Shown here piece after piece: positions 1 to 64,000 of a stretch of DNA of 64,000 nucleotides. A model generated the notes under the pieces. It saw nothing but the letters and a program-made list of their open reading frames with translations, did not search any database and was not told where the DNA came from. Within the stretch, counting starts at the first letter, position 1, and every line of letters begins with the position of its first letter. A program made the position numbers and the translations under genes. The stretch comes from Flavobacteriales bacterium (GTDB lineage: Bacteria; Bacteroidota; Bacteroidia; Flavobacteriales; TMED113). The stretch covers positions 1 to 64,000 of the forward strand of contig PAWM01000011.1 in assembly GCA_002714185.1 (NCBI GenBank), read 5' to 3'.

Positions 1-2
1 GA

Positions 3-3000
3 AATAATGGAGAAGTGGAATTAATCGTCACAGGTGGAACTAATGCTACTAATACCATTATCACTGGCTTAAGTGCTGGTGAGTATACAGAAACCTATAC
101 GGATGATAATGGTTGTGATGTCAGTATAACATTTACTATTGGAGAACCTAACCCTTTTATTGTAGACTATGATATCACTAATATTTCATGCTCTGAATAT
201 AATAATGGAAGTATTGACCTTTCTGTGTCAGGGAATAATGGTAACTATTCATATTTATGGGATACAGGAGCGACTACATCTAATATAGATAATCTTAGTC
301 CTGGAATATACTCTGTAATAATTTCAGATCAACTTTCATGTCAAACAACTGAAGAATATTTAATCACAGAACCTACCCCACTAACATTTGAAGTTATATC
401 ATCTGATACAGAATTAGAGTGCTCAAATAGTGTAGGTAATTTCACAGTATTAATAACAGGGGGTACTGCACCCTACAGTTACAGCTGGACAGACGGTAAC
501 AATAATTTTATTGGTGAAGGTAATGAAATACCTGCACCACAGGGTGGTTTTATTAATTCAATTGAGGGATTAACAGGGGGTGAATATAATTTAAATATCA
601 CCGATGCTAATGGGTGTCCATTATTATTTACCGATGTTATTAATATCGGACCAACATCAATTAATTTTGAACTAAATAGTAATTCTTTTTTAGAAGTTGA
701 GTGCTTTGGTGATGAAACTGGGATAATTGAAATATCCACATTTGGAGGAACTCCACCTTATGATTTTAATTGGTATGATAGTGATAATACTTTTATTGGA
801 AATGGTACAAATACTATAGTAAATAATTTAACTATAAATACAATTGAAAATTTAGGAGAAGGTATTTATTATCTAGAATTAACCGATGATAATGGATGTG
901 AAAATAATGAATTTAGTGTAGAAATTACATCAGAGCCTGAAGCACCAGTAGAAATAACATTAGTATCATTTAGTGATTATAATGGATACGGTGTTGAATG
1001 TAATGGTGACAGTAATGGATTTATCAATATTGAAATGGATCCAAATGGCGGTGTTATTGATGATGGTGATGTATGGGATTACACATGGTATCCTGCTTTT
1101 ATTGTTACTGGTAATGAGTTAGATATAAGCTTATATGGTAATAATCCAACATTATTAGAAAACCTACCAGCAGGTGAATACTGGTTAATTGCTGAAGATA
1201 GTAATAACTGTCAAGACACACTTAATTATGAAATAACTGAGCCTGAAATACTATTAATTGACGAAATTATTATTAATCAACTAAGCACAGAATGTAATGG
1301 GTCATGCTCAGGATCAATTGATGTATTAGTTTCTGGTGGAGCAGAACCATATAGCTATATATGGACAGAGTATACAAATAGTGGATCAAATACTTTAAGT
1401 AGTAATATATCATCCGTAACAGATTTATGCTCAGGAAATTACTCTGTTTCTGTTTTTGATGCTAATGGATGTAGTGTATTTGATGGCGACATTGAAATAA
1501 TAGAACCTGAACCACTAGTAATAGATAATATTCAAATTTCAGAATATTACAACTGTAATTACAATATAAGTTGTGCTAACGGGAATGATGGAGAAATTGA
1601 AATATCTGTTACAGGTGGTGTTTCACCATACACATATAATTGGAATTCTATTAATGATCAATTTGATGTAAATGGTGATTTTATAAGCGAGGGTGCTATA
1701 CTACTCGACTTAAGTGCCGGAACATACTTTGTAGATGTTACTGATGCAAATGGATGCTCAACCTCAGAAGAAATTATTTTGACCGACCCTGAACCACTTA
1801 TAATTGAAAATATGACAATTGAAACAATTGCGACTTATTGTTTAGAAAATGGAGAAATATCATTAGAAATAAGCGGTGGATGCGGACAACCGTATGCTTT
1901 CTCTCTATTCCCATCTTTAGAAAACGGAACCATAGTAGGTGATTGTATAGATGGAGAAATTGTAATTCAAAATGAAAATAATTTACTATATAATGGAATA
2001 GGAACAGGGTGGTATACAATTATTATATCAGATGACAACCCTAACACCGAAGTGAATTCCAATGATGATTTATGTAACACAAGTGAAGTATATCCATGTA
2101 ATGCACAAATGACATTCTTCATGGAGGAAACCGATCAAGCAAACTTCGATGTGTTTGCTGAAGCTGATTTAGGTGGTATAATAACTCCTAACTGGATTCA
2201 AGTAAATGAAGGAACTCCTAATGAAGATGAAACACTAATTGCTGAAGAAACAACAATTGGATTTGGTTCATGTGGCTCTACAATAAGTGTGCTAAACCCA
2301 GATGGCATCATAGGTGATTTTGGTGGAAGTGGATTGGGGTATGAATTATACTGGTTTATTAATAATGGTACTGATTCGCAAACATTAGATGAAGAAGATA
2401 CAGCACTAAGTTTATATAATAATGATTTAAGTATTGAAGTGGATGTACAATTACAAGGACAAGACTTTATATTATTATATGTTGATTTATGTCCTAATGG
2501 CCCTGACTCTATTGTAACACTTGTTGAAGTTCCCTTGATGGAACTTGACATTGATGCACAAAGCTCATTATTTGATTTCTCAAGTGGCGAAACACCATTT
2601 GGCGCTGGTGAATTTGGAGATGAAGGGGTTGATATAGATGGTGATGGTGTTTGTGATGAAAATTGCAATTACGAATCCTCTATATCATGTGCAGGAGAGC
2701 AAGATGCATATGCTACTTTTTCAATCACAGGTGGCTCAGCGGATGATTTTAATAATGCAAGTTGTTTAGATGATGGTGCTTTTTGGACTGTAACATGGTA
2801 TTTAGATAATGGTGACACTGAATTTAATGAATTTGACACTGAGATAATAAACGGAGAATTTATTGAAGAAGATAACTTTCCAGTTTTTGGAGGCGGTGAT
2901 GGCATTTCTGATACTTATACACTACAAAATTTAGAGCCTGGATTTTACTTTGCTCAAGTACAAGACTGCCTTAGTAATGGATGTGGATTAATTGTAGAAT

Positions 3001-5981
3001 TTGACTTAAGACCGGAAGCAGATCCGTTAGTAATGGAAACTGTAATAACTCAACCTGATTGTGGTGAAAATGAAGGTGCAAGTGCATGCTTCTTTGCTAG
3101 TGGAGGTACACCTGATATCACTGGAGATTTGGTAGAATACACCTTCAATTTAACATGGCTTGAACCCAATACAAATACCTATTTACCAATTACTGTGACA
3201 GATGGATGTGCTAGTCCAGAAGATTTACAACCAGGCTTATATCAAGTATTTTTAAGTGATAATAATGACTGTACTACAGAACCTCCATTTGAATTTGAAA
3301 TTAATATTGGCAACTATATCCATGAAGCTCTAATTGAAATAGATTTATTTGCCTATCCAGGTGGTTATAATGTCTCATGTAGCAATGCTACAGACGGATT
3401 TATAGAAAATATGATTATTTACTCTCTAGAGGATATTGATGGGGACGGTGATGTGAATACTGTACTTATTTCTGATTTAGATAATGACGGAATTATTAAT
3501 ACACTTGATCATGATATGGACGGTGACGGGATTATTAACACACTTGATCCTGATATGGACGGTGATGGGAATTTTTCCAATGGTATTTGTATTAATAATT
3601 GTAATGATGACGATTCCACTCCATATGGGTTAGACACCGACGATATAGTAGCAATATGGGATGGTGAAATTGATGATTGGAATTTTATAAATCCAATGTA
3701 TGAAGTTGAAGTTGAATGGAGTCCTTGGGATATTAATTCTCTTGCAGCAGGTAATTATAGTGCTACACTATATAGTTTATCTCCTAATGGTATTGATCAA
3801 TGTGCAACTGAATTTGACTTTTCAATCTCAACTCCTGGACCACTATATGTTTTTGTTCCAGATTATGAGATATGTGATGGATGTGCTGTTAATGTCACAG
3901 CAGAAATATCTGGTGGCCAAGGACCATATTATGATATATGGACCAATGTAGAGACTGGCCAAATCTTACCTGATATTATTGACTCTAACTTCAATACTAG
4001 TGATGTCACAAATATAGGTGTAGATTATGATATTGATGAAATCAATGGATATCCAAGAAATATTTTATTACTACCTGGTTCTTATTCATTAGAAATAATT
4101 GATGCAAGTAATTGTGATGCTTCAGAAATCACATACTTTGAGGTATATGAGGCTGCACCAACATTACCTTGGGCAGAACTTGAAATAACAGGTTGTGAAC
4201 CAAGCACTGGTAGTTGCGGAGGAATCGCTACTATTACTGTGGACTATAATGATTTAAATAGTGAACTATGTCAAATAGCTTGGTTTAATTGCGATGGACA
4301 ATCTCTTGACTCTTCAACGGATTCAGAAAATGAAATTAATAATTTATGTAATGGTGAATACTATGCTCAAATACTATATCCAGAAGATAACGATATCAAT
4401 GGTAATGGTATATTAAATAACCAAGACCCTGATATGGATGGTGATGGTATTCCTAATAATGGCTTTGATGGTATTCCTAATAATGCTGATGATGATCCAG
4501 ATACTGACGGTGATGGAATACTTAATGAGTATGATAATTTTGCTGAAGGTAACTATAGAGTAACAACAATATGTTTTGAATATAATGAAGATGGTTTTGA
4601 GGTGTATGAAGAATGTATTCAACATGATCTATGTGCTGATGATTCATTTATAGAGAATTCAATTGCAATTTATACAGAGGGAAGTTCAGGAGAGTTTACA
4701 TTTTTATGGTCAAATGAGGAGGGTACAGAAATTAGCACAACCCAAAACCTTGAAAATCAACCTGCAGGAATATACACAGTAACTGTTACAGATAACTATG
4801 GCTATCAAATATGGGAAGAATTTGAAATACTTGAAACCGAAGTACTTGACATAGTTAGTTACGACTTAAGTGTCTATGGAGGTGGATATAATGTTGAATG
4901 TCCAGATAATGCAAATGAAAATATCTGCAATGGAGAAATTACTTTAGAAATTCTTGGAGGAATACCATTTAATACAAATGGTGAATTCAATACTGAATGT
5001 AACTTTAACCTCCCATCTATTAATATGAATTCTTATTATGAATACTCTATTAATAATCTAGAGAGTGCAATTAGCACAGAAAATGAAATACTAAATACAG
5101 TAGAGATTTCAGGCGAGACAATCATTGCTAAAATTACAGGAGTATGTGCCGGCACAAATATTATCACTATTAATGATCAAGTAGGTTGTTTAATAACATT
5201 AGAAATCGTAATGACAGGTCCTGATATTTTTGAATTTGATATTGTCACAAATGATGTTAGCTGTGCAAATAGTGAAGATGGATCCATACAGATACAATAC
5301 TCAGGAGGACTACCACCCTACTCATATCAATGGTCACTTGATAATGTTTTATATTCTACAAGTTCCGATATTACAAATTTAAGTGGTGGAAATTACACAA
5401 TTGAGGTAACAGATTTTAATAACTGTACATATTCTGAATATATCAATATATATGAACCTCCTCCATTTGAAATAGAAGTATTTCCAACAGGCCCTGAATG
5501 TGATCAATTAGTTGGCTATGTTGAATTCAATGTCTCAGGAAGCCATGAAGGTAATTATCAGTACTCAGTAAATAATCAAGATATCTATGATTATAATTCA
5601 GCAGATGTTATTGATTTAACTTCTGGAGAATATATCTTTACATTTATTGATTCTCAAGGCTGTCAATCAGAAGATATTATAGTTAATATAGATCCCGCAT
5701 CTGAAAACTGCTTAGAAATACCATCATTATTTACACCAAATGGAGATGGTCAAAATGACATTTGGCAAATTATTGGTATTGAAGATTATCCAAATGCAAA
5801 AATAGATATATATAATAGATGGGGACAAATAATTTTTACATCAAGTGGTAATTACTTTGGTAATGAATGGGACGGTACTCATAATGGAACACCACTACCA
5901 CATGCTGTATATTATTATATTATAGATCCTGTTAATGAAAATGGTAAAACATACCATGGAGGAGTTACAATTAAACGCTAA
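3..5981 (+). CDS. SprB-like giant repeat adhesin with type IX secretion C-terminal domain (5' partial)
   Basis: The reading frame is open to the left edge (codons from base 3; a GTG at 15 is not a convincing start), so the N-terminus and signal peptide lie outside. About 1,990 residues are visible, acidic and Thr/Asn/Gly-rich. They carry many SprB-type repeats, each with a pattern of G-x-P-Y-x-Y-x-W, then L-x-x-G-x-Y, then D-x-x-G-C and E-P. Three clusters of thrombospondin type 3-like calcium-binding DxDxDG motifs lie near residues 871-890, 1140-1190 and 1459-1509. The last 92 residues (nt 5703-5978; FTPNGDG, YNRWGQ, WDG motifs) match the gliding motility-associated C-terminal domain (CHU_C/TIGR04131, type B sorting signal), so export by the type IX system to the cell surface is expected. 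The sprF-like gene follows 9 bases later. In Flavobacterium johnsoniae SprB is the mobile gliding adhesin. Whether this protein moves or only adheres cannot be told. Confidence 0.88.
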   Translation, partial: NNGEVELIVTGGTNATNTIITGLSAGEYTETYTDDNGCDVSITFTIGEPNPFIVDYDITNISCSEYNNGSIDLSVSGNNGNYSYLWDTGATTSNIDNLSPGIYSVIISDQLSCQTTEEYLITEPTPLTFEVISSDTELECSNSVGNFTVLITGGTAPYSYSWTDGNNNFIGEGNEIPAPQGGFINSIEGLTGGEYNLNITDANGCPLLFTDVINIGPTSINFELNSNSFLEVECFGDETGIIEISTFGGTPPYDFNWYDSDNTFIGNGTNTIVNNLTINTIENLGEGIYYLELTDDNGCENNEFSVEITSEPEAPVEITLVSFSDYNGYGVECNGDSNGFINIEMDPNGGVIDDGDVWDYTWYPAFIVTGNELDISLYGNNPTLLENLPAGEYWLIAEDSNNCQDTLNYEITEPEILLIDEIIINQLSTECNGSCSGSIDVLVSGGAEPYSYIWTEYTNSGSNTLSSNISSVTDLCSGNYSVSVFDANGCSVFDGDIEIIEPEPLVIDNIQISEYYNCNYNISCANGNDGEIEISVTGGVSPYTYNWNSINDQFDVNGDFISEGAILLDLSAGTYFVDVTDANGCSTSEEIILTDPEPLIIENMTIETIATYCLENGEISLEISGGCGQPYAFSLFPSLENGTIVGDCIDGEIVIQNENNLLYNGIGTGWYTIIISDDNPNTEVNSNDDLCNTSEVYPCNAQMTFFMEETDQANFDVFAEADLGGIITPNWIQVNEGTPNEDETLIAEETTIGFGSCGSTISVLNPDGIIGDFGGSGLGYELYWFINNGTDSQTLDEEDTALSLYNNDLSIEVDVQLQGQDFILLYVDLCPNGPDSIVTLVEVPLMELDIDAQSSLFDFSSGETPFGAGEFGDEGVDIDGDGVCDENCNYESSISCAGEQDAYATFSITGGSADDFNNASCLDDGAFWTVTWYLDNGDTEFNEFDTEIINGEFIEEDNFPVFGGGDGISDTYTLQNLEPGFYFAQVQDCLSNGCGLIVEFDLRPEADPLVMETVITQPDCGENEGASACFFASGGTPDITGDLVEYTFNLTWLEPNTNTYLPITVTDGCASPEDLQPGLYQVFLSDNNDCTTEPPFEFEINIGNYIHEALIEIDLFAYPGGYNVSCSNATDGFIENMIIYSLEDIDGDGDVNTVLISDLDNDGIINTLDHDMDGDGIINTLDPDMDGDGNFSNGICINNCNDDDSTPYGLDTDDIVAIWDGEIDDWNFINPMYEVEVEWSPWDINSLAAGNYSATLYSLSPNGIDQCATEFDFSISTPGPLYVFVPDYEICDGCAVNVTAEISGGQGPYYDIWTNVETGQILPDIIDSNFNTSDVTNIGVDYDIDEINGYPRNILLLPGSYSLEIIDASNCDASEITYFEVYEAAPTLPWAELEITGCEPSTGSCGGIATITVDYNDLNSELCQIAWFNCDGQSLDSSTDSENEINNLCNGEYYAQILYPEDNDINGNGILNNQDPDMDGDGIPNNGFDGIPNNADDDPDTDGDGILNEYDNFAEGNYRVTTICFEYNEDGFEVYEECIQHDLCADDSFIENSIAIYTEGSSGEFTFLWSNEEGTEISTTQNLENQPAGIYTVTVTDNYGYQIWEEFEILETEVLDIVSYDLSVYGGGYNVECPDNANENICNGEITLEILGGIPFNTNGEFNTECNFNLPSINMNSYYEYSINNLESAISTENEILNTVEISGETIIAKITGVCAGTNIITINDQVGCLITLEIVMTGPDIFEFDIVTNDVSCANSEDGSIQIQYSGGLPPYSYQWSLDNVLYSTSSDITNLSGGNYTIEVTDFNNCTYSEYINIYEPPPFEIEVFPTGPECDQLVGYVEFNVSGSHEGNYQYSVNNQDIYDYNSADVIDLTSGEYIFTFIDSQGCQSEDIIVNIDPASENCLEIPSLFTPNGDGQNDIWQIIGIEDYPNAKIDIYNRWGQIIFTSSGNYFGNEWDGTHNGTPLPHAVYYYIIDPVNENGKTYHGGVTIKR
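3480..3557 (+). repeat. 39-bp in-frame tandem duplication in the adhesin gene
   Basis: Two adjacent 39-base units (3480-3518 and 3519-3557) encode 13-residue calcium-binding repeats that are nearly identical in protein (D-x-D-G-I-I-N-T-L-D-x-D-M) and differ at a few, partly synonymous, bases. A third unit starts at 3558 (DGDG) and then diverges. This looks like a recent repeat expansion inside a thrombospondin type 3-like region. Confidence 0.8.
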
Positions 5982-5990
5982 ATAAATTAT

Positions 5991-7016
5991 ATGAAGAAAT
6001 ATATTCCAATAATATTTTTATTTGTCTTTTTATGTTTCAATAAAGATGTTAAAGCTCAAGAGTTACCAATATACAGTCAATATATGTTTAATGACTATTT
6101 GATAAATTCTGCATATGCTGGAACCTATGATTTTACTCCTATTATAATTAATCATAGAAATCAATGGTTAGGATTTGGAGAATCGACACCAAAAACTTCT
6201 TCTATCTCAGCTCATAGTAGACTAGGTAAAAAAAGTGCTATTGGTTCATCAATAATATTAGATAAAACATCTCCAATTTCTAGAACACAGATTGAAGCTA
6301 GCTATGGCTATCATGTAATAATTAGTAAACGTCAAAATCTAATATTATCTATGGCTCTTAGTGGAACATTAAATATGTTACAATTTGATTACAAAGAAAA
6401 TACAACATATTCTGAATTAACTAATGGTTTAGTTGACGATATCAATCAAGGAAATGAAAATTCCAGTCAAGGTGATATTAATTTTGGTATGGTGGTATTC
6501 AATGATTATTTTGATTTTGGTATAAATATTAAAAACCTAACATCTAATGAACCTAGTAGTTCATCACCAAATGAAAATATAGAAAGAGTAAAGTATATTT
6601 TATTACACGGATCGTATTTAGGAAGAAATAATCCAAATAGTCCAATTGGTGTAATTCCTTCATTTGTAATTAGAAAAATGGGGATAATATCATATAATTC
6701 ACTTTTTGAATTAGATTTAAATATTAAAGTTGTTTATAGAAATAAAATTTGGACTGGGTTTGCATATAGAACACACGAAAAAGCTATATGCACATTAATT
6801 GGATTTAATACTAATAAAGCATTTTTTGGATGGAGCTACGATGTTGGTGCTTCTGGCTTAGGATCATATCATAATGGAAGCCATAATATAGCAATAGGAT
6901 ATAATATTGGTGAAAAAAAACATAAAATAAGGAATCAAAATCCTTTTCAACTAAATATTGATAATGTTTGGAAAAAAATTAAACTTCCAATTAGACGCCA
7001 CAAAACTGCAATATAG
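5991..7016 (+). CDS. sprF: PorP/SprF family type IX secretion membrane protein
   Basis: 341 residues with an N-terminal signal peptide ending at a KAQ site (about residue 22), then the family hallmark QxPxYSQYMFNxxLINxAYAG near residues 24-44. The rest is beta-strand-like, ending in an aromatic-rich barrel with no further hydrophobic helices. PorP/SprF proteins are outer-membrane partners of the type IX secretion system; SprF of F. johnsoniae is needed for SprB to reach the surface and is encoded just downstream of sprB. The 9-base spacing to the upstream adhesin fits co-transcription and a dedicated adhesin/partner pair. The gene name is by analogy; a genome may hold several paralogues. The last bases overlap the longest reading frame of the next gene, but not its chosen start. 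Confidence 0.85.
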   Translation: MKKYIPIIFLFVFLCFNKDVKAQELPIYSQYMFNDYLINSAYAGTYDFTPIIINHRNQWLGFGESTPKTSSISAHSRLGKKSAIGSSIILDKTSPISRTQIEASYGYHVIISKRQNLILSMALSGTLNMLQFDYKENTTYSELTNGLVDDINQGNENSSQGDINFGMVVFNDYFDFGINIKNLTSNEPSSSSPNENIERVKYILLHGSYLGRNNPNSPIGVIPSFVIRKMGIISYNSLFELDLNIKVVYRNKIWTGFAYRTHEKAICTLIGFNTNKAFFGWSYDVGASGLGSYHNGSHNIAIGYNIGEKKHKIRNQNPFQLNIDNVWKKIKLPIRRHKTAI

Positions 7017-7023
7017 AAATAAT

Positions 7024-7722
7024 ATGATAAATTATATTTTTGACATAGATGGCACCTTAACTCAAAGTAGACTGCCAATTAATCCTCAATTTGAAGTATT
7101 TTATAAAAATTGGATTAAAGGAAAAAATGTTTATTTGGTTACAGGCTCAGATAAAGAAAAAACAATTGAACAAATTGGAGAAGAAATCTGGTCTTCAGTG
7201 AAAAGAGTATATCAAAGTTGCGGTAACCAAGTTTGGGAAAAAGGGATATTAATAAGGCAAAAAGATTTTACTCTAAATATCGATATAAAAAATCTTCTAT
7301 TACAACAATTAGAAAACAGTAAATGGAAAGAAAAATTTGGAAACCATCTTGAAGAACGAATTGGTTTAGTAAACTTTTCAATTATTGGTAGAAATTGTCC
7401 ACAAAATAAAAGAGAAGAATACTATGAATGGGATCAGAAAAATCATGAGCGAATAAAAATCTGTGAAATGATAATGAATAAATTTCCAAATGTTGAAGCA
7501 TCAATTGGAGGACAAATTAGTATTGATATTTACCAAAAAGGTTGTAATAAAGCACAAGTTTTAGAAGACATTCTTGATCCTATATATTTTTTTGGAGATA
7601 AAATGGAATTAGGAGGAAATGACTATCCAATAGCACATAGTTTACAACAAAATAATAAAAATTATAAATTATTTAAAGTGAATAACCCCGATGAGACATG
7701 GGATTTTCTTAAAAAAATATAA
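7024..7722 (+). CDS. Eukaryotic-type phosphomannomutase-like HAD protein
   Basis: 232 residues from the ATG at 7024; a longer in-frame start at 6958 would add 22 residues before the conserved FDIDGT and overlap sprF, so it is rejected. HAD motif I is F-DID-GTLT (nucleophile Asp7, acid/base Asp9), followed by R-x-x-I, then TGSDxEK (motif II region), a GNxxW segment in place of the usual ENG, the substrate-binding R-x-G-x-x-N-x-S-x-I-G-R segment, SIGGQISxD, and FFGDKxxxGGND (motif IV). This order is that of eukaryotic PMM (PF03332), which interconverts mannose-6-P and mannose-1-P, feeding GDP-mannose synthesis. Most bacteria use the unrelated alpha-phosphohexomutase family (ManB). Cytoplasmic. 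Another sugar-phosphate substrate is possible. Ends 3 bases before the convergent sucC stop. Confidence 0.75.
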   Translation: MINYIFDIDGTLTQSRLPINPQFEVFYKNWIKGKNVYLVTGSDKEKTIEQIGEEIWSSVKRVYQSCGNQVWEKGILIRQKDFTLNIDIKNLLLQQLENSKWKEKFGNHLEERIGLVNFSIIGRNCPQNKREEYYEWDQKNHERIKICEMIMNKFPNVEASIGGQISIDIYQKGCNKAQVLEDILDPIYFFGDKMELGGNDYPIAHSLQQNNKNYKLFKVNNPDETWDFLKKI

Positions 7723-7725
7723 TAA

Positions 7726-8916
7726 CTAAGCAAAAACATTTTTTACCTTATCTGCAGCAGACTGCAGTGAGATTGCAGAAATAACTTCTAAGCCACTATT
7801 ATCGATAATTTCTTTAGCTTCAACTGCATTTGTACCCTGCAATCTTACAATAATAGGAACATCTATTGAACCAATATTTTTGTATGCATCAACTATTCCT
7901 TGAGCAACTCTATCACATCTCACTATACCACCAAAAATATTTACCAAAATTGCTTTCACATTATTATCATTTAAAATAATTCTTAATGCTGCTTCAACTC
8001 TCTTTGCATCTGCAGTGCCCCCAACATCAAGAAAATTTGCTGGATTACCTCCGGAATGCTTAATAATATCCATAGTAGCCATAGCTAAACCAGCCCCATT
8101 AACAATACATCCAACATTACCATCTAATTTTACATAACTTAAACCTACTGAAGCTGCTTCATTTTCTAAAGGATCTTCTTCATATTCATCTCTATATTGA
8201 ATAAAGTCAGGATGGCGAAATAATGCATTATCATCAAGAGTAACTTTAGCATCTACCGCTATAATTTTATTATCTGAACTTTTAATAACTGGATTTATTT
8301 CAAACAGTGATGCATCTGATTCCAAATAAGCAGTATATAGTTTTTTTATAAAATCGCACATATTGTCAAATGCATCGTTTGAGAGATTAAGATTAGTAGC
8401 GATAGTTTGTAATTGTAAATCAGTTATACCGACAATGGGGTCTATTTTTTCAATAAATATTTTATCAGGTGTTTCTTCAGCGACTTGTTCAATTTCAACA
8501 CCTCCTTCAGAAGAATACATTACCATATTTTTATTAGTTGTTCTATCTAATAGAACTGAAATATATAATTCTTCTATTTTATTTTTACCTGGATAATAAA
8601 CATCTTCACCTATAAATATTTTTCTTACTTTTTTCCCTTCTTTACTTGTTTGTGGAGTAATTAACATCATACCAAGGATTTCATTGGAGTAGTGTTCTAA
8701 TTCATCTAAATTCTTAGCTAATTTCACTCCTCCACCTTTACCTCTACCACCAGCATGAATTTGTGCCTTAACAATAAAACATGGTGTATTTGTTTCTGTG
8801 AGTAATTGTTTACCTTTTGAAACGGCTTCACTCACTTTTTCTGCAACATAGCCTCTTTGAACTCTAACCCCATGTTGAGATAGAATTTCTTTTCCCTGAT
8901 ATTCATGTAGATTCAT
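7726..8916 (-). CDS. sucC: Succinate-CoA ligase (ADP-forming) beta subunit
   Basis: 396 residues, the usual length. The N-terminus begins MNLHEYQGKEIL, typical of SucC, followed by the ATP-grasp region with the glycine-rich AGGRGKGGGVK loop (about residues 56-66) and the C-terminal ligase domain with GGTAD and VNIFGGIVRCD. It makes the nucleotide-binding half of the TCA-cycle enzyme that converts succinyl-CoA to succinate with ATP/GTP formation. The alpha subunit (sucD), which carries the phosphohistidine, is not adjacent here, so the two subunits are encoded apart. It stands alone on the minus strand, divergent from the DUF5916 gene. Confidence 0.96.
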   Translation of the reverse strand: MNLHEYQGKEILSQHGVRVQRGYVAEKVSEAVSKGKQLLTETNTPCFIVKAQIHAGGRGKGGGVKLAKNLDELEHYSNEILGMMLITPQTSKEGKKVRKIFIGEDVYYPGKNKIEELYISVLLDRTTNKNMVMYSSEGGVEIEQVAEETPDKIFIEKIDPIVGITDLQLQTIATNLNLSNDAFDNMCDFIKKLYTAYLESDASLFEINPVIKSSDNKIIAVDAKVTLDDNALFRHPDFIQYRDEYEEDPLENEAASVGLSYVKLDGNVGCIVNGAGLAMATMDIIKHSGGNPANFLDVGGTADAKRVEAALRIILNDNNVKAILVNIFGGIVRCDRVAQGIVDAYKNIGSIDVPIIVRLQGTNAVEAKEIIDNSGLEVISAISLQSAADKVKNVFA

Positions 8917-8990
8917 AGTAATTAATATTTTGTAGCCAAAAATAACCTAATGTTTAAAGAAATAAAAACAATTCATTTACTAAAATAATC

Positions 8991-8998
8991 TATCTTTG
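8991..8998 (+). promoter_or_regulatory. Candidate -7 promoter element before the DUF5916 gene
   Basis: TATCTTTG is an exact match to the Bacteroidota -7 consensus TAnnTTTG. No clear -33 TTG is seen upstream. It ends only 5 bases before the ATG at 9004, so a transcript from it would have almost no leader. Chance matches are not rare in such AT-rich DNA. Confidence 0.35.
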
Positions 8999-9003
8999 AT
9001 TAT

Positions 9004-11526
9004 ATGAGATATTTTTTAATATATACTCTATTTATTCCTTTCCTTTTGATTGGTCAAAACAAGCAAAAAGAAGTGATTGCGAAACGAATTAACACCGATG
9101 TGATTATTGATGGGAAGCTAAATGAATTGTTCTGGTCTAATATTAGTACTGCTAAAGATTTCCAAATGATGGAACCTGTGAATGGTAAGCTAGAACGAGT
9201 AAACCAAAAAACAGAAGTTAAATTTGCATATGACAATAATGCAATTTATATAGGAGCTAGATTAAATGATAAAAATGCAGGCTATGATGACCCTAATATA
9301 GTTGGTATATTAAAACAATTAGGTGCACGTGATGACCAAGGAAAAACTACAGATGTGTTTGGTATTTTCTTAAATCCTTTCAATGATGGTATCAATGAAT
9401 TTGCATTTTTAGTAACAGCAGCAGGAGTACAAATTGATAAACGAATTATTCTTACAACAAATGGTTATTTAGAAGATATTAACTGGGATTCAGTCTGGGA
9501 AAGTGCAGTTAGTATTGATAAAGATGGATGGTCTGTTGAGATGAAAATACCTTATTCAGCGATTAGATTCCCTGATAAAAAAATACAAGAATGGGGATTA
9601 AATATATATAGAGAATTAAGGAGATTTAGAGAAAGTTATTCATGGAATCTAATAGATTTAAAAAAACATCACATTGGTAACCAAGCTGGACTACTAAAAG
9701 GGATAAAAAATATAGACCCTCCCATCAGATTATCCTTAACACCATATTTATCAACAATACTTTTAAAAGAACCTAACCAAAAATATGATTTTGATTACTC
9801 TGGTGGAATTGATTTAAAATATGGATTTACAACTAATATATTTAAGAAAAGTTTTAATTCTACACTTGATATGACAATTCTTCCTGAATTCCAACAAGTT
9901 GAATTCGATCCTTTAGTATTAAATATTAGTCCATTTGAAACAAAATTTGATGAAAAACGAAGTTTCTTTACCGAGGGTACTGAATTATTTACAAAAGGAA
10001 ATTTATTTTATTCAAGGCGAATTGGTGGACCTCCTGCACAAAGTATATCGCTACAAGAAAATGAAATTATTTATAATTCACCAACAAATATAAGTTTATT
10101 AAATGCTGCTAAAATATCAGGAAGAACTGACGACGGCTGGGGAATTGGAATCTTTAATGCTATTACAAATAATACATATTGTGAAGTTACAGATACAATT
10201 ACAAATGAAACAAGAGAAGAATTAATAGAACCACTTACACAATATAGTATGATTGTTCTTGATAAAAGTTTTAAAAAAAATTCTTTTTTGACTTTTGTAA
10301 ATACAAATGTATATAGAAGAATGAATTTCAGAAAAGCAAATGTGTTTGGGATATTAGGATCGATTACTAATAAAAAAGAAACCCATGCATATGATTTTAG
10401 TTTAAAAAATAGTTTAGTACGGAATAATAATCAATTAGAATCTGGATTTTCTTCATCTATTGGATTCTATAATACAGACGGTAATATTAAATATCAAATC
10501 AAAAACTATATAGAAAGTGATAAATATGAAATCAACGATATGGGTTTTCTATATCAGAACAATGAAATTAACACTAGTGGCGATATTGCATATGAAGTAG
10601 TTTCTAGCGATGAAAAAATTGCTAAAAAAATAAATATCTTGAAAGGCAGTTTATCTTTGGGATTTGAACATCGTATGTTATATAATCCTCTTGGATATAA
10701 TGAGTTGAAATTAAAATTTGACACCTGGATTGTAAATAATAACTATCTATGGATGAATCTAAGATTTAGATACTTTTTTGAAGAAGTTGATCCATTTGAA
10801 TCCAGAATAAATAATCAAAAATTTATTAGACCACCTGCATTTAAATTTTCGTTATCAACTTCTAGTAACTTCAATAATCCAATTTCTCTCAATTTAAGTG
10901 GATCTGTGAAATATAGATTAACAAATGGTTATTCAATTTGGGAAGATTATAATAATATGCATATATATTTTCGTTTTAATCCAAGAATTATAATAAGTAA
11001 CCATGCATTTATACAATATATAATTGCATTTGATAAAGAAAATAATCAATTTGGGTGGATTCCAAATAGTTCAAATATTGAATCACTATTTAGTCGAAGA
11101 AAACAAAAAACAATTACAAATAAATTAATTTTTAACTATACTTTCACAAACAAACTAAGTAGCAAAATTATTGCTCGTCATTATTGGTCAGTAATTGACA
11201 ATCAAAACTTTTATGAACTAAATAATAGTGGAGAGTTAATTCAATTAATTAATTTTAATTATGATAATGAATATCAAATAAACTTTAATACATGGAACTT
11301 AGATTGGAATATTTCTTGGGAATATAAACCGGGCTCAAATCTTTCGATTGTTTGGCAAAACCAACTAACAAATCAAAATAATGAAATTGAAAATGTTTTT
11401 TTTAATAATATAAATAATTTTTTTAATCATCCTACTACTAACATAATTTCTGTTAAATTCACTTCATATCTAGATTATTCAACCACTGTAAAAGACATTA
11501 GAAAATATACAGAAATTAAATTTTAA
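9004..11526 (+). CDS. DUF5916 outer-membrane-like protein with CBM9-type N-terminal domain
   Basis: 840 residues with an N-terminal signal peptide (hydrophobic to about residue 17, then GQNKQK). Residues about 25-220 form a carbohydrate-binding family 9-like beta domain (IDGKLNE..W, YDNNAIYIGAR, WSVEMKIPYSAIRF). The remainder, up to the C-terminal Phe, is beta-strand-rich with alternating aromatic residues, as in a barrel (DUF5916), including FDEKRSFFTEGTELF near 317-331. These proteins are common in Bacteroidota; a role in envelope uptake or surface binding is often assumed but not established. It is separated by 11 bases from lolD and may be the first gene of that operon. Confidence 0.82.
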   Translation: MRYFLIYTLFIPFLLIGQNKQKEVIAKRINTDVIIDGKLNELFWSNISTAKDFQMMEPVNGKLERVNQKTEVKFAYDNNAIYIGARLNDKNAGYDDPNIVGILKQLGARDDQGKTTDVFGIFLNPFNDGINEFAFLVTAAGVQIDKRIILTTNGYLEDINWDSVWESAVSIDKDGWSVEMKIPYSAIRFPDKKIQEWGLNIYRELRRFRESYSWNLIDLKKHHIGNQAGLLKGIKNIDPPIRLSLTPYLSTILLKEPNQKYDFDYSGGIDLKYGFTTNIFKKSFNSTLDMTILPEFQQVEFDPLVLNISPFETKFDEKRSFFTEGTELFTKGNLFYSRRIGGPPAQSISLQENEIIYNSPTNISLLNAAKISGRTDDGWGIGIFNAITNNTYCEVTDTITNETREELIEPLTQYSMIVLDKSFKKNSFLTFVNTNVYRRMNFRKANVFGILGSITNKKETHAYDFSLKNSLVRNNNQLESGFSSSIGFYNTDGNIKYQIKNYIESDKYEINDMGFLYQNNEINTSGDIAYEVVSSDEKIAKKINILKGSLSLGFEHRMLYNPLGYNELKLKFDTWIVNNNYLWMNLRFRYFFEEVDPFESRINNQKFIRPPAFKFSLSTSSNFNNPISLNLSGSVKYRLTNGYSIWEDYNNMHIYFRFNPRIIISNHAFIQYIIAFDKENNQFGWIPNSSNIESLFSRRKQKTITNKLIFNYTFTNKLSSKIIARHYWSVIDNQNFYELNNSGELIQLINFNYDNEYQINFNTWNLDWNISWEYKPGSNLSIVWQNQLTNQNNEIENVFFNNINNFFNHPTTNIISVKFTSYLDYSTTVKDIRKYTEIKF

Positions 11527-11537
11527 AAAAAATAATT

Positions 11538-12188
11538 ATGATTCAAGTAAATAATTTATTTAAAAAATTTAATAATACACAAGTCCTAAAAGGAGTGAAT
11601 ATCAAAATCGAAAAAAATGAAATTGTAGCACTCCAAGGTCCCTCCGGAGCTGGAAAGACAACATTATTAAAATCAATTGGATTACTAGATTCTATAGATA
11701 AAGGATCTATACTTTTTAGAAATGAAGATATCACACAATTTAATGAAAAACAACAATGTTTTTTTCGAAATCAAAAGATTGGATTTGTATTTCAATTTCA
11801 TAATTTACTTCCTGAATTTTCTGCAATTGAAAATATTATTCTACCCTCATTGATTGCAGGACATAGCTTAACAGAAGCTAAAAAAAATGCAAACTCCTTA
11901 CTTTCATCTCTGAATATTTCTGCACAAAAAAATAAAAAACCAAATCAAATGTCAGGTGGAGAACAACAAAGAGTTGCAATTGCAAGAGCTTTAATTAATT
12001 CTCCGAAACTTATATTAGCTGATGAACCATCTGGGAACCTAGACTCAAAACAATCTAATGATATGTTTGAACTATTTAATAAAATTCGTGAGAATTTTTC
12101 AGTAACTTTTTTAATAATCACTCATAATAATCGGCTAGCTAAAATGGCTGATAGAATTATTAACATAGAAGATGGGAAAATTATTTGA
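11538..12188 (+). CDS. lolD: LolD-like ABC transporter ATP-binding protein
   Basis: 216 residues, a lone nucleotide-binding domain. Walker A is GPSGAGKTT (about residues 35-43), the Q-loop region is FVFQFHNLLPEF, the signature is MSGGEQQRVAIARAL, and Walker B is LILADEPSGNLDS with the H-loop in LIITHN. The FHNLLPEF..EN and GNLDS features place it in the LolD/MacB-type group. LolD powers release of lipoproteins from the inner membrane with LolC/E, and no permease is encoded next to it, so the partner must be elsewhere. FtsE-like or MacB-like use cannot be excluded. Confidence 0.8.
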   Translation: MIQVNNLFKKFNNTQVLKGVNIKIEKNEIVALQGPSGAGKTTLLKSIGLLDSIDKGSILFRNEDITQFNEKQQCFFRNQKIGFVFQFHNLLPEFSAIENIILPSLIAGHSLTEAKKNANSLLSSLNISAQKNKKPNQMSGGEQQRVAIARALINSPKLILADEPSGNLDSKQSNDMFELFNKIRENFSVTFLIITHNNRLAKMADRIINIEDGKII

Positions 12189-12209
12189 AAATAATTTACT
12201 TTTACAAAA

Positions 12210-14219
12210 ATGGATTTCTTAAACTATTCAGTTTTCAACTATTTATTTTTACTGGCTATCCCTGTAATAATTCATTTATTCAATTTCAGAAAATATAAAA
12301 GAATATATTTTAGTAGTACTTATTTTTTAAAAGAAGTAAATAAAAAAAATAAAGCTAAATATCAAATTAGGAGATGGATAGTACTGCTAAATAGAATACT
12401 ACTTACTGCTTTAATTATTATTGCATTTACACTACCCTATATAAAAAAACAAAATCATATCAATGAAGTAGACAAAATTTGTATTTATATTGATAACTCA
12501 TTTAGTATGCAAAGAACTGATGAATTAAATAATTCATTAATAAACTATGCAAAATTAAATGCTAAGAAGATTATAGGTCAGTTAAACAACTCACATCAAG
12601 TACTCATACTAACAAATGATTTTGAAAAAAAACATCAAAAATGGTATTCCCCAAAAGAATCTTATGATTTAATTAATCAAATTTCAATTTCGAATAAAGA
12701 AGAAAATTTAAAAACTATTCTAAATAGGTACAATAGAATAACTGATTCAAATCAATTAAGTAGACTCTATATATTTTCTGATTTTCAAAAAAGTTCAGTA
12801 GCATTAAATCATTTAAAAAATATAAAAAGTGACATTAAAATAGGATTATTACAAAGCAACCAAACAGATAACATAAGCATTGACACATGTTATTTCAGAG
12901 AACCTATTAGGTTGAAAAACCAAATTGAAAATTTACAAGTTGTAGTAACTAATCACAACACACAAGATCAAATAATTACTGCAAAATTAATTATTAACAA
13001 CCAGCAAAAATCATTGTACAAACTAGATATTCCTGCAAACTCTAGTATTATCGAAAGCTTTACTTTTGTTAATCCAATTAACACAAACTTAATCAATGGC
13101 TATATCCAAATAGAAGATAATAATTTACAATTTGACAATAAACTATATTTTAGCTATAATACTAACCAATCTCTGAAAATTAGTGCTATTTATGACGATG
13201 AACTACAATCTGCATTATTCAATTTATTTTCTGACTCACTTTTTGAATTTTCAAAATACGACAAACACTATCTTGATTACAATAAATTAACAAATTCAGA
13301 TTTAATAGTAATATCGGAACTAAGTAAGATACCAAATACATTAGAAAAAAAATTAATTTCTTTTCTAAATCAAGGAGGCAATATTTTCATGTTTTTAAAT
13401 AAAAATATAAACAAACCTTCATTTAATAATTTTTTTAATTCAATTAATACAGATACTTTATTAAAATGGAATAATGTAAATAGAAATGTAGAATATATTA
13501 ATTATGACAACGAATTGTTTAGAAATGTATTTAAAGAGAAAAAAGACAATATTAACTTGCCTAAAGTATATCAATACTTCACAACTAATAAAAATAAATA
13601 TGCTCAAAGAAGAGAGATATTAAACCTTGAAAATAATGATCTTTTCTTAGCACAATATAAACATAATAAAGGTAATTTATTTGTGTGTTATAGTGATTTA
13701 AACACACAAAACAATAATTTTCCAGAGCATGCACTTTTCATACCTTGCTTATATAATTCAGCACTAATAAATACTAAAAAAGAAAAATTATATTATGAAC
13801 TTAAAAATGAAACTATTATAGAAAAAAATAATACCAAAAACAATGCTTTTAGACTTGTGAAAGATGAAAGTTTTGACTTTATTCCCTCTGTGGTAGATTA
13901 TGGACAAAAAACAATTATAAATTTTAAAGATGGTATTAAAGAAGCAGACAATTATAATTTAATAACAAGTCAAATTGACTCTTTTCTTGTTTCATTTAAC
14001 TATTCTCGCTTAGAAAGTAAAATGAATTTTTACAACCAAAAAGAAATTATGAATAATAATCTTAGTAAGTATGTTGATTTTATCGATTTAGAAAAAAATA
14101 ACATTCCAAAAAAATACCAGGAGAATGAAAATCACAAAAAATTAGAAGATTTTTTTATACTAGGAGCAATAATATTATTAATAATTGAACTAATTTTACT
14201 TTCAATATGGAAAATATAA
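12210..14219 (+). CDS. BatA-domain membrane protein with VWA-like region
   Basis: 669 residues. The N-terminus is the aerotolerance regulator BatA-type module: a membrane segment (about 9-23, YLFLLAIPVIIHLF), a short basic loop with RKYKRIYFSSTYFL, and a second membrane segment (about 58-77). A von Willebrand A-like MIDAS motif D-N-S-F-S follows near residue 95. A long periplasmic stretch continues to a C-terminal membrane helix (about 649-668). Such BatA-domain proteins sit in the inner membrane of Bacteroidota; their exact role is unknown. It overlaps the dihydroorotase-like gene by 13 bases, so the two are translationally linked. Confidence 0.8.
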   Translation: MDFLNYSVFNYLFLLAIPVIIHLFNFRKYKRIYFSSTYFLKEVNKKNKAKYQIRRWIVLLNRILLTALIIIAFTLPYIKKQNHINEVDKICIYIDNSFSMQRTDELNNSLINYAKLNAKKIIGQLNNSHQVLILTNDFEKKHQKWYSPKESYDLINQISISNKEENLKTILNRYNRITDSNQLSRLYIFSDFQKSSVALNHLKNIKSDIKIGLLQSNQTDNISIDTCYFREPIRLKNQIENLQVVVTNHNTQDQIITAKLIINNQQKSLYKLDIPANSSIIESFTFVNPINTNLINGYIQIEDNNLQFDNKLYFSYNTNQSLKISAIYDDELQSALFNLFSDSLFEFSKYDKHYLDYNKLTNSDLIVISELSKIPNTLEKKLISFLNQGGNIFMFLNKNINKPSFNNFFNSINTDTLLKWNNVNRNVEYINYDNELFRNVFKEKKDNINLPKVYQYFTTNKNKYAQRREILNLENNDLFLAQYKHNKGNLFVCYSDLNTQNNNFPEHALFIPCLYNSALINTKKEKLYYELKNETIIEKNNTKNNAFRLVKDESFDFIPSVVDYGQKTIINFKDGIKEADNYNLITSQIDSFLVSFNYSRLESKMNFYNQKEIMNNNLSKYVDFIDLEKNNIPKKYQENENHKKLEDFFILGAIILLIIELILLSIWKI

Positions 14220-15490
14220 AGCATATTATTTTACGAGATGTAAAAATAATTGATTCATCTTCTAAACATAATAATCAAAAAAAAGATATATTAATTATTG
14301 ATGGAGTAATTAAAAAAATTGATAATAGTATTACAATATCTGAACCTTTTTTTGAAAAAAAATCAAATAATCTTCATGTTTCTCCTGGATGGATTGATCT
14401 TCATGCTAGAATGGGTGAACCTGGATTAGAACATAAAGAAACAATAAAAACTGGTTTAAAATCAGCTGCCAAAGGTGGATTTACAGCAGTAGTAATTATG
14501 CCAAGTACAAATCCTCCAATACAATCTAAATCTGATGTTAATTTCTTAATAAAGAAAGGACAAAACAATATAGTAGATATATTACCTACTGGGTGTATAA
14601 CTAAAGATTGTGAACAAAAAAATATAACAGAGATGTATGACATGCATATCAATGGTGCAGTAGCATTTACAGATGATAAAAAAAGTATTCAAAATTCCAT
14701 GTTAATGAACACTGCCCTAGAATATGTTAAAAATTTTAACGGACTAGTTATGTCAACCTGTTTAGATGACAATATAAATGAATTTGGTCAAATAAATGAA
14801 GGAGTAACTAGTACCAAGATGGGACTAGCACCTTCACCAGAACTAGCAGAAGAATTATTAATTTTGAGAGACCTAAGTATTTTAAAATATACTAATTCAA
14901 AATTACATATTTCAACTATTTCCAGTAAAAGTGCTATTAATAATATTGCAAAAGCAAAAAAAAATAAATTAAATATCTCTACAGATGTTGCAGCTCATCA
15001 ACTTATCCTAACAGATGAGTTATTAACTAATTTTAATACTAATTTAAAAGTAATACCACCTATTAGAGATGAGAGTAACAGAAAAGCATTAATAAAAGGA
15101 ATTATCAATGGAACAATTGATGCAATTTCTTCTGACCATACACCTATTGATATCGAAAATAAGAAATGCTCATTTCAACAAGCAGAATTTGGAATCATTG
15201 GTTTAGAAACAGTATTCCCCATTATAAATACAATACTAAAAGAGGAACTTGAACTAGCAAAAATTATTGATTTAATCAGTAAAAATCCACGACAAATACT
15301 AGGACAGAAAAATCCAATAATTGAAGAAAATGAAATTGCAAATATTACATTATTTAATCCTACTCAAAAATGGAAATATACAGAAGATGAAATTTGCTCT
15401 AAATCAAAAAATACACCATTTATTAACTGGGAGTTTATTGGGAAACCATTGGGTGTAATCAATAAAGGGAAAATAAAAATCTACAATTAA
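14207..15490 (+). CDS. Dihydroorotase-like protein with degenerate active site (PyrC'-like)
   Basis: 427 residues of the class I dihydroorotase/cyclic amidohydrolase fold: PGWIDLH (about 61-66), the KGGFTAVVIMP block, GAVAFTDD, INEG, and SDHTP (309-313). The overall match to DHOase is clear, but key residues are changed. The metal motif H-x-H is H66-A-R68, the substrate motif LREPG is MGEPG, the N of MPNT is S, the HCED histidine is Thr184, and the HxSH histidine is Thr237. Asp310 is kept. With three metal-binding histidines lost the protein is probably not an active DHOase. It may resemble the inactive PyrC' that supports aspartate carbamoyltransferase in Pseudomonas, but pyrB is not nearby. 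It overlaps the BatA gene and shares a TTAA stop tetranucleotide with the convergent gene. Confidence 0.8.
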   Translation: MENIKHIILRDVKIIDSSSKHNNQKKDILIIDGVIKKIDNSITISEPFFEKKSNNLHVSPGWIDLHARMGEPGLEHKETIKTGLKSAAKGGFTAVVIMPSTNPPIQSKSDVNFLIKKGQNNIVDILPTGCITKDCEQKNITEMYDMHINGAVAFTDDKKSIQNSMLMNTALEYVKNFNGLVMSTCLDDNINEFGQINEGVTSTKMGLAPSPELAEELLILRDLSILKYTNSKLHISTISSKSAINNIAKAKKNKLNISTDVAAHQLILTDELLTNFNTNLKVIPPIRDESNRKALIKGIINGTIDAISSDHTPIDIENKKCSFQQAEFGIIGLETVFPIINTILKEELELAKIIDLISKNPRQILGQKNPIIEENEIANITLFNPTQKWKYTEDEICSKSKNTPFINWEFIGKPLGVINKGKIKIYN

Positions 15491-16760
15491 AATAACAATA
15501 ATAATTCCATCCCAAAACCAACATTTCTAGCTCTAGAATTTTCATTAATAAAACCAACACAATTCTTAAGATAGAAATTAGTATATAATTTATCAAACCA
15601 TTTCTTTTGAAAAAAGAATGATAGATTAAAATAATTAAATTTATTAACTGAGTAATTTGGGACTAAACAAATCTGATAACTAGGAAAATAATATAAATAT
15701 GAAACACTTCCTGTATGTAGTAAACTATTAGTTAATTTTTTTAAATTATAATTTATCATAAATTTTGAAAAATTAACATCTGTATTATATGTAAAACCTA
15801 AATCAATACTAAAAGGCAAAAAATCAACTTTAGAAACATTACTAATATCTTTAGTATCAATAAGATTAACAATACTATCAAATAGATTATTGAATTCTAC
15901 AGCTATATCCTGATTTAAATCATAATTCAAACCATCATATTCAAAAGAACCTTGATAAGCATACTGATCTTCCTGCCAAACAATAAAACCTAACTCAGAG
16001 ATACTGGTGTAAAAAAAAGTACTTTGACCTAATTTATATTGCATACTAAAATCAAATGCTAAACCTGGATTGGAAAAAATATCAAAATTATTATTTGTAA
16101 AATAATATAAATCAATATGAGAATTTGTTGAGAATGGATTATTTTCAGTAGCAATATTATTTATCAATGACATATTTACATTTTGAATATCTAAACCAAA
16201 TCTGCTAACACCTTTAACAAATTTAAATTTTGCTCCAACTACCAATTCATTTGAAAAATACTTATCATAACCCCAATAAAAAGAAAAATAATTTAACCCT
16301 CTAAAAAAAGAGTTACTAAAATCAATATTTTTATTCAAATACTGATAATTCCCATTCACAATTAAAGATACAATGTCATCTGATAATGATAATTCCGAAA
16401 AGAAATGATGATTTAAACCAAATGAATTAATATGGTTATTTTTTTGACAGCATAATATGCTAGACTATTTGAAAAATCAAAAATATGATGCGAATAATCA
16501 TTAATATTATTTGCAAATAAATTCAAATTTAATATCAAATTATTATTTGATTTTATTAAAAAAGAATTCAATCTAGGGCTTGAATAAATATTAAATTCGA
16601 AATTTAGCAAAGGAATCTGCAAAACACTAAATGAATTAGAATCTCTCTCAAAATTATATTGTGACACTGGAACATCAAGATTATGAAATAATTTATTATC
16701 CTGACTAAAGGATATTTGAAAAATAAAAAAAGAAAAAATAAAATAAAATAGTTTTACCAT
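15487..16760 (-). pseudogene. DUF5723-like outer-membrane protein gene split by a frameshift
   Basis: Two minus-strand reading frames make one gene. The 5' part (16760 down to 16413) has a signal peptide (MVKLFYFIFS...FSQ) and runs to YYAVKK, then ends out of frame in ITILIHLV. The 3' part continues from the same place in another frame as NNHINSFGLNHHFF..LSLS, and on through VNGNYQYL and WGYDKYFS..VVGAKFK to a C-terminal Phe at 15487. The break lies at a run of seven A on the minus strand (T7 at 16439-16445); one extra A would restore a protein of about 424 residues. The content resembles the DUF5723 family (predicted outer-membrane barrels of Bacteroidota). It lies 2 bases after the lipoprotein gene, so the two form a pair. 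Sequencing error, real mutation and transcript slippage are all possible. Confidence 0.65.
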
Positions 16761-16762
16761 AA

Positions 16763-18355
16763 TTAATCTAAATCGATATTTAATTGTGTTTCAATACCTA
16801 ATTTTAAAATACATTCATAGTCTGAATATATTTTAACATATTGGTCTTGATTCTGAAAATTAGAACTACTTAATGTAACATCAATTATCATTTTATTTGT
16901 ATTAAGTAAGTTAGAAATTTCTGAGTCAGATAAAATTAAAACACCTGATGAAAGAACCGGCTCAATAACTTCTCCAAAATCGTTTACAATAGCTGGATTG
17001 ATAATATTATTTTCTCCTGTATTCATACCGATAAATTCTAATGTATCTAAATTAAAACTAGGGTTTATAGAATCATGTAATACTAAATTAAATCTTGTAC
17101 CTAAAGGAAATCCATTTATAAGATTATAATGCAATAATAGACGTTCTAACTTAGATATATCATATTGTATTCCATCAAAAACTATTGTGTCTTTTAAGCT
17201 TAAATTAGCAGCATTAACACTTAAAGGGAAATCTATATCTACTCCCAGTTTTAAAGCTTGATCACTTACTATATCATCTATATTAAAACTTAGACTAGCA
17301 TTTGCTTCATATTCAAGAATTTGAGGTGGCAATGCAATAATATCACCAATAACATCCTGATAATATGTGACAGTACTTATGTTGTTAGGTTCTATATCTA
17401 AATTAACATTTAAACTTTCTTGTATTCCATATTGTGAAAATGCTAGTAATTGTCCATCAATATTTCCTACTAAACCAAATGGATTATCAACTTTCAATGT
17501 AAATTGAGGATTTTCTAAAATAAGTCCGCTGTCAAAATCTTCAAATAATGCTAAATCTACATCTACAGTATCTCCGCCTAAAGGTAAAGTGATATTATCA
17601 AAACCTACATTATTTAAATTAAATAATACTGAAAATCCTGTCTGAGGTGTAATCACTAACATATCAGTACCTAAATTTTCTATTTCTAATGTCTCAATTT
17701 CAATCTGCATACTATTACTAGACTCAATAGTAAGTCCAGCTAAATCAATAGTATGATTATAACCTTGACCAGGTAGTAATTCAGATATATTTACTTGCCA
17801 CTCTATATCTTCAGATGGATTAATTATAATTAATGTATTTTCAAGTGCTACAGGTAAATTATTAATAATTGTAATTTCTAAATTTCCTGAATTAAATGTA
17901 GCATTATTAAATTCATCAAATTGAAAATTGAATGGCTCAATAAGGTCAGCATTGAATAAGCTAAAAAGTGCACCAGGTATTTCCTGACTCTCTGGAAATG
18001 GTATCTCTAAACCAAGTAAGTTTATTAAAGATTCAAGAGCCGGGTCATCTTGCACTCCCAATAATAATTGTTCTAATGTTACAATTGTATCGATATTTAA
18101 TCCTGTAATATCTTGGATCAGTGATGGCTCAAGGATATATATACTATCACTCCTAAATGCTAAATGAATTAAATTATCATTATCATATTCCGTAGTTCCT
18201 TGTTCAGGAATTAAATCTGCAATAGTAATTGTTGTATTTATAAGAGGAGATACTAATTCAGGGGACCAATCATGCACTTCTAATTGATATTTTTGACATG
18301 AATTAAATATAAAAATACATAAGAATAATAAATTAATATACCAGAGTTTATTCAT
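16763..18355 (-). CDS. Predicted lipoprotein of unknown function
   Basis: 530 residues with a lipoprotein signal: hydrophobic N-terminus then FNSCQ, with the lipidated Cys at about residue 20. The mature protein is acidic, beta-rich and has no motif I can tie to an enzyme; it contains several similar beta segments rich in Asn, Leu and Ile. It lies directly upstream of the DUF5723-like gene (2-base gap), suggesting an outer-membrane lipoprotein/barrel pair. I do not recognise a named family. The minus-strand sequence CATCTTTG about 30 bases upstream of the start is a one-mismatch match to the TAnnTTTG promoter element. Confidence 0.75.
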   Translation of the reverse strand: MNKLWYINLLFLCIFIFNSCQKYQLEVHDWSPELVSPLINTTITIADLIPEQGTTEYDNDNLIHLAFRSDSIYILEPSLIQDITGLNIDTIVTLEQLLLGVQDDPALESLINLLGLEIPFPESQEIPGALFSLFNADLIEPFNFQFDEFNNATFNSGNLEITIINNLPVALENTLIIINPSEDIEWQVNISELLPGQGYNHTIDLAGLTIESSNSMQIEIETLEIENLGTDMLVITPQTGFSVLFNLNNVGFDNITLPLGGDTVDVDLALFEDFDSGLILENPQFTLKVDNPFGLVGNIDGQLLAFSQYGIQESLNVNLDIEPNNISTVTYYQDVIGDIIALPPQILEYEANASLSFNIDDIVSDQALKLGVDIDFPLSVNAANLSLKDTIVFDGIQYDISKLERLLLHYNLINGFPLGTRFNLVLHDSINPSFNLDTLEFIGMNTGENNIINPAIVNDFGEVIEPVLSSGVLILSDSEISNLLNTNKMIIDVTLSSSNFQNQDQYVKIYSDYECILKLGIETQLNIDLD

Positions 18356-18425
18356 AGATTAGATTAAAATTAATATCTTAACAAAGATGCAATAATTTAA
18401 GTTTAAAATAAACTTTATTGATGAA

Positions 18426-19229
18426 ATGATTTCTATAAAACAAACACTAAATACAAATAATTTATACCTTATTGCAGGTCCCTGTGTAATAGAAGATGAG
18501 CAAATCACAACTGAAATTGCTCAGAAATTAAAACACACAGCAGATAAACTCAAAATTCCATTTATATTTAAAGCATCATATAGTAAAGCAAATCGCTCAA
18601 AATTAAATTCATTTACAGGTCCTGGAATTAAAAAAGGTTTAAAAATTTTAAAAAACATTAAAGACAAATTAGATTTACCAATCACAACTGATGTACATAG
18701 TGTGGAAGAAATTGAAAAAGTAAAAGATATAATTGATATTATTCAAATCCCTGCATTTTTATGTCGACAAACTGAAATGTTAATAGCAGCTGCTAAAACA
18801 AATAAATATGTAAATGTGAAAAAAGGCCCTTTTCTATCCGGAGAATCATGTAAATTTATTGCTGATAAAATAAGAAAGTTTTCAGAAAATAAAATTATAC
18901 TAACCGAAAGAGGTAATTCTTTTGGCTATGAAAACCTTGTTGTTGATATGCGAAATATTCCTATTTTAGGAATGTATAATTTATCAGTTGTTTTAGATGC
19001 AACCCACTCAAATCAAAAACCAAATCAAATACATGGAGTTTCTGGAGGAACTCCACAGTATATAGAAACTCTTGCATGTGCTGGTGTAGCAGCTGGAGCA
19101 AATGGAATCTTTCTTGAAACTCATCCAAATCCCAAACAAGCTCTCTCTGATGGATCAACTATGTTGCCTCTAGAAGAATTAGAGAGTTTACTAAAAAAAT
19201 TAATTGCAATTAAACAAGCTATCAATTAA
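18426..19229 (+). CDS. kdsA: 3-deoxy-8-phosphooctulonate synthase (KDO 8-P synthase)
   Basis: 267 residues, the expected length for KdsA. Motifs in order: LIAGPCVIE with Cys20 (the metal-binding Cys that marks the metal-dependent class), KASYSKANRS (PEP/A5P binding), TDVH, the KKGPFLSG loop (usually KKGQFL), ERGNSFGY, LDATHS, and ETHPNP..SDG. The enzyme joins phosphoenolpyruvate and arabinose-5-phosphate to make KDO-8-phosphate for lipopolysaccharide, consistent with a Gram-negative envelope. Cytoplasmic. It ends in a TTAA shared with the convergent MBL gene. Confidence 0.95.
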   Translation: MISIKQTLNTNNLYLIAGPCVIEDEQITTEIAQKLKHTADKLKIPFIFKASYSKANRSKLNSFTGPGIKKGLKILKNIKDKLDLPITTDVHSVEEIEKVKDIIDIIQIPAFLCRQTEMLIAAAKTNKYVNVKKGPFLSGESCKFIADKIRKFSENKIILTERGNSFGYENLVVDMRNIPILGMYNLSVVLDATHSNQKPNQIHGVSGGTPQYIETLACAGVAAGANGIFLETHPNPKQALSDGSTMLPLEELESLLKKLIAIKQAIN

Positions 19230-19993
19230 ATTGTAATTGACAATTGATCATATGCTAAAAAAACATTTGCCGGCAATTCTTTCTGTACATCATTATGGAG
19301 TCCCATATTATGACTGATGTGAGTAAGATATGCAGTTTGGGGATTTATTTCATTAATTAGTTCAAGTGATTCTTGTAAGTTATAGTGTGAAATATGAGAC
19401 TCTCTTTGTAGCGAATTAATAATTAGAACTTTAGAACCTTTAATTTTATTTTTTTCTGAATTAGAAATATATTTAGCATCTGTTATATATGACAAATCAC
19501 CTATTCTATAGCCAAAAATTGGTAATTTGTGATGCATAACTCTAATGGGTGTAATCTTAATATCATTTATAAAAAAAGAATTATTACTGATTGTATTAAG
19601 ATTTATTTTAGGTTTACCCGGATAATCAGGACCATCAAATAAATATTTGAAATCATTATTTATTGATTCTAATACTTTATCCTCACCATATATATCTATA
19701 GGTTTTTTATTTAAATAATAAATCGGCCTTAAATCATCAAGACCAGCAGTATGATCTCTATGTTTATGAGTTATTAAAATACTATTAACTTTACTATTAT
19801 TTGCTTGTAACATTTGTGAACGGAAATCGGGTCCTATATCTATTAAAATATTAAAAAAATTAATTTTAATTAATAATGAAGCTCTTAACCTATTATCTTT
19901 TTTATTATCTGAACAACAAACAGGACAGTCACAACCAATAATTGGAACACCCTGAGACGTGCCAGTACCTAAAAATAACACTTCATTTTTCAT
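19226..19993 (-). CDS. MBL-fold metallohydrolase, PhnP-like
   Basis: 255 residues of the metallo-beta-lactamase fold. It starts with the FLGTGTSQGVPIIGC motif and a Cys cluster (GCDCPVC, about residues 20-26) like the structural zinc site of PhnP, then the metal motif THKHRDH near residue 75-81, MHHK, YITDAKYI, and THISHNMG. PhnP hydrolyses cyclic ribose phosphates in phosphonate breakdown, but no phn genes are nearby, so the substrate here is unknown. Single-gene unit, convergent with kdsA. Confidence 0.8.
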   Translation of the reverse strand: MKNEVLFLGTGTSQGVPIIGCDCPVCCSDNKKDNRLRASLLIKINFFNILIDIGPDFRSQMLQANNSKVNSILITHKHRDHTAGLDDLRPIYYLNKKPIDIYGEDKVLESINNDFKYLFDGPDYPGKPKINLNTISNNSFFINDIKITPIRVMHHKLPIFGYRIGDLSYITDAKYISNSEKNKIKGSKVLIINSLQRESHISHYNLQESLELINEINPQTAYLTHISHNMGLHNDVQKELPANVFLAYDQLSITI

Positions 19994-20035
19994 ACAATAA
20001 ATTTAATTTTTTTACTCTTTTTTAACAAACTACAC

Positions 20036-20043
20036 TAAATTTG
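20036..20043 (+). promoter_or_regulatory. Candidate -7 promoter element
   Basis: TAAATTTG matches the Bacteroidota -7 consensus TAnnTTTG exactly and lies 25 bases before the ATG at 20069, giving a plausible short leader. No good -33 TTG is seen. Confidence 0.4.
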
Positions 20044-20068
20044 TAATAATTATATTAATTACCATACA

Positions 20069-21523
20069 ATGGAAAATGTGATTTTATCCCCTGCACAAAA
20101 AGCTCTAAACATTAATTTACATGAAAATATATATGGTACATTTTCAGAAATTGGTGCTGGTCAAGAAGTTGTAAGACATTTTTTTAGATCTGGAGGAGCA
20201 TCTGGCACAATTGCAAAAGCTATGTCTGCATATGACATGGATGTAAGTGATGCTATTTATGGTAAAGAAGAAGATGGTAGATATGTTTGTGAATCTAGAT
20301 TAAAAAAGATGATAAATAGAGAATATTTACTATTAGAAGAAAGATTAGACCGAAAAAAATATCCAAAAAAACTATTTTTTTCTTTTGCTAACACCATAAC
20401 AACTACAAAATACAACGATGACTTAAATCCTGGACATGGATGGATGGGAGTTAGATTTCAGATAAATGAAAATGATGAACCCAATGATGTCATTATACAT
20501 ATTCGCCTTCACGATCACGAAGCAAAATTACAGCAAGAGACTGTTGGAATACTAGGTGTTAATTTAATGTATGCTTGCTTTTACCACATGAATGGACCTG
20601 AACAATTTATTCAAAGCCTCTATGATAATTTAACACGAAAACAGGTAGAAATCGATATGGTTAAAATGAATGGTCAAAAATTTCAACATGTAGACAATAG
20701 GTTATTAAGTCTTTTGCTTGTAAAAAATGGTATGACTGAAGCTGTTACATTTGGTCCAGACGGACAAAATATGCAGCCATCTGATCTTCTTTATAAAAAG
20801 AATATATTAGCTTTAAGAGGAAGTTTTAGACCTGTTACAAAAGTTAATATTGATATGATTAAAAACGGTTTAAATGAATTCATAAAAGAAAATCGTGTCA
20901 ATGAAGATAATTTGCAAGTATTATTTGAAATCACATTAAATAATTTAAAGGAAGAGGGCGATATTAATGAAAAAGATTTTCTTGATAGAGTCGATGTTTT
21001 ATGTTCCATTGGACAAACTGTAATGATATCAAACTATCAAAGATATTATAAATTGCTTGATTATTTTGGTCGATTTACTAAAGAGAGAATTGGTATCATA
21101 CTTGGATTAACAAATTTACAAGAAATATTTGAATCTAGATTTTATCGGCATTTAAATGGAGGAATACTTGAAGGTGTAGGTAAAATGTTTAACCGAGATA
21201 TTAAGGTGTATGTATACCCATATAAACCTGATACAAAGACTATTCTCAAAACAGCAAAAAATTTATCTATTCAGCCTAGAATAAAGCCCTTGTATGATTT
21301 TTTCTTATTTAATAAAAGAATTATTGATTTAAAAGGATATAAAGAGGAGTACTTAAGTATTTTTTCTACGAAAGTTTTAAAAATGATTAAACAAGATGAT
21401 AAAGGCTGGGAAAAGATGGTTCCTACATATGTAGATAATATAATAAAGGAAAATAATTTATTTGGCTACAAAAATTCTAAAAAAATCACCGGCAAGAATA
21501 AACCTAACAAAGCAATTAAATAA
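20069..21523 (+). CDS. Conserved protein of unknown function (484 aa)
   Basis: 484 residues, soluble, without signal peptide or membrane segment. I do not recognise a characterised family. Notable segments: GAGQEVVRHFFRSGGASGTIAKAMSAYD near the N-terminus, then NPGHGWMGVRFQ, and IIHIRLHDHEAKLQQETVGILGVNL, which has closely spaced histidines. Basic residues dominate the C-terminus. Its intact, well-organised sequence, its own promoter-like element and its isolation between unrelated genes suggest a conserved housekeeping-type gene. The final 58 bases overlap the end of the convergent DoxX gene, so the last 19 residues are coded on both strands. Confidence 0.75.
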   Translation: MENVILSPAQKALNINLHENIYGTFSEIGAGQEVVRHFFRSGGASGTIAKAMSAYDMDVSDAIYGKEEDGRYVCESRLKKMINREYLLLEERLDRKKYPKKLFFSFANTITTTKYNDDLNPGHGWMGVRFQINENDEPNDVIIHIRLHDHEAKLQQETVGILGVNLMYACFYHMNGPEQFIQSLYDNLTRKQVEIDMVKMNGQKFQHVDNRLLSLLLVKNGMTEAVTFGPDGQNMQPSDLLYKKNILALRGSFRPVTKVNIDMIKNGLNEFIKENRVNEDNLQVLFEITLNNLKEEGDINEKDFLDRVDVLCSIGQTVMISNYQRYYKLLDYFGRFTKERIGIILGLTNLQEIFESRFYRHLNGGILEGVGKMFNRDIKVYVYPYKPDTKTILKTAKNLSIQPRIKPLYDFFLFNKRIIDLKGYKEEYLSIFSTKVLKMIKQDDKGWEKMVPTYVDNIIKENNLFGYKNSKKITGKNKPNKAIK

Positions 21524-21933
21524 TAAATACCAAGATTCACAGCCCCAGCATAATCTTGAGCAATTCTTTGACCTAAAAAAAGACAAGATAAAGTCATCAA
21601 ACATAAAAATATAGCAATTAAATAATGATTAACTAATAGACCTAGACTAGTTAAACACAAAACTTCAAATAATACATATAAAAATGAAAACCCAGTAACA
21701 CATTCTAAAAATGTAATCACTATTAATAAAAATTTTACTTGTTTTTTAAAAAATGTATTCTTAAAATGATCTTTAAAATAATCTAGATTAGATGTAAATG
21801 AAAACAACTTATCTAGACCAGATTGTAAAAATAAAATTGAAAAGAATAAAGATATAAATAAAATAAATCCGCGATGATAAACATAATCACCCCAACCAAG
21901 ATTTGATTCAAAAAAATTATATAATAATTCCAT
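21466..21933 (-). CDS. DoxX-like small membrane protein
   Basis: 155 residues with four predicted membrane helices (about 22-40, 68-92, 97-117 and 131-152). The segment FLQSGLDKLFSF after the first helix and GQRIAQDYAGAVNL before the last are typical of flavobacterial DoxX-family proteins. Function is unclear; relatives are linked to respiratory quinol or redox processes. The C-terminal end overlaps the convergent unknown gene by 58 bases. Confidence 0.7.
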   Translation of the reverse strand: MELLYNFFESNLGWGDYVYHRGFILFISLFFSILFLQSGLDKLFSFTSNLDYFKDHFKNTFFKKQVKFLLIVITFLECVTGFSFLYVLFEVLCLTSLGLLVNHYLIAIFLCLMTLSCLFLGQRIAQDYAGAVNLGIYYLIALLGLFLPVIFLEFL

Positions 21934-22044
21934 TAGATAAATATACAGTTTTTAACAATGTTGAAAAAATAATTACTTTTATTTATATCTAGCAATAAAA
22001 AATCATCATATTAGTTAATTATTAAAGATATTTTAAATTATAAA

Positions 22045-22839
22045 ATGGGTAAAATTATATCAATTGCTAATCAAAAAGGAGGTGTTGGTAAAACTACAAC
22101 ATCAGTTAATTTAGCAGCTAGCCTAGGTGTATTAGAAAAGAAAATACTATTAATTGATGCTGACCCTCAAGCAAATGCAACATCTGCTTTAGGAATTGAA
22201 TTAAATTTAGAAAATGAAAAAAAAACTATTTATGAAGTGTTAGAAAATAATATAGATATTCACAATACTATTATTACTACCGACTCCCCCAACGTTGATA
22301 TTATCCCCTCAACACTAGATTTAGTTGGAGCTGAAATTGAATTAGTAAATCAAGATGATAGAGAAAAAATGCTTACTAAACAACTAGAAAAAATAAATTC
22401 AAAATACGATTTTATACTAATTGATTGCCCACCCTCATTAGGACTTATCACAATAAATTGCTTATGTGGATCTGATTCTATTATAATACCAATTCAATGT
22501 GAATACTTTGCATTAGAAGGATTAGGTAAACTAATGAATACCATAAGAAAAATTCAAAGTTTTTATAATAATAACTTATCTATTGAAGGTCTTTTACTGA
22601 CAATGTATGATTCTCGACTAAGACTATCAAATAGTGTTATTGAAGAAGTTAAAATGCATTTTGGTGATATTGTTTTTGACACCATTATACAGAGAAATGT
22701 TCGCCTTAGTGAAGCAACCGGTTTTGGGAAAAGTATAATAAAATATGATGCACATTGTAGAGGAGCAATCAATTACTTAAATCTTGCTAAAGAATTCATT
22801 GAAAAAAATCAAGTAATCACAAATTATGAAAGCCAATAA
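22045..22839 (+). CDS. parA: Chromosome partitioning ATPase ParA
   Basis: 264 residues. The deviant Walker A is KGGVGKTT (about residues 10-17), followed by LLIDADPQANATSALG, Walker B-like LIDCPPSLGLITINCL, and a C-terminal IPIQCEYFALEGL. This is the chromosomal ParA/Soj type without an N-terminal DNA-binding domain. It works with ParB bound at parS to segregate the replication origin, acting on the nucleoid. It overlaps parB by 14 bases. It heads the long plus-strand run that continues to rplT. Confidence 0.95.
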   Translation: MGKIISIANQKGGVGKTTTSVNLAASLGVLEKKILLIDADPQANATSALGIELNLENEKKTIYEVLENNIDIHNTIITTDSPNVDIIPSTLDLVGAEIELVNQDDREKMLTKQLEKINSKYDFILIDCPPSLGLITINCLCGSDSIIIPIQCEYFALEGLGKLMNTIRKIQSFYNNNLSIEGLLLTMYDSRLRLSNSVIEEVKMHFGDIVFDTIIQRNVRLSEATGFGKSIIKYDAHCRGAINYLNLAKEFIEKNQVITNYESQ

Positions 22840-23671
22840 AAAAACACGATTAGGAAGAGGCATATCTGCTATCTTTAATAGCTCTAGTAAATTTAATACC
22901 GTTGAAAATACTTTGATTCAAAATATAAATATTAATTCAATTAAACTTAATCCTTATCAGCCTCGAACCTATATTAATAATAAAGAAATACAGGAGCTAT
23001 CTGATTCTATTTTAACTTATGGCTTAATTCAACCAATTACTGTTAGAAAAGTAAATCACTCAGAATATGAATTAATATCAGGTGAAAGAAGATTAACAGC
23101 ATCAAAATTAGCAGGACTAAGTCAAATCCCTGTTTTTATTAAAAATATTGAAGATAATCAAATGCTGGAAGTAGCTCTCGTAGAAAATATTCAAAGACAA
23201 GATCTTGACCCTATTGAAATTGCACTAAGCTTAAAACAATTGATTAGTGAATACAATATAAAACATGATACATTGGGAAAAAAAATTGGTAAAAGTAGAT
23301 CAACAATTAGTAACTATATCAGATTATTAAAATTAGACCCTATTATACAAGCTGGAGTTCGAGATAAAATAATATCAATGGGACATGCAAAAGCAATTTT
23401 AAATATTCTGGACCAAAAATTACAACTAAAATTATATCAGGAAATAATTAAAAACAAATACTCTGTAAGGGAAACTGAACAGATTGTTAAAACGAGAAAA
23501 ATAAAAGAAAATAGAATACCTGTTCAATCAAAAATCATTTTATCAAATCAGTTCCAAAAAATAGAGAAAGAATTAGCTGTTTTTTTTAACCAAAAAGTTA
23601 ATTTAAAAATATCAAAAAATGGAAATGGAAAAATAGAAATACCTTTTCAATCTGAAAAAAAAATTAGATGA
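22826..23671 (+). CDS. parB: Chromosome partitioning protein ParB
   Basis: 281 residues. The N-terminal LGRGISAIF segment (ParA-interacting type) is followed by the ParB/Srx CTPase domain with LNPYQPR, GLIQPITVR, ELISGERRLTASKLAG and VENIQRQDLDPIE, then the helix-turn-helix (KKIGKSRSTISNYIRLLKL, about residues 152-170) and a short basic C-terminus for dimerisation. ParB loads on parS sites and spreads as a CTP-dependent clamp. No complete parS palindrome was found in the window. It overlaps parA and the DUF5683 gene. Confidence 0.95.
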   Translation: MKANKKTRLGRGISAIFNSSSKFNTVENTLIQNININSIKLNPYQPRTYINNKEIQELSDSILTYGLIQPITVRKVNHSEYELISGERRLTASKLAGLSQIPVFIKNIEDNQMLEVALVENIQRQDLDPIEIALSLKQLISEYNIKHDTLGKKIGKSRSTISNYIRLLKLDPIIQAGVRDKIISMGHAKAILNILDQKLQLKLYQEIIKNKYSVRETEQIVKTRKIKENRIPVQSKIILSNQFQKIEKELAVFFNQKVNLKISKNGNGKIEIPFQSEKKIR

Positions 23672-24177
23672 AATTATCAAACTACTTCAATCTTAAAATA
23701 ATTATTGTAGTATGCTGTATGCTACAAAACTTATACGGCCAGCAAAATTATAATGATAACATTAAAAAACACACATTATTTTCCGCTGCCGTTCCTGGTT
23801 TAGGTCAAGTATATAATAAAAAGTATTGGAAAGTACCAATTATATATGCGGGGATAGGGGGAACTATTTATTCATATATTTATAATAATCAAAAATATAA
23901 AGAATATCAATCTGCTTATAATGCAGCTACTGATGATAATCCAAAAACTATTAATTTTTCAGGATACAACACGACCAATTTAATTACATTACAAGATTAT
24001 TATAGAGATTCAAGAGACTTATCTGGTTTTTTTCTTGCCTTAATTTATTTATTAAATATTATTGATGCATCAGTTGATGCACACCTTATTAATTATAATT
24101 TAAATGATAATTTATCTTTATATTTAAATTCAAAAAATCAAGAAATAATAAATCTTTCTTTAAAAATAGACTTATAA
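23668..24177 (+). CDS. DUF5683 family membrane-associated protein
   Basis: 169 residues with a signal peptide-like N-terminus (about 6-24, ending YGQQ). The conserved core reads HTLFSAAVPGLGQVYNKKYWKVPIIYAGIGG followed by a membrane segment, then YRDSRDLSGFFLALIYLLNIIDASVDAHL near residues 112-138. This is the DUF5683 family, regularly found between parB and dapB in flavobacteria; function unknown. It overlaps parB by 4 bases (ATGA) and precedes dapB by 2 bases, so it is certainly part of the operon. Confidence 0.88.
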   Translation: MKLSNYFNLKIIIVVCCMLQNLYGQQNYNDNIKKHTLFSAAVPGLGQVYNKKYWKVPIIYAGIGGTIYSYIYNNQKYKEYQSAYNAATDDNPKTINFSGYNTTNLITLQDYYRDSRDLSGFFLALIYLLNIIDASVDAHLINYNLNDNLSLYLNSKNQEIINLSLKIDL

Positions 24178-24179
24178 GT

Positions 24180-24872
24180 ATGAATATTGGTATTATTGGA
24201 TATGGAAAAATGGGACGGGAAATTGAAAAAATAGCTCTTCAAAAAGGACATAATATTTTACTTAAAATAAATTCAAAAAATCATCATTTATTAAATTCAA
24301 AAAACATCGCTGACATTGATGTTGCTATTGAATTTTCAACACCAGAGACTGCATTTGAAAATATAATTTTTTGCATTAATAACAAAATACCTATTGTATG
24401 CGGAACAACAGGATGGTTAAATAAACTAGAAGAAGTGAAAAATTTATGTTTAGAACATCCAACTAGCTTTATATATGCACCTAATTTCAGTATCGGTGTT
24501 AATCTTTTTTTTGATATTAATAATTATCTATCTAAATTAATGAGTGGAAAAAAATATCAATTTAGTGTTGAAGAAACACACCACATAACAAAAAAAGATA
24601 AGCCGAGTGGAACGGCTATTAAAATACTAAACGATATACTTAAAAACTCTCCCTATATAGATAATGCACATAGCCAAATACAATCTCATAGAATTGGTGA
24701 AACAACTGGTGTGCATACAATAAAATATAAATCTGAAATTGATGAAATTGAATTAACACATAAAGCTCATAATAGATTAGGATTTGCTGAAGGTGCATTA
24801 CTAGCAGCAGAATTTATTAAAAATAAAACAGGATTCTTTACTATGAAGGATATAATAACTAACTTAAAATAA
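24180..24872 (+). CDS. dapB: 4-hydroxy-tetrahydrodipicolinate reductase
   Basis: 230 residues, slightly short as usual in Bacteroidota. The N-terminal nucleotide-binding motif is [19 protein letters not shown] follows near residue 78 and [12 protein letters not shown] near 100. The catalytic segment is [16 protein letters not shown] (about 127-142), with the HH pair and the lysine of KPSGTA. The enzyme reduces the product of DapA with NAD(P)H in the diaminopimelate/lysine pathway, so it feeds peptidoglycan and lysine synthesis. The mpl gene at 44.5-45.8 kb acts on the same diaminopimelate-containing peptides. Confidence 0.95.
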
Positions 24873-24877
24873 AAAAC

Positions 24878-26698
24878 ATGTTCTTACTTGTACTAATTAT
24901 ATATTTAATTACTGTTTATCTTGCTTATATTAAAAAGTTCAAAATTAAAAGTCTAATTTTTTTACTTGCAGGGTTAGGATTCACTATGTCCATAGTTACA
25001 TCACTAGAACATGTAAAACAATACTTTATTTATTTAATAATAATCTATCTAGCATCAATATTTATTAAACTAGGTTTAAATTTTCTGTGGAAAATTACTC
25101 AATCTATTGATCATCGCAGAATATTTACCACATGTTTTCTATATATATTTCTCTATTCATTATCTTTATTTTTGATAATTAAAATAACTGACACTCACTG
25201 GTTAAAATGGTTATACTTTCTAATATTTTTCATATTAGATTATTACTATTTTCAATTTTTTCCATGGTCTAATAAGACTAAAGTTAAATATGAATCTAAA
25301 AATCAAGAATTGGAAGAAGCTATCACTTTTGCAATAATAGCAGCAACATTAATTCATGTTTTTTTTATTCAACCTTTTACAATTCCAACATCTTCCATGG
25401 AGAAGAGTATGTTGGTTGGTGATTTTTTACTTGTAAGTAAAATGAATTATGGAGCTAATATTCCTAATACTCCACTTTTTCTTCCTTTTATGCATCAAAA
25501 AATTCCTGGCACACCTAGTTCAGGGAAAATTAATAAAATAAAAAATCAAATTCAAACATCTCAATCTAATGAAGAAAAAAATAAACTTCTAAAAAAACTT
25601 CAAAAAATATCTGGAGGGACTCCATCGTATTCTAAATTAATACAACTTGGATACAACCGTTTGCCTGGTTTTCAAAGTATTAAAAATGATGACATAGTTG
25701 TATTTAATTTTCCCGCAGATACACTTAGAGATAAAATACCCTTTGATAAAAAAATGAATTATGTAAAAAGATGTATCGGTATTGGTGGAGACACTATCGA
25801 AATTAAAAATCAAGAAATATTTATTAATAATAAAAAAATTAAACCACACTATTCCGATAAAATTCAATTTCAATACACATTAGTAACAAAAAACCAAAAT
25901 ACGAGCAGTAAAATAATTAGTGATTTAGAACAATTTATGATAGAAAATGATGTGGAAATTATCGCTGAATATAAATCAAAAAATGGCTACTGTTTCTTTG
26001 ATTCAAATAATGACGGAAATTGTGACACCTACACAATAAATAGTAAGCCTACAAAAAAAAGAAAACTAGAGAAACGAGCTGGACCGTTAAAGAATACAGG
26101 TAAATTTTTTGTCTTTTTAACTAATTCTGAAAAAGAAGTAGTAGAAAAAGTAGCAGAAAAATGGTTTATTATTAAACAAGAAACTACATCTTCCAAAAAC
26201 CTATTTCCAAAAAGTCTTAAAAAAAATTGGAACATAGACAACTACGGTCCTATATATATTCCTAAAAAGGATGATATTATTGAAATCAATGACTCTACAA
26301 TTCATTTCTACAAAACAATTATTGAAGAATATGAAAATGACACAATAGATGTAATTAACTCTGATTATTATATCAACGGTAAAAAAATTAATCAATATAA
26401 ATTTAATATGAATTACTACTGGATGATGGGTGACAATAGACATAATTCTGAGGATTCAAGAGTTTGGGGATTTGTTCCGGAAAATCATGTAGTTGGAAAA
26501 CCTATATTCACTTGGCTAAGCTTAAACTATAATGCAATCAATAAAAAAAAGCTAATTGACAAATTAGGTTTAGTGAGATGGGGAAAATTATTTACTACTA
26601 TTCATGGTAAACAGCCAGGGAAATCATATTTTATTCACTTTATTATTTTAATTCTTTTAAGTAAAATTATTTTTCGATTCAAGAAATACAAAAAATAA
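24878..26698 (+). CDS. lepB: Signal peptidase I with long inserts
   Basis: 606 residues, much longer than E. coli LepB (about 324). The N-terminal part holds several membrane segments (about 1-18, 24-42, 49-72, 87-107, 111-130) and another at about 149-165 before the catalytic Ser173 in [11 protein letters not shown]. The general base Lys297 is in [11 protein letters not shown], and the C-terminal box [17 protein letters not shown] lies near 518-534, followed by a final membrane helix. Ser and Lys are 124 residues apart (about 55 in E. coli), and a second insert of about 200 residues separates Lys from the last box. It cleaves signal peptides at the periplasmic face. The 3' end overlaps wbqC by one base (TAATG). 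Confidence 0.93.
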
Positions 26699-27297
26699 TG
26701 AAAATACAACCAACTATTCTATGCACATCATATTTTCCCCCAATTCAATATTTCAAGTACTTTACTATTTCGTCAAATATATTTATTGAACATAAAGAGT
26801 ACTACAAAAGACATTCTATTAGAAATCGCACTTTAATTCTTGGTCCTAATAATCCTTTACTTTTAACTGTACCGATAGTTAATAAACATTATTCAAAAAC
26901 ATTAATTGAAAATGTTAAAATTGCAGATAGCTATTGGAAGAAAAAACATATTAATAGTATTCAAACTGCTTATGGATCTAGTCCTTATTTTATATTTTAT
27001 TTTGATATAATAAAAAAAATTATACTTAAAAAAAATTCATTTTTAATTGATTTAAATTACGATATACTTCATTTTTTTTTAGAAGAATTAGAGATGAATA
27101 CTAATACTAAAAAAACAGATTCCTACATAGAATTATATGAAAATAACATATTAGATCAACGAAATGAAATTAACATTAAAACAAAATTTAAAAAATATAA
27201 TCAAATCTTTAATAAGATTTTTACTCCTAATCTTAGTATTTTAGATTTAATTTTTAACTTAGGACCAAATGCAAAAGAGTACATTCATGAAATATAA
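26698..27297 (+). CDS. WbqC-like family protein
   Basis: 199 residues. The hallmark of the WbqC family is visible: YFPPIQYFKYF near residues 14-24, ExxEYYKRHSIRNRTLILGPN and the KxIxSIQxAYGxxPYF segment near 82-98. WbqC-like proteins occur in O-antigen clusters and beside lepB in flavobacteria; activity unknown. It starts within the stop codon of lepB (one-base overlap), so the two are co-translated. Slightly shorter than relatives but ends cleanly. Confidence 0.82.
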   Translation: MKIQPTILCTSYFPPIQYFKYFTISSNIFIEHKEYYKRHSIRNRTLILGPNNPLLLTVPIVNKHYSKTLIENVKIADSYWKKKHINSIQTAYGSSPYFIFYFDIIKKIILKKNSFLIDLNYDILHFFLEELEMNTNTKKTDSYIELYENNILDQRNEINIKTKFKKYNQIFNKIFTPNLSILDLIFNLGPNAKEYIHEI

Positions 27298-27312
27298 TAT
27301 ATATAAGCTCTT

Positions 27313-28950
27313 ATGAAAAAAACAATGGATATTCAATTTAATCAGAACGAAGATAGTATGAAACTATTGATTTCTGAAATGAAACAAAAAAGAAACAATA
27401 TTGAACTCGGCGGAGGAAAGGAAAGTATAGAGAAACAGCATTTAAAAGGAAAATTAACAGCACGAGAAAGAATAGAACTCATTTTAGATAATAAATCTGA
27501 ATTTATTGAAATAGGAACTTTTGCTGCAATTGATATGTATGATAATTATGGAGGTTGTCCTTCTGCAGGAGTTATAGTTGTACTTGGTCAAGTACATGAA
27601 AGAAATTGTATTATCGTTGCTAATGATGCAACTGTCAAAGCTGGAGCATGGTTTCCAATGACTGCTAAAAAAAATTTAAGAGCTCAAGAAATATGCATAG
27701 ACAATAAAATACCTGTTATTTATTTAGTAGACAGTGCAGGGGTATTTTTACCACTTCAAGATGAAATATTCCCGGATAAAGAACATTTTGGAAGACAATT
27801 TAGAAATAATGCTAAAATTTCAGCAATGGGAATAACTCAAATATCAGCAATTATGGGAAGTTGTGTAGCTGGTGGAGCATATTTACCAATAATGAGTGAT
27901 GAAGCACTTATTGTTGAAAAAACTGGAAGTGTTTTTCTTGCAGGATCACATTTAGTGAAAGCTGCGATTGGAGAAGAAATTAATAATGAAATATTAGGTG
28001 GTTCTAAAACACATTGTGATATTTCTGGTGTAACAGACTATGAATGTAAAGATGATACAGAAGCTATTCAAATTATTCGTGAATTAATCAAGAATATGAA
28101 AAAAGAACCAGATAGCATATTTTCAAGAATTGAAAGTAAACCACCTAAAAAAAATATTAATGATATATATGGAATATTTCCAAAAGATCGTGACACACCT
28201 TATGACATGAAAGAAATTTTAGAAAGAATTGTAGATGACAGTTTTTTAAGGGAATATAAAGCATCTTATGGTAAAACCTTAATCTGTGCATATGCTAGAA
28301 TTGATGGATGGTCTGTTGGTATTATTGCTAATCAACGTAAAATGGTTAAAAACGGAAAAGGTGAAATGCAATTGGGAGGTGTGATATATTCCGACTCCGC
28401 TGATAAAGCTGCAAGATTTATTATGAATTGTAATCAAAAAGGTATTCCATTATTATTTATTCAAGATGTAAATGGATTTATGGTTGGATCTAGAGCAGAA
28501 CAAAATGGTATAATTAAAGATGTCGCAAAATTAGTTAATGCTATGGCTAATAGTATAGTTCCTAAATTTACTTTAATAATTGGCAATTCTTTCGGTGCAG
28601 GCAACTATGCACTTTGTGGAAAAGCATATGATCCAAGACTTATTTTAGCATGGCCAACTGCAAAAATAGCAGTTATGGGAGGAGAGCAAGCATCAAAAGT
28701 ACTTTTAAATTTAGAAGAAAGTAAATTGAAAAAAAATGGAAAAACATTAAGTAAATCGGAAAAGCAACAACTTTTATCATCGATTAAGGAGAAGTATAAT
28801 AAGCAAATGAGTCCATATTATGCAGCTTCTAAAATGTGGATAGATGAAATTATTAATCCACTAGAAACTAGAAAATATGTTTCAATGGGAATAAGAAATG
28901 CTAGTATAAGTGAAAACACAGACTTTAAATTAGGTGTAATACAAACTTAG
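27313..28950 (+). CDS. Acyl-CoA carboxylase carboxyltransferase (beta) subunit
   Basis: 545 residues of the crotonase-like carboxyltransferase family. Motifs: GGGKESIEKQHLKGKLTARERIE (about 32-54), GGCPSAGVI, IYLVDSAGVFLPLQ, GSCVAGGAYLPIMSDEAL, and in the second half GFMVGSRAEQNGIIKDVAKL and NSFGAGNYALCGKAYDPR..WPTAKIAVMGGEQ. It moves carboxyl from carboxybiotin to an acyl-CoA; the fit is best to methylcrotonyl/propionyl/geranyl-type enzymes, so the exact substrate is open. No biotin carboxylase or biotin carrier gene is nearby. An alternative start is the ATG at 27325. Confidence 0.9.
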   Translation: MKKTMDIQFNQNEDSMKLLISEMKQKRNNIELGGGKESIEKQHLKGKLTARERIELILDNKSEFIEIGTFAAIDMYDNYGGCPSAGVIVVLGQVHERNCIIVANDATVKAGAWFPMTAKKNLRAQEICIDNKIPVIYLVDSAGVFLPLQDEIFPDKEHFGRQFRNNAKISAMGITQISAIMGSCVAGGAYLPIMSDEALIVEKTGSVFLAGSHLVKAAIGEEINNEILGGSKTHCDISGVTDYECKDDTEAIQIIRELIKNMKKEPDSIFSRIESKPPKKNINDIYGIFPKDRDTPYDMKEILERIVDDSFLREYKASYGKTLICAYARIDGWSVGIIANQRKMVKNGKGEMQLGGVIYSDSADKAARFIMNCNQKGIPLLFIQDVNGFMVGSRAEQNGIIKDVAKLVNAMANSIVPKFTLIIGNSFGAGNYALCGKAYDPRLILAWPTAKIAVMGGEQASKVLLNLEESKLKKNGKTLSKSEKQQLLSSIKEKYNKQMSPYYAASKMWIDEIINPLETRKYVSMGIRNASISENTDFKLGVIQT

Positions 28951-28987
28951 CTGCTCTAATCTTAAAAAAATAATTATATTTAATCTT

Positions 28988-30928
28988 ATGATAAAAGTAC
29001 GATTTCCAGACAATAATAGCCGAGAATTTCCTAGTGGAACAACATGTCTTGATATTGCTAAAAGTATTAGTGAAGGATTAGCTAGAAATATACTTGCAGC
29101 AAAAGTAGATAATAATATTGTTGATATTAATCAGCCTTTAATCAATAAAAATGAAATAAAATTAGAATTATTAACATGGCAAAATACTGAAGGTAAATCA
29201 ACTATGTGGCATTCAAGTGCACATTTAATGGCAGAAGCCATTGAGTTTTATTATCCCACAGCAAAATTCGCAATTGGCCCTGCAATAGAAAATGGATTTT
29301 ATTATGACATAGATTTTTCTGAAAACACTTCCTTTTCATCAGACGATTTTCCTAAAATAGAAAAGAAAATTATAGAATTAGCCAAAGAAAAAAACGAATA
29401 CAAAATTTCTTCTATATCTAAGCAGAAAGCTCTTGAACACTTTAAAGATAATGAATATAAATTAGATTTAATTAAAAATTTAAATGATGGAGAAATAACT
29501 CTTTATCAGCAAGGTAATTTTATTGATTTATGCAAGGGCCCTCACATACCTCATACAGGCTTTATAAAAGCTGTTAAATTAATTAATGTAGCAGGAGCCT
29601 ATTGGAAAGGAAATGAAAACAATAAACAACTAACTAGAATTTATGGTATTACATTTCCTAAAAAAAAGGAGCTCGATGAATACTTAATTAAATTAGAAGA
29701 AGCTAAAAAGAGAGATCATAGAAAAATTGGAAAAAATATGGCCTTATTTACATTTTCAAATAAAGTAGGACAAGGGCTACCATTATGGCTTCCAAAAGGT
29801 GCATATTTAAGAGATCAATTGATTGACTTTATGAAAAAAGCTCAATTAAAATTTGGATATGAGCCTGTAGTTACTCCTCATATAGGTTCAAAAGAATTAT
29901 ATGTTTGTTCAGGCCATTATGATAAATACGGAGAAGATTCATTTCACCCAATAAAAACTCCTGACCTAAATGAAGAGTTTTTTCTTAAACCTATGAACTG
30001 CCCTCATCATTGTGAAATATATAAATCAAAACCTAGATCATATAAAGAATTACCAATTAGATTTGCTGAATTTGGTACTGTTTATCGATACGAAAAAAGT
30101 GGTGAACTACATGGACTAACTAGAGTAAGAGGATTTACACAAGACGATGCACATATATTTGCTATGCCGGAACAGGTTGAAAAAGAATTTGAAGCTGTTA
30201 TTGATTTAGTTTTATATGTTTTAAAAGCAATGGGATTCAAAGAATATATTGCTCAAATTTCATTAAGAGACAAGGAAGATAAAGAAAAATATATTGGAAA
30301 TAATGAAAATTGGGAAATGGCGGAAAATGCAATAATTAACTCAGCTAAAAATAAAGGATTAGATACAATTATTGAATATGGGGAAGCAGCATTCTACGGT
30401 CCAAAATTAGATTTTATGATTAAAGATGCAATAGGTAGAAAATGGCAACTAGGGACTATTCAAGTTGACTATAATTTACCTGAAAGATTTAATTTGGAAT
30501 TTAAAGGAAAAGATGACAAAATGCATAGGCCTGTTATGATACATCGAGCACCATTTGGATCGCTGGAAAGATTTATAGCTCTTTTAATTGAGCATACTGG
30601 TGGAAAATTCCCACTTTGGCTGACACCAGATCAAATAATAATTTTACCAATAAGTGAAAAATATAATGAATACTGTTATAAACTTTCAAATTCACTAAAA
30701 AATTCCGATATTCGCGGGCACATTGATGATAGAAATGAAACAACAAGTAAAAAAATCAGAGATGCTGAATTAAGAAAAATACCATATATGATAATAATTG
30801 GTGAAAAAGAAGTTACTGACAACCTATTATCTGTCAGAGAACACGGTGGTAATAATTTAGGTATGATGAACAAAAATAAATTAATATCATTAATTGAAAC
30901 CAGAATTAATAATGAGTTAAATAAATAA
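28988..30928 (+). CDS. thrS: Threonine-tRNA ligase
   Basis: 646 residues, normal length. Residues 1-60 are the TGS domain (FPSGTTCLDIAKSI), then the editing domain with HSSAHLMAEA and the DLCKGPHIPHTG zinc-like motif, then the class II core with the catalytic zinc ligands in MNCPHHCEIY and the GTVYRYEKSGELHGLTRVRGFTQDDAH region. The C-terminal anticodon-binding domain ends the protein. It charges tRNA-Thr and edits Ser-tRNA-Thr. It heads the conserved thrS-infC-rpmI-rplT order. Confidence 0.96.
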   Translation: MIKVRFPDNNSREFPSGTTCLDIAKSISEGLARNILAAKVDNNIVDINQPLINKNEIKLELLTWQNTEGKSTMWHSSAHLMAEAIEFYYPTAKFAIGPAIENGFYYDIDFSENTSFSSDDFPKIEKKIIELAKEKNEYKISSISKQKALEHFKDNEYKLDLIKNLNDGEITLYQQGNFIDLCKGPHIPHTGFIKAVKLINVAGAYWKGNENNKQLTRIYGITFPKKKELDEYLIKLEEAKKRDHRKIGKNMALFTFSNKVGQGLPLWLPKGAYLRDQLIDFMKKAQLKFGYEPVVTPHIGSKELYVCSGHYDKYGEDSFHPIKTPDLNEEFFLKPMNCPHHCEIYKSKPRSYKELPIRFAEFGTVYRYEKSGELHGLTRVRGFTQDDAHIFAMPEQVEKEFEAVIDLVLYVLKAMGFKEYIAQISLRDKEDKEKYIGNNENWEMAENAIINSAKNKGLDTIIEYGEAAFYGPKLDFMIKDAIGRKWQLGTIQVDYNLPERFNLEFKGKDDKMHRPVMIHRAPFGSLERFIALLIEHTGGKFPLWLTPDQIIILPISEKYNEYCYKLSNSLKNSDIRGHIDDRNETTSKKIRDAELRKIPYMIIIGEKEVTDNLLSVREHGGNNLGMMNKNKLISLIETRINNELNK

Positions 30929-30952
30929 GAGTATAAATTAAAATAATAAGTT

Positions 30953-31513
30953 ATAGTAGTAAAAAGAAGAAATAAAGGAAGAAGACCTTGGAGAATTAAA
31001 AAAGAAAATCCTCATAAGATAAACGATTTTATCACTGCAGACACAGTAAGATTGGTCGGGGATAATATAGAAAATAAAGTATGTTTAAAAAACGAGGCTC
31101 TTCGAATTGCAAAAGAATTAGAACTAGATTTAGTTGAAATTTCTGCAAAATCTGATCCGCCTGTTTGTAAGATTATTGATTATAAAAAGTTTCTTTATGC
31201 ACAAAAAAAGAAACAAAAAGAAATTAAATCTAAAACTGCAAAAGTTGTAGTAAAAGAAATTCGTTTTGGTCCAAATACTGAAGAACATGATTATAATTTT
31301 AAATTAAATCATGCTAAAAAGTTTTTAGAAGATGGCTCAAAATTAAAAGCATATGTTTTTTTTAAAGGAAGATCAATTATCCATAAAGACAGAGGAGAAA
31401 TCTTACTACTTAAACTTGCTCAAGATTTGGAAGGAATCGCAAAAGTTGATGATTTACCAAAACTAGAAGGAAAAAGGATGATTATGATGTTATCCTCATT
31501 AATAAAAAAATAA
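30953..31513 (+). CDS. infC: Translation initiation factor IF-3 with a probable ATA start codon
   Basis: The frame opens after a TAA at 30947-30949. There is no ATG, GTG or TTG until a TTG at 31052, which lies inside the conserved [16 protein letters not shown] segment and would cut off the start of the N-domain. The upstream codons are a typical IF-3 N-terminus ([24 protein letters not shown]), so the start is probably the ATA at 30953 (186 residues), or less likely the ATT at 30995. IF-3 itself rejects non-AUG initiation, and E. coli infC uses AUU for autoregulation; the same logic fits here. The C-domain holds [14 protein letters not shown] and [18 protein letters not shown]. It prevents 30S-50S association and proofreads start codons. 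Confidence 0.85.
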
Positions 31514-31525
31514 AAAAATTGTATT

Positions 31526-31723
31526 ATGCCTAAAATGAAAACCAATTCAAGTGCAAAAAAAAGATTTTCTGTTACAAGCTCAGGAAAAATAAAACGAAAA
31601 CATGCATTTAAAAGTCATATTCTAACAAAGAAAACAACAAAACAAAAAAGAAGATTAACAAACACAGGATTAGTTGATAAATCTGATGAAAAAAATGTAA
31701 AACAACAACTCGCAATGCGATAA
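31526..31723 (+). CDS. rpmI: 50S ribosomal protein L35 (bL35)
   Basis: 65 residues, very basic. Begins [28 protein letters not shown], the bL35 signature, and ends in the usual QQLAMR-like tail. It is 12 bases after infC in the standard infC-rpmI-rplT order, and is followed by a 71-base gap that holds a strong hairpin. Confidence 0.96.
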
Positions 31724-31734
31724 ATTAATAACCA

Positions 31735-31780
31735 TGTAAACAGTAAAAAAAGAGTCTTATTAAAAAGACCACTGTTTACA
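31735..31780 (+). promoter_or_regulatory. Two-part hairpin upstream of rplT, candidate L20 autoregulatory element
   Basis: A perfect 10-bp outer stem pairs TGTAAACAGT (31735-31744) with ACTGTTTACA (31771-31780). Inside it a left-hand bulge of seven A (31745-31751) leads to a second stem: G31752-C31770, a bulged A, then GTCTT (31754-31758) with AAGAC (31765-31769), closed by an ATTAAA loop. There is no T-tract after it, so it is not a standard terminator. It ends 14 bases before the rplT ATG. In other bacteria L20 represses its own operon by binding an RNA that mimics its 23S rRNA site; that role is inferred here from position and shape only. Confidence 0.6.
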
Positions 31781-31794
31781 AAAAATATATAATT

Positions 31795-32142
31795 ATGCCA
31801 AGATCAGTGAATTCGGTTGCTGCAAAAGCAAGAAGAAAAAAAATATTAAAACAAGCAAAAGGGTATTTCGGAAGAAGAAAAAATGTATTCACAGTAGCTA
31901 AAAATGCTGTTGAAAAAGCACTTTCATATGCTTATAGAGATAGAAAGGTAAATAAACGTAATTTTAGATCATTATGGATTCAAAGAATTAATGCTGGTGT
32001 TAGAGAACACGGCCTATCATATTCTCAGTTCATGGGTTTAATTAAAGAAAAAGATATTAAATTAAATAGAAAAGTACTTGCTGACCTAGCTATGAATCAT
32101 CCTGAAATTTTTCAAAAAATTATTGAAGAGGTGAAAAAATAA
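31795..32142 (+). CDS. rplT: 50S ribosomal protein L20 (bL20)
   Basis: 115 residues. Begins [30 protein letters not shown] (long basic N-terminal extension that threads into 23S rRNA) followed by the globular part with [22 protein letters not shown] and LADLA. Needed for early 50S assembly and a known translational repressor in E. coli and Bacillus. It closes the thrS-infC-rpmI-rplT group, ending 4 bases before a convergent gene. Confidence 0.97.
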
Positions 32143-32146
32143 ACTT

Positions 32147-33136
32147 TTAATCACTTAAAGCCTCTAAAGCGGGAATATAGGAAGGATTTAACATTAAACA
32201 ATTCTTCCAGTCTGTATTTGCTTTTTCTTTTTGATTCATCAATTCATGCACATAAGCTCTAGCATGATAAGCTAATAAAAATGATTGATCCATTTGTAAT
32301 GATTTACTAAAATAATCAATAGCATCTAAATTATCACCTAATTGCATTGCACAAAAACCCATATTATAGTAATTATATTTTGGTTTTTCGGAAAATTCTA
32401 AACCTTTTAAATATAATGCAATTGCTTCTTCATACTGATTTATATTTTGTCTAAACTTACCATAGTTGTAATACACTTGTGGATCACTTGGATATATATT
32501 AATGATTCTTTCAAAATATTCCTCTGCTAGATTAGAGTTAAACTTTTGATTCATAGATGATGTATCGCTATATAATATTGATAACATCATTAGAGACTCT
32601 TTATCTTTAGCATTAGTATTAAGACTATTATTTAATAATTCAATTGCTAATTCATATTCCTTCATTTCTTTTAAATAAACAATAAATGAATTTCTTATTA
32701 GACCGTTTTGAAATACAATAAGAGTATCGATCATAGACTTACATTTAGGATCTTGGACAGCACATAATAGATTAACTAGCTTTTCTCTGCAATCTAAATT
32801 ATTGGGATTTAAATTTAAACACCGTTCCCAACTTTGCTTAGAGACCCGAGTCTGATTCAATTGAAAATAGATATTTCCTCTATTCAATAAAATATCAGCG
32901 TCATTTTTAAAGATTTTATATGCATTATCTATATCGTATTTGGCTAGATTTAATTGATTGTTTTCAAAATAATACTTAGCTCTCAAATTTAATAGAGAAA
33001 TATTTATGGAGTCTTTTTGTAATAATAAGTTTAAGGAATCTAAGACTGAACTATTTTCAACTTTTTTAATATTTTGACAATTTGATAAACACAAACAAAA
33101 AAAGATAAATAAAGTTATGAGTTTATTATTTTTCAA
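32147..33136 (-). CDS. TPR-repeat lipoprotein
   Basis: 329 residues. Lipoprotein signal with a hydrophobic N-terminus and LSNCQ (Cys near residue 20). The rest is a series of tetratricopeptide-like helical repeats (for example [84 protein letters not shown]). A protein-protein scaffold in the periplasm or outer membrane is likely; no specific partner can be named. It begins within the recA stop (4-base ATGA overlap), so it is co-translated with recA. Confidence 0.82.
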
Positions 33137-34125
33137 TGAATAATGCTTTTATTTTTTTTTTCTAATTCTTGACACAAATCAGGATTATCTTTTAATATTT
33201 TTCTTACGGATTCACGACCTTGACCTAATTTAGTACCATCATAACTGAACCAAGAACCGCTCTTTTCAATAATATTATTTTCAACTCCTAAGTCAATAAT
33301 CTCACCTGTTTTTGAAATTCCCTCACCATACATTATATCAAATTGTGCTCCTCTAAAGGGAGGTGCTACTTTATTTTTAACGATTTTAACTCTAGTTCTA
33401 TTTCCAATTGTGACATCACCATCTTTTATCTGAGTACTCCTTCTAATATCAATTCTAACAGATGAGTAAAACTTAAGTGCATTACCACCTGTTGTGGTTT
33501 CTGGATTTCCAAACATAACACCAATTTTTTCTCTTAGTTGATTGATAAAAACACATATACAACCTGATTTACTTATTGTAGCTGTCATTTTCCTTAGTGC
33601 TTGTGACATTAATCGTGCTTGTAAACCTAATTTAGAATCTCCCATCTCACCTTCTATTTCACTTTTTGGTGTCAAAGCAGCTACAGAATCTATTACTAAA
33701 ATGTCTATTGCAGCAGATCTTATTAGATTATCTGCAATTTCAAGTGCTTGCTCACCACAATCAGGTTGGGATATTAATAAATTATCAATATCAACACCTA
33801 ACTTTTTTGCATAAAATCTATCAAATGCATGCTCAGCATCAATAAAAGCTGCTATACCACCTTTTCTTTGAGCTTCAGCAATAGCATGGAGAGTTAAAGT
33901 AGTTTTACCTGAAGATTCTGGACCATATATTTCTACAACTCTTCCTTTTGGCAAACCTACCACTCCTAATGCTAAATCTATACCGATAGAACCAGTAGAG
34001 ATAGACTCAACATCAACAATTGGGGCATCTCCTAATTTCATAATGGTACCTTTTCCATAAGTTTTTTCTATTTTTTCCATTGTAAGTTCCAATGCCTTCT
34101 GCTTTGCTACTGATTCTTTACTCAT
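33133..34125 (-). CDS. recA: Recombinase RecA
   Basis: 330 residues. Walker A is GPESSGKTT (about 69-77), the IDAEHAFD motif, Walker [10 protein letters not shown], loop L1 [24 protein letters not shown], and loop L2 [29 protein letters not shown] are all intact. RecA forms filaments on single-stranded DNA for recombination repair and SOS induction. The end is basic ([10 protein letters not shown]), without the acidic C-terminal tail of E. coli RecA. No LexA box-like site is evident upstream. It is followed by a translationally coupled TPR lipoprotein. Confidence 0.97.
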
Positions 34126-34137
34126 AATCTATTTTTT

Positions 34138-34599
34138 TTATTTATATGATTCTAAAATTTGTTCTGTATGATTTTTCGTTATGACTTTTGTAAATACCTT
34201 CTCAATTAATTGATCTTTATTAATCACAAATGTTGTTCTATGTATTCCTAAATAATTTTTTCCCATAAATTTTTTTTCTCCCCACACACCATAATCAATA
34301 GCTATTTTTTTGTCAACATCTGCAATAAGGTCAAATTGCAAGTTATATTTATCAATAAATTTAAGATGAGATAATTCATTATCAGGGCTAATACCTAAAA
34401 TTTTAAAACCAGCCTCAAATAATTTTAAATAATTTTCATTTAAATTACATGATTCTGCTGTGCAACCCGGAGTATTATCTTTAGGATAAAAATAAAGTAT
34501 TAATTTACTATCATTAAAATCTGATAACAATAATTTATTTCCATTTTGATTCACACCTGAAAAAAAAGGAGCCTGATTATTAACTTTTAAATGTGTCAT
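34138..34599 (-). CDS. bcp: Thioredoxin-dependent peroxiredoxin, BCP/PrxQ type
   Basis: 153 residues. Peroxidatic Cys in FYPKDNTPGCTAESCN with the second Cys five residues later, the arrangement of BCP/PrxQ enzymes. GISPDNELSHLKFIDKYNLQFDLIAD and GIHRTTFVINK complete the thioredoxin-like fold. It reduces hydrogen and organic peroxides in the cytoplasm using thioredoxin. 12 bases upstream of recA on the same strand and downstream of nth, so probably in one transcript with them. Confidence 0.93.
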   Translation of the reverse strand: MTHLKVNNQAPFFSGVNQNGNKLLLSDFNDSKLILYFYPKDNTPGCTAESCNLNENYLKLFEAGFKILGISPDNELSHLKFIDKYNLQFDLIADVDKKIAIDYGVWGEKKFMGKNYLGIHRTTFVINKDQLIEKVFTKVITKNHTEQILESYK

Positions 34600-34648
34600 A
34601 ATAAGATGAGATTATAACTTCAAATTTAATAAATCAATATTTAACTTT

Positions 34649-35287
34649 TTACTTAAATAGGGATTTTCTTCCAACAACACTGCAAATAGGACATTTTTCA
34701 GGATGATGAGTTCTAGCAGGACAATATTCTCTACCAAAATATATCATTTGTAGATGCAATTTGCTCCATAAAGATTTGGGAAATTGTCTTTTACAATCTT
34801 TTTCAGTTTTAATAACATTTTTACCATTACTCACGCACCATCGATAACTTAATCTATGAATATGTGTATCAACAGGAAATGTTGGAATATTAAATGCCTG
34901 TGACATCACAACTGATGCAGTTTTATGACCAACTCCGGGTAAACTCTCAAGACTCTCAAAGTTTGCAGGTACAATAGAGTTATATTGTTCAAATAATATT
35001 TTTGACAATTGATGAATCGATTTAGACTTAAAAGGCGACAATCCACACGGACGGATAATTTCTTTAATCTTTTCAGGATCTTTATTCATCATGTCACCAG
35101 GATTATTAGCTAAATTAAATAAATCTGGAGTAACTTGATTTACTCTCTCATCTGTACATCTTGCTGACAATAAAACAGCAATAAGCAATGTATAAGCATC
35201 TTGATGTTTTAATGGAACCAACGGAGAAGGATATAAAGATTCTAGTGTTGAAATTATAAATTTAATTTTCTTTTGCTGATTCATCAA
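34649..35287 (-). CDS. nth: Endonuclease III-like DNA glycosylase/AP lyase
   Basis: 212 residues. The helix-hairpin-helix LPGVGHKTA (about 115-123) holds the catalytic Lys, and the catalytic Asp is in FPVDTHIHRLSYR. The C-terminus reads YCPARTHHPEKCPICSVVGRK: three cysteines spaced C-x8-C-x2-C, with no fourth Cys, whereas the E. coli 4Fe-4S site is C-x6-C-x2-C-x5-C. The cluster may be absent or altered. It removes oxidised pyrimidines from DNA in base excision repair. Neighbours bcp and recA also serve oxidative and DNA damage defence. Confidence 0.92.
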   Translation of the reverse strand: MMNQQKKIKFIISTLESLYPSPLVPLKHQDAYTLLIAVLLSARCTDERVNQVTPDLFNLANNPGDMMNKDPEKIKEIIRPCGLSPFKSKSIHQLSKILFEQYNSIVPANFESLESLPGVGHKTASVVMSQAFNIPTFPVDTHIHRLSYRWCVSNGKNVIKTEKDCKRQFPKSLWSKLHLQMIYFGREYCPARTHHPEKCPICSVVGRKSLFK

Positions 35288-35326
35288 TTTAAAATGATAA
35301 AAACACTAATCTAATGAAATAAATAA

Positions 35327-35521
35327 TTAATGTATCATTTTTTTATCTTGATTTGAATCAATAAGCAACGACTCTAAATCTGAATTCGATAATCTAATCA
35401 AATCATTTTTTGAATTTAACTGTAAAGAAAGTTGAAAATCAATATACTCTAATTCATTATTTATAAACTGAACTAATTCTCTATATTTTTTTTCTTTTTG
35501 GTAAGTAGAAGATATATCCAT
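35327..35521 (-). CDS. Small protein of unknown function downstream of a sigma factor
   Basis: 64 residues from the ATG at 35521 (a TTG two codons earlier is possible). Charged and predicted helical (YQKEKKYRELVQFINNELEY and a following leucine-rich part). It has no signal peptide or membrane segment. It follows the sigma factor gene by about 70 bases on the same strand, so an accessory role is possible, but I do not recognise it. Confidence 0.5.
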   Translation of the reverse strand: MDISSTYQKEKKYRELVQFINNELEYIDFQLSLQLNSKNDLIRLSNSDLESLLIDSNQDKKMIH

Positions 35522-35589
35522 AGGCAAAATAATTTATGCAAGGATAACGAAATACTAATGTAATTTATTGTAAAAAAACTTAATTAAAA

Positions 35590-36177
35590 TTAATCCATCG
35601 ATAATACAAGACCTTCTTTTTTAATTATCTTTCTCAAATTAATTAATGCATATCGCATTCTTCCTAAAGCCGTATTAATACTTATATTACATTCTGTAGC
35701 TATCTCACTAAAACTCATGTTAAAATAATAACGCATTTTTAATACCTCTTTTTGTTCTTCTGGTAATTTATGTATTATTTTCTTAACATCACTCAATGTT
35801 TTTGTTTTAATTAATTGATCTTCAATACTAATTTGTTTATCCTTTATAATATCAAAAATATTAAAATTATCATTTGATCTGATAAATCTTGTTTTATTAA
35901 TTTTTCTAAAATGATCCATGGATAAATTATATGAAATTCTCATTACCCAATGTAAAAATTTCCCTTGTTCATTATAATGTTTTCCTTTTCTTAAAGTTTT
36001 AATAACTTTTATAAAAGTTTCTTGAAAAATATCCTCAGCCAATGACTCATCTCTAACTTTAGAGAGTATGAAGGCAAATAACCTTTTACGATGACGGTTA
36101 ATTAATATATTTAATGAATTATCTGTTCCTTTTATGTAAGAGCTAACTAGTTGCTCATCTTTAATGAATACTGACAT
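35590..36177 (-). CDS. ECF-type RNA polymerase sigma factor
   Basis: 195 residues. Sigma region 2 spans about residues 18-95 (LAEDIFQETFIKVI, KFLHWVMRISYNLSMDHFRK), then a linker and region 4 (about 130-180: LPEEQKEVLKMRYYFNMSFSEIATECNISINTALGRMRYAL). It directs RNA polymerase to a subset of promoters. No anti-sigma gene with a membrane domain is adjacent; only a small 64-residue gene follows. A TATATTTG promoter element lies 74 bases upstream of the start. Confidence 0.92.
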   Translation of the reverse strand: MSVFIKDEQLVSSYIKGTDNSLNILINRHRKRLFAFILSKVRDESLAEDIFQETFIKVIKTLRKGKHYNEQGKFLHWVMRISYNLSMDHFRKINKTRFIRSNDNFNIFDIIKDKQISIEDQLIKTKTLSDVKKIIHKLPEEQKEVLKMRYYFNMSFSEIATECNISINTALGRMRYALINLRKIIKKEGLVLSMD

Positions 36178-36251
36178 ACTTAATCTTATTTAGTTAATAC
36201 AATTTAAATAAGTAGAAATATATCGATAAGCAATTAAATTTAGTTATAGTG

Positions 36252-36259
36252 CAAATATA
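36252..36259 (-). promoter_or_regulatory. Candidate -7 promoter element for the sigma factor gene
   Basis: On the minus strand this reads TATATTTG, an exact TAnnTTTG match, 74 bases before the sigma factor ATG. The gap between the sigma gene and the divergent small membrane protein (36178-36324, 147 bases) holds nothing else I can define. Confidence 0.4.
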
Positions 36260-36324
36260 GTAAAAAATATATATTTTTTCATATTACATATGATTTAAGT
36301 AAATTACTAATAAATTTAATTATC

Positions 36325-36570
36325 ATGATTTTGAAAATTTTCATAAACGGTTATGCAATTTTATTAGTGGCTATTTTAGCTAATTTAATTGCAGATGTTT
36401 TCCATATAAGCACATGGTATAAATTTATACAAAACTGTTATATTAATGGTATTTACAAAACAATAATATCTGAAAACTTGGTTAGCTTAGTTTGGCTATT
36501 TATAATTTATCCAATTATTCTGACAGGAGGTTATGTGTTAGGCAACAAAATATATGACTTCTTAATTTAA
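36325..36570 (+). CDS. Small two-helix membrane protein of unknown function
   Basis: 81 residues with two membrane segments (about 2-22 and 52-74) joined by a polar loop containing DVFHISTWYKFI. No named family recognised. It begins divergently from the sigma factor gene and is followed 5 bases later by uvrA, so it is very likely real and co-transcribed with uvrA. Confidence 0.65.
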   Translation: MILKIFINGYAILLVAILANLIADVFHISTWYKFIQNCYINGIYKTIISENLVSLVWLFIIYPIILTGGYVLGNKIYDFLI

Positions 36571-36575
36571 AAACT

Positions 36576-39302
36576 ATGTCCAAAAAAGATTATATCTCAA
36601 TTCAAGGGGCTAGAATGAATAATCTAAAGAATATTTCTGTTAATATTCCTAAAAATAAGCTAGTGGTAATTACAGGAGTATCTGGATCAGGAAAATCTAC
36701 TTTAGCATATGACACAATATATTCAGAAGCACAAAGACGATACATTGAAAGTTTATCATCTTATGCAAGACAATTTTTAAAAAATCACCCTAAACCTGAA
36801 GTGGATTCTATCACTGGACTATCCCCTGCAATTGCAATTGAACAAAAAACAAATATAAATAATGCTAGATCGACTGTAGGGACATCAAGTGAAATATATT
36901 ACTATTTAACACTACTTTTTGAGAAAATTGGAAAAACATTTTCACCTATTAGTGGTAAAGAAGTTAAAAAAACATCATTTATAGATTGTAAAAAATACAT
37001 AAATCAATTTAAGTTAAAAACTAAATTTTTAATCTGCTGTCCTATAAAATTTGAGCAATTAAAATATCTTGAAAAAGAAGGTTTTTCTAGGATTATTTAC
37101 GAAAATAAAATTATTAAAATACAAGATGTTAAAGAAAATATGATGAATATTCATCTAGTTATTGATCGTTTAATTTATAATTCTAACGATGATTTTGAAT
37201 TTAATCTCAAAGAAGCATTTAACAAAGGAATCGAATTAAGTTCAGGAAATTGTATCATTTACGACGAGAATATAAAAATACTTAAACATTTTAGAAGTGA
37301 TTTATATCTAGATAATATTATTTTCGAACAACCAAATAAAGATTTATTTAATTTTAATAGCCCCTATGGAGCATGTGAAAAATGTAAAGGACATGGAGAT
37401 TTATTTGATTTAGATTTAAAAAAAATTATACCTAATAAAAATTTAAGTCTTTTAGATGATGCTATACATCCTTGGCGAAGTGGAAAAATGAATAAATGGA
37501 AAAAACAATTGATTCAATCATCTAAGGATATTGGTCTTTCAATTACAAAAAAATATTCTGAATTATCTGAAACAGAAATCCAAATTCTTTGGAACGGCAA
37601 AGGCGACTTTAAAGGACTTCACAGTTTTTTTAATTTATTAACTAAAAAAGCATATAAAATACAGTATAGAGTTATGTTATCTAAATACAGAAGCTTAAAT
37701 GTATGTCCAGCATGTAACGGAAGTAGACTCAGGAAAGAATCCGAATACATATTAATTCAAAACCAAAACATACAAAATATCATTAATTTATCATTAAATA
37801 AAATATTATCCTTTATTCAAAGGATAAATCAAAAAGACGAAGAAATTATTACGAAAATTACAGACGAAATACTATCTCGCACAAAGGCTATGATTAATCT
37901 TGGTTTAGGATATTTAACATTAAATAGAAAATCTAACACTCTTTCTGGTGGAGAAATTCAAAAAATAAATATTACAAAATCAATTGGAAGTGGATTAATC
38001 GGCTCCCTGTATATATTAGATGAACCAAGCATTGGTTTACACTCCAAAGACACCGTACAGCTGATTAAAATTTTACAGAAATTAAAAAAATTAGGTAATT
38101 CAATAATCATTGTAGAACATGATAAAGAAATAATTAAATCAGCGGATTATATAATTGACCTTGGACCACTTGCAGGGAATAAAGGCGGAAAAATTATATA
38201 CCAAGGTCTTATAGATAAGAACCCTACTAACAGCCTAACACTCAACTATATATATCAAAAAAATACAATAAGTAATTTAGCAAAACATAGAATTCCTAAA
38301 GAATTTATTAAAATTAAGGGAGTTACTAAGAATAATATTAAAAATTTGAATTTTGAAATACCTACAAATATTTTAACTTCCATAACAGGTGTGTCTGGAT
38401 CAGGTAAAACTACTTTATTAAAAGAAATATTTTTACCTATTATTAAAAGAAAATTTAAAGATTATAGTTTTCCCCTTATCGATTATACAGAAATTGAATT
38501 TAATTCTAGTAATATTGAAAACATAGAATTTCTTGATCATAAATCAATTAAAAAATCATCTAAATCCACTCCTATTACATATATAAATGCATTTGATCAA
38601 ATACGTTCACTATTCGCATCTCAACAAACAGCAAAGATTAATAATTTAAATACAAAACATTTTTCATTTAATACAAAAGATGGTAGATGTCTAAAATGTA
38701 ATGGGCAAGGCGAGATCAATATTGAAATGCAATTTTTATCAGATATTAAATTAAAGTGTGAAAGATGTAATGGAACTCGCTATAAAAATGAAATTTTAAA
38801 TATTCAATTCAAAAATAAAAATATTTCAGAGATACTAAATTTTACAATAGAGGAAGGTGAAAAGTTTTTTCTTGAAAACAATCAAATAAAAATAGCAAAT
38901 AGCCTTCAACCTCTAATTGAAGTGGGACTTGGATATTTGAAAATAGGTCAATCTGTTTCAACCCTAAGTTCAGGCGAAGCTCAAAGATTAAAATTAGCAT
39001 CTTTCTTAAGTAAGAAGAATTCAAAATCAATTCTAATATTTGATGAACCAACAAAAGGTCTACATTTCTATGACATAGAAATACTCATTCGAGCATTTCA
39101 AAAATTAATTAATATTGGAAACTCTATAATTGTAATCGAACACAATATTGACATAATTAAAAACTCTGACTGGATTATTGACCTTGGACCTGAAGGAGGC
39201 TTAGACGGAGGAAATATTATATTTTCTGGAACACCTAATGATTTAATTAAAAAAAATACTCACACAGCAACTGCATTAAAAAAAGAAATTAATGATGTAT
39301 AA
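36576..39302 (+). CDS. uvrA: Excinuclease ABC subunit A
   Basis: 908 residues, slightly shorter than the usual 930-950. First ATP site: GVSGSGKST (about 32-40), signature LSGGEIQ, Walker [15 protein letters not shown]. Second site: GVSGSGKTT, signature [15 protein letters not shown], Walker [15 protein letters not shown]. Zinc modules are CEKCKGHG...CPACNGSR and CLKCNGQG...CERCNGTR. Both halves are complete. UvrA finds bulky DNA lesions with UvrB for nucleotide excision repair. Bacteroidota often carry more than one UvrA paralogue, so this may be one of two. The end overlaps the convergent ABC gene by 14 bases. Confidence 0.95.
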
Positions 39303-41031
39303 ATTGCTGTGAAAAATAATTTGCATATTCTCCTTTTAATGCAATTAATTGATCATGAGTTCCTGACTCAATAATTTTTCCTTTCTCTAAAACTATAATA
39401 TTATCTGCATATCGCACTGTAGATAATCTATGAGCAATAATAATAGATGTTCTTTCTTCAGTAAGATTTTTAATTCCTGTTTGAATTAAATTTTCTGTAA
39501 ATGGATCTAATGAAGAAGTCGCCTCATCAAGTACGAGACAAGATGGATTCAATAAATATGACCTTAAAAAAGAAACCAGCTGCTTCTCTCCTTCTGACAA
39601 ACCAGCTCCTCTCTCTCCTATATGATAATTATATTTTTCTGGGAACTTTTCAATAAAACTTTTCAAACCCATTTTATCAACTGCATTAAAAACTTCTTCA
39701 TCAGAAATGTTATTAAAAAACTTAATATTATTTAGAAGAGTATCGGAAAGAAAAAAATTATTTTGCAAAACAATTCCTATATTCTTTCTCAACTCATGTG
39801 TTTTTAAATCGGATAAATTAGTATTATTGACATATATATCTCCATCAATTAAATCATACCACTTCATTAGTAAATTAATAATTGTTGTTTTACCAGAACC
39901 CGTTGAACCCACAATTGCTAGGGTCTGATTTGAATTAATACTAAAATTAATATTATCTAAAACTATTTCATTTTCTTTATAAGAAAAAGTTACATTTTTA
40001 AAATGTATATTAGTATTAGACCATTTAATATATTCATTACTATTTTGTATCAGTTCGGAATCAATCTTTTTTTCTAACAACTGGAACACTCTACTAGCAG
40101 CAACCAAACCCATCTGCAATACATTAAATCTATCTGCAATACCTCTTAATGGCCTAAATAACATATTTATAAATAAAATAAATGCAATCATTTCACCAAT
40201 TGTCACCTCGCCATTTGAAACTAAGTTGATTGCACCATACCAAACTAACAAGCCCATTGCAATAGCAGAAAAAACATCTACTATTGGTAAAAATATTGAA
40301 AAATAAAGTATTGTTTTTATATGTGCATCTCTATGTAATACATTTAATTTCTTAAATGACTGAAATTCATGGTTTTCTTTACCAAATATTTGCACAATAC
40401 TCATACCAATAATATGCTCATAGAGAAATGAATTAATTTTTTAAATATACTTCCGTACAGAAACAAATGCATCTCTCATATATTTTTGAAAAATAATAGT
40501 TGATAAGATTAAAAAAGGAAGAAATAATAAGCTGACAAATGCTAATTTCCAATCAACTAAAAGCATACATGTAATAATTAAAAATAATTTAAATAAATCA
40601 CCAAAAACAACTAATAGGCCTTGTGAAAATATAGCAGATATTGATTCCATATCTGAAACTACTCTAGTTATAATTTGTCCAGTTGGTGTGCTATCAAAGT
40701 AATTTACTTTAAAATAGAGCATTTTTTCAAATAGCTCATTTCTAATATTATTAATTATTTTATGAGCTAACAAATTTGATCGATAGACAAACAAAAATTG
40801 CAAAAATGCTTCAAATACTAACAAAATTAGAATCAAAAAAATAATTTTTGATAACGATTCCAAATCAAAAATCAAAATGTAATTATCAAATGCATACTGA
40901 ATAAGAAGGGGTCTAATAATAGAAAGAAAAGCAAAAAAAAATGAAATTATAATTGTAGATATAAAAAGAAATTTATATGCTTTAGTATAATTAATTACCT
41001 TAAATAATAATGTAAAATCAAAAGCTTTCAA
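39289..41031 (-). pseudogene. ABC exporter (fused membrane and ATPase domains) interrupted by an in-frame TAA
   Basis: The minus-strand frame from 41031 to 39289 is one 580-codon ABC exporter broken only by TAA at 40443-40441, codon 197. Before it is the first half of the membrane domain (TM helices from about residue 20, LLAHKIINNIRNELFEKML, TPTGQIITRVVSDME), ending VSVRKYI. After it the same frame continues KINSFLYEHIIGMSIVQIFGKE, more TM helices, then Walker A GSTGSGKTT, signature LSEGEKQL and Walker B CLVLDEATSSLD. The ATPase half is intact with its own ATG at 40404. The frame is conserved on both sides, so a single base change explains the break. MsbA-like lipid or drug export is the family role. 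It overlaps truA by 4 bases. Confidence 0.85.
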
Positions 41032-41789
41032 AGGATGTATTTTTTTGGATATTTAACATCAGATAAATAAAGGCCATAAGCAGGAACCGAAAATCCTGCA
41101 TTTGATCTATTATTGCTTTCTATAATATTAGTAAAATCTTCCAAGTTAATTTTCTTTAAACCTACATCAATTAATGTTCCAACAATACATCTTACCATAT
41201 TATATAAAAATCTATTTGATTCAATAGAAAATATTAGCATATTTTTACTTTTAAACCAATATGCTGATTGAATATTACAAATAGAATTATCATAATTTGA
41301 TTTTGAAAATGAACTGCAATTTTTATGCCCCAACAACATATTCGATGCTAAATTCATTAATTCTAAATCTAATTCTTTATAAAAGTAAAAAGCTCTATTT
41401 ATTAAAAAAGGATCCTTTTTAGTTGATACCAAGTATTCATATTTTCTTGAAATAGCAGAAAATCTAGCATGAAAATCAGAACTAACTAATTTAATACTAT
41501 GAATAACTATATTATCAGGCAAAAATCTATTCAGATTATAAAGTAAGTTATTTGTATCTAAGTATTGATTATAAAATTCAAAATGTGCAAAAAAATTAAT
41601 TGCATGTACTCCGGCATCCGTTCTCCCAGCACCAACAATAAGAGGAGATTTTCTGTCTAAAAAATAATGTAATCCCTTCATAATTTCACCTTGTATAGTT
41701 GGTGCATTATTTTGAATCTGCCAACCAGAAAAATTAGCTCCGAGAAAAGAAAGTCGGATTATAAATTTATGTAATTGGGAAGTCTGCAT
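41028..41789 (-). CDS. truA: tRNA pseudouridine(38-40) synthase
   Basis: 253 residues from the ATG at 41789. A longer in-frame start at 41840 would add 17 poorly conserved residues and run to within 5 bases of the divergent gene. Motifs: FLGANFSGWQIQ near the N-terminus, the catalytic Asp in VGAGRTDAGVHA, and FLYNMVRCIVGTLIDVG near the C-terminus. It makes pseudouridine at positions 38-40 of tRNA anticodon arms. The stop overlaps the ATG of the ABC exporter (4 bases). Confidence 0.93.
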   Translation of the reverse strand: MQTSQLHKFIIRLSFLGANFSGWQIQNNAPTIQGEIMKGLHYFLDRKSPLIVGAGRTDAGVHAINFFAHFEFYNQYLDTNNLLYNLNRFLPDNIVIHSIKLVSSDFHARFSAISRKYEYLVSTKKDPFLINRAFYFYKELDLELMNLASNMLLGHKNCSSFSKSNYDNSICNIQSAYWFKSKNMLIFSIESNRFLYNMVRCIVGTLIDVGLKKINLEDFTNIIESNNRSNAGFSVPAYGLYLSDVKYPKKYIL

Positions 41790-41845
41790 AAAAATTTTTT
41801 TACAAAAATAATCATAAATTAGAATCATATTTTTTAACAATAATA

Positions 41846-42352
41846 ATGAAAAAAATTGCTATAATATCTGATACACATAGTTTTTTAGAAACTAAAATCA
41901 CTAATATCTTCAAAAAATGTGATGAAGTTTGGCATGCGGGTGATTTTGGGTATAATTCCAACATAGAAAAAATGATTGAAACAAATAAAGTAAGAGGAGT
42001 CTATGGAAATATTGATGGACAAAAAATAAGAAATATCTACCCAAAAATTCAAAGATTTGAATGTGAAAAAATGAAAATACTAATGACTCATATTGGAGGA
42101 TATCCAGGAAAGTACTTAAAGCATATCGAAAAAGAAATACAAAGATACAAACCTAACATTTTCATATCAGGACATTCTCATATTGTAAAAATTATTTATG
42201 ATAATAAATATAATTTATTACACATCAATCCAGGAGCAGCAGGGAAAGAAGGTTTTCATATTATGAGAACAATTGTTTTACTAAATATTGATGGAAAGAA
42301 AATAAGCAACTTAAAATTAATCGAACTAGGTGAAAGAGCTAAAATTATCTAA
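41846..42352 (+). CDS. YfcE/MJ0936-type metallophosphoesterase
   Basis: 168 residues. Metallophosphoesterase motifs in order: ISDTH (about 7-11), HAGDFG, YGNIDG, MTHIGG and SGHSH. This small YfcE-like family hydrolyses phosphodiesters in vitro; the natural substrate is unknown. Cytoplasmic. It starts 5 bases from the longest truA frame and overlaps the convergent DUF4293 gene by 8 bases. Confidence 0.88.
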   Translation: MKKIAIISDTHSFLETKITNIFKKCDEVWHAGDFGYNSNIEKMIETNKVRGVYGNIDGQKIRNIYPKIQRFECEKMKILMTHIGGYPGKYLKHIEKEIQRYKPNIFISGHSHIVKIIYDNKYNLLHINPGAAGKEGFHIMRTIVLLNIDGKKISNLKLIELGERAKII

Positions 42353-42833
42353 TTCTATCAATTGATTTAATTAATTTATCATCCTTTATAATATACTTTT
42401 TTGCTAAAAGAAAAAATATACAAGAGAGAATCAATATAGAATCAAAAATCCAATTATGACTACATAAGGAATCAATCATCGATTCCGAACTTAAAGTAGT
42501 ATCAGATGTTTTAATAAAAGAAAAATCATGAATATAAATAAGTATAATTAAACATATAATTGCTATTAAATTACCATTAATATAATTAATTTGAGACTGC
42601 CTATTATGAAATTTCAAAACAGCTAGCAAAGAAAATACTGAAAATAAAAGTAAAAAAACCAGTGATGAACTATTTAAGATTAAATTTATAATCTCCGAAC
42701 TTGTAAAATCTATATTAACAAGATAAATATCATTGTCAGCATTTTCACATGACATATGTGGGAAAAAAAATGCTCCAATCCACACTAAAAAAAGACCAGC
42801 TAAAATATATAATGTTTGCACCCGTTGAATCAT
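42345..42833 (-). CDS. DUF4293 membrane protein
   Basis: 162 residues. Begins MIQRVQTLYIL, the hallmark start of DUF4293, with four membrane segments (about 7-24, 50-68, 84-102 and 127-145). The family is restricted to Bacteroidota, usually next to rho as here; function unknown. It is divergent from rho, with a 144-base gap that likely holds both promoters. Confidence 0.85.
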   Translation of the reverse strand: MIQRVQTLYILAGLFLVWIGAFFFPHMSCENADNDIYLVNIDFTSSEIINLILNSSSLVFLLLFSVFSLLAVLKFHNRQSQINYINGNLIAIICLIILIYIHDFSFIKTSDTTLSSESMIDSLCSHNWIFDSILILSCIFFLLAKKYIIKDDKLIKSIDRIR

Positions 42834-42977
42834 ACATGATTATTTTTTGTAAATATATGTATTATTATTAAAAAGAATGTTGTATACTTGCATCATTATA
42901 TCTAATAAGCCCATTGATATTTCCCTTTTATTTTATTTTTTGGTGATTAAATTATAGGCAAACTAAACACTATTTTT

Positions 42978-44489
42978 ATGTACGACATATTAGAATTAAA
43001 AAAGAAAAAATTACAAGATTTACAGGATATTGGAAAAAAATTAGAAATATCTGATTTGAAAAATTATAAAAAATTAGATTTAATCTACGAAATTCTTGAT
43101 AAACAAGCCTTAAGTACTACTAGCTCAGTAAAAGAAAATAAAATTCATAACAAACCAAAAGAAAACAAAATTCATAACAAACCAAAAGAAAATAAAATTC
43201 ATAACAAACCAAAGGAAAGAAATACTATACAAGCTAGTGATTCTGAAAAAAACAATAAAACAAAAACAGAAAAAGAAGATAAAAATTGGAAAAAAACTAA
43301 AAAAAATAATTTTGACAAATCTCCTGAAAAGGATTACAAATTTGAAAAAAAACAAAAAGAACTTGATTATAATTTTGAAAATGAAGTCATTGGAGAAGGT
43401 GTTTTAGAAAAAATGGCCGATGGATATGGTTTTCTAAGATCTTCTGATTACAATTATTTAAACTCCCCTGATGATATATATGTGTCACAATCACAAATTA
43501 AATTATTTGGACTAAAAACAGGTGACACAGTATCAGGAGAAATTAGACCTCCCAAAGAAGGTGAAAAATTTTTCCCTCTTGTTAAAGTTTTAAAAATTAA
43601 TAATTTAGAGCCCAATGTAGTTAGAGATAGAGTTGCATTTGAACATAAAACTCCACTATTCCCGGATGAGAAATTTAAAATTGTAGAAAAAAACTCGACT
43701 ATATCAACTAGATTAATTGATTTATTCTCTCCTATTGGAAAAGGTCAACGAGGCTTAATAGTTGCACAACCAAAAACTGGAAAAACTGTACTATTAAAAG
43801 AGATTGCTAATGCAATTGCAGCTAATCACCCAGAAGTTTATCAACTAGTTTTATTAATCGATGAAAGACCAGAAGAGGTGACTGATATGGCTCGCACCGT
43901 TGACGGTGAAGTTATTGCATCAACATTTGATGAGCCAGCAGAAAGACATGTTAAAGTCGCAAATATAGTTTTAGAAAAAGCAAAGAGAATGGTTGAATGT
44001 GGTCATGATGTAGTGATTTTATTAGATTCTATAACAAGATTAGCAAGAGCATATAATACTGTAGCGCCTGCTTCTGGAAAAATTCTATCAGGAGGAATTG
44101 ATGCTAATGCATTACATAAGCCAAAAAGATTCTTTGGATCTGCTCGAAATATTGAAAACGGTGGGTCTTTAACAATTATAGCTACAGCACTAGTTGAAAC
44201 AGGTTCGAAAATGGACGAAGTTATTTTTGAAGAATTTAAAGGAACCGGTAATATGGAAATGCAACTTGATAGAAGTATTTCAAATAGAAGAATTTATCCT
44301 GCAATTGACTTAATTAATTCTGGAACACGAAGAGAAGATTTATTAATTAGCAAAGAGAAAATGCAAAGAATGTGGATTTTAAGAAAGCATCTTGCAGATA
44401 TGAAACCCATAGAAGCTATGGAATTTATTAAAGATAGATTAGAGGGGACAATAAATAATGAAGAATTTCTAATTTCAATGAATAGCTAA
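42978..44489 (+). CDS. rho: Transcription termination factor Rho with disordered basic insert
   Basis: 503 residues. The N-terminal Rho_N helices (about 1-45) are followed by a lysine/asparagine/glutamate-rich disordered insert (about 47-135) with three tandem 9-residue repeats. Then come the cold-shock-like RNA-binding domain ([22 protein letters not shown], about 136-205) and the ATPase with Walker A QPKTGKT (near 263-270), Walker [16 protein letters not shown] and [13 protein letters not shown]. Bacteroidota Rho factors commonly carry such inserts; in B. thetaiotaomicron this region drives phase separation. Rho terminates transcripts lacking intrinsic terminators, which matters here because convergent genes leave no intergenic terminator space. 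A one-mismatch TATACTTG promoter element lies upstream (about 42887-42894), giving a leader of roughly 80 bases. Confidence 0.95.
43131..43211 (+). repeat. 27-bp tandem repeat (three copies) inside rho
   Basis: Three consecutive 27-base units (43131-43157, 43158-43184, 43185-43211) each encode KENKIHNKP and differ by a single base (AAT/AAC in the middle unit). A partial fourth copy (KERN) follows. The expansion lies in the disordered insert of Rho, residues 52-78. Confidence 0.9.
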
Positions 44490-45829
44490 TTATACATAGT
44501 GTTAATATTCAAACCAGAAAAATTTCCTGAACTCATTAATAATAAATTTGTATTATAGAACTTAATACTAAGTACTTTTTCCTTAAGAATATCTAAATCT
44601 TCACAAATAAATACTTTAGGATGTTTAATTATCTTTTTAATAAAATCTTCAGCTAATTTATTGGAAGATTTTTTCAATATTATTTCCTTGGGTATATAAA
44701 TCCACACCTCATGAGAATTTTTAAAAACATCAGCATAATTAGGAAGAAAATTTTTATTTAAACTACTAAATGTATGAAGCTCTAAGCAACTAATTAAATA
44801 CCGATTAGGATTTAATTCGCTAAGTGCATTAATTGTAGCTAAAACTTTTGATGGGGAATGTGCAAAATCGTAATAGATTGAACTATGATCATCAAAGTTC
44901 TTAATTAACATAAGACGGCGATTAGCACCCTTAAAGTCACAAATTATATTGTAATATTCTTCGCTACTAATGCCAAATTCCGCACAAACACACCTTGCTG
45001 CTTCAATATTATATAAATTATGTTGACCAAATATATTTAAGGGTATTTTTTTTGAATTATATATTAAAACAAATTGACCATTTTCAACAATGTATTTTGG
45101 TAAATGATATGACTGATTATTTACAGAATTACCATTTAATATATCCAATAAAAAATTATCATTATCACTGAAATAAATTTGACCACCTTTTTTGTTTACT
45201 ATCTTTGCAAGATTTTTAAAAGCATTTTGATATAAGTCTAATGTTGGAAAGACATTAACATGATCCCAAGCGACACCAGAAACCACTAAAGTGTCTGGCT
45301 TATAATGCATAAACTTCGGAGATAAGTCAATACTAGACGAGAAATACTCATCTCCCTCAATAATAATAACTTTATTGTTATTTAGATGTACCTGCTTATC
45401 AACAGAACTAATTTTCGCGCCCACTAAATAATCTACTTGAATATTTTTTTTCTTCAAAACATAAATAATCATTGATGTAATTGTAGTTTTCCCGTGACTT
45501 CCAGCAATTACTATTCTTTTTTTATTTTTGGAATAATCAAATATAAATTCAGGAAAAGAGACTATAGGAATCATAAGCTTCTGAGCCTCCAATAATTCAG
45601 GATTATTTTTTTTTGCATGCATTCCTAGAATAACTAAATCTAAATCTCTAGTAATATTTTTTATATCCCATCCAATTTTTTTAGGCAATAAGCCATTTTG
45701 AAACAAAGTTGATTTTGCCGGATCATAAATAATATCATCCGATCCTGTTATTTCATAGCCATTATTTTTTAATTCAATAGCTAAGCTATGCATTATGCTT
45801 CCTCCAACAGCAATAAAGTGTATTTTCAT
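44486..45829 (-). CDS. mpl: UDP-N-acetylmuramate:L-Ala-gamma-D-Glu-meso-DAP ligase
   Basis: 447 residues of the Mur ligase family. The N-terminal Rossmann segment is [14 protein letters not shown], the ATP loop is GSHGKTT (about 111-117), then [21 protein letters not shown] and the C-terminal [11 protein letters not shown]. These features (GGS-MHSLA start and EGDEY) separate Mpl from MurC. It reattaches recycled tripeptide to UDP-MurNAc in peptidoglycan recycling, in the cytoplasm, on diaminopimelate peptides supplied in part by the dapB pathway. It shares a CTAA stop tetranucleotide with convergent rho. Confidence 0.9.
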
Positions 45830-45893
45830 TTGTTAGTGTTTAATTAATTGTAATTTTGGATAACAATATATATTTACAATATAGTATAGCTTT

Positions 45894-46742
45894 ATGAAAA
45901 TATCTGTAATAGATACTGGAAAATTTAAACTTGATGGAGGAGCAATGTTTGGTGTTGTCCCAAAAAGTATTTGGTCAAAAACAAATCCTCCTGATGAAAA
46001 CAATATGTGTTCATGGGCAATGAGATGTCTTTTATTAGAATTTGATAATAGAAAAATACTTTTTGACACCGGTATTGGCAATAAACAATCTGAAAAATTT
46101 TTTAATTATTTTTATCTACACGGGGAAGAAACACTAATCAAGTCATTAAATAAAAATGGTGTTTCACCTGAAGAAATTACAGATGTTTTTTTTACACATT
46201 TACATTTTGATCATTGCGGAGGAGCTGTAATTAAAAATAATAATAACTTAGAACTTCTTTTTCCAAATGCAATTCATTTAACAAATAAACAACATTGGCA
46301 ATTAGCAAATCACCCAAACAAAAGAGAACATGCATCTTTTTTAAAAGAAAACTTTACATTAATTGCAGAAAAGAAGAAATTAAAATTTATAAATCCGGGA
46401 AAATTATATAATAACATTGAAGTGAAATTTTTTCACGGACACACTACTGCTCAAATGATACCATATATTCATACAAATAATAAAACCCTTGTTTTTACAG
46501 CAGATTTATTACCCTCTATTGGTCATATACCACTTCCTTATATTATGGGCTATGACACACAACCATTAATAACCTTAAAAGAAAAAGAAATATTTTTACA
46601 AGAAGCTGTCAACAATGATTATATTCTTTTTTTAGAACATGACTATCACCATGAATGTTGCACTCTAAAAAATACAGACAGAGGAATTAGAGTAGATAAA
46701 TATGGTACACTTTCTCAATTATTCTATGGAAACATCACATAA
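45894..46742 (+). CDS. MBL-fold metallohydrolase (lactonase-like)
   Basis: 282 residues. Metallo-beta-lactamase motifs: LFDTGIGN, then FFTHLHFDHCGG (HxHxDH, about residues 100-105), FHGHTTAQMIPYI, FTADLLPSIGHI and LEHDYHHECC. The layout resembles the quorum-quenching lactonase/beta-lactamase-like group with an unknown substrate. No signal peptide, so cytoplasmic. It overlaps the convergent DUF6438 gene by 24 bases. Confidence 0.82.
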   Translation: MKISVIDTGKFKLDGGAMFGVVPKSIWSKTNPPDENNMCSWAMRCLLLEFDNRKILFDTGIGNKQSEKFFNYFYLHGEETLIKSLNKNGVSPEEITDVFFTHLHFDHCGGAVIKNNNNLELLFPNAIHLTNKQHWQLANHPNKREHASFLKENFTLIAEKKKLKFINPGKLYNNIEVKFFHGHTTAQMIPYIHTNNKTLVFTADLLPSIGHIPLPYIMGYDTQPLITLKEKEIFLQEAVNNDYILFLEHDYHHECCTLKNTDRGIRVDKYGTLSQLFYGNIT

Positions 46743-47192
46743 AGACCATGTTGTAATTGAATTAATAATTGTATCAATAAATTTTTGAAAATCTTTTAAA
46801 GCTTTTGGACCATTAAAACGATCTATGACTTTATGAGTATCCGAGTTCAACTTCACCTCGATTATAACAGAGGGAACATCAGTCATAGGTGCATTGAACA
46901 CACTATCTAAAGAAAAAAAATTAATATCAGAAATATAATCTTTTATTTGGCTTAAAGTTTCCATAGAAATAGTACTGTAATGACATCCTATTTTATCTAC
47001 AAAATTTTTTCCTTCGTACTTAACATATCCATTATTTAAAATACTCACAGTGTATTGAGGACAAGTACCATAGCAAGCTGTTCTTTGCATTGTTAATGAT
47101 GCAAATTCTAATGGATTTTTAATTGTTAATAATTTATTAGAACAAGAAAAAAAAGATAAACTTAAGGCTAAAATAAGTAGTTGAAACTGCAT
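46719..47192 (-). CDS. DUF6438 lipoprotein
   Basis: 157 residues. Lipoprotein signal LALSLSFFSCSN with the Cys at about residue 17. The mature part has the DUF6438 pattern: RTACYGTCPQYTVSILNNGYVKYEG near residues 37-61. Function unknown. It follows yidC by 3 bases, so it is the last gene of pyrG-yidC-DUF6438. Confidence 0.8.
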   Translation of the reverse strand: MQFQLLILALSLSFFSCSNKLLTIKNPLEFASLTMQRTACYGTCPQYTVSILNNGYVKYEGKNFVDKIGCHYSTISMETLSQIKDYISDINFFSLDSVFNAPMTDVPSVIIEVKLNSDTHKVIDRFNGPKALKDFQKFIDTIINSITTWSLCDVSIE

Positions 47193-47195
47193 AGA

Positions 47196-48935
47196 TTATT
47201 TCTTTTGATTCTGTCTTGATAATTCCTCTAATCTTTGCTGAAATTTAGATTTTTTTACTGGTTTACTTTTATTAGCTTGTAACATAGCATATAATTTTTT
47301 ATCATCGATATTTTTTCTAATCCATGCTTGCTGTGCAAATGTGATTATATTGGCTAAAAAATAATAATAGCTTAATGCTGACGAATAATTATTCATAACA
47401 AATAAGAAAATAACTGGCATTGTATACATTACATATTTCATTTGAGGCATTTGCGCACTACTTGAAGACATTTGATTTGAATACACCATTTGTAATGCAG
47501 TAGCAAGAGTCATTAATAATGCAAATAAACTAATATGGTCACCATATAATGGAATACTAAAACCTAAGTCAAGAATAGAATCATAACTAGATAAATCATC
47601 TGCCCATAAAAAAGGTTGTTGTCTAAGCTCAATAGAGGCTGGAAAAAATCGAAATAAAGCAATTAGAATTGGCAGCTGTAATAACATAGGTAAACAACCA
47701 CCTAATGGATTAACACCAGTTTTTCTATATAAATTCATATGAGCCTGTTGACGTTTCATAGGGTCCTCTATCTTTTCATTTATTGCATCAATTTCAGGTT
47801 TTAAAACCCTCATTTTTGCCATAGATAAATATGAACTTTTAGTTGGTAAAAATAGAATTAACTTAATAACGAGTGCTATTAATAAAATAATGACACCATA
47901 ATTTAATCCGAAATTTTCTAAAAAATTAAACATAGGTATTACTAAATACTTATTGACCCAACCAAAAATACCCCAACCTAAAGGAACTAAAGACTCAAAA
48001 CCCTTATTAAATGAACTTAATAAAGAATACTTATTGGGTATAAAAAATAAATCAAATACATAATTATTATCATTACTATCGTATTCAATTAAAAATTCTG
48101 ATTTTAAATACTTTACATATTGATCGTTTTCAGGTTGAACTGAGTTAATATTTGCAGACTGAAAAGTATTATCAGAACTAATTACGGTTGAAAAAAATTG
48201 TTGTTTATGTGCAATCCAAATTGGTGCTTCAATTAACTTGTCAGAATCCTTCATTAATGGTAACTGTTTTGAAGATTTATTATTATATGAATAATTTATA
48301 GTAGTTGTATTTCGCTCATTATCAATATTTTTTTCAAATTGATTAATTTTCTGAGCCCATATTAATTTATCTGGTTCTATATAACTACTCACTTCCCTTG
48401 TTGAAACATAAAACTTTACTTGATAACTATTAGGTAATAGCTCATATGTAAATAGTAGTTCATTGAAATCTTGATCTTGATATTCTAATGAAATTTTATT
48501 TTCCTCTTGCAAAACATTAATGAAACGAAGTTCTTTAGAATTAATTTTTTGCTTTTTTAGATAAAAAGAAAAATTAAAATCTAAGTCAGAGACTAACTTT
48601 AAATCTAAAGAATCATAAGTATAATAATCATTTAAAATAACTTCATGGATTGAACCACCTTGATTAGATACAATAACTGTTAATAATTCATTTGAGAGTT
48701 CATAAAATTCTAATTCAAAATCTTTAGGTTCATCTTTTTTTATTTCGTCTATAAAATTGGGCTCAATACTTTCAGATTGTATTTGATTGTTATAATTATT
48801 TACATCATTTTTTTCAACTTGAGATTTTTCATTATATTCTTCTACTGGAATTTGAGTAGTATTAAACCACAACAAAATTCCAAAAATTAATAATATCCCA
48901 ATTAAAAAATTACTATCAAAAGTTTTTTGTTCCAT
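47196..48935 (-). CDS. yidC: Membrane protein insertase YidC
   Basis: 579 residues. An N-terminal helix (about 9-25) is followed by the large periplasmic domain (to about 330). The conserved insertase core has membrane helices near 340-365 (NYGVIILLIALVIKLILF), 415-435, 465-485 and 505-530. MYRKTGVNPLGGCLPMLLQLPILIALF is the family hallmark. The tail is short and basic (KPVKKSKFQQRLEELSRQ). It inserts inner-membrane proteins alone or with Sec. Ten bases after pyrG, as is usual in flavobacteria. Confidence 0.96.
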   Translation of the reverse strand: MEQKTFDSNFLIGILLIFGILLWFNTTQIPVEEYNEKSQVEKNDVNNYNNQIQSESIEPNFIDEIKKDEPKDFELEFYELSNELLTVIVSNQGGSIHEVILNDYYTYDSLDLKLVSDLDFNFSFYLKKQKINSKELRFINVLQEENKISLEYQDQDFNELLFTYELLPNSYQVKFYVSTREVSSYIEPDKLIWAQKINQFEKNIDNERNTTTINYSYNNKSSKQLPLMKDSDKLIEAPIWIAHKQQFFSTVISSDNTFQSANINSVQPENDQYVKYLKSEFLIEYDSNDNNYVFDLFFIPNKYSLLSSFNKGFESLVPLGWGIFGWVNKYLVIPMFNFLENFGLNYGVIILLIALVIKLILFLPTKSSYLSMAKMRVLKPEIDAINEKIEDPMKRQQAHMNLYRKTGVNPLGGCLPMLLQLPILIALFRFFPASIELRQQPFLWADDLSSYDSILDLGFSIPLYGDHISLFALLMTLATALQMVYSNQMSSSSAQMPQMKYVMYTMPVIFLFVMNNYSSALSYYYFLANIITFAQQAWIRKNIDDKKLYAMLQANKSKPVKKSKFQQRLEELSRQNQKK

Positions 48936-48945
48936 AATTATAAAT

Positions 48946-50538
48946 TTAAAGAGCTCTTACAAAAGATACAAAAAGTGGATGAGGTGTTATAAATGAACTC
49001 TGATATTCTGGATGAAATTGAACACCAACAAACCAAGGATGATTCTTAAGCTCAATGATTTCAACTAAATTTAAATCTTCATTATAACCTGTAATATCCA
49101 TTCCATTTAATACTAAATCTGATTTATATTTATTATTTAATTCATACCTATGTCGATGTCTTTCTTTTATATAAGTATGTTTATAGGCACTAAACACAAT
49201 TGAATCTTTCTTCAACTTACATTGATAACTACCCAATCTCATTGTCCCGCCTTTATTAGCAATATTAATTTGATTTTTCATCAAATCAATTACAGGATAT
49301 GAAGTGTTCGGATTCATCTCAGTAGAGTGAGCTCCTTTCTTTTTACATACATTCCTAAAAAATTCAATAACAGCTACTTGCATTCCTAAGCAAATACCCA
49401 AAAAAGGAATTTTATTTTCTCTGATGTATTTTACAGCAATTATCTTGCCTTCAATGCCACGACCACCAAATCCTGGTGCAATAATTACACCATTACACCC
49501 AATAAGTTGATTTGATATATTTTTTTTATTTATTGTTTCTGAATGTATCCATTTAATACTCAATCCTTTAGCTAAAGATGCACTTGCATGAATTAAGGAT
49601 TCATATATAGATTTATACGAATCTTTTAATTCAACATATTTTCCAATAATGCCTATTGTAATTTCTTTACTCGATTTCTTCAATCTATTTAATCGTCTTT
49701 TCCAAACAATATTATTAATCTTATTAATTTTTTTAAATCCTAATTTCTTAGCAACTACAGTATCTAAATTTTGTTCTAACATTAATAACGGCACTTCATA
49801 AATTGTCTCAGCATTAACAGACTCAATAACAGCATCGTATTCAATATTACAAAACAATGCAATTTTATTTTTAACATTCTTAGATATCTTTTTTTCTGTT
49901 CTACAAACTATTATATCAGGCTGAACTCCTGACTGTAGCATTGTTTTAACAGAGTGTTGAGTTGGTTTTGTTTTCACCTCACCTGTAGATGATAAAAATG
50001 GAAGTAATGTTAGATGAATAACAGCTACATCATTTTTTCTTTCAAACTTAAATTGACGTAATGCCTCAATGTATGGTAATGACTCTATGTCACCAACAGT
50101 ACCACCAATTTCAACGATAATAATTTGAAATTTTTTTTTGCTCTCTAATAATAGAATTCTATTTTTTATTTCGTCAGTTATATGAGGTATAATTTGGACA
50201 GTTTTTCCTAAAAAATCACCTCTTCTTTCTCTGCGAATGACCGTCTGATAAATACTTCCCGTTGTTACATTATTAAGCTGAGAAGTTGGAATATTTAAAA
50301 ATCTTTCATAATGACCTAAATCTAGGTCTGTCTCTGCTCCGTCTTCAGTTACATAACACTCTCCGTGTTCATAAGGATTTAAAGTACCTGGATCTACATT
50401 TAGATAGGGGTCGAGCTTTAAGATGGTTGTATTATAGCCTCTTGACTGAAAAAGGTTCCCTAGAGACGAAGCTACAATACCCTTACCCAATGAAGAAGTT
50501 ACACCACCTGTAACAAAAATAAATTTTGATCTACGCAT
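48946..50538 (-). CDS. pyrG: CTP synthase
   Basis: 530 residues. The synthase domain starts FVTGGVTSSLGKGI (P-loop), then LKLDPYLNVDPGTLNPYEHGECYVTEDGAETDLDLGHYERF. The class I glutamine amidotransferase domain (from about 285) has the nucleophile Cys in GICLGMQ and the His/Glu pair in QFHPEYQS. It makes CTP from UTP, ATP and glutamine. The gene leads pyrG-yidC-DUF6438. Confidence 0.97.
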   Translation of the reverse strand: MRRSKFIFVTGGVTSSLGKGIVASSLGNLFQSRGYNTTILKLDPYLNVDPGTLNPYEHGECYVTEDGAETDLDLGHYERFLNIPTSQLNNVTTGSIYQTVIRRERRGDFLGKTVQIIPHITDEIKNRILLLESKKKFQIIIVEIGGTVGDIESLPYIEALRQFKFERKNDVAVIHLTLLPFLSSTGEVKTKPTQHSVKTMLQSGVQPDIIVCRTEKKISKNVKNKIALFCNIEYDAVIESVNAETIYEVPLLMLEQNLDTVVAKKLGFKKINKINNIVWKRRLNRLKKSSKEITIGIIGKYVELKDSYKSIYESLIHASASLAKGLSIKWIHSETINKKNISNQLIGCNGVIIAPGFGGRGIEGKIIAVKYIRENKIPFLGICLGMQVAVIEFFRNVCKKKGAHSTEMNPNTSYPVIDLMKNQINIANKGGTMRLGSYQCKLKKDSIVFSAYKHTYIKERHRHRYELNNKYKSDLVLNGMDITGYNEDLNLVEIIELKNHPWFVGVQFHPEYQSSFITPHPLFVSFVRAL

Positions 50539-50604
50539 TAGAGAAATGTTTCACGAATTTACAAAACAATAAGGATTATATAACAAATAAGACCTAAATA
50601 AATT

Positions 50605-52908
50605 CTAAAAAATCCAATTTATACCAAAACTAGGTATAATTGGTAATTGATTGATTCGAACTGCTTGGACACGATCATAATAAAAGATATTTTCTCTATT
50701 ATACAAATTTGTAATACCTAAAGCCCATTCTAAATCACCAAATTGATTAAATACTATTTTATGTTTTATGGAAACATCTAGTCTATGATAGTCAGGTAGC
50801 CTACCAGAATTTAAGTCTGAGTAAATAATACCTAAATCTCCATTTAAATTATTAATATCTGAACCGTTACTAAAATTAATTTCTTCATAATAAGCTTGTG
50901 TTTTTGTAAATGGAAAACCAGAACCATAATTCCATCTTATACTAAATTCTAAATTTTTCAATGTTAAAATATTTAGTTTATAAGATAGCAGTAAATTAAA
51001 ATTATGCCTTCTATCATAATGAGGAAAATAAGTTTGTAGTTCATCTTCTCTCTCTACAATTCCAAATGAATACACAGTCCATATATTAATTTTATCTGTA
51101 ACATACTTAATTAAAAAATCAACACCAGTAGCTAATCCTTTTTCAACGATAAACTCTTTCTTCATATAATCAGGCTCATCTTCAAATTCAGATTCATCTT
51201 CAAAAATTTGATTCTTATTTTCAGCAATTAATTGTGAGAAATCTTTAATATATCCCTCAATATTAAAATCTAAGTTATTATTAATATCATACTCTAAACC
51301 TGCAATATAATGAGTAGACTTTTGAAGAGCAGATTCAATTTGCTCACCCTGAAATGATTCAGGCAGACTTGTTGTACTAGATAAAAAACCAGAAAATAAA
51401 TTAACAACATCTCTTTCACTAGAAGTAGACATTAAGTTTTGAGAAAAAATACCAAAAGACCCTTTAACTCTAATATTTTCAGTTAAATTATATTTTACAC
51501 CTAATCTAGGTTCAACAGATGTTTCTCCCAAAGAGGTATAATTTTGAATTCTAATACTAGGATCTATTATAAAGCGTGTGTTATTATATTTATATGTAAA
51601 ATAACCTGCAAATTCTGTCGAATGATCTTCTGGATCAATCAATGTCCCTATTGAATTTCTAAAATTTAATTTAGTAGTATATCCTAAAACCTCCACACCA
51701 TATTTTAATCTATGCTTTTGAGATATAAAATATGAAAAATCTAATCCTAAATTAAAACCATCAATAGTACTATTATCTCTAGGTGAACCAAAATCTTCCT
51801 GAAAAATATCATATTTTGTATATGATATTTTTCCCTCCACTAACATCTTAGCTGAGGAGGGTATAAGTAATATATTAGATCCAAATCCATATGTAAGCCA
51901 ACCTAAATTAGTTAAATCTATATAATTAACATTATCATTAAATCCAAATCCATATATATTGACTTTACTTCCATTTTGACTGAAGAAAGATAACTTTCCA
52001 TAAAAATCTGAAAATGAATATGGAAGACCATCATCAGAAATATATGAATAAAAAGATTCCGAAGTTTTATCTAAATATGATTTCTTAACACTTAAAATAA
52101 ATGAATTAGAAATATCATTTTCAGATGATTTGAAAATTGGTCCCTCTAATAGGATTTTACTTGCAAAAGTGTTAGCAGATAATTTACCTGATAATTCTTT
52201 TTTATTTCCATCTCTTGTTTGAATATCCATAATAGACGAAATACGCCCACCATATTGAGCACCAAAACCACCAGTATAAACATCAACTTTTTTGATTAAA
52301 TCTGTGTCAAATACAGAGAAAAATCCAATAGAATGAAAAGGACTATAAATAGTCATTCCATCTAATAAAACTTTATTATGAATAGGTGCACCTCCTCTAA
52401 TGTATAATTGACCTCCTTGATCACCAGTAAAAACTACACCTGGTAAAACCTGGAGAAATTGTGCTACATCAGGCTCTCCTCCTATACTTGGTAATTGATT
52501 AATCGTTTTACTAGTAAGTTTTAATACTGATATATTTACCTCATTTTTCTTTTCTTCTCTTTCGGCATTAAGATTAATATTATCTAACTGAGTCGATTCC
52601 TCTTCTAAATATATTTTTAACATATCAGTATTTTTACTTGACACAGTAATTTCAACTATACTTAACTTATATCCGATATAGCTTACATGAAGCTCATAAG
52701 TTCCAAAAGGAAGGTCAGGAATAATAAATAAGCCGTTAATATCTGAAACTGCATAAAAATCAGAATTTGTAACTAAAATACTTGCACCCATTGCAGGCTC
52801 AAACACTTCGTCATAAACTAACCCTCTAATTGTTCCTGTTTGGGATATAACAATAAATGGAAACGAAATAAGAAATAAAAAAATTATATACCTTTTCATC
52901 AACATCAA
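50605..52908 (-). CDS. TonB-dependent receptor with carboxypeptidase-like regulatory domain
   Basis: 767 residues; signal peptide to about residue 22 (internal ATG codons at positions 2 and 4 are alternative starts). Residues about 25-105 form a carboxypeptidase regulatory-like beta domain (GTIRGLVYDEVFEPAMGASILV, SDINGLF, VSYIGYK). A plug domain follows (about 128-235: QFLQVLPGVVFTGDQGGQLYIRGGAPIHNKVLLDGMTIY, GGFGAQYGGRISS). The remaining 530 residues are a beta barrel ending in Phe. No SusD-like partner is adjacent, so the cargo is unknown (not obviously a polysaccharide locus). Outer membrane. Confidence 0.92.
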   Translation of the reverse strand: MMLMKRYIIFLFLISFPFIVISQTGTIRGLVYDEVFEPAMGASILVTNSDFYAVSDINGLFIIPDLPFGTYELHVSYIGYKLSIVEITVSSKNTDMLKIYLEEESTQLDNINLNAEREEKKNEVNISVLKLTSKTINQLPSIGGEPDVAQFLQVLPGVVFTGDQGGQLYIRGGAPIHNKVLLDGMTIYSPFHSIGFFSVFDTDLIKKVDVYTGGFGAQYGGRISSIMDIQTRDGNKKELSGKLSANTFASKILLEGPIFKSSENDISNSFILSVKKSYLDKTSESFYSYISDDGLPYSFSDFYGKLSFFSQNGSKVNIYGFGFNDNVNYIDLTNLGWLTYGFGSNILLIPSSAKMLVEGKISYTKYDIFQEDFGSPRDNSTIDGFNLGLDFSYFISQKHRLKYGVEVLGYTTKLNFRNSIGTLIDPEDHSTEFAGYFTYKYNNTRFIIDPSIRIQNYTSLGETSVEPRLGVKYNLTENIRVKGSFGIFSQNLMSTSSERDVVNLFSGFLSSTTSLPESFQGEQIESALQKSTHYIAGLEYDINNNLDFNIEGYIKDFSQLIAENKNQIFEDESEFEDEPDYMKKEFIVEKGLATGVDFLIKYVTDKINIWTVYSFGIVEREDELQTYFPHYDRRHNFNLLLSYKLNILTLKNLEFSIRWNYGSGFPFTKTQAYYEEINFSNGSDINNLNGDLGIIYSDLNSGRLPDYHRLDVSIKHKIVFNQFGDLEWALGITNLYNRENIFYYDRVQAVRINQLPIIPSFGINWIF

Positions 52909-52952
52909 AGATATTATAACCTTTTAAATTAAAACACTATATAAAGAAAAAA

Positions 52953-53948
52953 TTAGTGATAAATAATTTTTAAAATTAAATCTTTAATTAAATGCTCAGA
53001 ATTCACCCCATTAATTCCTTTGAAATTCAAGTCATATTCTTTTAATACAGATATAATACGAGAACACTCATGAAATGAATAATGCTTACAAGCTATCTGA
53101 TATGATGAAACAAAAAAAGGATGCACTTTAATTGTTTTTGCGATATAATCCCTAGATGGATTATGAAGTGAATGCATAATTAATAATTTAGAAAAAAAAG
53201 AGAATAAAACCCCAATAGTCAAGTTTAAAGGGTATTTATTTTGATTAAGAGCAAAGTGATTAGCAATAGAAATAGCTTTTTTAACATCTTTTTGTGCAAA
53301 TGCATTTTGTAATTCAAAATTATTATATTCTCTATGGATTCCTATATGAGCTTGAACATCAAATGTTGATATCATATTCGTAGAAATTATTTTAGATAAT
53401 TTATTAATTGCATTAACAATTTTAGATAAATCATAACCTAAGTGGTCGATTAATAACTGCTCAGCAAGTTGCTCAATTTTTAAATTCTTTTCATCTAGGA
53501 ATGAATTAATCAATTTTGAAAACTGATAATCATATACTTTTTTACTTTCAAACACTAAACCAGATTTTTGAAATAATTTCACCCATTTTTTTCTTTTATC
53601 AATGCTTTTCTTTTTATAGGATAGAACTAGTATAGAAGAAGGAATAGGCTTAATTAAATAGTTTTCAAGTTCATGTATTTTATCCATTTTATCTGCTTCT
53701 TTAATTAAAATTAGTTGTTGAGCACCTAACATAGGAAATGCTCTCAACATACTAACTAAAGAATAAACATTAATATCTTTTCCATAAAAAACTTTCTGAT
53801 TAAAGCTTTTTTCAGTATCTGAAATAGTATATTTCAAAAAATATGACTCAATTTTATCAATAAAATACTCTTCCTCCCCAAATAAAAGATAGTTGGAATA
53901 ATCCAACTCTTTATTTTTAATTGAACTTAAAATGTTTTTAATATTCAT
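52953..53948 (-). CDS. holA: DNA polymerase III delta subunit
   Basis: 331 residues. N-terminal pattern LLFGEEEYFIDKIESYFL, then MLRAFPMLGAQQLILIKEAD and LVLSYKKKSIDKRKKWVKLFQKSG in the AAA+-like core without a P-loop, as expected for delta. The C-terminal helical domain has ISIANHFALNQ...LTIGVLFSFFSKLL. It opens the sliding clamp as part of the clamp loader together with DnaX, whose gene starts at the right edge of the window. Divergent from the HsdR-N gene with 48 bases between starts. Confidence 0.9.
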   Translation of the reverse strand: MNIKNILSSIKNKELDYSNYLLFGEEEYFIDKIESYFLKYTISDTEKSFNQKVFYGKDINVYSLVSMLRAFPMLGAQQLILIKEADKMDKIHELENYLIKPIPSSILVLSYKKKSIDKRKKWVKLFQKSGLVFESKKVYDYQFSKLINSFLDEKNLKIEQLAEQLLIDHLGYDLSKIVNAINKLSKIISTNMISTFDVQAHIGIHREYNNFELQNAFAQKDVKKAISIANHFALNQNKYPLNLTIGVLFSFFSKLLIMHSLHNPSRDYIAKTIKVHPFFVSSYQIACKHYSFHECSRIISVLKEYDLNFKGINGVNSEHLIKDLILKIIYH

Positions 53949-53996
53949 TATTTATTAAAAATAATATAAATTAACTTTAATAATTAGTTCTATCAT

Positions 53997-54416
53997 ATGA
54001 AAATTAAAATTGAAAATGGTAAAGAATATATTTTTGATGTAGTTAGAAAAAAATATGTAATAAAAAATCCAGAAGAATGGGTGAGGCAAAATATTATTAA
54101 TTACTTAAATAATGTAAAAAAATATCCACTTGCCCTAATGTCAATTGAAAAAAAAAATGAGATTAATAATATTAAAAAAAGATGCGATATAATATGTAAT
54201 GATGTTAATGGAAATCCTATTCTTTTAATCGAATGCAAAGCATCCAAAATCCAACTTAATTCCACTGCATTTGAACAAACGATGACATATCAAAAAAAAA
54301 TTAATGCAAAATATGTTTTAATTACAAATGGCATAAAACACTACTGTTTTAAAATTGAAAAAGGAAAAAATGTTTTTTTAAAGAAAATACCAAGTTACAT
54401 GGAGATTGTAAATTAA
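53997..54416 (+). CDS. HsdR N-terminal-like (PD-(D/E)xK) nuclease-fold protein
   Basis: 139 residues matching only the N-terminal domain of type I restriction HsdR subunits. It has KRCDIICN then PILLIECKASKI, i.e. the D...E-x-K nuclease core, followed by QTMTYQKKINAKYVLITNGIKHYCFK. There is no helicase domain, methylase or specificity gene nearby, so it is not a restriction system as it stands. In Bacteroidota this small gene recurs beside holA, which suggests a housekeeping role such as DNA handling; that is inference. Confidence 0.82.
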   Translation: MKIKIENGKEYIFDVVRKKYVIKNPEEWVRQNIINYLNNVKKYPLALMSIEKKNEINNIKKRCDIICNDVNGNPILLIECKASKIQLNSTAFEQTMTYQKKINAKYVLITNGIKHYCFKIEKGKNVFLKKIPSYMEIVN

Positions 54417-54421
54417 AAATA

Positions 54422-55066
54422 CTATTCTACATCAATAATACTTGATGAATTATTTTTTGAAAATAATAAATATAACTCTGCAGAAGCTAATGTTATAATT
54501 GGAATCGCAATCAATAATCCCACAACAAATAATATAAAACCAATTAATAATATTAATGCTAACATACATAAGAATAAATATAATGTAAATACATTATCAT
54601 TTGTCATCTTCCAACTTTGTTTAATTGCTTCATCAAAATTTAAATTTTTATCAACCACTAAATATCGTACAAATAACAACCTAGACATAATGTAAATACC
54701 TGGAAGAATAAACAAAATAAATCCTATAATAATAAAAATTGTAGATACAACAGTAGCTAAAAAATAATGAACGAATTTATTAATACTAATTGCTGTTAAA
54801 TGATGAAAAGAAATCAACTCTCCTCTCATATATTTAATAGCCATCAATGTAATAGCAGCACTAATATATAAGCTTAATAAGCTTGCTGCTACACCAATAG
54901 GGTTTATACTTGTTTCAAAAGTGTCTACATCAATATCAAATGAACTACCAATAGAACCTACTAATAAATTTAATACAGTAATTGCAATCCAAAAGAATGG
55001 CTGTTTTTTGAATTTACACCATCCTGTTTCTATTATATTGAAAATGGAAAATGAAATTTGTGACAT
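54422..55066 (-). CDS. Multi-pass membrane protein of unknown function (YciC/DUF975-like)
   Basis: 214 residues with about five to six membrane segments. A conserved-looking part is FILPGIYIMSRLLFVRYLVVDKNLNFDEAIKQSWKMT (about 122-157), the pattern seen in YciC/DUF975 and glycerophosphodiester phosphodiesterase membrane-domain families. Function not known. It lies 12 bases after the DUF456 gene on the same strand. Confidence 0.65.
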   Translation of the reverse strand: MSQISFSIFNIIETGWCKFKKQPFFWIAITVLNLLVGSIGSSFDIDVDTFETSINPIGVAASLLSLYISAAITLMAIKYMRGELISFHHLTAISINKFVHYFLATVVSTIFIIIGFILFILPGIYIMSRLLFVRYLVVDKNLNFDEAIKQSWKMTNDNVFTLYLFLCMLALILLIGFILFVVGLLIAIPIITLASAELYLLFSKNNSSSIIDVE

Positions 55067-55078
55067 ATGATGTGTAAT

Positions 55079-55558
55079 TTAAAAATTAAATAGCTTATTT
55101 ATAACAATATATAAAATATAAAGTGAATAGATGATTTTTAAAATAGTTCCAAATACAAAACCCACTAAAGCACCTATAGCAATCCCAATTGCCTTACCCC
55201 GCTCCTTATTATCAACAAAAGCTCCTATAAGAGCACCTAAAAAAGGTACTAAGACTAATCCAATTGGAGGAAAAAATAAACCTACTAAAATTCCAAGAAA
55301 AGTACCATACATTGAGAATTTTTCTCCTCCAAATTTTTTTACTCCAATAAATTGTAACATATAATCAGAAAAGAAAACTAATATAGTTACGATAGAGTAA
55401 ATAAAAAGTTCATTACTAGATAAATTTAAATCTGTAAAAAAGTAAAAAATTAATAATCCTATGTAACTAATTATAGGCCCTGGCAAAATAGGTAAAATTG
55501 CTCCAAATAGTCCAACTAACAATAATAACAAAGCAATTATAATAACAAACAATTCCAT
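55079..55558 (-). CDS. DUF456 membrane protein
   Basis: 159 residues, four to five membrane segments rich in Gly and Pro (LVGLFGAILPILPGPIISYIGLLIFYF at about 17-43, then GEKFSMYGTFLGILVGLFFPPIGLVLVPFLGALIGAF). This is the DUF456 pattern. Function unknown. Forms a two-gene unit with the following membrane protein. Confidence 0.82.
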   Translation of the reverse strand: MELFVIIIALLLLLVGLFGAILPILPGPIISYIGLLIFYFFTDLNLSSNELFIYSIVTILVFFSDYMLQFIGVKKFGGEKFSMYGTFLGILVGLFFPPIGLVLVPFLGALIGAFVDNKERGKAIGIAIGALVGFVFGTILKIIYSLYILYIVINKLFNF

Positions 55559-55642
55559 AGTATCTAAATATACTATATATAATGTGATTTATTACATAGC
55601 TTATTTTCTTTTTGCTAAATTTGCATTATAAGATATAATCAT

Positions 55643-56983
55643 ATGCATAATAATCTGTATAACATTTCACCCATTGACGGAAGATATTCTAAATTAACAC
55701 AAGAATTAAATAACTATTTTTCTGAATCTGCATTAATAAAGTATAGAATTTATATAGAAATTGAATACTTTATTCGTCTCTGCAAGACTCGTTTGCCGGA
55801 ACTAAAACACATCAGTAAAAAGGATTTAAATCTTATAAAAAGAATTGCATCTGAAGTGTCAGATGAAGATATACAAAGAGTTAAACAGATAGAATCTATT
55901 ACCAATCATGATGTGAAAGCTGTAGAATACTTTATTAAAGAAAAATTTGAAAAAATTAATTTAAATTCTGAAAAAGAGTTTATTCACTTTGGATTAACAT
56001 CCCAAGATATAAACAACACTGCAAGCCCATTATTATTTAGGGATGGTTTAAATAATTGTTTATATCCCGAATTAAAGAAATTAATTAAAATACTCTTTGA
56101 ATTAAGTAAAAAATGGAAAAACATCTCAATGCTAGCCCATACTCACGGACAACCTGCATCACCAACAAAGCTAGGTAAGGAAATAAATGTGTTTAAAGTT
56201 AGAATTGACGAACAGCTAAGTCAATTAATTAAAATTCCCCATTCCGCAAAATTTGGAGGTGCTACTGGTAATCTTAATGCACATTATGTATCATATCCTA
56301 ATAAGGATTGGCATAAATTTTCATATAAATTTTTAGCTGATATTGGACTAAAAAGATCTTATCCTACTACTCAGATTGAACATTATGATAACTTAGCGTC
56401 TCAACTAGATGCGATAAAAAGAATAAATACTATACTAGTAGATTTATGTAGAGATATATGGACATACATTTCTATGAATTATTTTAGTCAAAAAATAAAA
56501 AAAAATGAAGTTGGTTCATCTGCTATGCCTCATAAAGTTAATCCAATTGATTTTGAAAATGCGGAAGGGAACCTGGGAGTAGCAAATGCAATACTATCAC
56601 ATCTATCAGATAAATTACCAATTTCAAGATTACAAAGAGATTTATCTGACTCAACGGTCATGAGAAATTTAGGTGTTCCTATTGCACATAGTGTAATCGC
56701 ATATAAAGCCATATGTAAGGGACTAAATAAATTAATAGTCAATGAAAAGAAAATTTCAGATGAATTAAATGAAAATTGGGTAATTATTTCCGAAGCTATC
56801 CAAACTATTTTAAGAAGAGAAGGGATTGAAAAACCTTATGAAAAATTAAAAGAACTTACTCGTAATAATAACAATATTCAAGAAACAGAAATTCAAGTTT
56901 TTATTGAGTCTCTAAAAATATCTAAAAAAATTAAAAAAGAATTAAATAAAATTAATCCCAACAATTATACAGGAAAAATTTAA
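55643..56983 (+). CDS. purB: Adenylosuccinate lyase
   Basis: 446 residues, the longer E. coli-type PurB beginning with NISPIDGRYSKLT. The catalytic and substrate regions include FGLTSQDINNTA, HTHGQPASPTKLGKE and the signature GSSAMPHKVNPIDFENAEGN. It acts twice in purine synthesis (SAICAR to AICAR, adenylosuccinate to AMP), releasing fumarate. Single gene. It ends in TTAA shared with the convergent lhgO. Confidence 0.95.
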   Translation: MHNNLYNISPIDGRYSKLTQELNNYFSESALIKYRIYIEIEYFIRLCKTRLPELKHISKKDLNLIKRIASEVSDEDIQRVKQIESITNHDVKAVEYFIKEKFEKINLNSEKEFIHFGLTSQDINNTASPLLFRDGLNNCLYPELKKLIKILFELSKKWKNISMLAHTHGQPASPTKLGKEINVFKVRIDEQLSQLIKIPHSAKFGGATGNLNAHYVSYPNKDWHKFSYKFLADIGLKRSYPTTQIEHYDNLASQLDAIKRINTILVDLCRDIWTYISMNYFSQKIKKNEVGSSAMPHKVNPIDFENAEGNLGVANAILSHLSDKLPISRLQRDLSDSTVMRNLGVPIAHSVIAYKAICKGLNKLIVNEKKISDELNENWVIISEAIQTILRREGIEKPYEKLKELTRNNNNIQETEIQVFIESLKISKKIKKELNKINPNNYTGKI

Positions 56984-58191
56984 TTTTTTTGATTTAAATA
57001 TATTTGACTGATGCTTTCACCAATGGACAAACATGCTGTAGCTGCAGGAGATGGTGCATTTAAAACATGAATATTCTTATTAACTTGCACAATTTTAAAG
57101 TCATCAATTACATCTCCATTGCTACCTAAAGCCATAGCTCGTACTCCAGAACGTCCTTCAACTATATCATCAATAGCTAATGAAGGAATTAATTTTTTTA
57201 AATTATGTAAAAAAACTCTCTTTGAAGATGCTTTTACGATTTCATTTAATCCAAATCTCCAATGCTTAGCAAAAAGTTTCCAAGTACCTAAATAATTAAG
57301 AGCATCAAGGGTATCTTTAAAATTAAAATCTCCTTTTTTATATCCTTCTCTTTTAAATGTAAACACTGCATTTGGACCACATTCAATTTCATTGCATGTC
57401 ATTCTAGTAAAATGCACACCAAGAAAAGGGAACTCAGGGTTAGGTACAGGGTAAATTAAATTATTTACTTTATGACTTGCTTGATCCGTTAGAGTATAAT
57501 AATCTCCGCGAAATCCAACAATTTTTAAATCTAATTTTAAACCATCCTTCTTAGCTAAACGATCAGAAAATAATCCAGCACAAAAAATAATATTTTCACA
57601 ATAAAATTTTTGTTTATTTGTAACAACTACAGAATGTTTTTCATTTCTGTAAAAATCAGACACTTCTGAATTAGTTATCACACCACTTTTACTATTTATC
57701 TTTTTAATTAAATCAACTAATTTATGAGCGACTTGCTTGTAATCAATAATACCTGTTTCTGGAACAAATATAGCACCTAATCCAGAGACAAATGGCTCTC
57801 GTTCTTTCATTTCACTTGGATTAAGGATTTCAAGTTTTTTTAATCCATTCTTAATACCACGGTTTAATAACTTAGGCAAAAAAGATAATTCTTTTTGATT
57901 TGTAGCTACAACAAGTTTACCACAAACATCATGTTTTATTTTATGCTTAATAGCAAAATCCACTAATTCACGGCGACCTTTAACACAATTATCTGCTTTC
58001 AAAGAACCCGGATTATAATATAAACCTGAATGTAGAACACCTGAATTTCTCCCACTTTGATGTAATGAGACTGAAGTCTCTTTTTCAAGAATTAAGATTC
58101 TTTTATTGGGCATTTTTTGCTGAATTTTGAAAGCTGTAGAAAGACCTACTAAGCCCGCACCAACAACAATAATATCAAATTTACGATCCAT
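56980..58191 (-). CDS. lhgO: L-2-hydroxyglutarate oxidase
   Basis: 403 residues. FAD-binding Rossmann motif VVGAGLVGLSTAFKIQ (about 10-25), then the LhgO-type SLHQSGRNSGVLHSGLYYNPGSLKADNC and, near the C-terminus, GRSGVRAMALGSNGDVIDDF. It oxidises L-2-hydroxyglutarate to 2-oxoglutarate, a metabolite repair step for a side product of TCA-related enzymes. It ends the minus-strand run from rpsF, following the MFS gene by 7 bases, and shares the run with aconitase. Confidence 0.9.
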   Translation of the reverse strand: MDRKFDIIVVGAGLVGLSTAFKIQQKMPNKRILILEKETSVSLHQSGRNSGVLHSGLYYNPGSLKADNCVKGRRELVDFAIKHKIKHDVCGKLVVATNQKELSFLPKLLNRGIKNGLKKLEILNPSEMKEREPFVSGLGAIFVPETGIIDYKQVAHKLVDLIKKINSKSGVITNSEVSDFYRNEKHSVVVTNKQKFYCENIIFCAGLFSDRLAKKDGLKLDLKIVGFRGDYYTLTDQASHKVNNLIYPVPNPEFPFLGVHFTRMTCNEIECGPNAVFTFKREGYKKGDFNFKDTLDALNYLGTWKLFAKHWRFGLNEIVKASSKRVFLHNLKKLIPSLAIDDIVEGRSGVRAMALGSNGDVIDDFKIVQVNKNIHVLNAPSPAATACLSIGESISQIYLNQKN

Positions 58192-58198
58192 ATAGAAT

Positions 58199-59518
58199 TT
58201 AAATTACAGATTTTAAAGATCTAAAAAAGATTATACCTAATAAGAAAAATATAATCACAATCATAAGTCCTGCTTGTTGAGTACCAAATGATGCAGTTAA
58301 AATACCGAATAACAAAGGACCAATGAAAGAGGTTGCTTTACCTGAAAAAGCATAAAATCCAAAAAACTCATTTTTTTTAGATTCTGGAGTAAGTCTTGCC
58401 ATTAAAGACCGACTTCCTGATTGATTTGGCCCTTGCATTAATCCAATTAAAGTTCCTGCAATCCAGAACAATACTTTTGGATTAATTACTGATGTCAACT
58501 TTGGTGGTAAACAAATTAATTTATTACAATCAAAAAAAGGAGCTAAAAATGCTAGTAATACTGAAAAAAATAAAACCCATAATGTCATATTTAACATTTT
58601 ATAGACACCAATTCTATCCTCTAGATATCCAAATAAAAAAGAACCTATACAAGCAGAAATATTTAACACTATTCCTAGTATAAGTACCTCAAAAAAACTA
58701 AAACCTATATGACCTGCATATACTCCACCAAATGCGAAAATTGTAACTAAGGCATCATTATAAAATAATCTAGCAATTAAAAATTTTAAAATTAATTTAT
58801 GAGAAGTAATATTTTTAAAAGTAGACATAATAGATGTAAAAGAATTATAAATATGTTTTCTTAAATTTTTCTTTGGCTTTTGGTCACTTAAATAAAGAAA
58901 AGTAGGTAAACTAAAAACAGCAAACCAGAATGCGACTAATAAATTAATATATCTAACATTATCAGTATTATTTGAAACATCAAACAATAATAGTGATAGT
59001 GCTAAAGATAGTAGTCCTCCAACAAAACCTAAACCCCAAGCAAAACCAGAAATTTTTCCAATATTATTATTATTAGACAATTCTGACAGGTAAGAATTAC
59101 AAAACACTGTACCAAACTCAAAACCAATATTAGCAATTGTAAAAACTATCAATGCTAAAATAGAAACAGATATTTCTATATTAAGAATTTTAAAATGCTG
59201 TTCTGGTTGAAAAAAATATAAGATTATGGTAGCAATAATACATACATAAGTAGATAGAATTAATATTCTTTTTCTATACCCACCCGAATCAGCTAATGCT
59301 CCTAAAAAGGGTGAAAAAAATGAAACAACAATAGCTGTAATTGCGACACCTAAAGACCATAAAGATGTGCCAATAATTTCATTTTCTGATAATACTTCAA
59401 CAAAATATTTTCCAAAAATAAAAGTTAAAATTAAAGTAGTAAATGGTTGATTTGCAAAATCATACATTGACCAAGCCCATATTGCTTTCTTGTTGTTTAT
59501 ATCATTTTCCATTACCAT
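58199..59518 (-). CDS. MFS transporter of the UMF1/Atg22-like family
   Basis: 439 residues, about 12 membrane helices. The start WAWSMYDFANQPFTTLILTFIFGKYF is the hallmark of the UMF1 (vacuole effluxer Atg22-like) group, followed by FFSPFLGALADSGGYRKR. Substrate unknown. It starts inside the 3' end of the glucosaminidase gene (7-base overlap), so it is co-transcribed. Confidence 0.85.
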   Translation of the reverse strand: MVMENDINNKKAIWAWSMYDFANQPFTTLILTFIFGKYFVEVLSENEIIGTSLWSLGVAITAIVVSFFSPFLGALADSGGYRKRILILSTYVCIIATIILYFFQPEQHFKILNIEISVSILALIVFTIANIGFEFGTVFCNSYLSELSNNNNIGKISGFAWGLGFVGGLLSLALSLLLFDVSNNTDNVRYINLLVAFWFAVFSLPTFLYLSDQKPKKNLRKHIYNSFTSIMSTFKNITSHKLILKFLIARLFYNDALVTIFAFGGVYAGHIGFSFFEVLILGIVLNISACIGSFLFGYLEDRIGVYKMLNMTLWVLFFSVLLAFLAPFFDCNKLICLPPKLTSVINPKVLFWIAGTLIGLMQGPNQSGSRSLMARLTPESKKNEFFGFYAFSGKATSFIGPLLFGILTASFGTQQAGLMIVIIFFLLGIIFFRSLKSVI

Positions 59519-60282
59519 TTAATCTTAAGGGTGTCATATTGTGTTAAATTATTAAAACTAATTATAGAGCTAATATCTTTAACATATAATTCTCTTCGTT
59601 CAGAATATTTCGACAAATACTGAAGCATTTCTATTACATTTTTAGATTTCATTCTTGTTTCTCGGTATTTAGCATAACTATCTACTCTACCTAAAGTTCG
59701 TAAGTAATCTGAAATTGAACTTAAAACATCGGGATACTTCTTAACATACACTGGTGAATCATCTAATGTATTATTAGCCTGTATACGATTATCTTTTATG
59801 TTAAAAGAATGTATACCATACAAATTGAAACCTTCTAAAAAAAATCTAGAAGTGCCCCAGCCGGATTCAATAGCAGCTTGTGCAAGCATCACTGATGTTG
59901 GATTTTCAAATAAACATAACAATAAATTATTTGGATCTATACAATCACAATAATCATACAGCAATTGAATATCTTTATCTTCTTCTATAATGTTCATATT
60001 ATTTAACACATGGCTATATATATCTTTCAATTTGTCTTTTTCAATTAAAATAGAAGGTAAAATCATACTGATAAATTTATTTTTTTTATCAGATGGGGTA
60101 AGACCGGATAAATCAGGAATCTTAGTATAAACAAAAGGTCTTATATTATGTAAATCTAAATCAACTATATCCTCAGATGTATTTGCATCAATATAAATAA
60201 TATTTTTTTTTATATTAAAAAAATTTTGAGATAACGATGCAAGAGGAAGTAAGATTAAAAAAAATACATACTTAAGATACAT
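59512..60282 (-). CDS. Glucosaminidase-domain (Bax-like) protein
   Basis: 256 residues with an N-terminal signal peptide (about 1-18, LASLSQ). The glucosaminidase/Bax domain lies in the C-terminal two-thirds: [29 protein letters not shown], with the catalytic Glu in AAIESGWG, and [19 protein letters not shown]. It probably cleaves peptidoglycan glycan strands in the periplasm. Overlaps the aconitase gene by 11 bases and the MFS gene by 7. Confidence 0.85.
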
Positions 60283-62533
60283 TCCGTTTGATTTTATTTA
60301 ATGCAGAACCCTCTTTAAACCAATCAATTTGATTTTTATTATATGTATGCTGTGCAATAATTTCAACACTTGAACCATCAACATGGATAACCTTAATTGT
60401 AATATTTTTATTCTCTGAAAATCTATCAATATCCGGAAAATTAAAAATATCATCTTCCATAATAAGATCATAATCTTTTTCATTTAAAAATGTAAGAGCT
60501 AAAACACCTTGCTTTTTCAAATTTGTTTCATGAATTCGGGCAAATGACTTTACTAAAACTACTTTAACACCAAGAAATCTTGGCTCCATTGCAGCATGTT
60601 CTCTAGAAGATCCTTCTCCATAATTATGGTCTCCTATCACTATAGATTCATAGCCTTTACTTTTATACATCTTAGCAATTTTAGGCACCTCATCATATTC
60701 ACCCGTCAAATGGTTTTTTACACAATTTACTTTATTATTAAATGCATTTACAGCACCAATTAAACAATTATTAGAAATATTTTCTAAATGACCTCTGAAT
60801 CTTAACCAAGGTCCTGCCATAGAAATATGATCAGTAGTGCATTTACCTTTAGTTTTTATAAGTAATTTAACATTATTAATAACATAACCATCCCATGGCT
60901 TAAAAGGTGTCAAAACCTGTAACCTCTCCGAAGAAGGATTAATTAAGACTTCAACACGAGAACCATCTAAAGCAGGAGACTGATAACCATTATCTTCTAC
61001 AGAAAAACCATTTTTAGGCAATTCTAATCCACTAGGCTCAGCTAACATCACTGATTCACCATTTTTATTAATTAAAGAATCTGTAATAGGATTAAAATCT
61101 AATCGACCAGAAATAGCAACTGCAACTACCATTTCCGGGGAGGCAACAAATGCATGAGTATTTGGATTACCATCAGCACGTTTTGAAAAATTACGATTAA
61201 AGGAATGAATAATGGAATTTTTTTCATTTTTATCTGCTCCGGCTCTAGCCCACTGACCGATACATGGTCCACATGCATTTGTAAAAATTTTAGTTGATTT
61301 AAATTGAGTAAAAATATCCATCAAGCCATCTCGTTCAGCAGTATACCTAACCTGCTCTGAACCAGGATTAATCCCTAATGTAGATATTGGCTCGACTGAT
61401 TTATCTAAGGCATCCTTCACAATTGAGGAGGCTCGCGTTAAATCTTCATAAGAAGAATTAGTACATGAGCCAACTAATGCCCAATCAATATCTAATGGCC
61501 AATTATTTTTTTTACTTTTAATTTTCATTTCTGAAATAGTAGTTGCTAAATCTGGGGTAAAAGGACCATTTATATGAGGTTCTAAAGTAGATAAATCTAT
61601 TTCTATCACTTGATCAAAATAGTCATCTGGATTCTCATATACTTCTTTATCGCCTGTTAAATTATGTTTAACTGCATCAGCTAAATCAGCAATTTCTGAT
61701 CTTCCTGTAGATTTCAAATACCTATTCATACTCTCATCGTAACCAAAAGTTGAGGTTGTTGCCCCAATTTCAGCTCCCATGTTACAAATCGTTCCTTTTC
61801 CAGTACATGAAATCGACCTTGCACCTTCACCAAAATATTCTACAACACATCCAGTACCACCTTTAACAGTTAAAATACCAGCTAATTTTAAAATAACATC
61901 TTTAGGAGAGGTCCATCCATTTAATTTCCCTTTTAAATTAACACCAATTAATTTAGGGAACTTCAATTCCCAGGGCATACCAACCATGACATCAACCGCA
62001 TCTGCTCCGCCGACCCCAATAGCAATCATACCTAATCCTCCAGCATTTACAGTATGTGAATCTGTTCCAATCATCATACCACCCGGAAAAGCATAATTTT
62101 CTAAAACAACTTGATGAATAATACCAGCTCCTGGTTTCCAAAATCCTATTCCATACTTATTAGACACCGAAGATAGAAAATCAAATACCTCACTTGAACT
62201 TTTAAGAGCAAAATCTAAATCTTCTTTAGCTCCTAATTTGGCCTGAATTAAATGATCACAATGAACAGTGGTAGGAACTGCAACTTCCTTTTTCCCAGCT
62301 TGCATAAATTGCAATAATGCCATTTGAGCAGTAGCATCCTGCATAGCAATTCTATCCTGAAGAAAGTCAACATAAGATTCCCCCCTCTTAAATTCTTCAC
62401 CTGGGAATTGATTTAAATGTGAATAAAGAATTTTTTCCGTTAGTGTCAAGGGCTTTTTAACTAAAGATCTAATATGATGAATTTTATCATCAAGATTTGA
62501 ATAAAATGATTCAATCATTTTAAAATTAAACAT
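60272..62533 (-). CDS. Aconitate hydratase (mitochondrial-type)
   Basis: 753 residues of the mitochondrial-type aconitase A lineage. 4Fe-4S ligands lie in GSCTNSS and [10 protein letters not shown]. Others: [27 protein letters not shown], and in the swivelling domain [22 protein letters not shown], with [12 protein letters not shown]. It converts citrate to isocitrate in the TCA cycle. The N-terminus aligns from Met1 with known flavobacterial aconitases. It follows rplI by 25 bases, so it may be partly transcribed with the ribosomal genes. Confidence 0.93.
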
Positions 62534-62558
62534 ATCAATAATTTTATATAAATAAAAA

Positions 62559-63014
62559 CTATGCTTTTGACCCTACTACTTCAAAAGATAAATTTGCTTT
62601 TAAATCTCTATGCAATCTTATTGAAGCAGTAAAAGCACCTGCTGTTTTTATAATATTAATACCGTTAATAATAATATATTTTTTATCAACTTCTATATTT
62701 TGCTTCGCCAATTCACTAGCGATTGTTGCTGTATTTACAGAACCAAATAATTTGTTATCTTCTCCAACTTTAGATTTTATTGTAAGCTCAATAGATTCTA
62801 TTTTTTTCTTTAATGATTCAAGTTCTAAAATTATTTTTTGATTTTTTTGTTCTTTTTGTTTTAAATTTTCAGAAAGAACTTTTTTCTCTGAAGAAGTAGC
62901 AAGCACTGCTAAACCATTTGGTATTAAATAATTTCTACCATAACCAGCTTTCACTTTAACTATATCATCAATGAAACCTAAATTTTCTACATCTTTTTTT
63001 AGTATAATTTCCAT
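62559..63014 (-). CDS. rplI: 50S ribosomal protein L9 (bL9)
   Basis: 151 residues. Begins [36 protein letters not shown], the bL9 signature; a long connecting helix (about 40-75) and a C-terminal domain follow. Five bases after rpsR in the rpsF-rpsR-rplI operon. Confidence 0.97.
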
Positions 63015-63019
63015 AAAAA

Positions 63020-63304
63020 TTATTTTAATAAATCTGAAACATATGGCAAGAGAGCTATTTGTCTAGCTCTTTTGACAGCTTGTGCAACCTTTCTTTGAAA
63101 TTTAAGTGAATTACCCGTTATTCGTCTAGGCAACAATTTACCTTGCTCATTTAAAAAACGCATTAAAAAATCTGGATCTTTATAATCCACATATTTTATT
63201 TTCATTTTTTTAAATCTACAGTATTTTTTTTGACTCTTTAGCTCTACCTTAGGTGGAGTCAAAAACCTTACTTCACTATTTGTTTTTTGGTCTATTTCAA
63301 TCAT
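63020..63304 (-). CDS. rpsR: 30S ribosomal protein S18 (bS18)
   Basis: 94 residues. Core motif [27 protein letters not shown], followed by [14 protein letters not shown]. An N-terminal extension of about 25 residues precedes KKYCRF. Its ATG overlaps the rpsF stop by 4 bases (ATGA), so rpsF and rpsR are translationally coupled, fitting the S6-S18 heterodimer. Confidence 0.97.
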
Positions 63305-63642
63305 TTGCTTGTTGTTTGTATTTTATTTCTTCTTTTTTCTGCATACTCAAGAGCATGTTTATCTAATTTAACGGTTAAAAATCGCATAATCCTCTCATCT
63401 CTAGTTAACTCAACCTCTAAATCAGCTACTACATTTGTAGGTGCATTATATTCAAACAATAAATAGAAGCCTGTTTTTTTATTTTGAATAGGATATTTCA
63501 TCTTCTTAAGACCCCACAATTCTTCTGATTGTAATTCAGCTTTATTTGAAGATAATAATGCTTTAAATTTTTCTATTGATTCTTTTACTTGCTCCTCAGA
63601 AAGAACAGGATTCAATATCATTACTGTTTCATAATTATTCAT
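63301..63642 (-). CDS. rpsF: 30S ribosomal protein S6 (bS6)
   Basis: 113 residues from the ATG at 63642 ([21 protein letters not shown]); a TTG at 63651 is less likely. Contains [22 protein letters not shown], typical for bS6. A TAACTTTG promoter-like element lies about 65 bases upstream. Leads the run rpsF-rpsR-rplI-acn-glucosaminidase-MFS-lhgO. Confidence 0.96.
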
Positions 63643-63707
63643 AACATCCAATTAGTTAATTACATTTTTAAAATGGAACGCAAATTTAATCAATACTATT
63701 AAATAAA

Positions 63708-63715
63708 CAAAGTTA
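63708..63715 (-). promoter_or_regulatory. Candidate -7 promoter element for the rpsF operon
   Basis: Reads TAACTTTG on the minus strand, an exact TAnnTTTG match, 65 bases before the rpsF ATG. No clear -33 TTG at the expected spacing. Confidence 0.4.
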
Positions 63716-63740
63716 ATTACTAAATGATGAAAATATATTT

Positions 63741-63762
63741 TTTTTCACTAATTTGTGAAAAA
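63741..63762. other. Dyad symmetry between the divergent rpsF and dnaX genes
   Basis: TTTTTCAC (63741-63748) and GTGAAAAA (63755-63762) form a perfect 8-bp inverted repeat around a TAATTT loop. It lies in the 165-base divergent gap upstream of both start codons, so it could be a protein-binding operator or chance in AT-rich DNA; it is not placed like a terminator. Confidence 0.4.
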
Positions 63763-63807
63763 GATTTATTTTAATTTAGTTTCTAGTAGATTTAACACAA
63801 AAATACA

Positions 63808-64000
63808 ATGAATGAGTATTTAGTTTCTGCCCGTAAATACAGACCAGTTAACTTAATAGATGTTGTTGGACAAAACCACATTACAACAACACTAAAAAAT
63901 GCTATAGACAACAATCAAATTGCTCATGCATATCTTTTTTGCGGCCCTAGAGGAGTTGGAAAAACAACATGTGCAAGAATTTTTGCTACACTTGTAAATA
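63808..64000 (+). CDS. dnaX: DNA polymerase III gamma/tau subunit (3' partial)
   Basis: The first 64 codons, cut by the right edge of the window. Begins MNEYLVSARKYRP, then VVGQNHITTTLKNAI, HAYLFCGPRGVGKTT (Walker A) and CARIFA, all standard for DnaX. It forms the clamp-loader core with HolA (gene at 52953-53948). Divergent from rpsF. Confidence 0.95.
   Translation, partial: MNEYLVSARKYRPVNLIDVVGQNHITTTLKNAIDNNQIAHAYLFCGPRGVGKTTCARIFATLVN

Follow-up and report, generated by a model that had tools for sequence, protein, structure and literature searches.

A conserved hairpin between rpmI and rplT in Bacteroidia, a candidate L20 leader

Introduction

Ribosomal protein L20 is an early assembly protein. 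Its autoregulation is known in two RNA designs, one in E. coli and one in B. subtilis (PMC10931766), and a third has been proposed in Deltaproteobacteria. The locus described here raises the question of whether a hairpin directly upstream of rplT, the L20 gene, in a Flavobacteriales bacterium could be a further leader of this kind, or whether it is better explained in some other way. The window, meaning the whole stretch of DNA that was analysed, is 64,000 nucleotides long; the hairpin lies near its middle and was originally predicted from the window sequence.

The hairpin and its setting

The features of the locus are listed below, with the evidence for each in parentheses.

31526 to 31723, forward strand: rpmI, the upstream gene, encoding ribosomal protein L35 of 65 amino acids (open reading frame, sequence)
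31729 to 31733, forward strand: UAACC, the conserved 5' element, which corresponds to the 3' strand of 23S helix 40 (alignment A3, comparison with 23S)
31735 to 31744, forward strand: 5' strand of stem P1, UGUAAACAGU (sequence, fold, covariation)
31745 to 31751, forward strand: A7 bulge, of which the final AA together with G31752 forms the conserved AAG (sequence, relatives)
31752 to 31753, forward strand: G31752, partner of C31770, and A31753, the one bulged nucleotide here, which is conserved (G-C in 72 of 78 relatives)
31754 to 31769, forward strand: P2 hairpin, GUCUU-AUUAAA-AAGAC, with a covarying stem and a variable loop (fold, covariation)
31770, forward strand: C31770, partner of G31752 (alignment pair 36-99)
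31771 to 31780, forward strand: 3' strand of P1, ACUGUUUACA (sequence, fold, covariation)
31781 to 31794, forward strand: A-rich translation-initiation region, from P1 to the rplT start (relatives; PMC6847099)
31795 to 32142, forward strand: rplT, encoding ribosomal protein L20 of 115 amino acids, presumed to be the gene under control and to supply the ligand (open reading frame; a match in 142 of 148 genomes of the order)

Direct reading of the sequence confirms the predicted two-part hairpin with an A7 bulge at exactly 31735-31780. P1 consists of 10 perfect pairs between UGUAAACAGU (31735-31744) and ACUGUUUACA (31771-31780). The seven A residues (31745-31751) lie on the 5' side only, between P1 and the pair formed by G31752 and C31770; A31753 is bulged, and P2 then follows, with 5 bp between GUCUU (31754-31758) and AAGAC (31765-31769) around the 6-base loop AUUAAA. 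The minimum free energy of the hairpin is -13.4 kcal/mol (z = -4.4), and none of 200 shuffled sequences was equally stable. In this A+T-rich window, the 10-bp repeat is unremarkable by itself: over the whole 64 kb there are 19 inverted repeats with 10-nt arms versus about 15 expected, and 4 versus 2 expected when at least three G/C are required. Because such repeats are not rare here, relatives are needed to decide on the hairpin, and it is its position and conservation that raise it above chance.

The position had also been described correctly. The rpmI-rplT gap is sizeable, at 71 nt compared with 12 nt between infC and rpmI, and the ATG of rplT (31795) stands 14 nt past the end of the stem. 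In 78 leaders from relatives, the distance between the start codon and the end of P1 is 14-20 nt (median 15), and A is found at -12, -13 and -14 in 94-97%; as read from sequence, P1 abuts the A-rich initiation signal in the leaders. In F. johnsoniae, A-12 and A-13 promote initiation, and the A-rich motif has been suggested as a binding site for bS1 (PMC6847099). Shine-Dalgarno pairing is not used in Bacteroidota (PMC10931766). A Bacteroidota-type promoter was looked for near the rpmI-rplT gap and not found.

Further upstream, infC (30953-31513) lacks an ATG, GTG or TTG where it would be expected to begin. After the stop, its frame reads GUU AUA GUA GUA AAA AGA AGA, and the AUA is kept in two relatives (L003 and L004). 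Control of infC by IF3 is known, and a rare infC start codon would fit it.

Conservation among relatives

Relatives were taken from genomes of the order, 80 named genome contigs, and the wider class and phylum, and the DNA upstream of rplT was read; within the order, rplT was matched in 142 of 148 genomes. A common layout precedes the gene in nearly all Flavobacteriales and also in some Bacteroidales. (U)AACC comes first, then P1, which is interrupted by a mismatch or bulge; next are a bulge on the 5' side with AAG at its end, a single bulged base, P2, the C partner of the G, the 3' strand of P1, an A-run and AUG. The same layout is seen in loci labelled Reichenbachiella, Roseivirga, Algoriphagus, Cyclobacterium, Pontibacter and Hymenobacter. 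The A7 of the window is one version of the conserved bulge, which is usually shorter and has AAG at its 3' end in 71 of 78 relatives.

Two covariance models were used to follow the element. A search of 296 whole Bacteroidota genomes with model R1 (E <= 0.1) gave 37 matches, all 37 directly upstream of rplT and on the same strand. The broader model R2, run on genomes under strict filters that lose weak matches, was matched in 107 of 395 genomes of the class; nine of its further matches were examined and all nine lie at rplT. When R2 was run with ordinary filters on DNA upstream of rplT, it matched 97 of 110 loci of the order (92 of the first 100 and 5 of the next 10), 19 of 35 loci elsewhere in the class and none of 25 beyond it; some of the loci scored in these counts also served in building R2. 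Among the loci of the order without a match are some with a gap of just 1-13 nt. Several families of the class have no element, including one family, f18, in which it is absent from all 10 loci sampled. In another family (f19, 5 loci), a look-alike hairpin falls below the model threshold, with UUUAACGAG replacing AACC in several loci.

Variants of the layout were seen in places. In four of the f19 loci (L241, L244, L254 and L257), a divergent hairpin with a similar AAAG-bulge layout lies in the last 80 bases before rplT, and this hairpin is possibly a sister form of the leader. Long insertions in P2, with a gap of up to 177 nt, occur in L127, L157, L166, L167 and L017, where P1 and the AAG are intact. 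One genome (G081, contig C1, locus L191) has a second, diverged rplT with 68% identity and its own weaker leader match; since this genome is rated 5% contaminated, the second copy may be foreign DNA.

Covariation was assessed in an alignment (A2) of 31 diverse members, made with MAFFT from sequence alone. Paired cells amount to 88.8% in this alignment, compared with 66.3% when partners were shuffled and 33-46% when they were slid by 1-3 columns, and 12 of 14 pairs have two-sided compensatory changes. RNAalifold recovers P1 and P2 unaided, and 11 of the 12 pairs it predicts are compensated. Fitting 78 members to the model raises the figures to 90.4% paired (62.8% shuffled) and 13 of 14 pairs with two-sided changes, in an alignment that is biased towards the structure by the fitting. 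When the same rows were folded singly, with no alignment, z averaged -1.9 and was negative for 75 of the 78, and 75% of the model pairs were recovered. The original prediction had staked itself on relatives having both a hairpin at this place and compensatory base changes; the hairpin is present in the 97 order loci counted above, and the changes are found in 12 of 14 pairs. The hairpin is thus a real RNA element, conserved over most sampled Bacteroidia: a covarying structure tied to rplT and held in fixed register with its start codon.

Constant bases and the L20 site of 23S rRNA

While the stem pairs vary freely, certain bases hardly change. AACC or CACC is kept in 77 of 78 relatives, AAG in 71, the G-C pair after the AA in 72 and a G-C pair in upper P1 in 77. 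No other parts vary so little as AACC, this G-C at the top of P1, the AA in the bulge and the G-C pair that follows the AA.

These parts can be set beside the L20 site of 23S rRNA, a comparison that the original prediction had called for. No 23S rRNA gene was found in the window's own genome assembly, and the comparison was therefore made with the 23S of relatives. From position 976, E. coli 23S reads GGGAAACAACCC-AGA-CCGCCAGC-UAA-GG, and four Bacteroidota 23S genes read GGGAAAGAACCC-AGA-CCAUCAGC-UAA-GG at the same site; this stretch we take, by the 23S numbering, to be helices 40-41, the L20 site. It has the form GGG-loop-AACCC, a helix ending in AGC, UAA and then G-C, and each constant part of the leader has a counterpart in it, in the same order. 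The spacing from AACC to AAG is N13 in 23S and N14-N18 in 73 of 78 leaders. The AA dimer beside a G-C pair, as in 23S helix 41, is present (23S has UAAG). The C-terminal domain of L20 binds the junction of helices 40 and 41 (PMC6962249), and what L20 leaders are reported to have in common with rRNA is two G-C pairs and an AA dimer (PMC7247131).

The CC of AACC is near-invariant, and an exact upstream 4-nt complement (GGUU) is found in 37 of 96 relatives versus 7.6 expected; closing on the CC, it would yield two consecutive G-C pairs, as in 23S helix 40, in many relatives. For the window's own family, a search of the 45 nt upstream turned up no GG partner that complements AACC in full. The leader lacks an equivalent of the GAA that faces UAA in 23S, on the 3' side of the internal loop. 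All five 23S genes match simple AACC...TAAG patterns at the L20 site and at other places as well, and such matches are therefore support rather than proof; with a stricter pattern, the L20 site is the sole match in each of the four genes from Bacteroidota, and E. coli has one site more. The covariance model did not locate the L20 site when run on E. coli 23S, which might be expected since the strands of helix 41 are about 140 nt apart there.

A proposed L20 circuit and its alternatives

Taken from sequence comparison, the element is probably the operator of an autogenous L20 circuit, an rRNA-mimic leader placed in the rpmI-rplT gap. The leader would imitate the helix 40-41 site of 23S rRNA. 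Once there is more free L20 than there are 23S sites to take it up, the protein would bind the structure made of AACC, P1, AAG and P2 and keep the hairpin closed against the A-rich region at which rplT translation is initiated. The 30S subunit, which has no Shine-Dalgarno pairing to rely on here, would then be kept from starting on rplT, and L35, encoded upstream, would not be directly repressed. We infer four parts of this circuit: L20 as the ligand, rRNA mimicry, translational repression and independence from rpmI. The points against it are the patchiness of the 5' G-C hairpin, which mimicry would predict, the missing GAA, the looseness of the 23S patterns, the negative covariance-model search of 23S and the families of the class that have no element.

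An element with no ligand at all could instead set the basal translation of rplT or the stability of its mRNA, for example by leaving the A-rich start open or by serving as an RNase processing site between rpmI and rplT. A stem in fixed register just ahead of an A-rich start region would suit such a role, as would the tuning of translation in F. johnsoniae by secondary structure and upstream adenines (PMC6847099), but the near-constant unpaired AACC and AA and the particular G-C pairs, kept while other pairs vary, would be left unexplained, as would the occurrence of the element only at rplT; we consider this explanation unlikely. The ligand might also be a protein other than L20, such as L35, IF3 or another ribosomal protein. 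The genes for L35 and IF3 belong to this gene group too, and L20 is assigned from position and resemblance only; against this, the element comes after both rpmI and infC and directly before rplT, and its conserved parts match the 23S L20 site, making another ligand quite improbable.

A stable hairpin in an operon that is regulated by attenuation in Bacillus (PMC10931766) also suggests a transcription attenuator or terminator, like the B. subtilis infC leader. The original prediction had noted that no T-tract follows the stem and that it is not a plain terminator, and this agrees with our search, in which no terminator-like site was found in 30900-32200; the hairpin has an A-rich tail in place of a T-run, and with no terminator present attenuation becomes very unlikely. 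Nor does RF00558, the Firmicutes L20 leader, have a match in the window or its genome, or one over the cut-off in any of 198 Bacteroidota genomes. Matches below threshold occur in Bacteroidota, with none of the 15 loci examined near rplT, and the one in relative L117 is elsewhere than the element. Rfam as a whole gave no match in the window and none at the element in 16 relatives. Finally, a chance hairpin in A+T-rich DNA has in its favour that 10-nt inverted repeats are not rare in the window; it is refuted by the compensatory changes in relatives, and conservation and the exclusive association with rplT likewise leave it a negligible probability. Given the position in the rpmI-rplT gap, the lack of an Rfam match and of a terminator, and the conserved parts of the 23S L20 site, the original reading as a possible new L20 leader is the best one.

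A bolder claim would be that this is an independently evolved, class-wide L20 leader of Bacteroidia, with a helix 40-41 dock on its own hairpin scaffold, placed to block start selection that does not use Shine-Dalgarno pairing and controlling L20 with no direct control of L35. We hold this as an even bet. A further L20 design, spanning most of the Flavobacteriales sampled and a good part of Bacteroidia, would close a gap in a large phylum. If the proposal is true, it would be one more instance of the same rRNA mimic evolving repeatedly, and would offer a simple system for testing how a ribosomal protein blocks translation when it has no Shine-Dalgarno sequence to cover. The families in which the G-C receptor helix is missing would be a natural experiment on what L20 really needs.

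Comparison with known leaders

The original prediction held that known L20 leaders sit elsewhere in the operon and look different. This is right as to position. As to appearance, the element is less unlike them than was stated, because the AA dimer reported as common to L20 leaders is present, and the G-C pairs reported along with it may be present in many relatives. RF00558 has the presumed ligand, L20, in common with the element, as well as an AA dimer and possibly the G-C pairs that mimic 23S helices 40-41 (PMC7247131), but lies upstream of infC, is about 127 nt long and acts by attenuation through a terminator, whereas the element is a hairpin of about 50 nt directly before rplT with no terminator. 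The L20 operator of the E. coli rpmI-rplT operon (a pseudoknot and an irregular hairpin) resembles it in the irregular hairpin and in translational control by L20 through 23S mimicry, which for the element is proposed; the E. coli sites precede rpmI and repress L35 along with L20, whereas the element follows rpmI.

The Deltaproteobacterial L20 leader (Eckert and Weinberg 2020, PMC7247131), set against the Bacteroidia element by its description, has the same two conserved regions with a helix between them on its own scaffold and is likewise a proposed rRNA mimic, in a different lineage. For Flavobacteria, the same 2020 survey lists leaders for S4, S15 and S16, and it has no L20 leader in Bacteroidota (PMC7247131); these three come from the same lineage and are predicted to be autogenous, with other genes and ligands (PMC7247131).

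In the open-access literature, we found no fuller description of the element beyond one hint. A 2021 metagenome survey of the human microbiome contains HMP2_39, a 49-bp motif, mostly from Alistipes, directly upstream of L20 and named as a possible ribosomal leader (PMC8040213). In the text of that survey, HMP2_39 is a bare candidate, reported with no mimicry, wider distribution or mechanism (PMC8040213). By its description, it agrees with the element in phylum, position and approximate size (PMC8040213), and HMP2_39 may be the same element as it occurs in one lineage.
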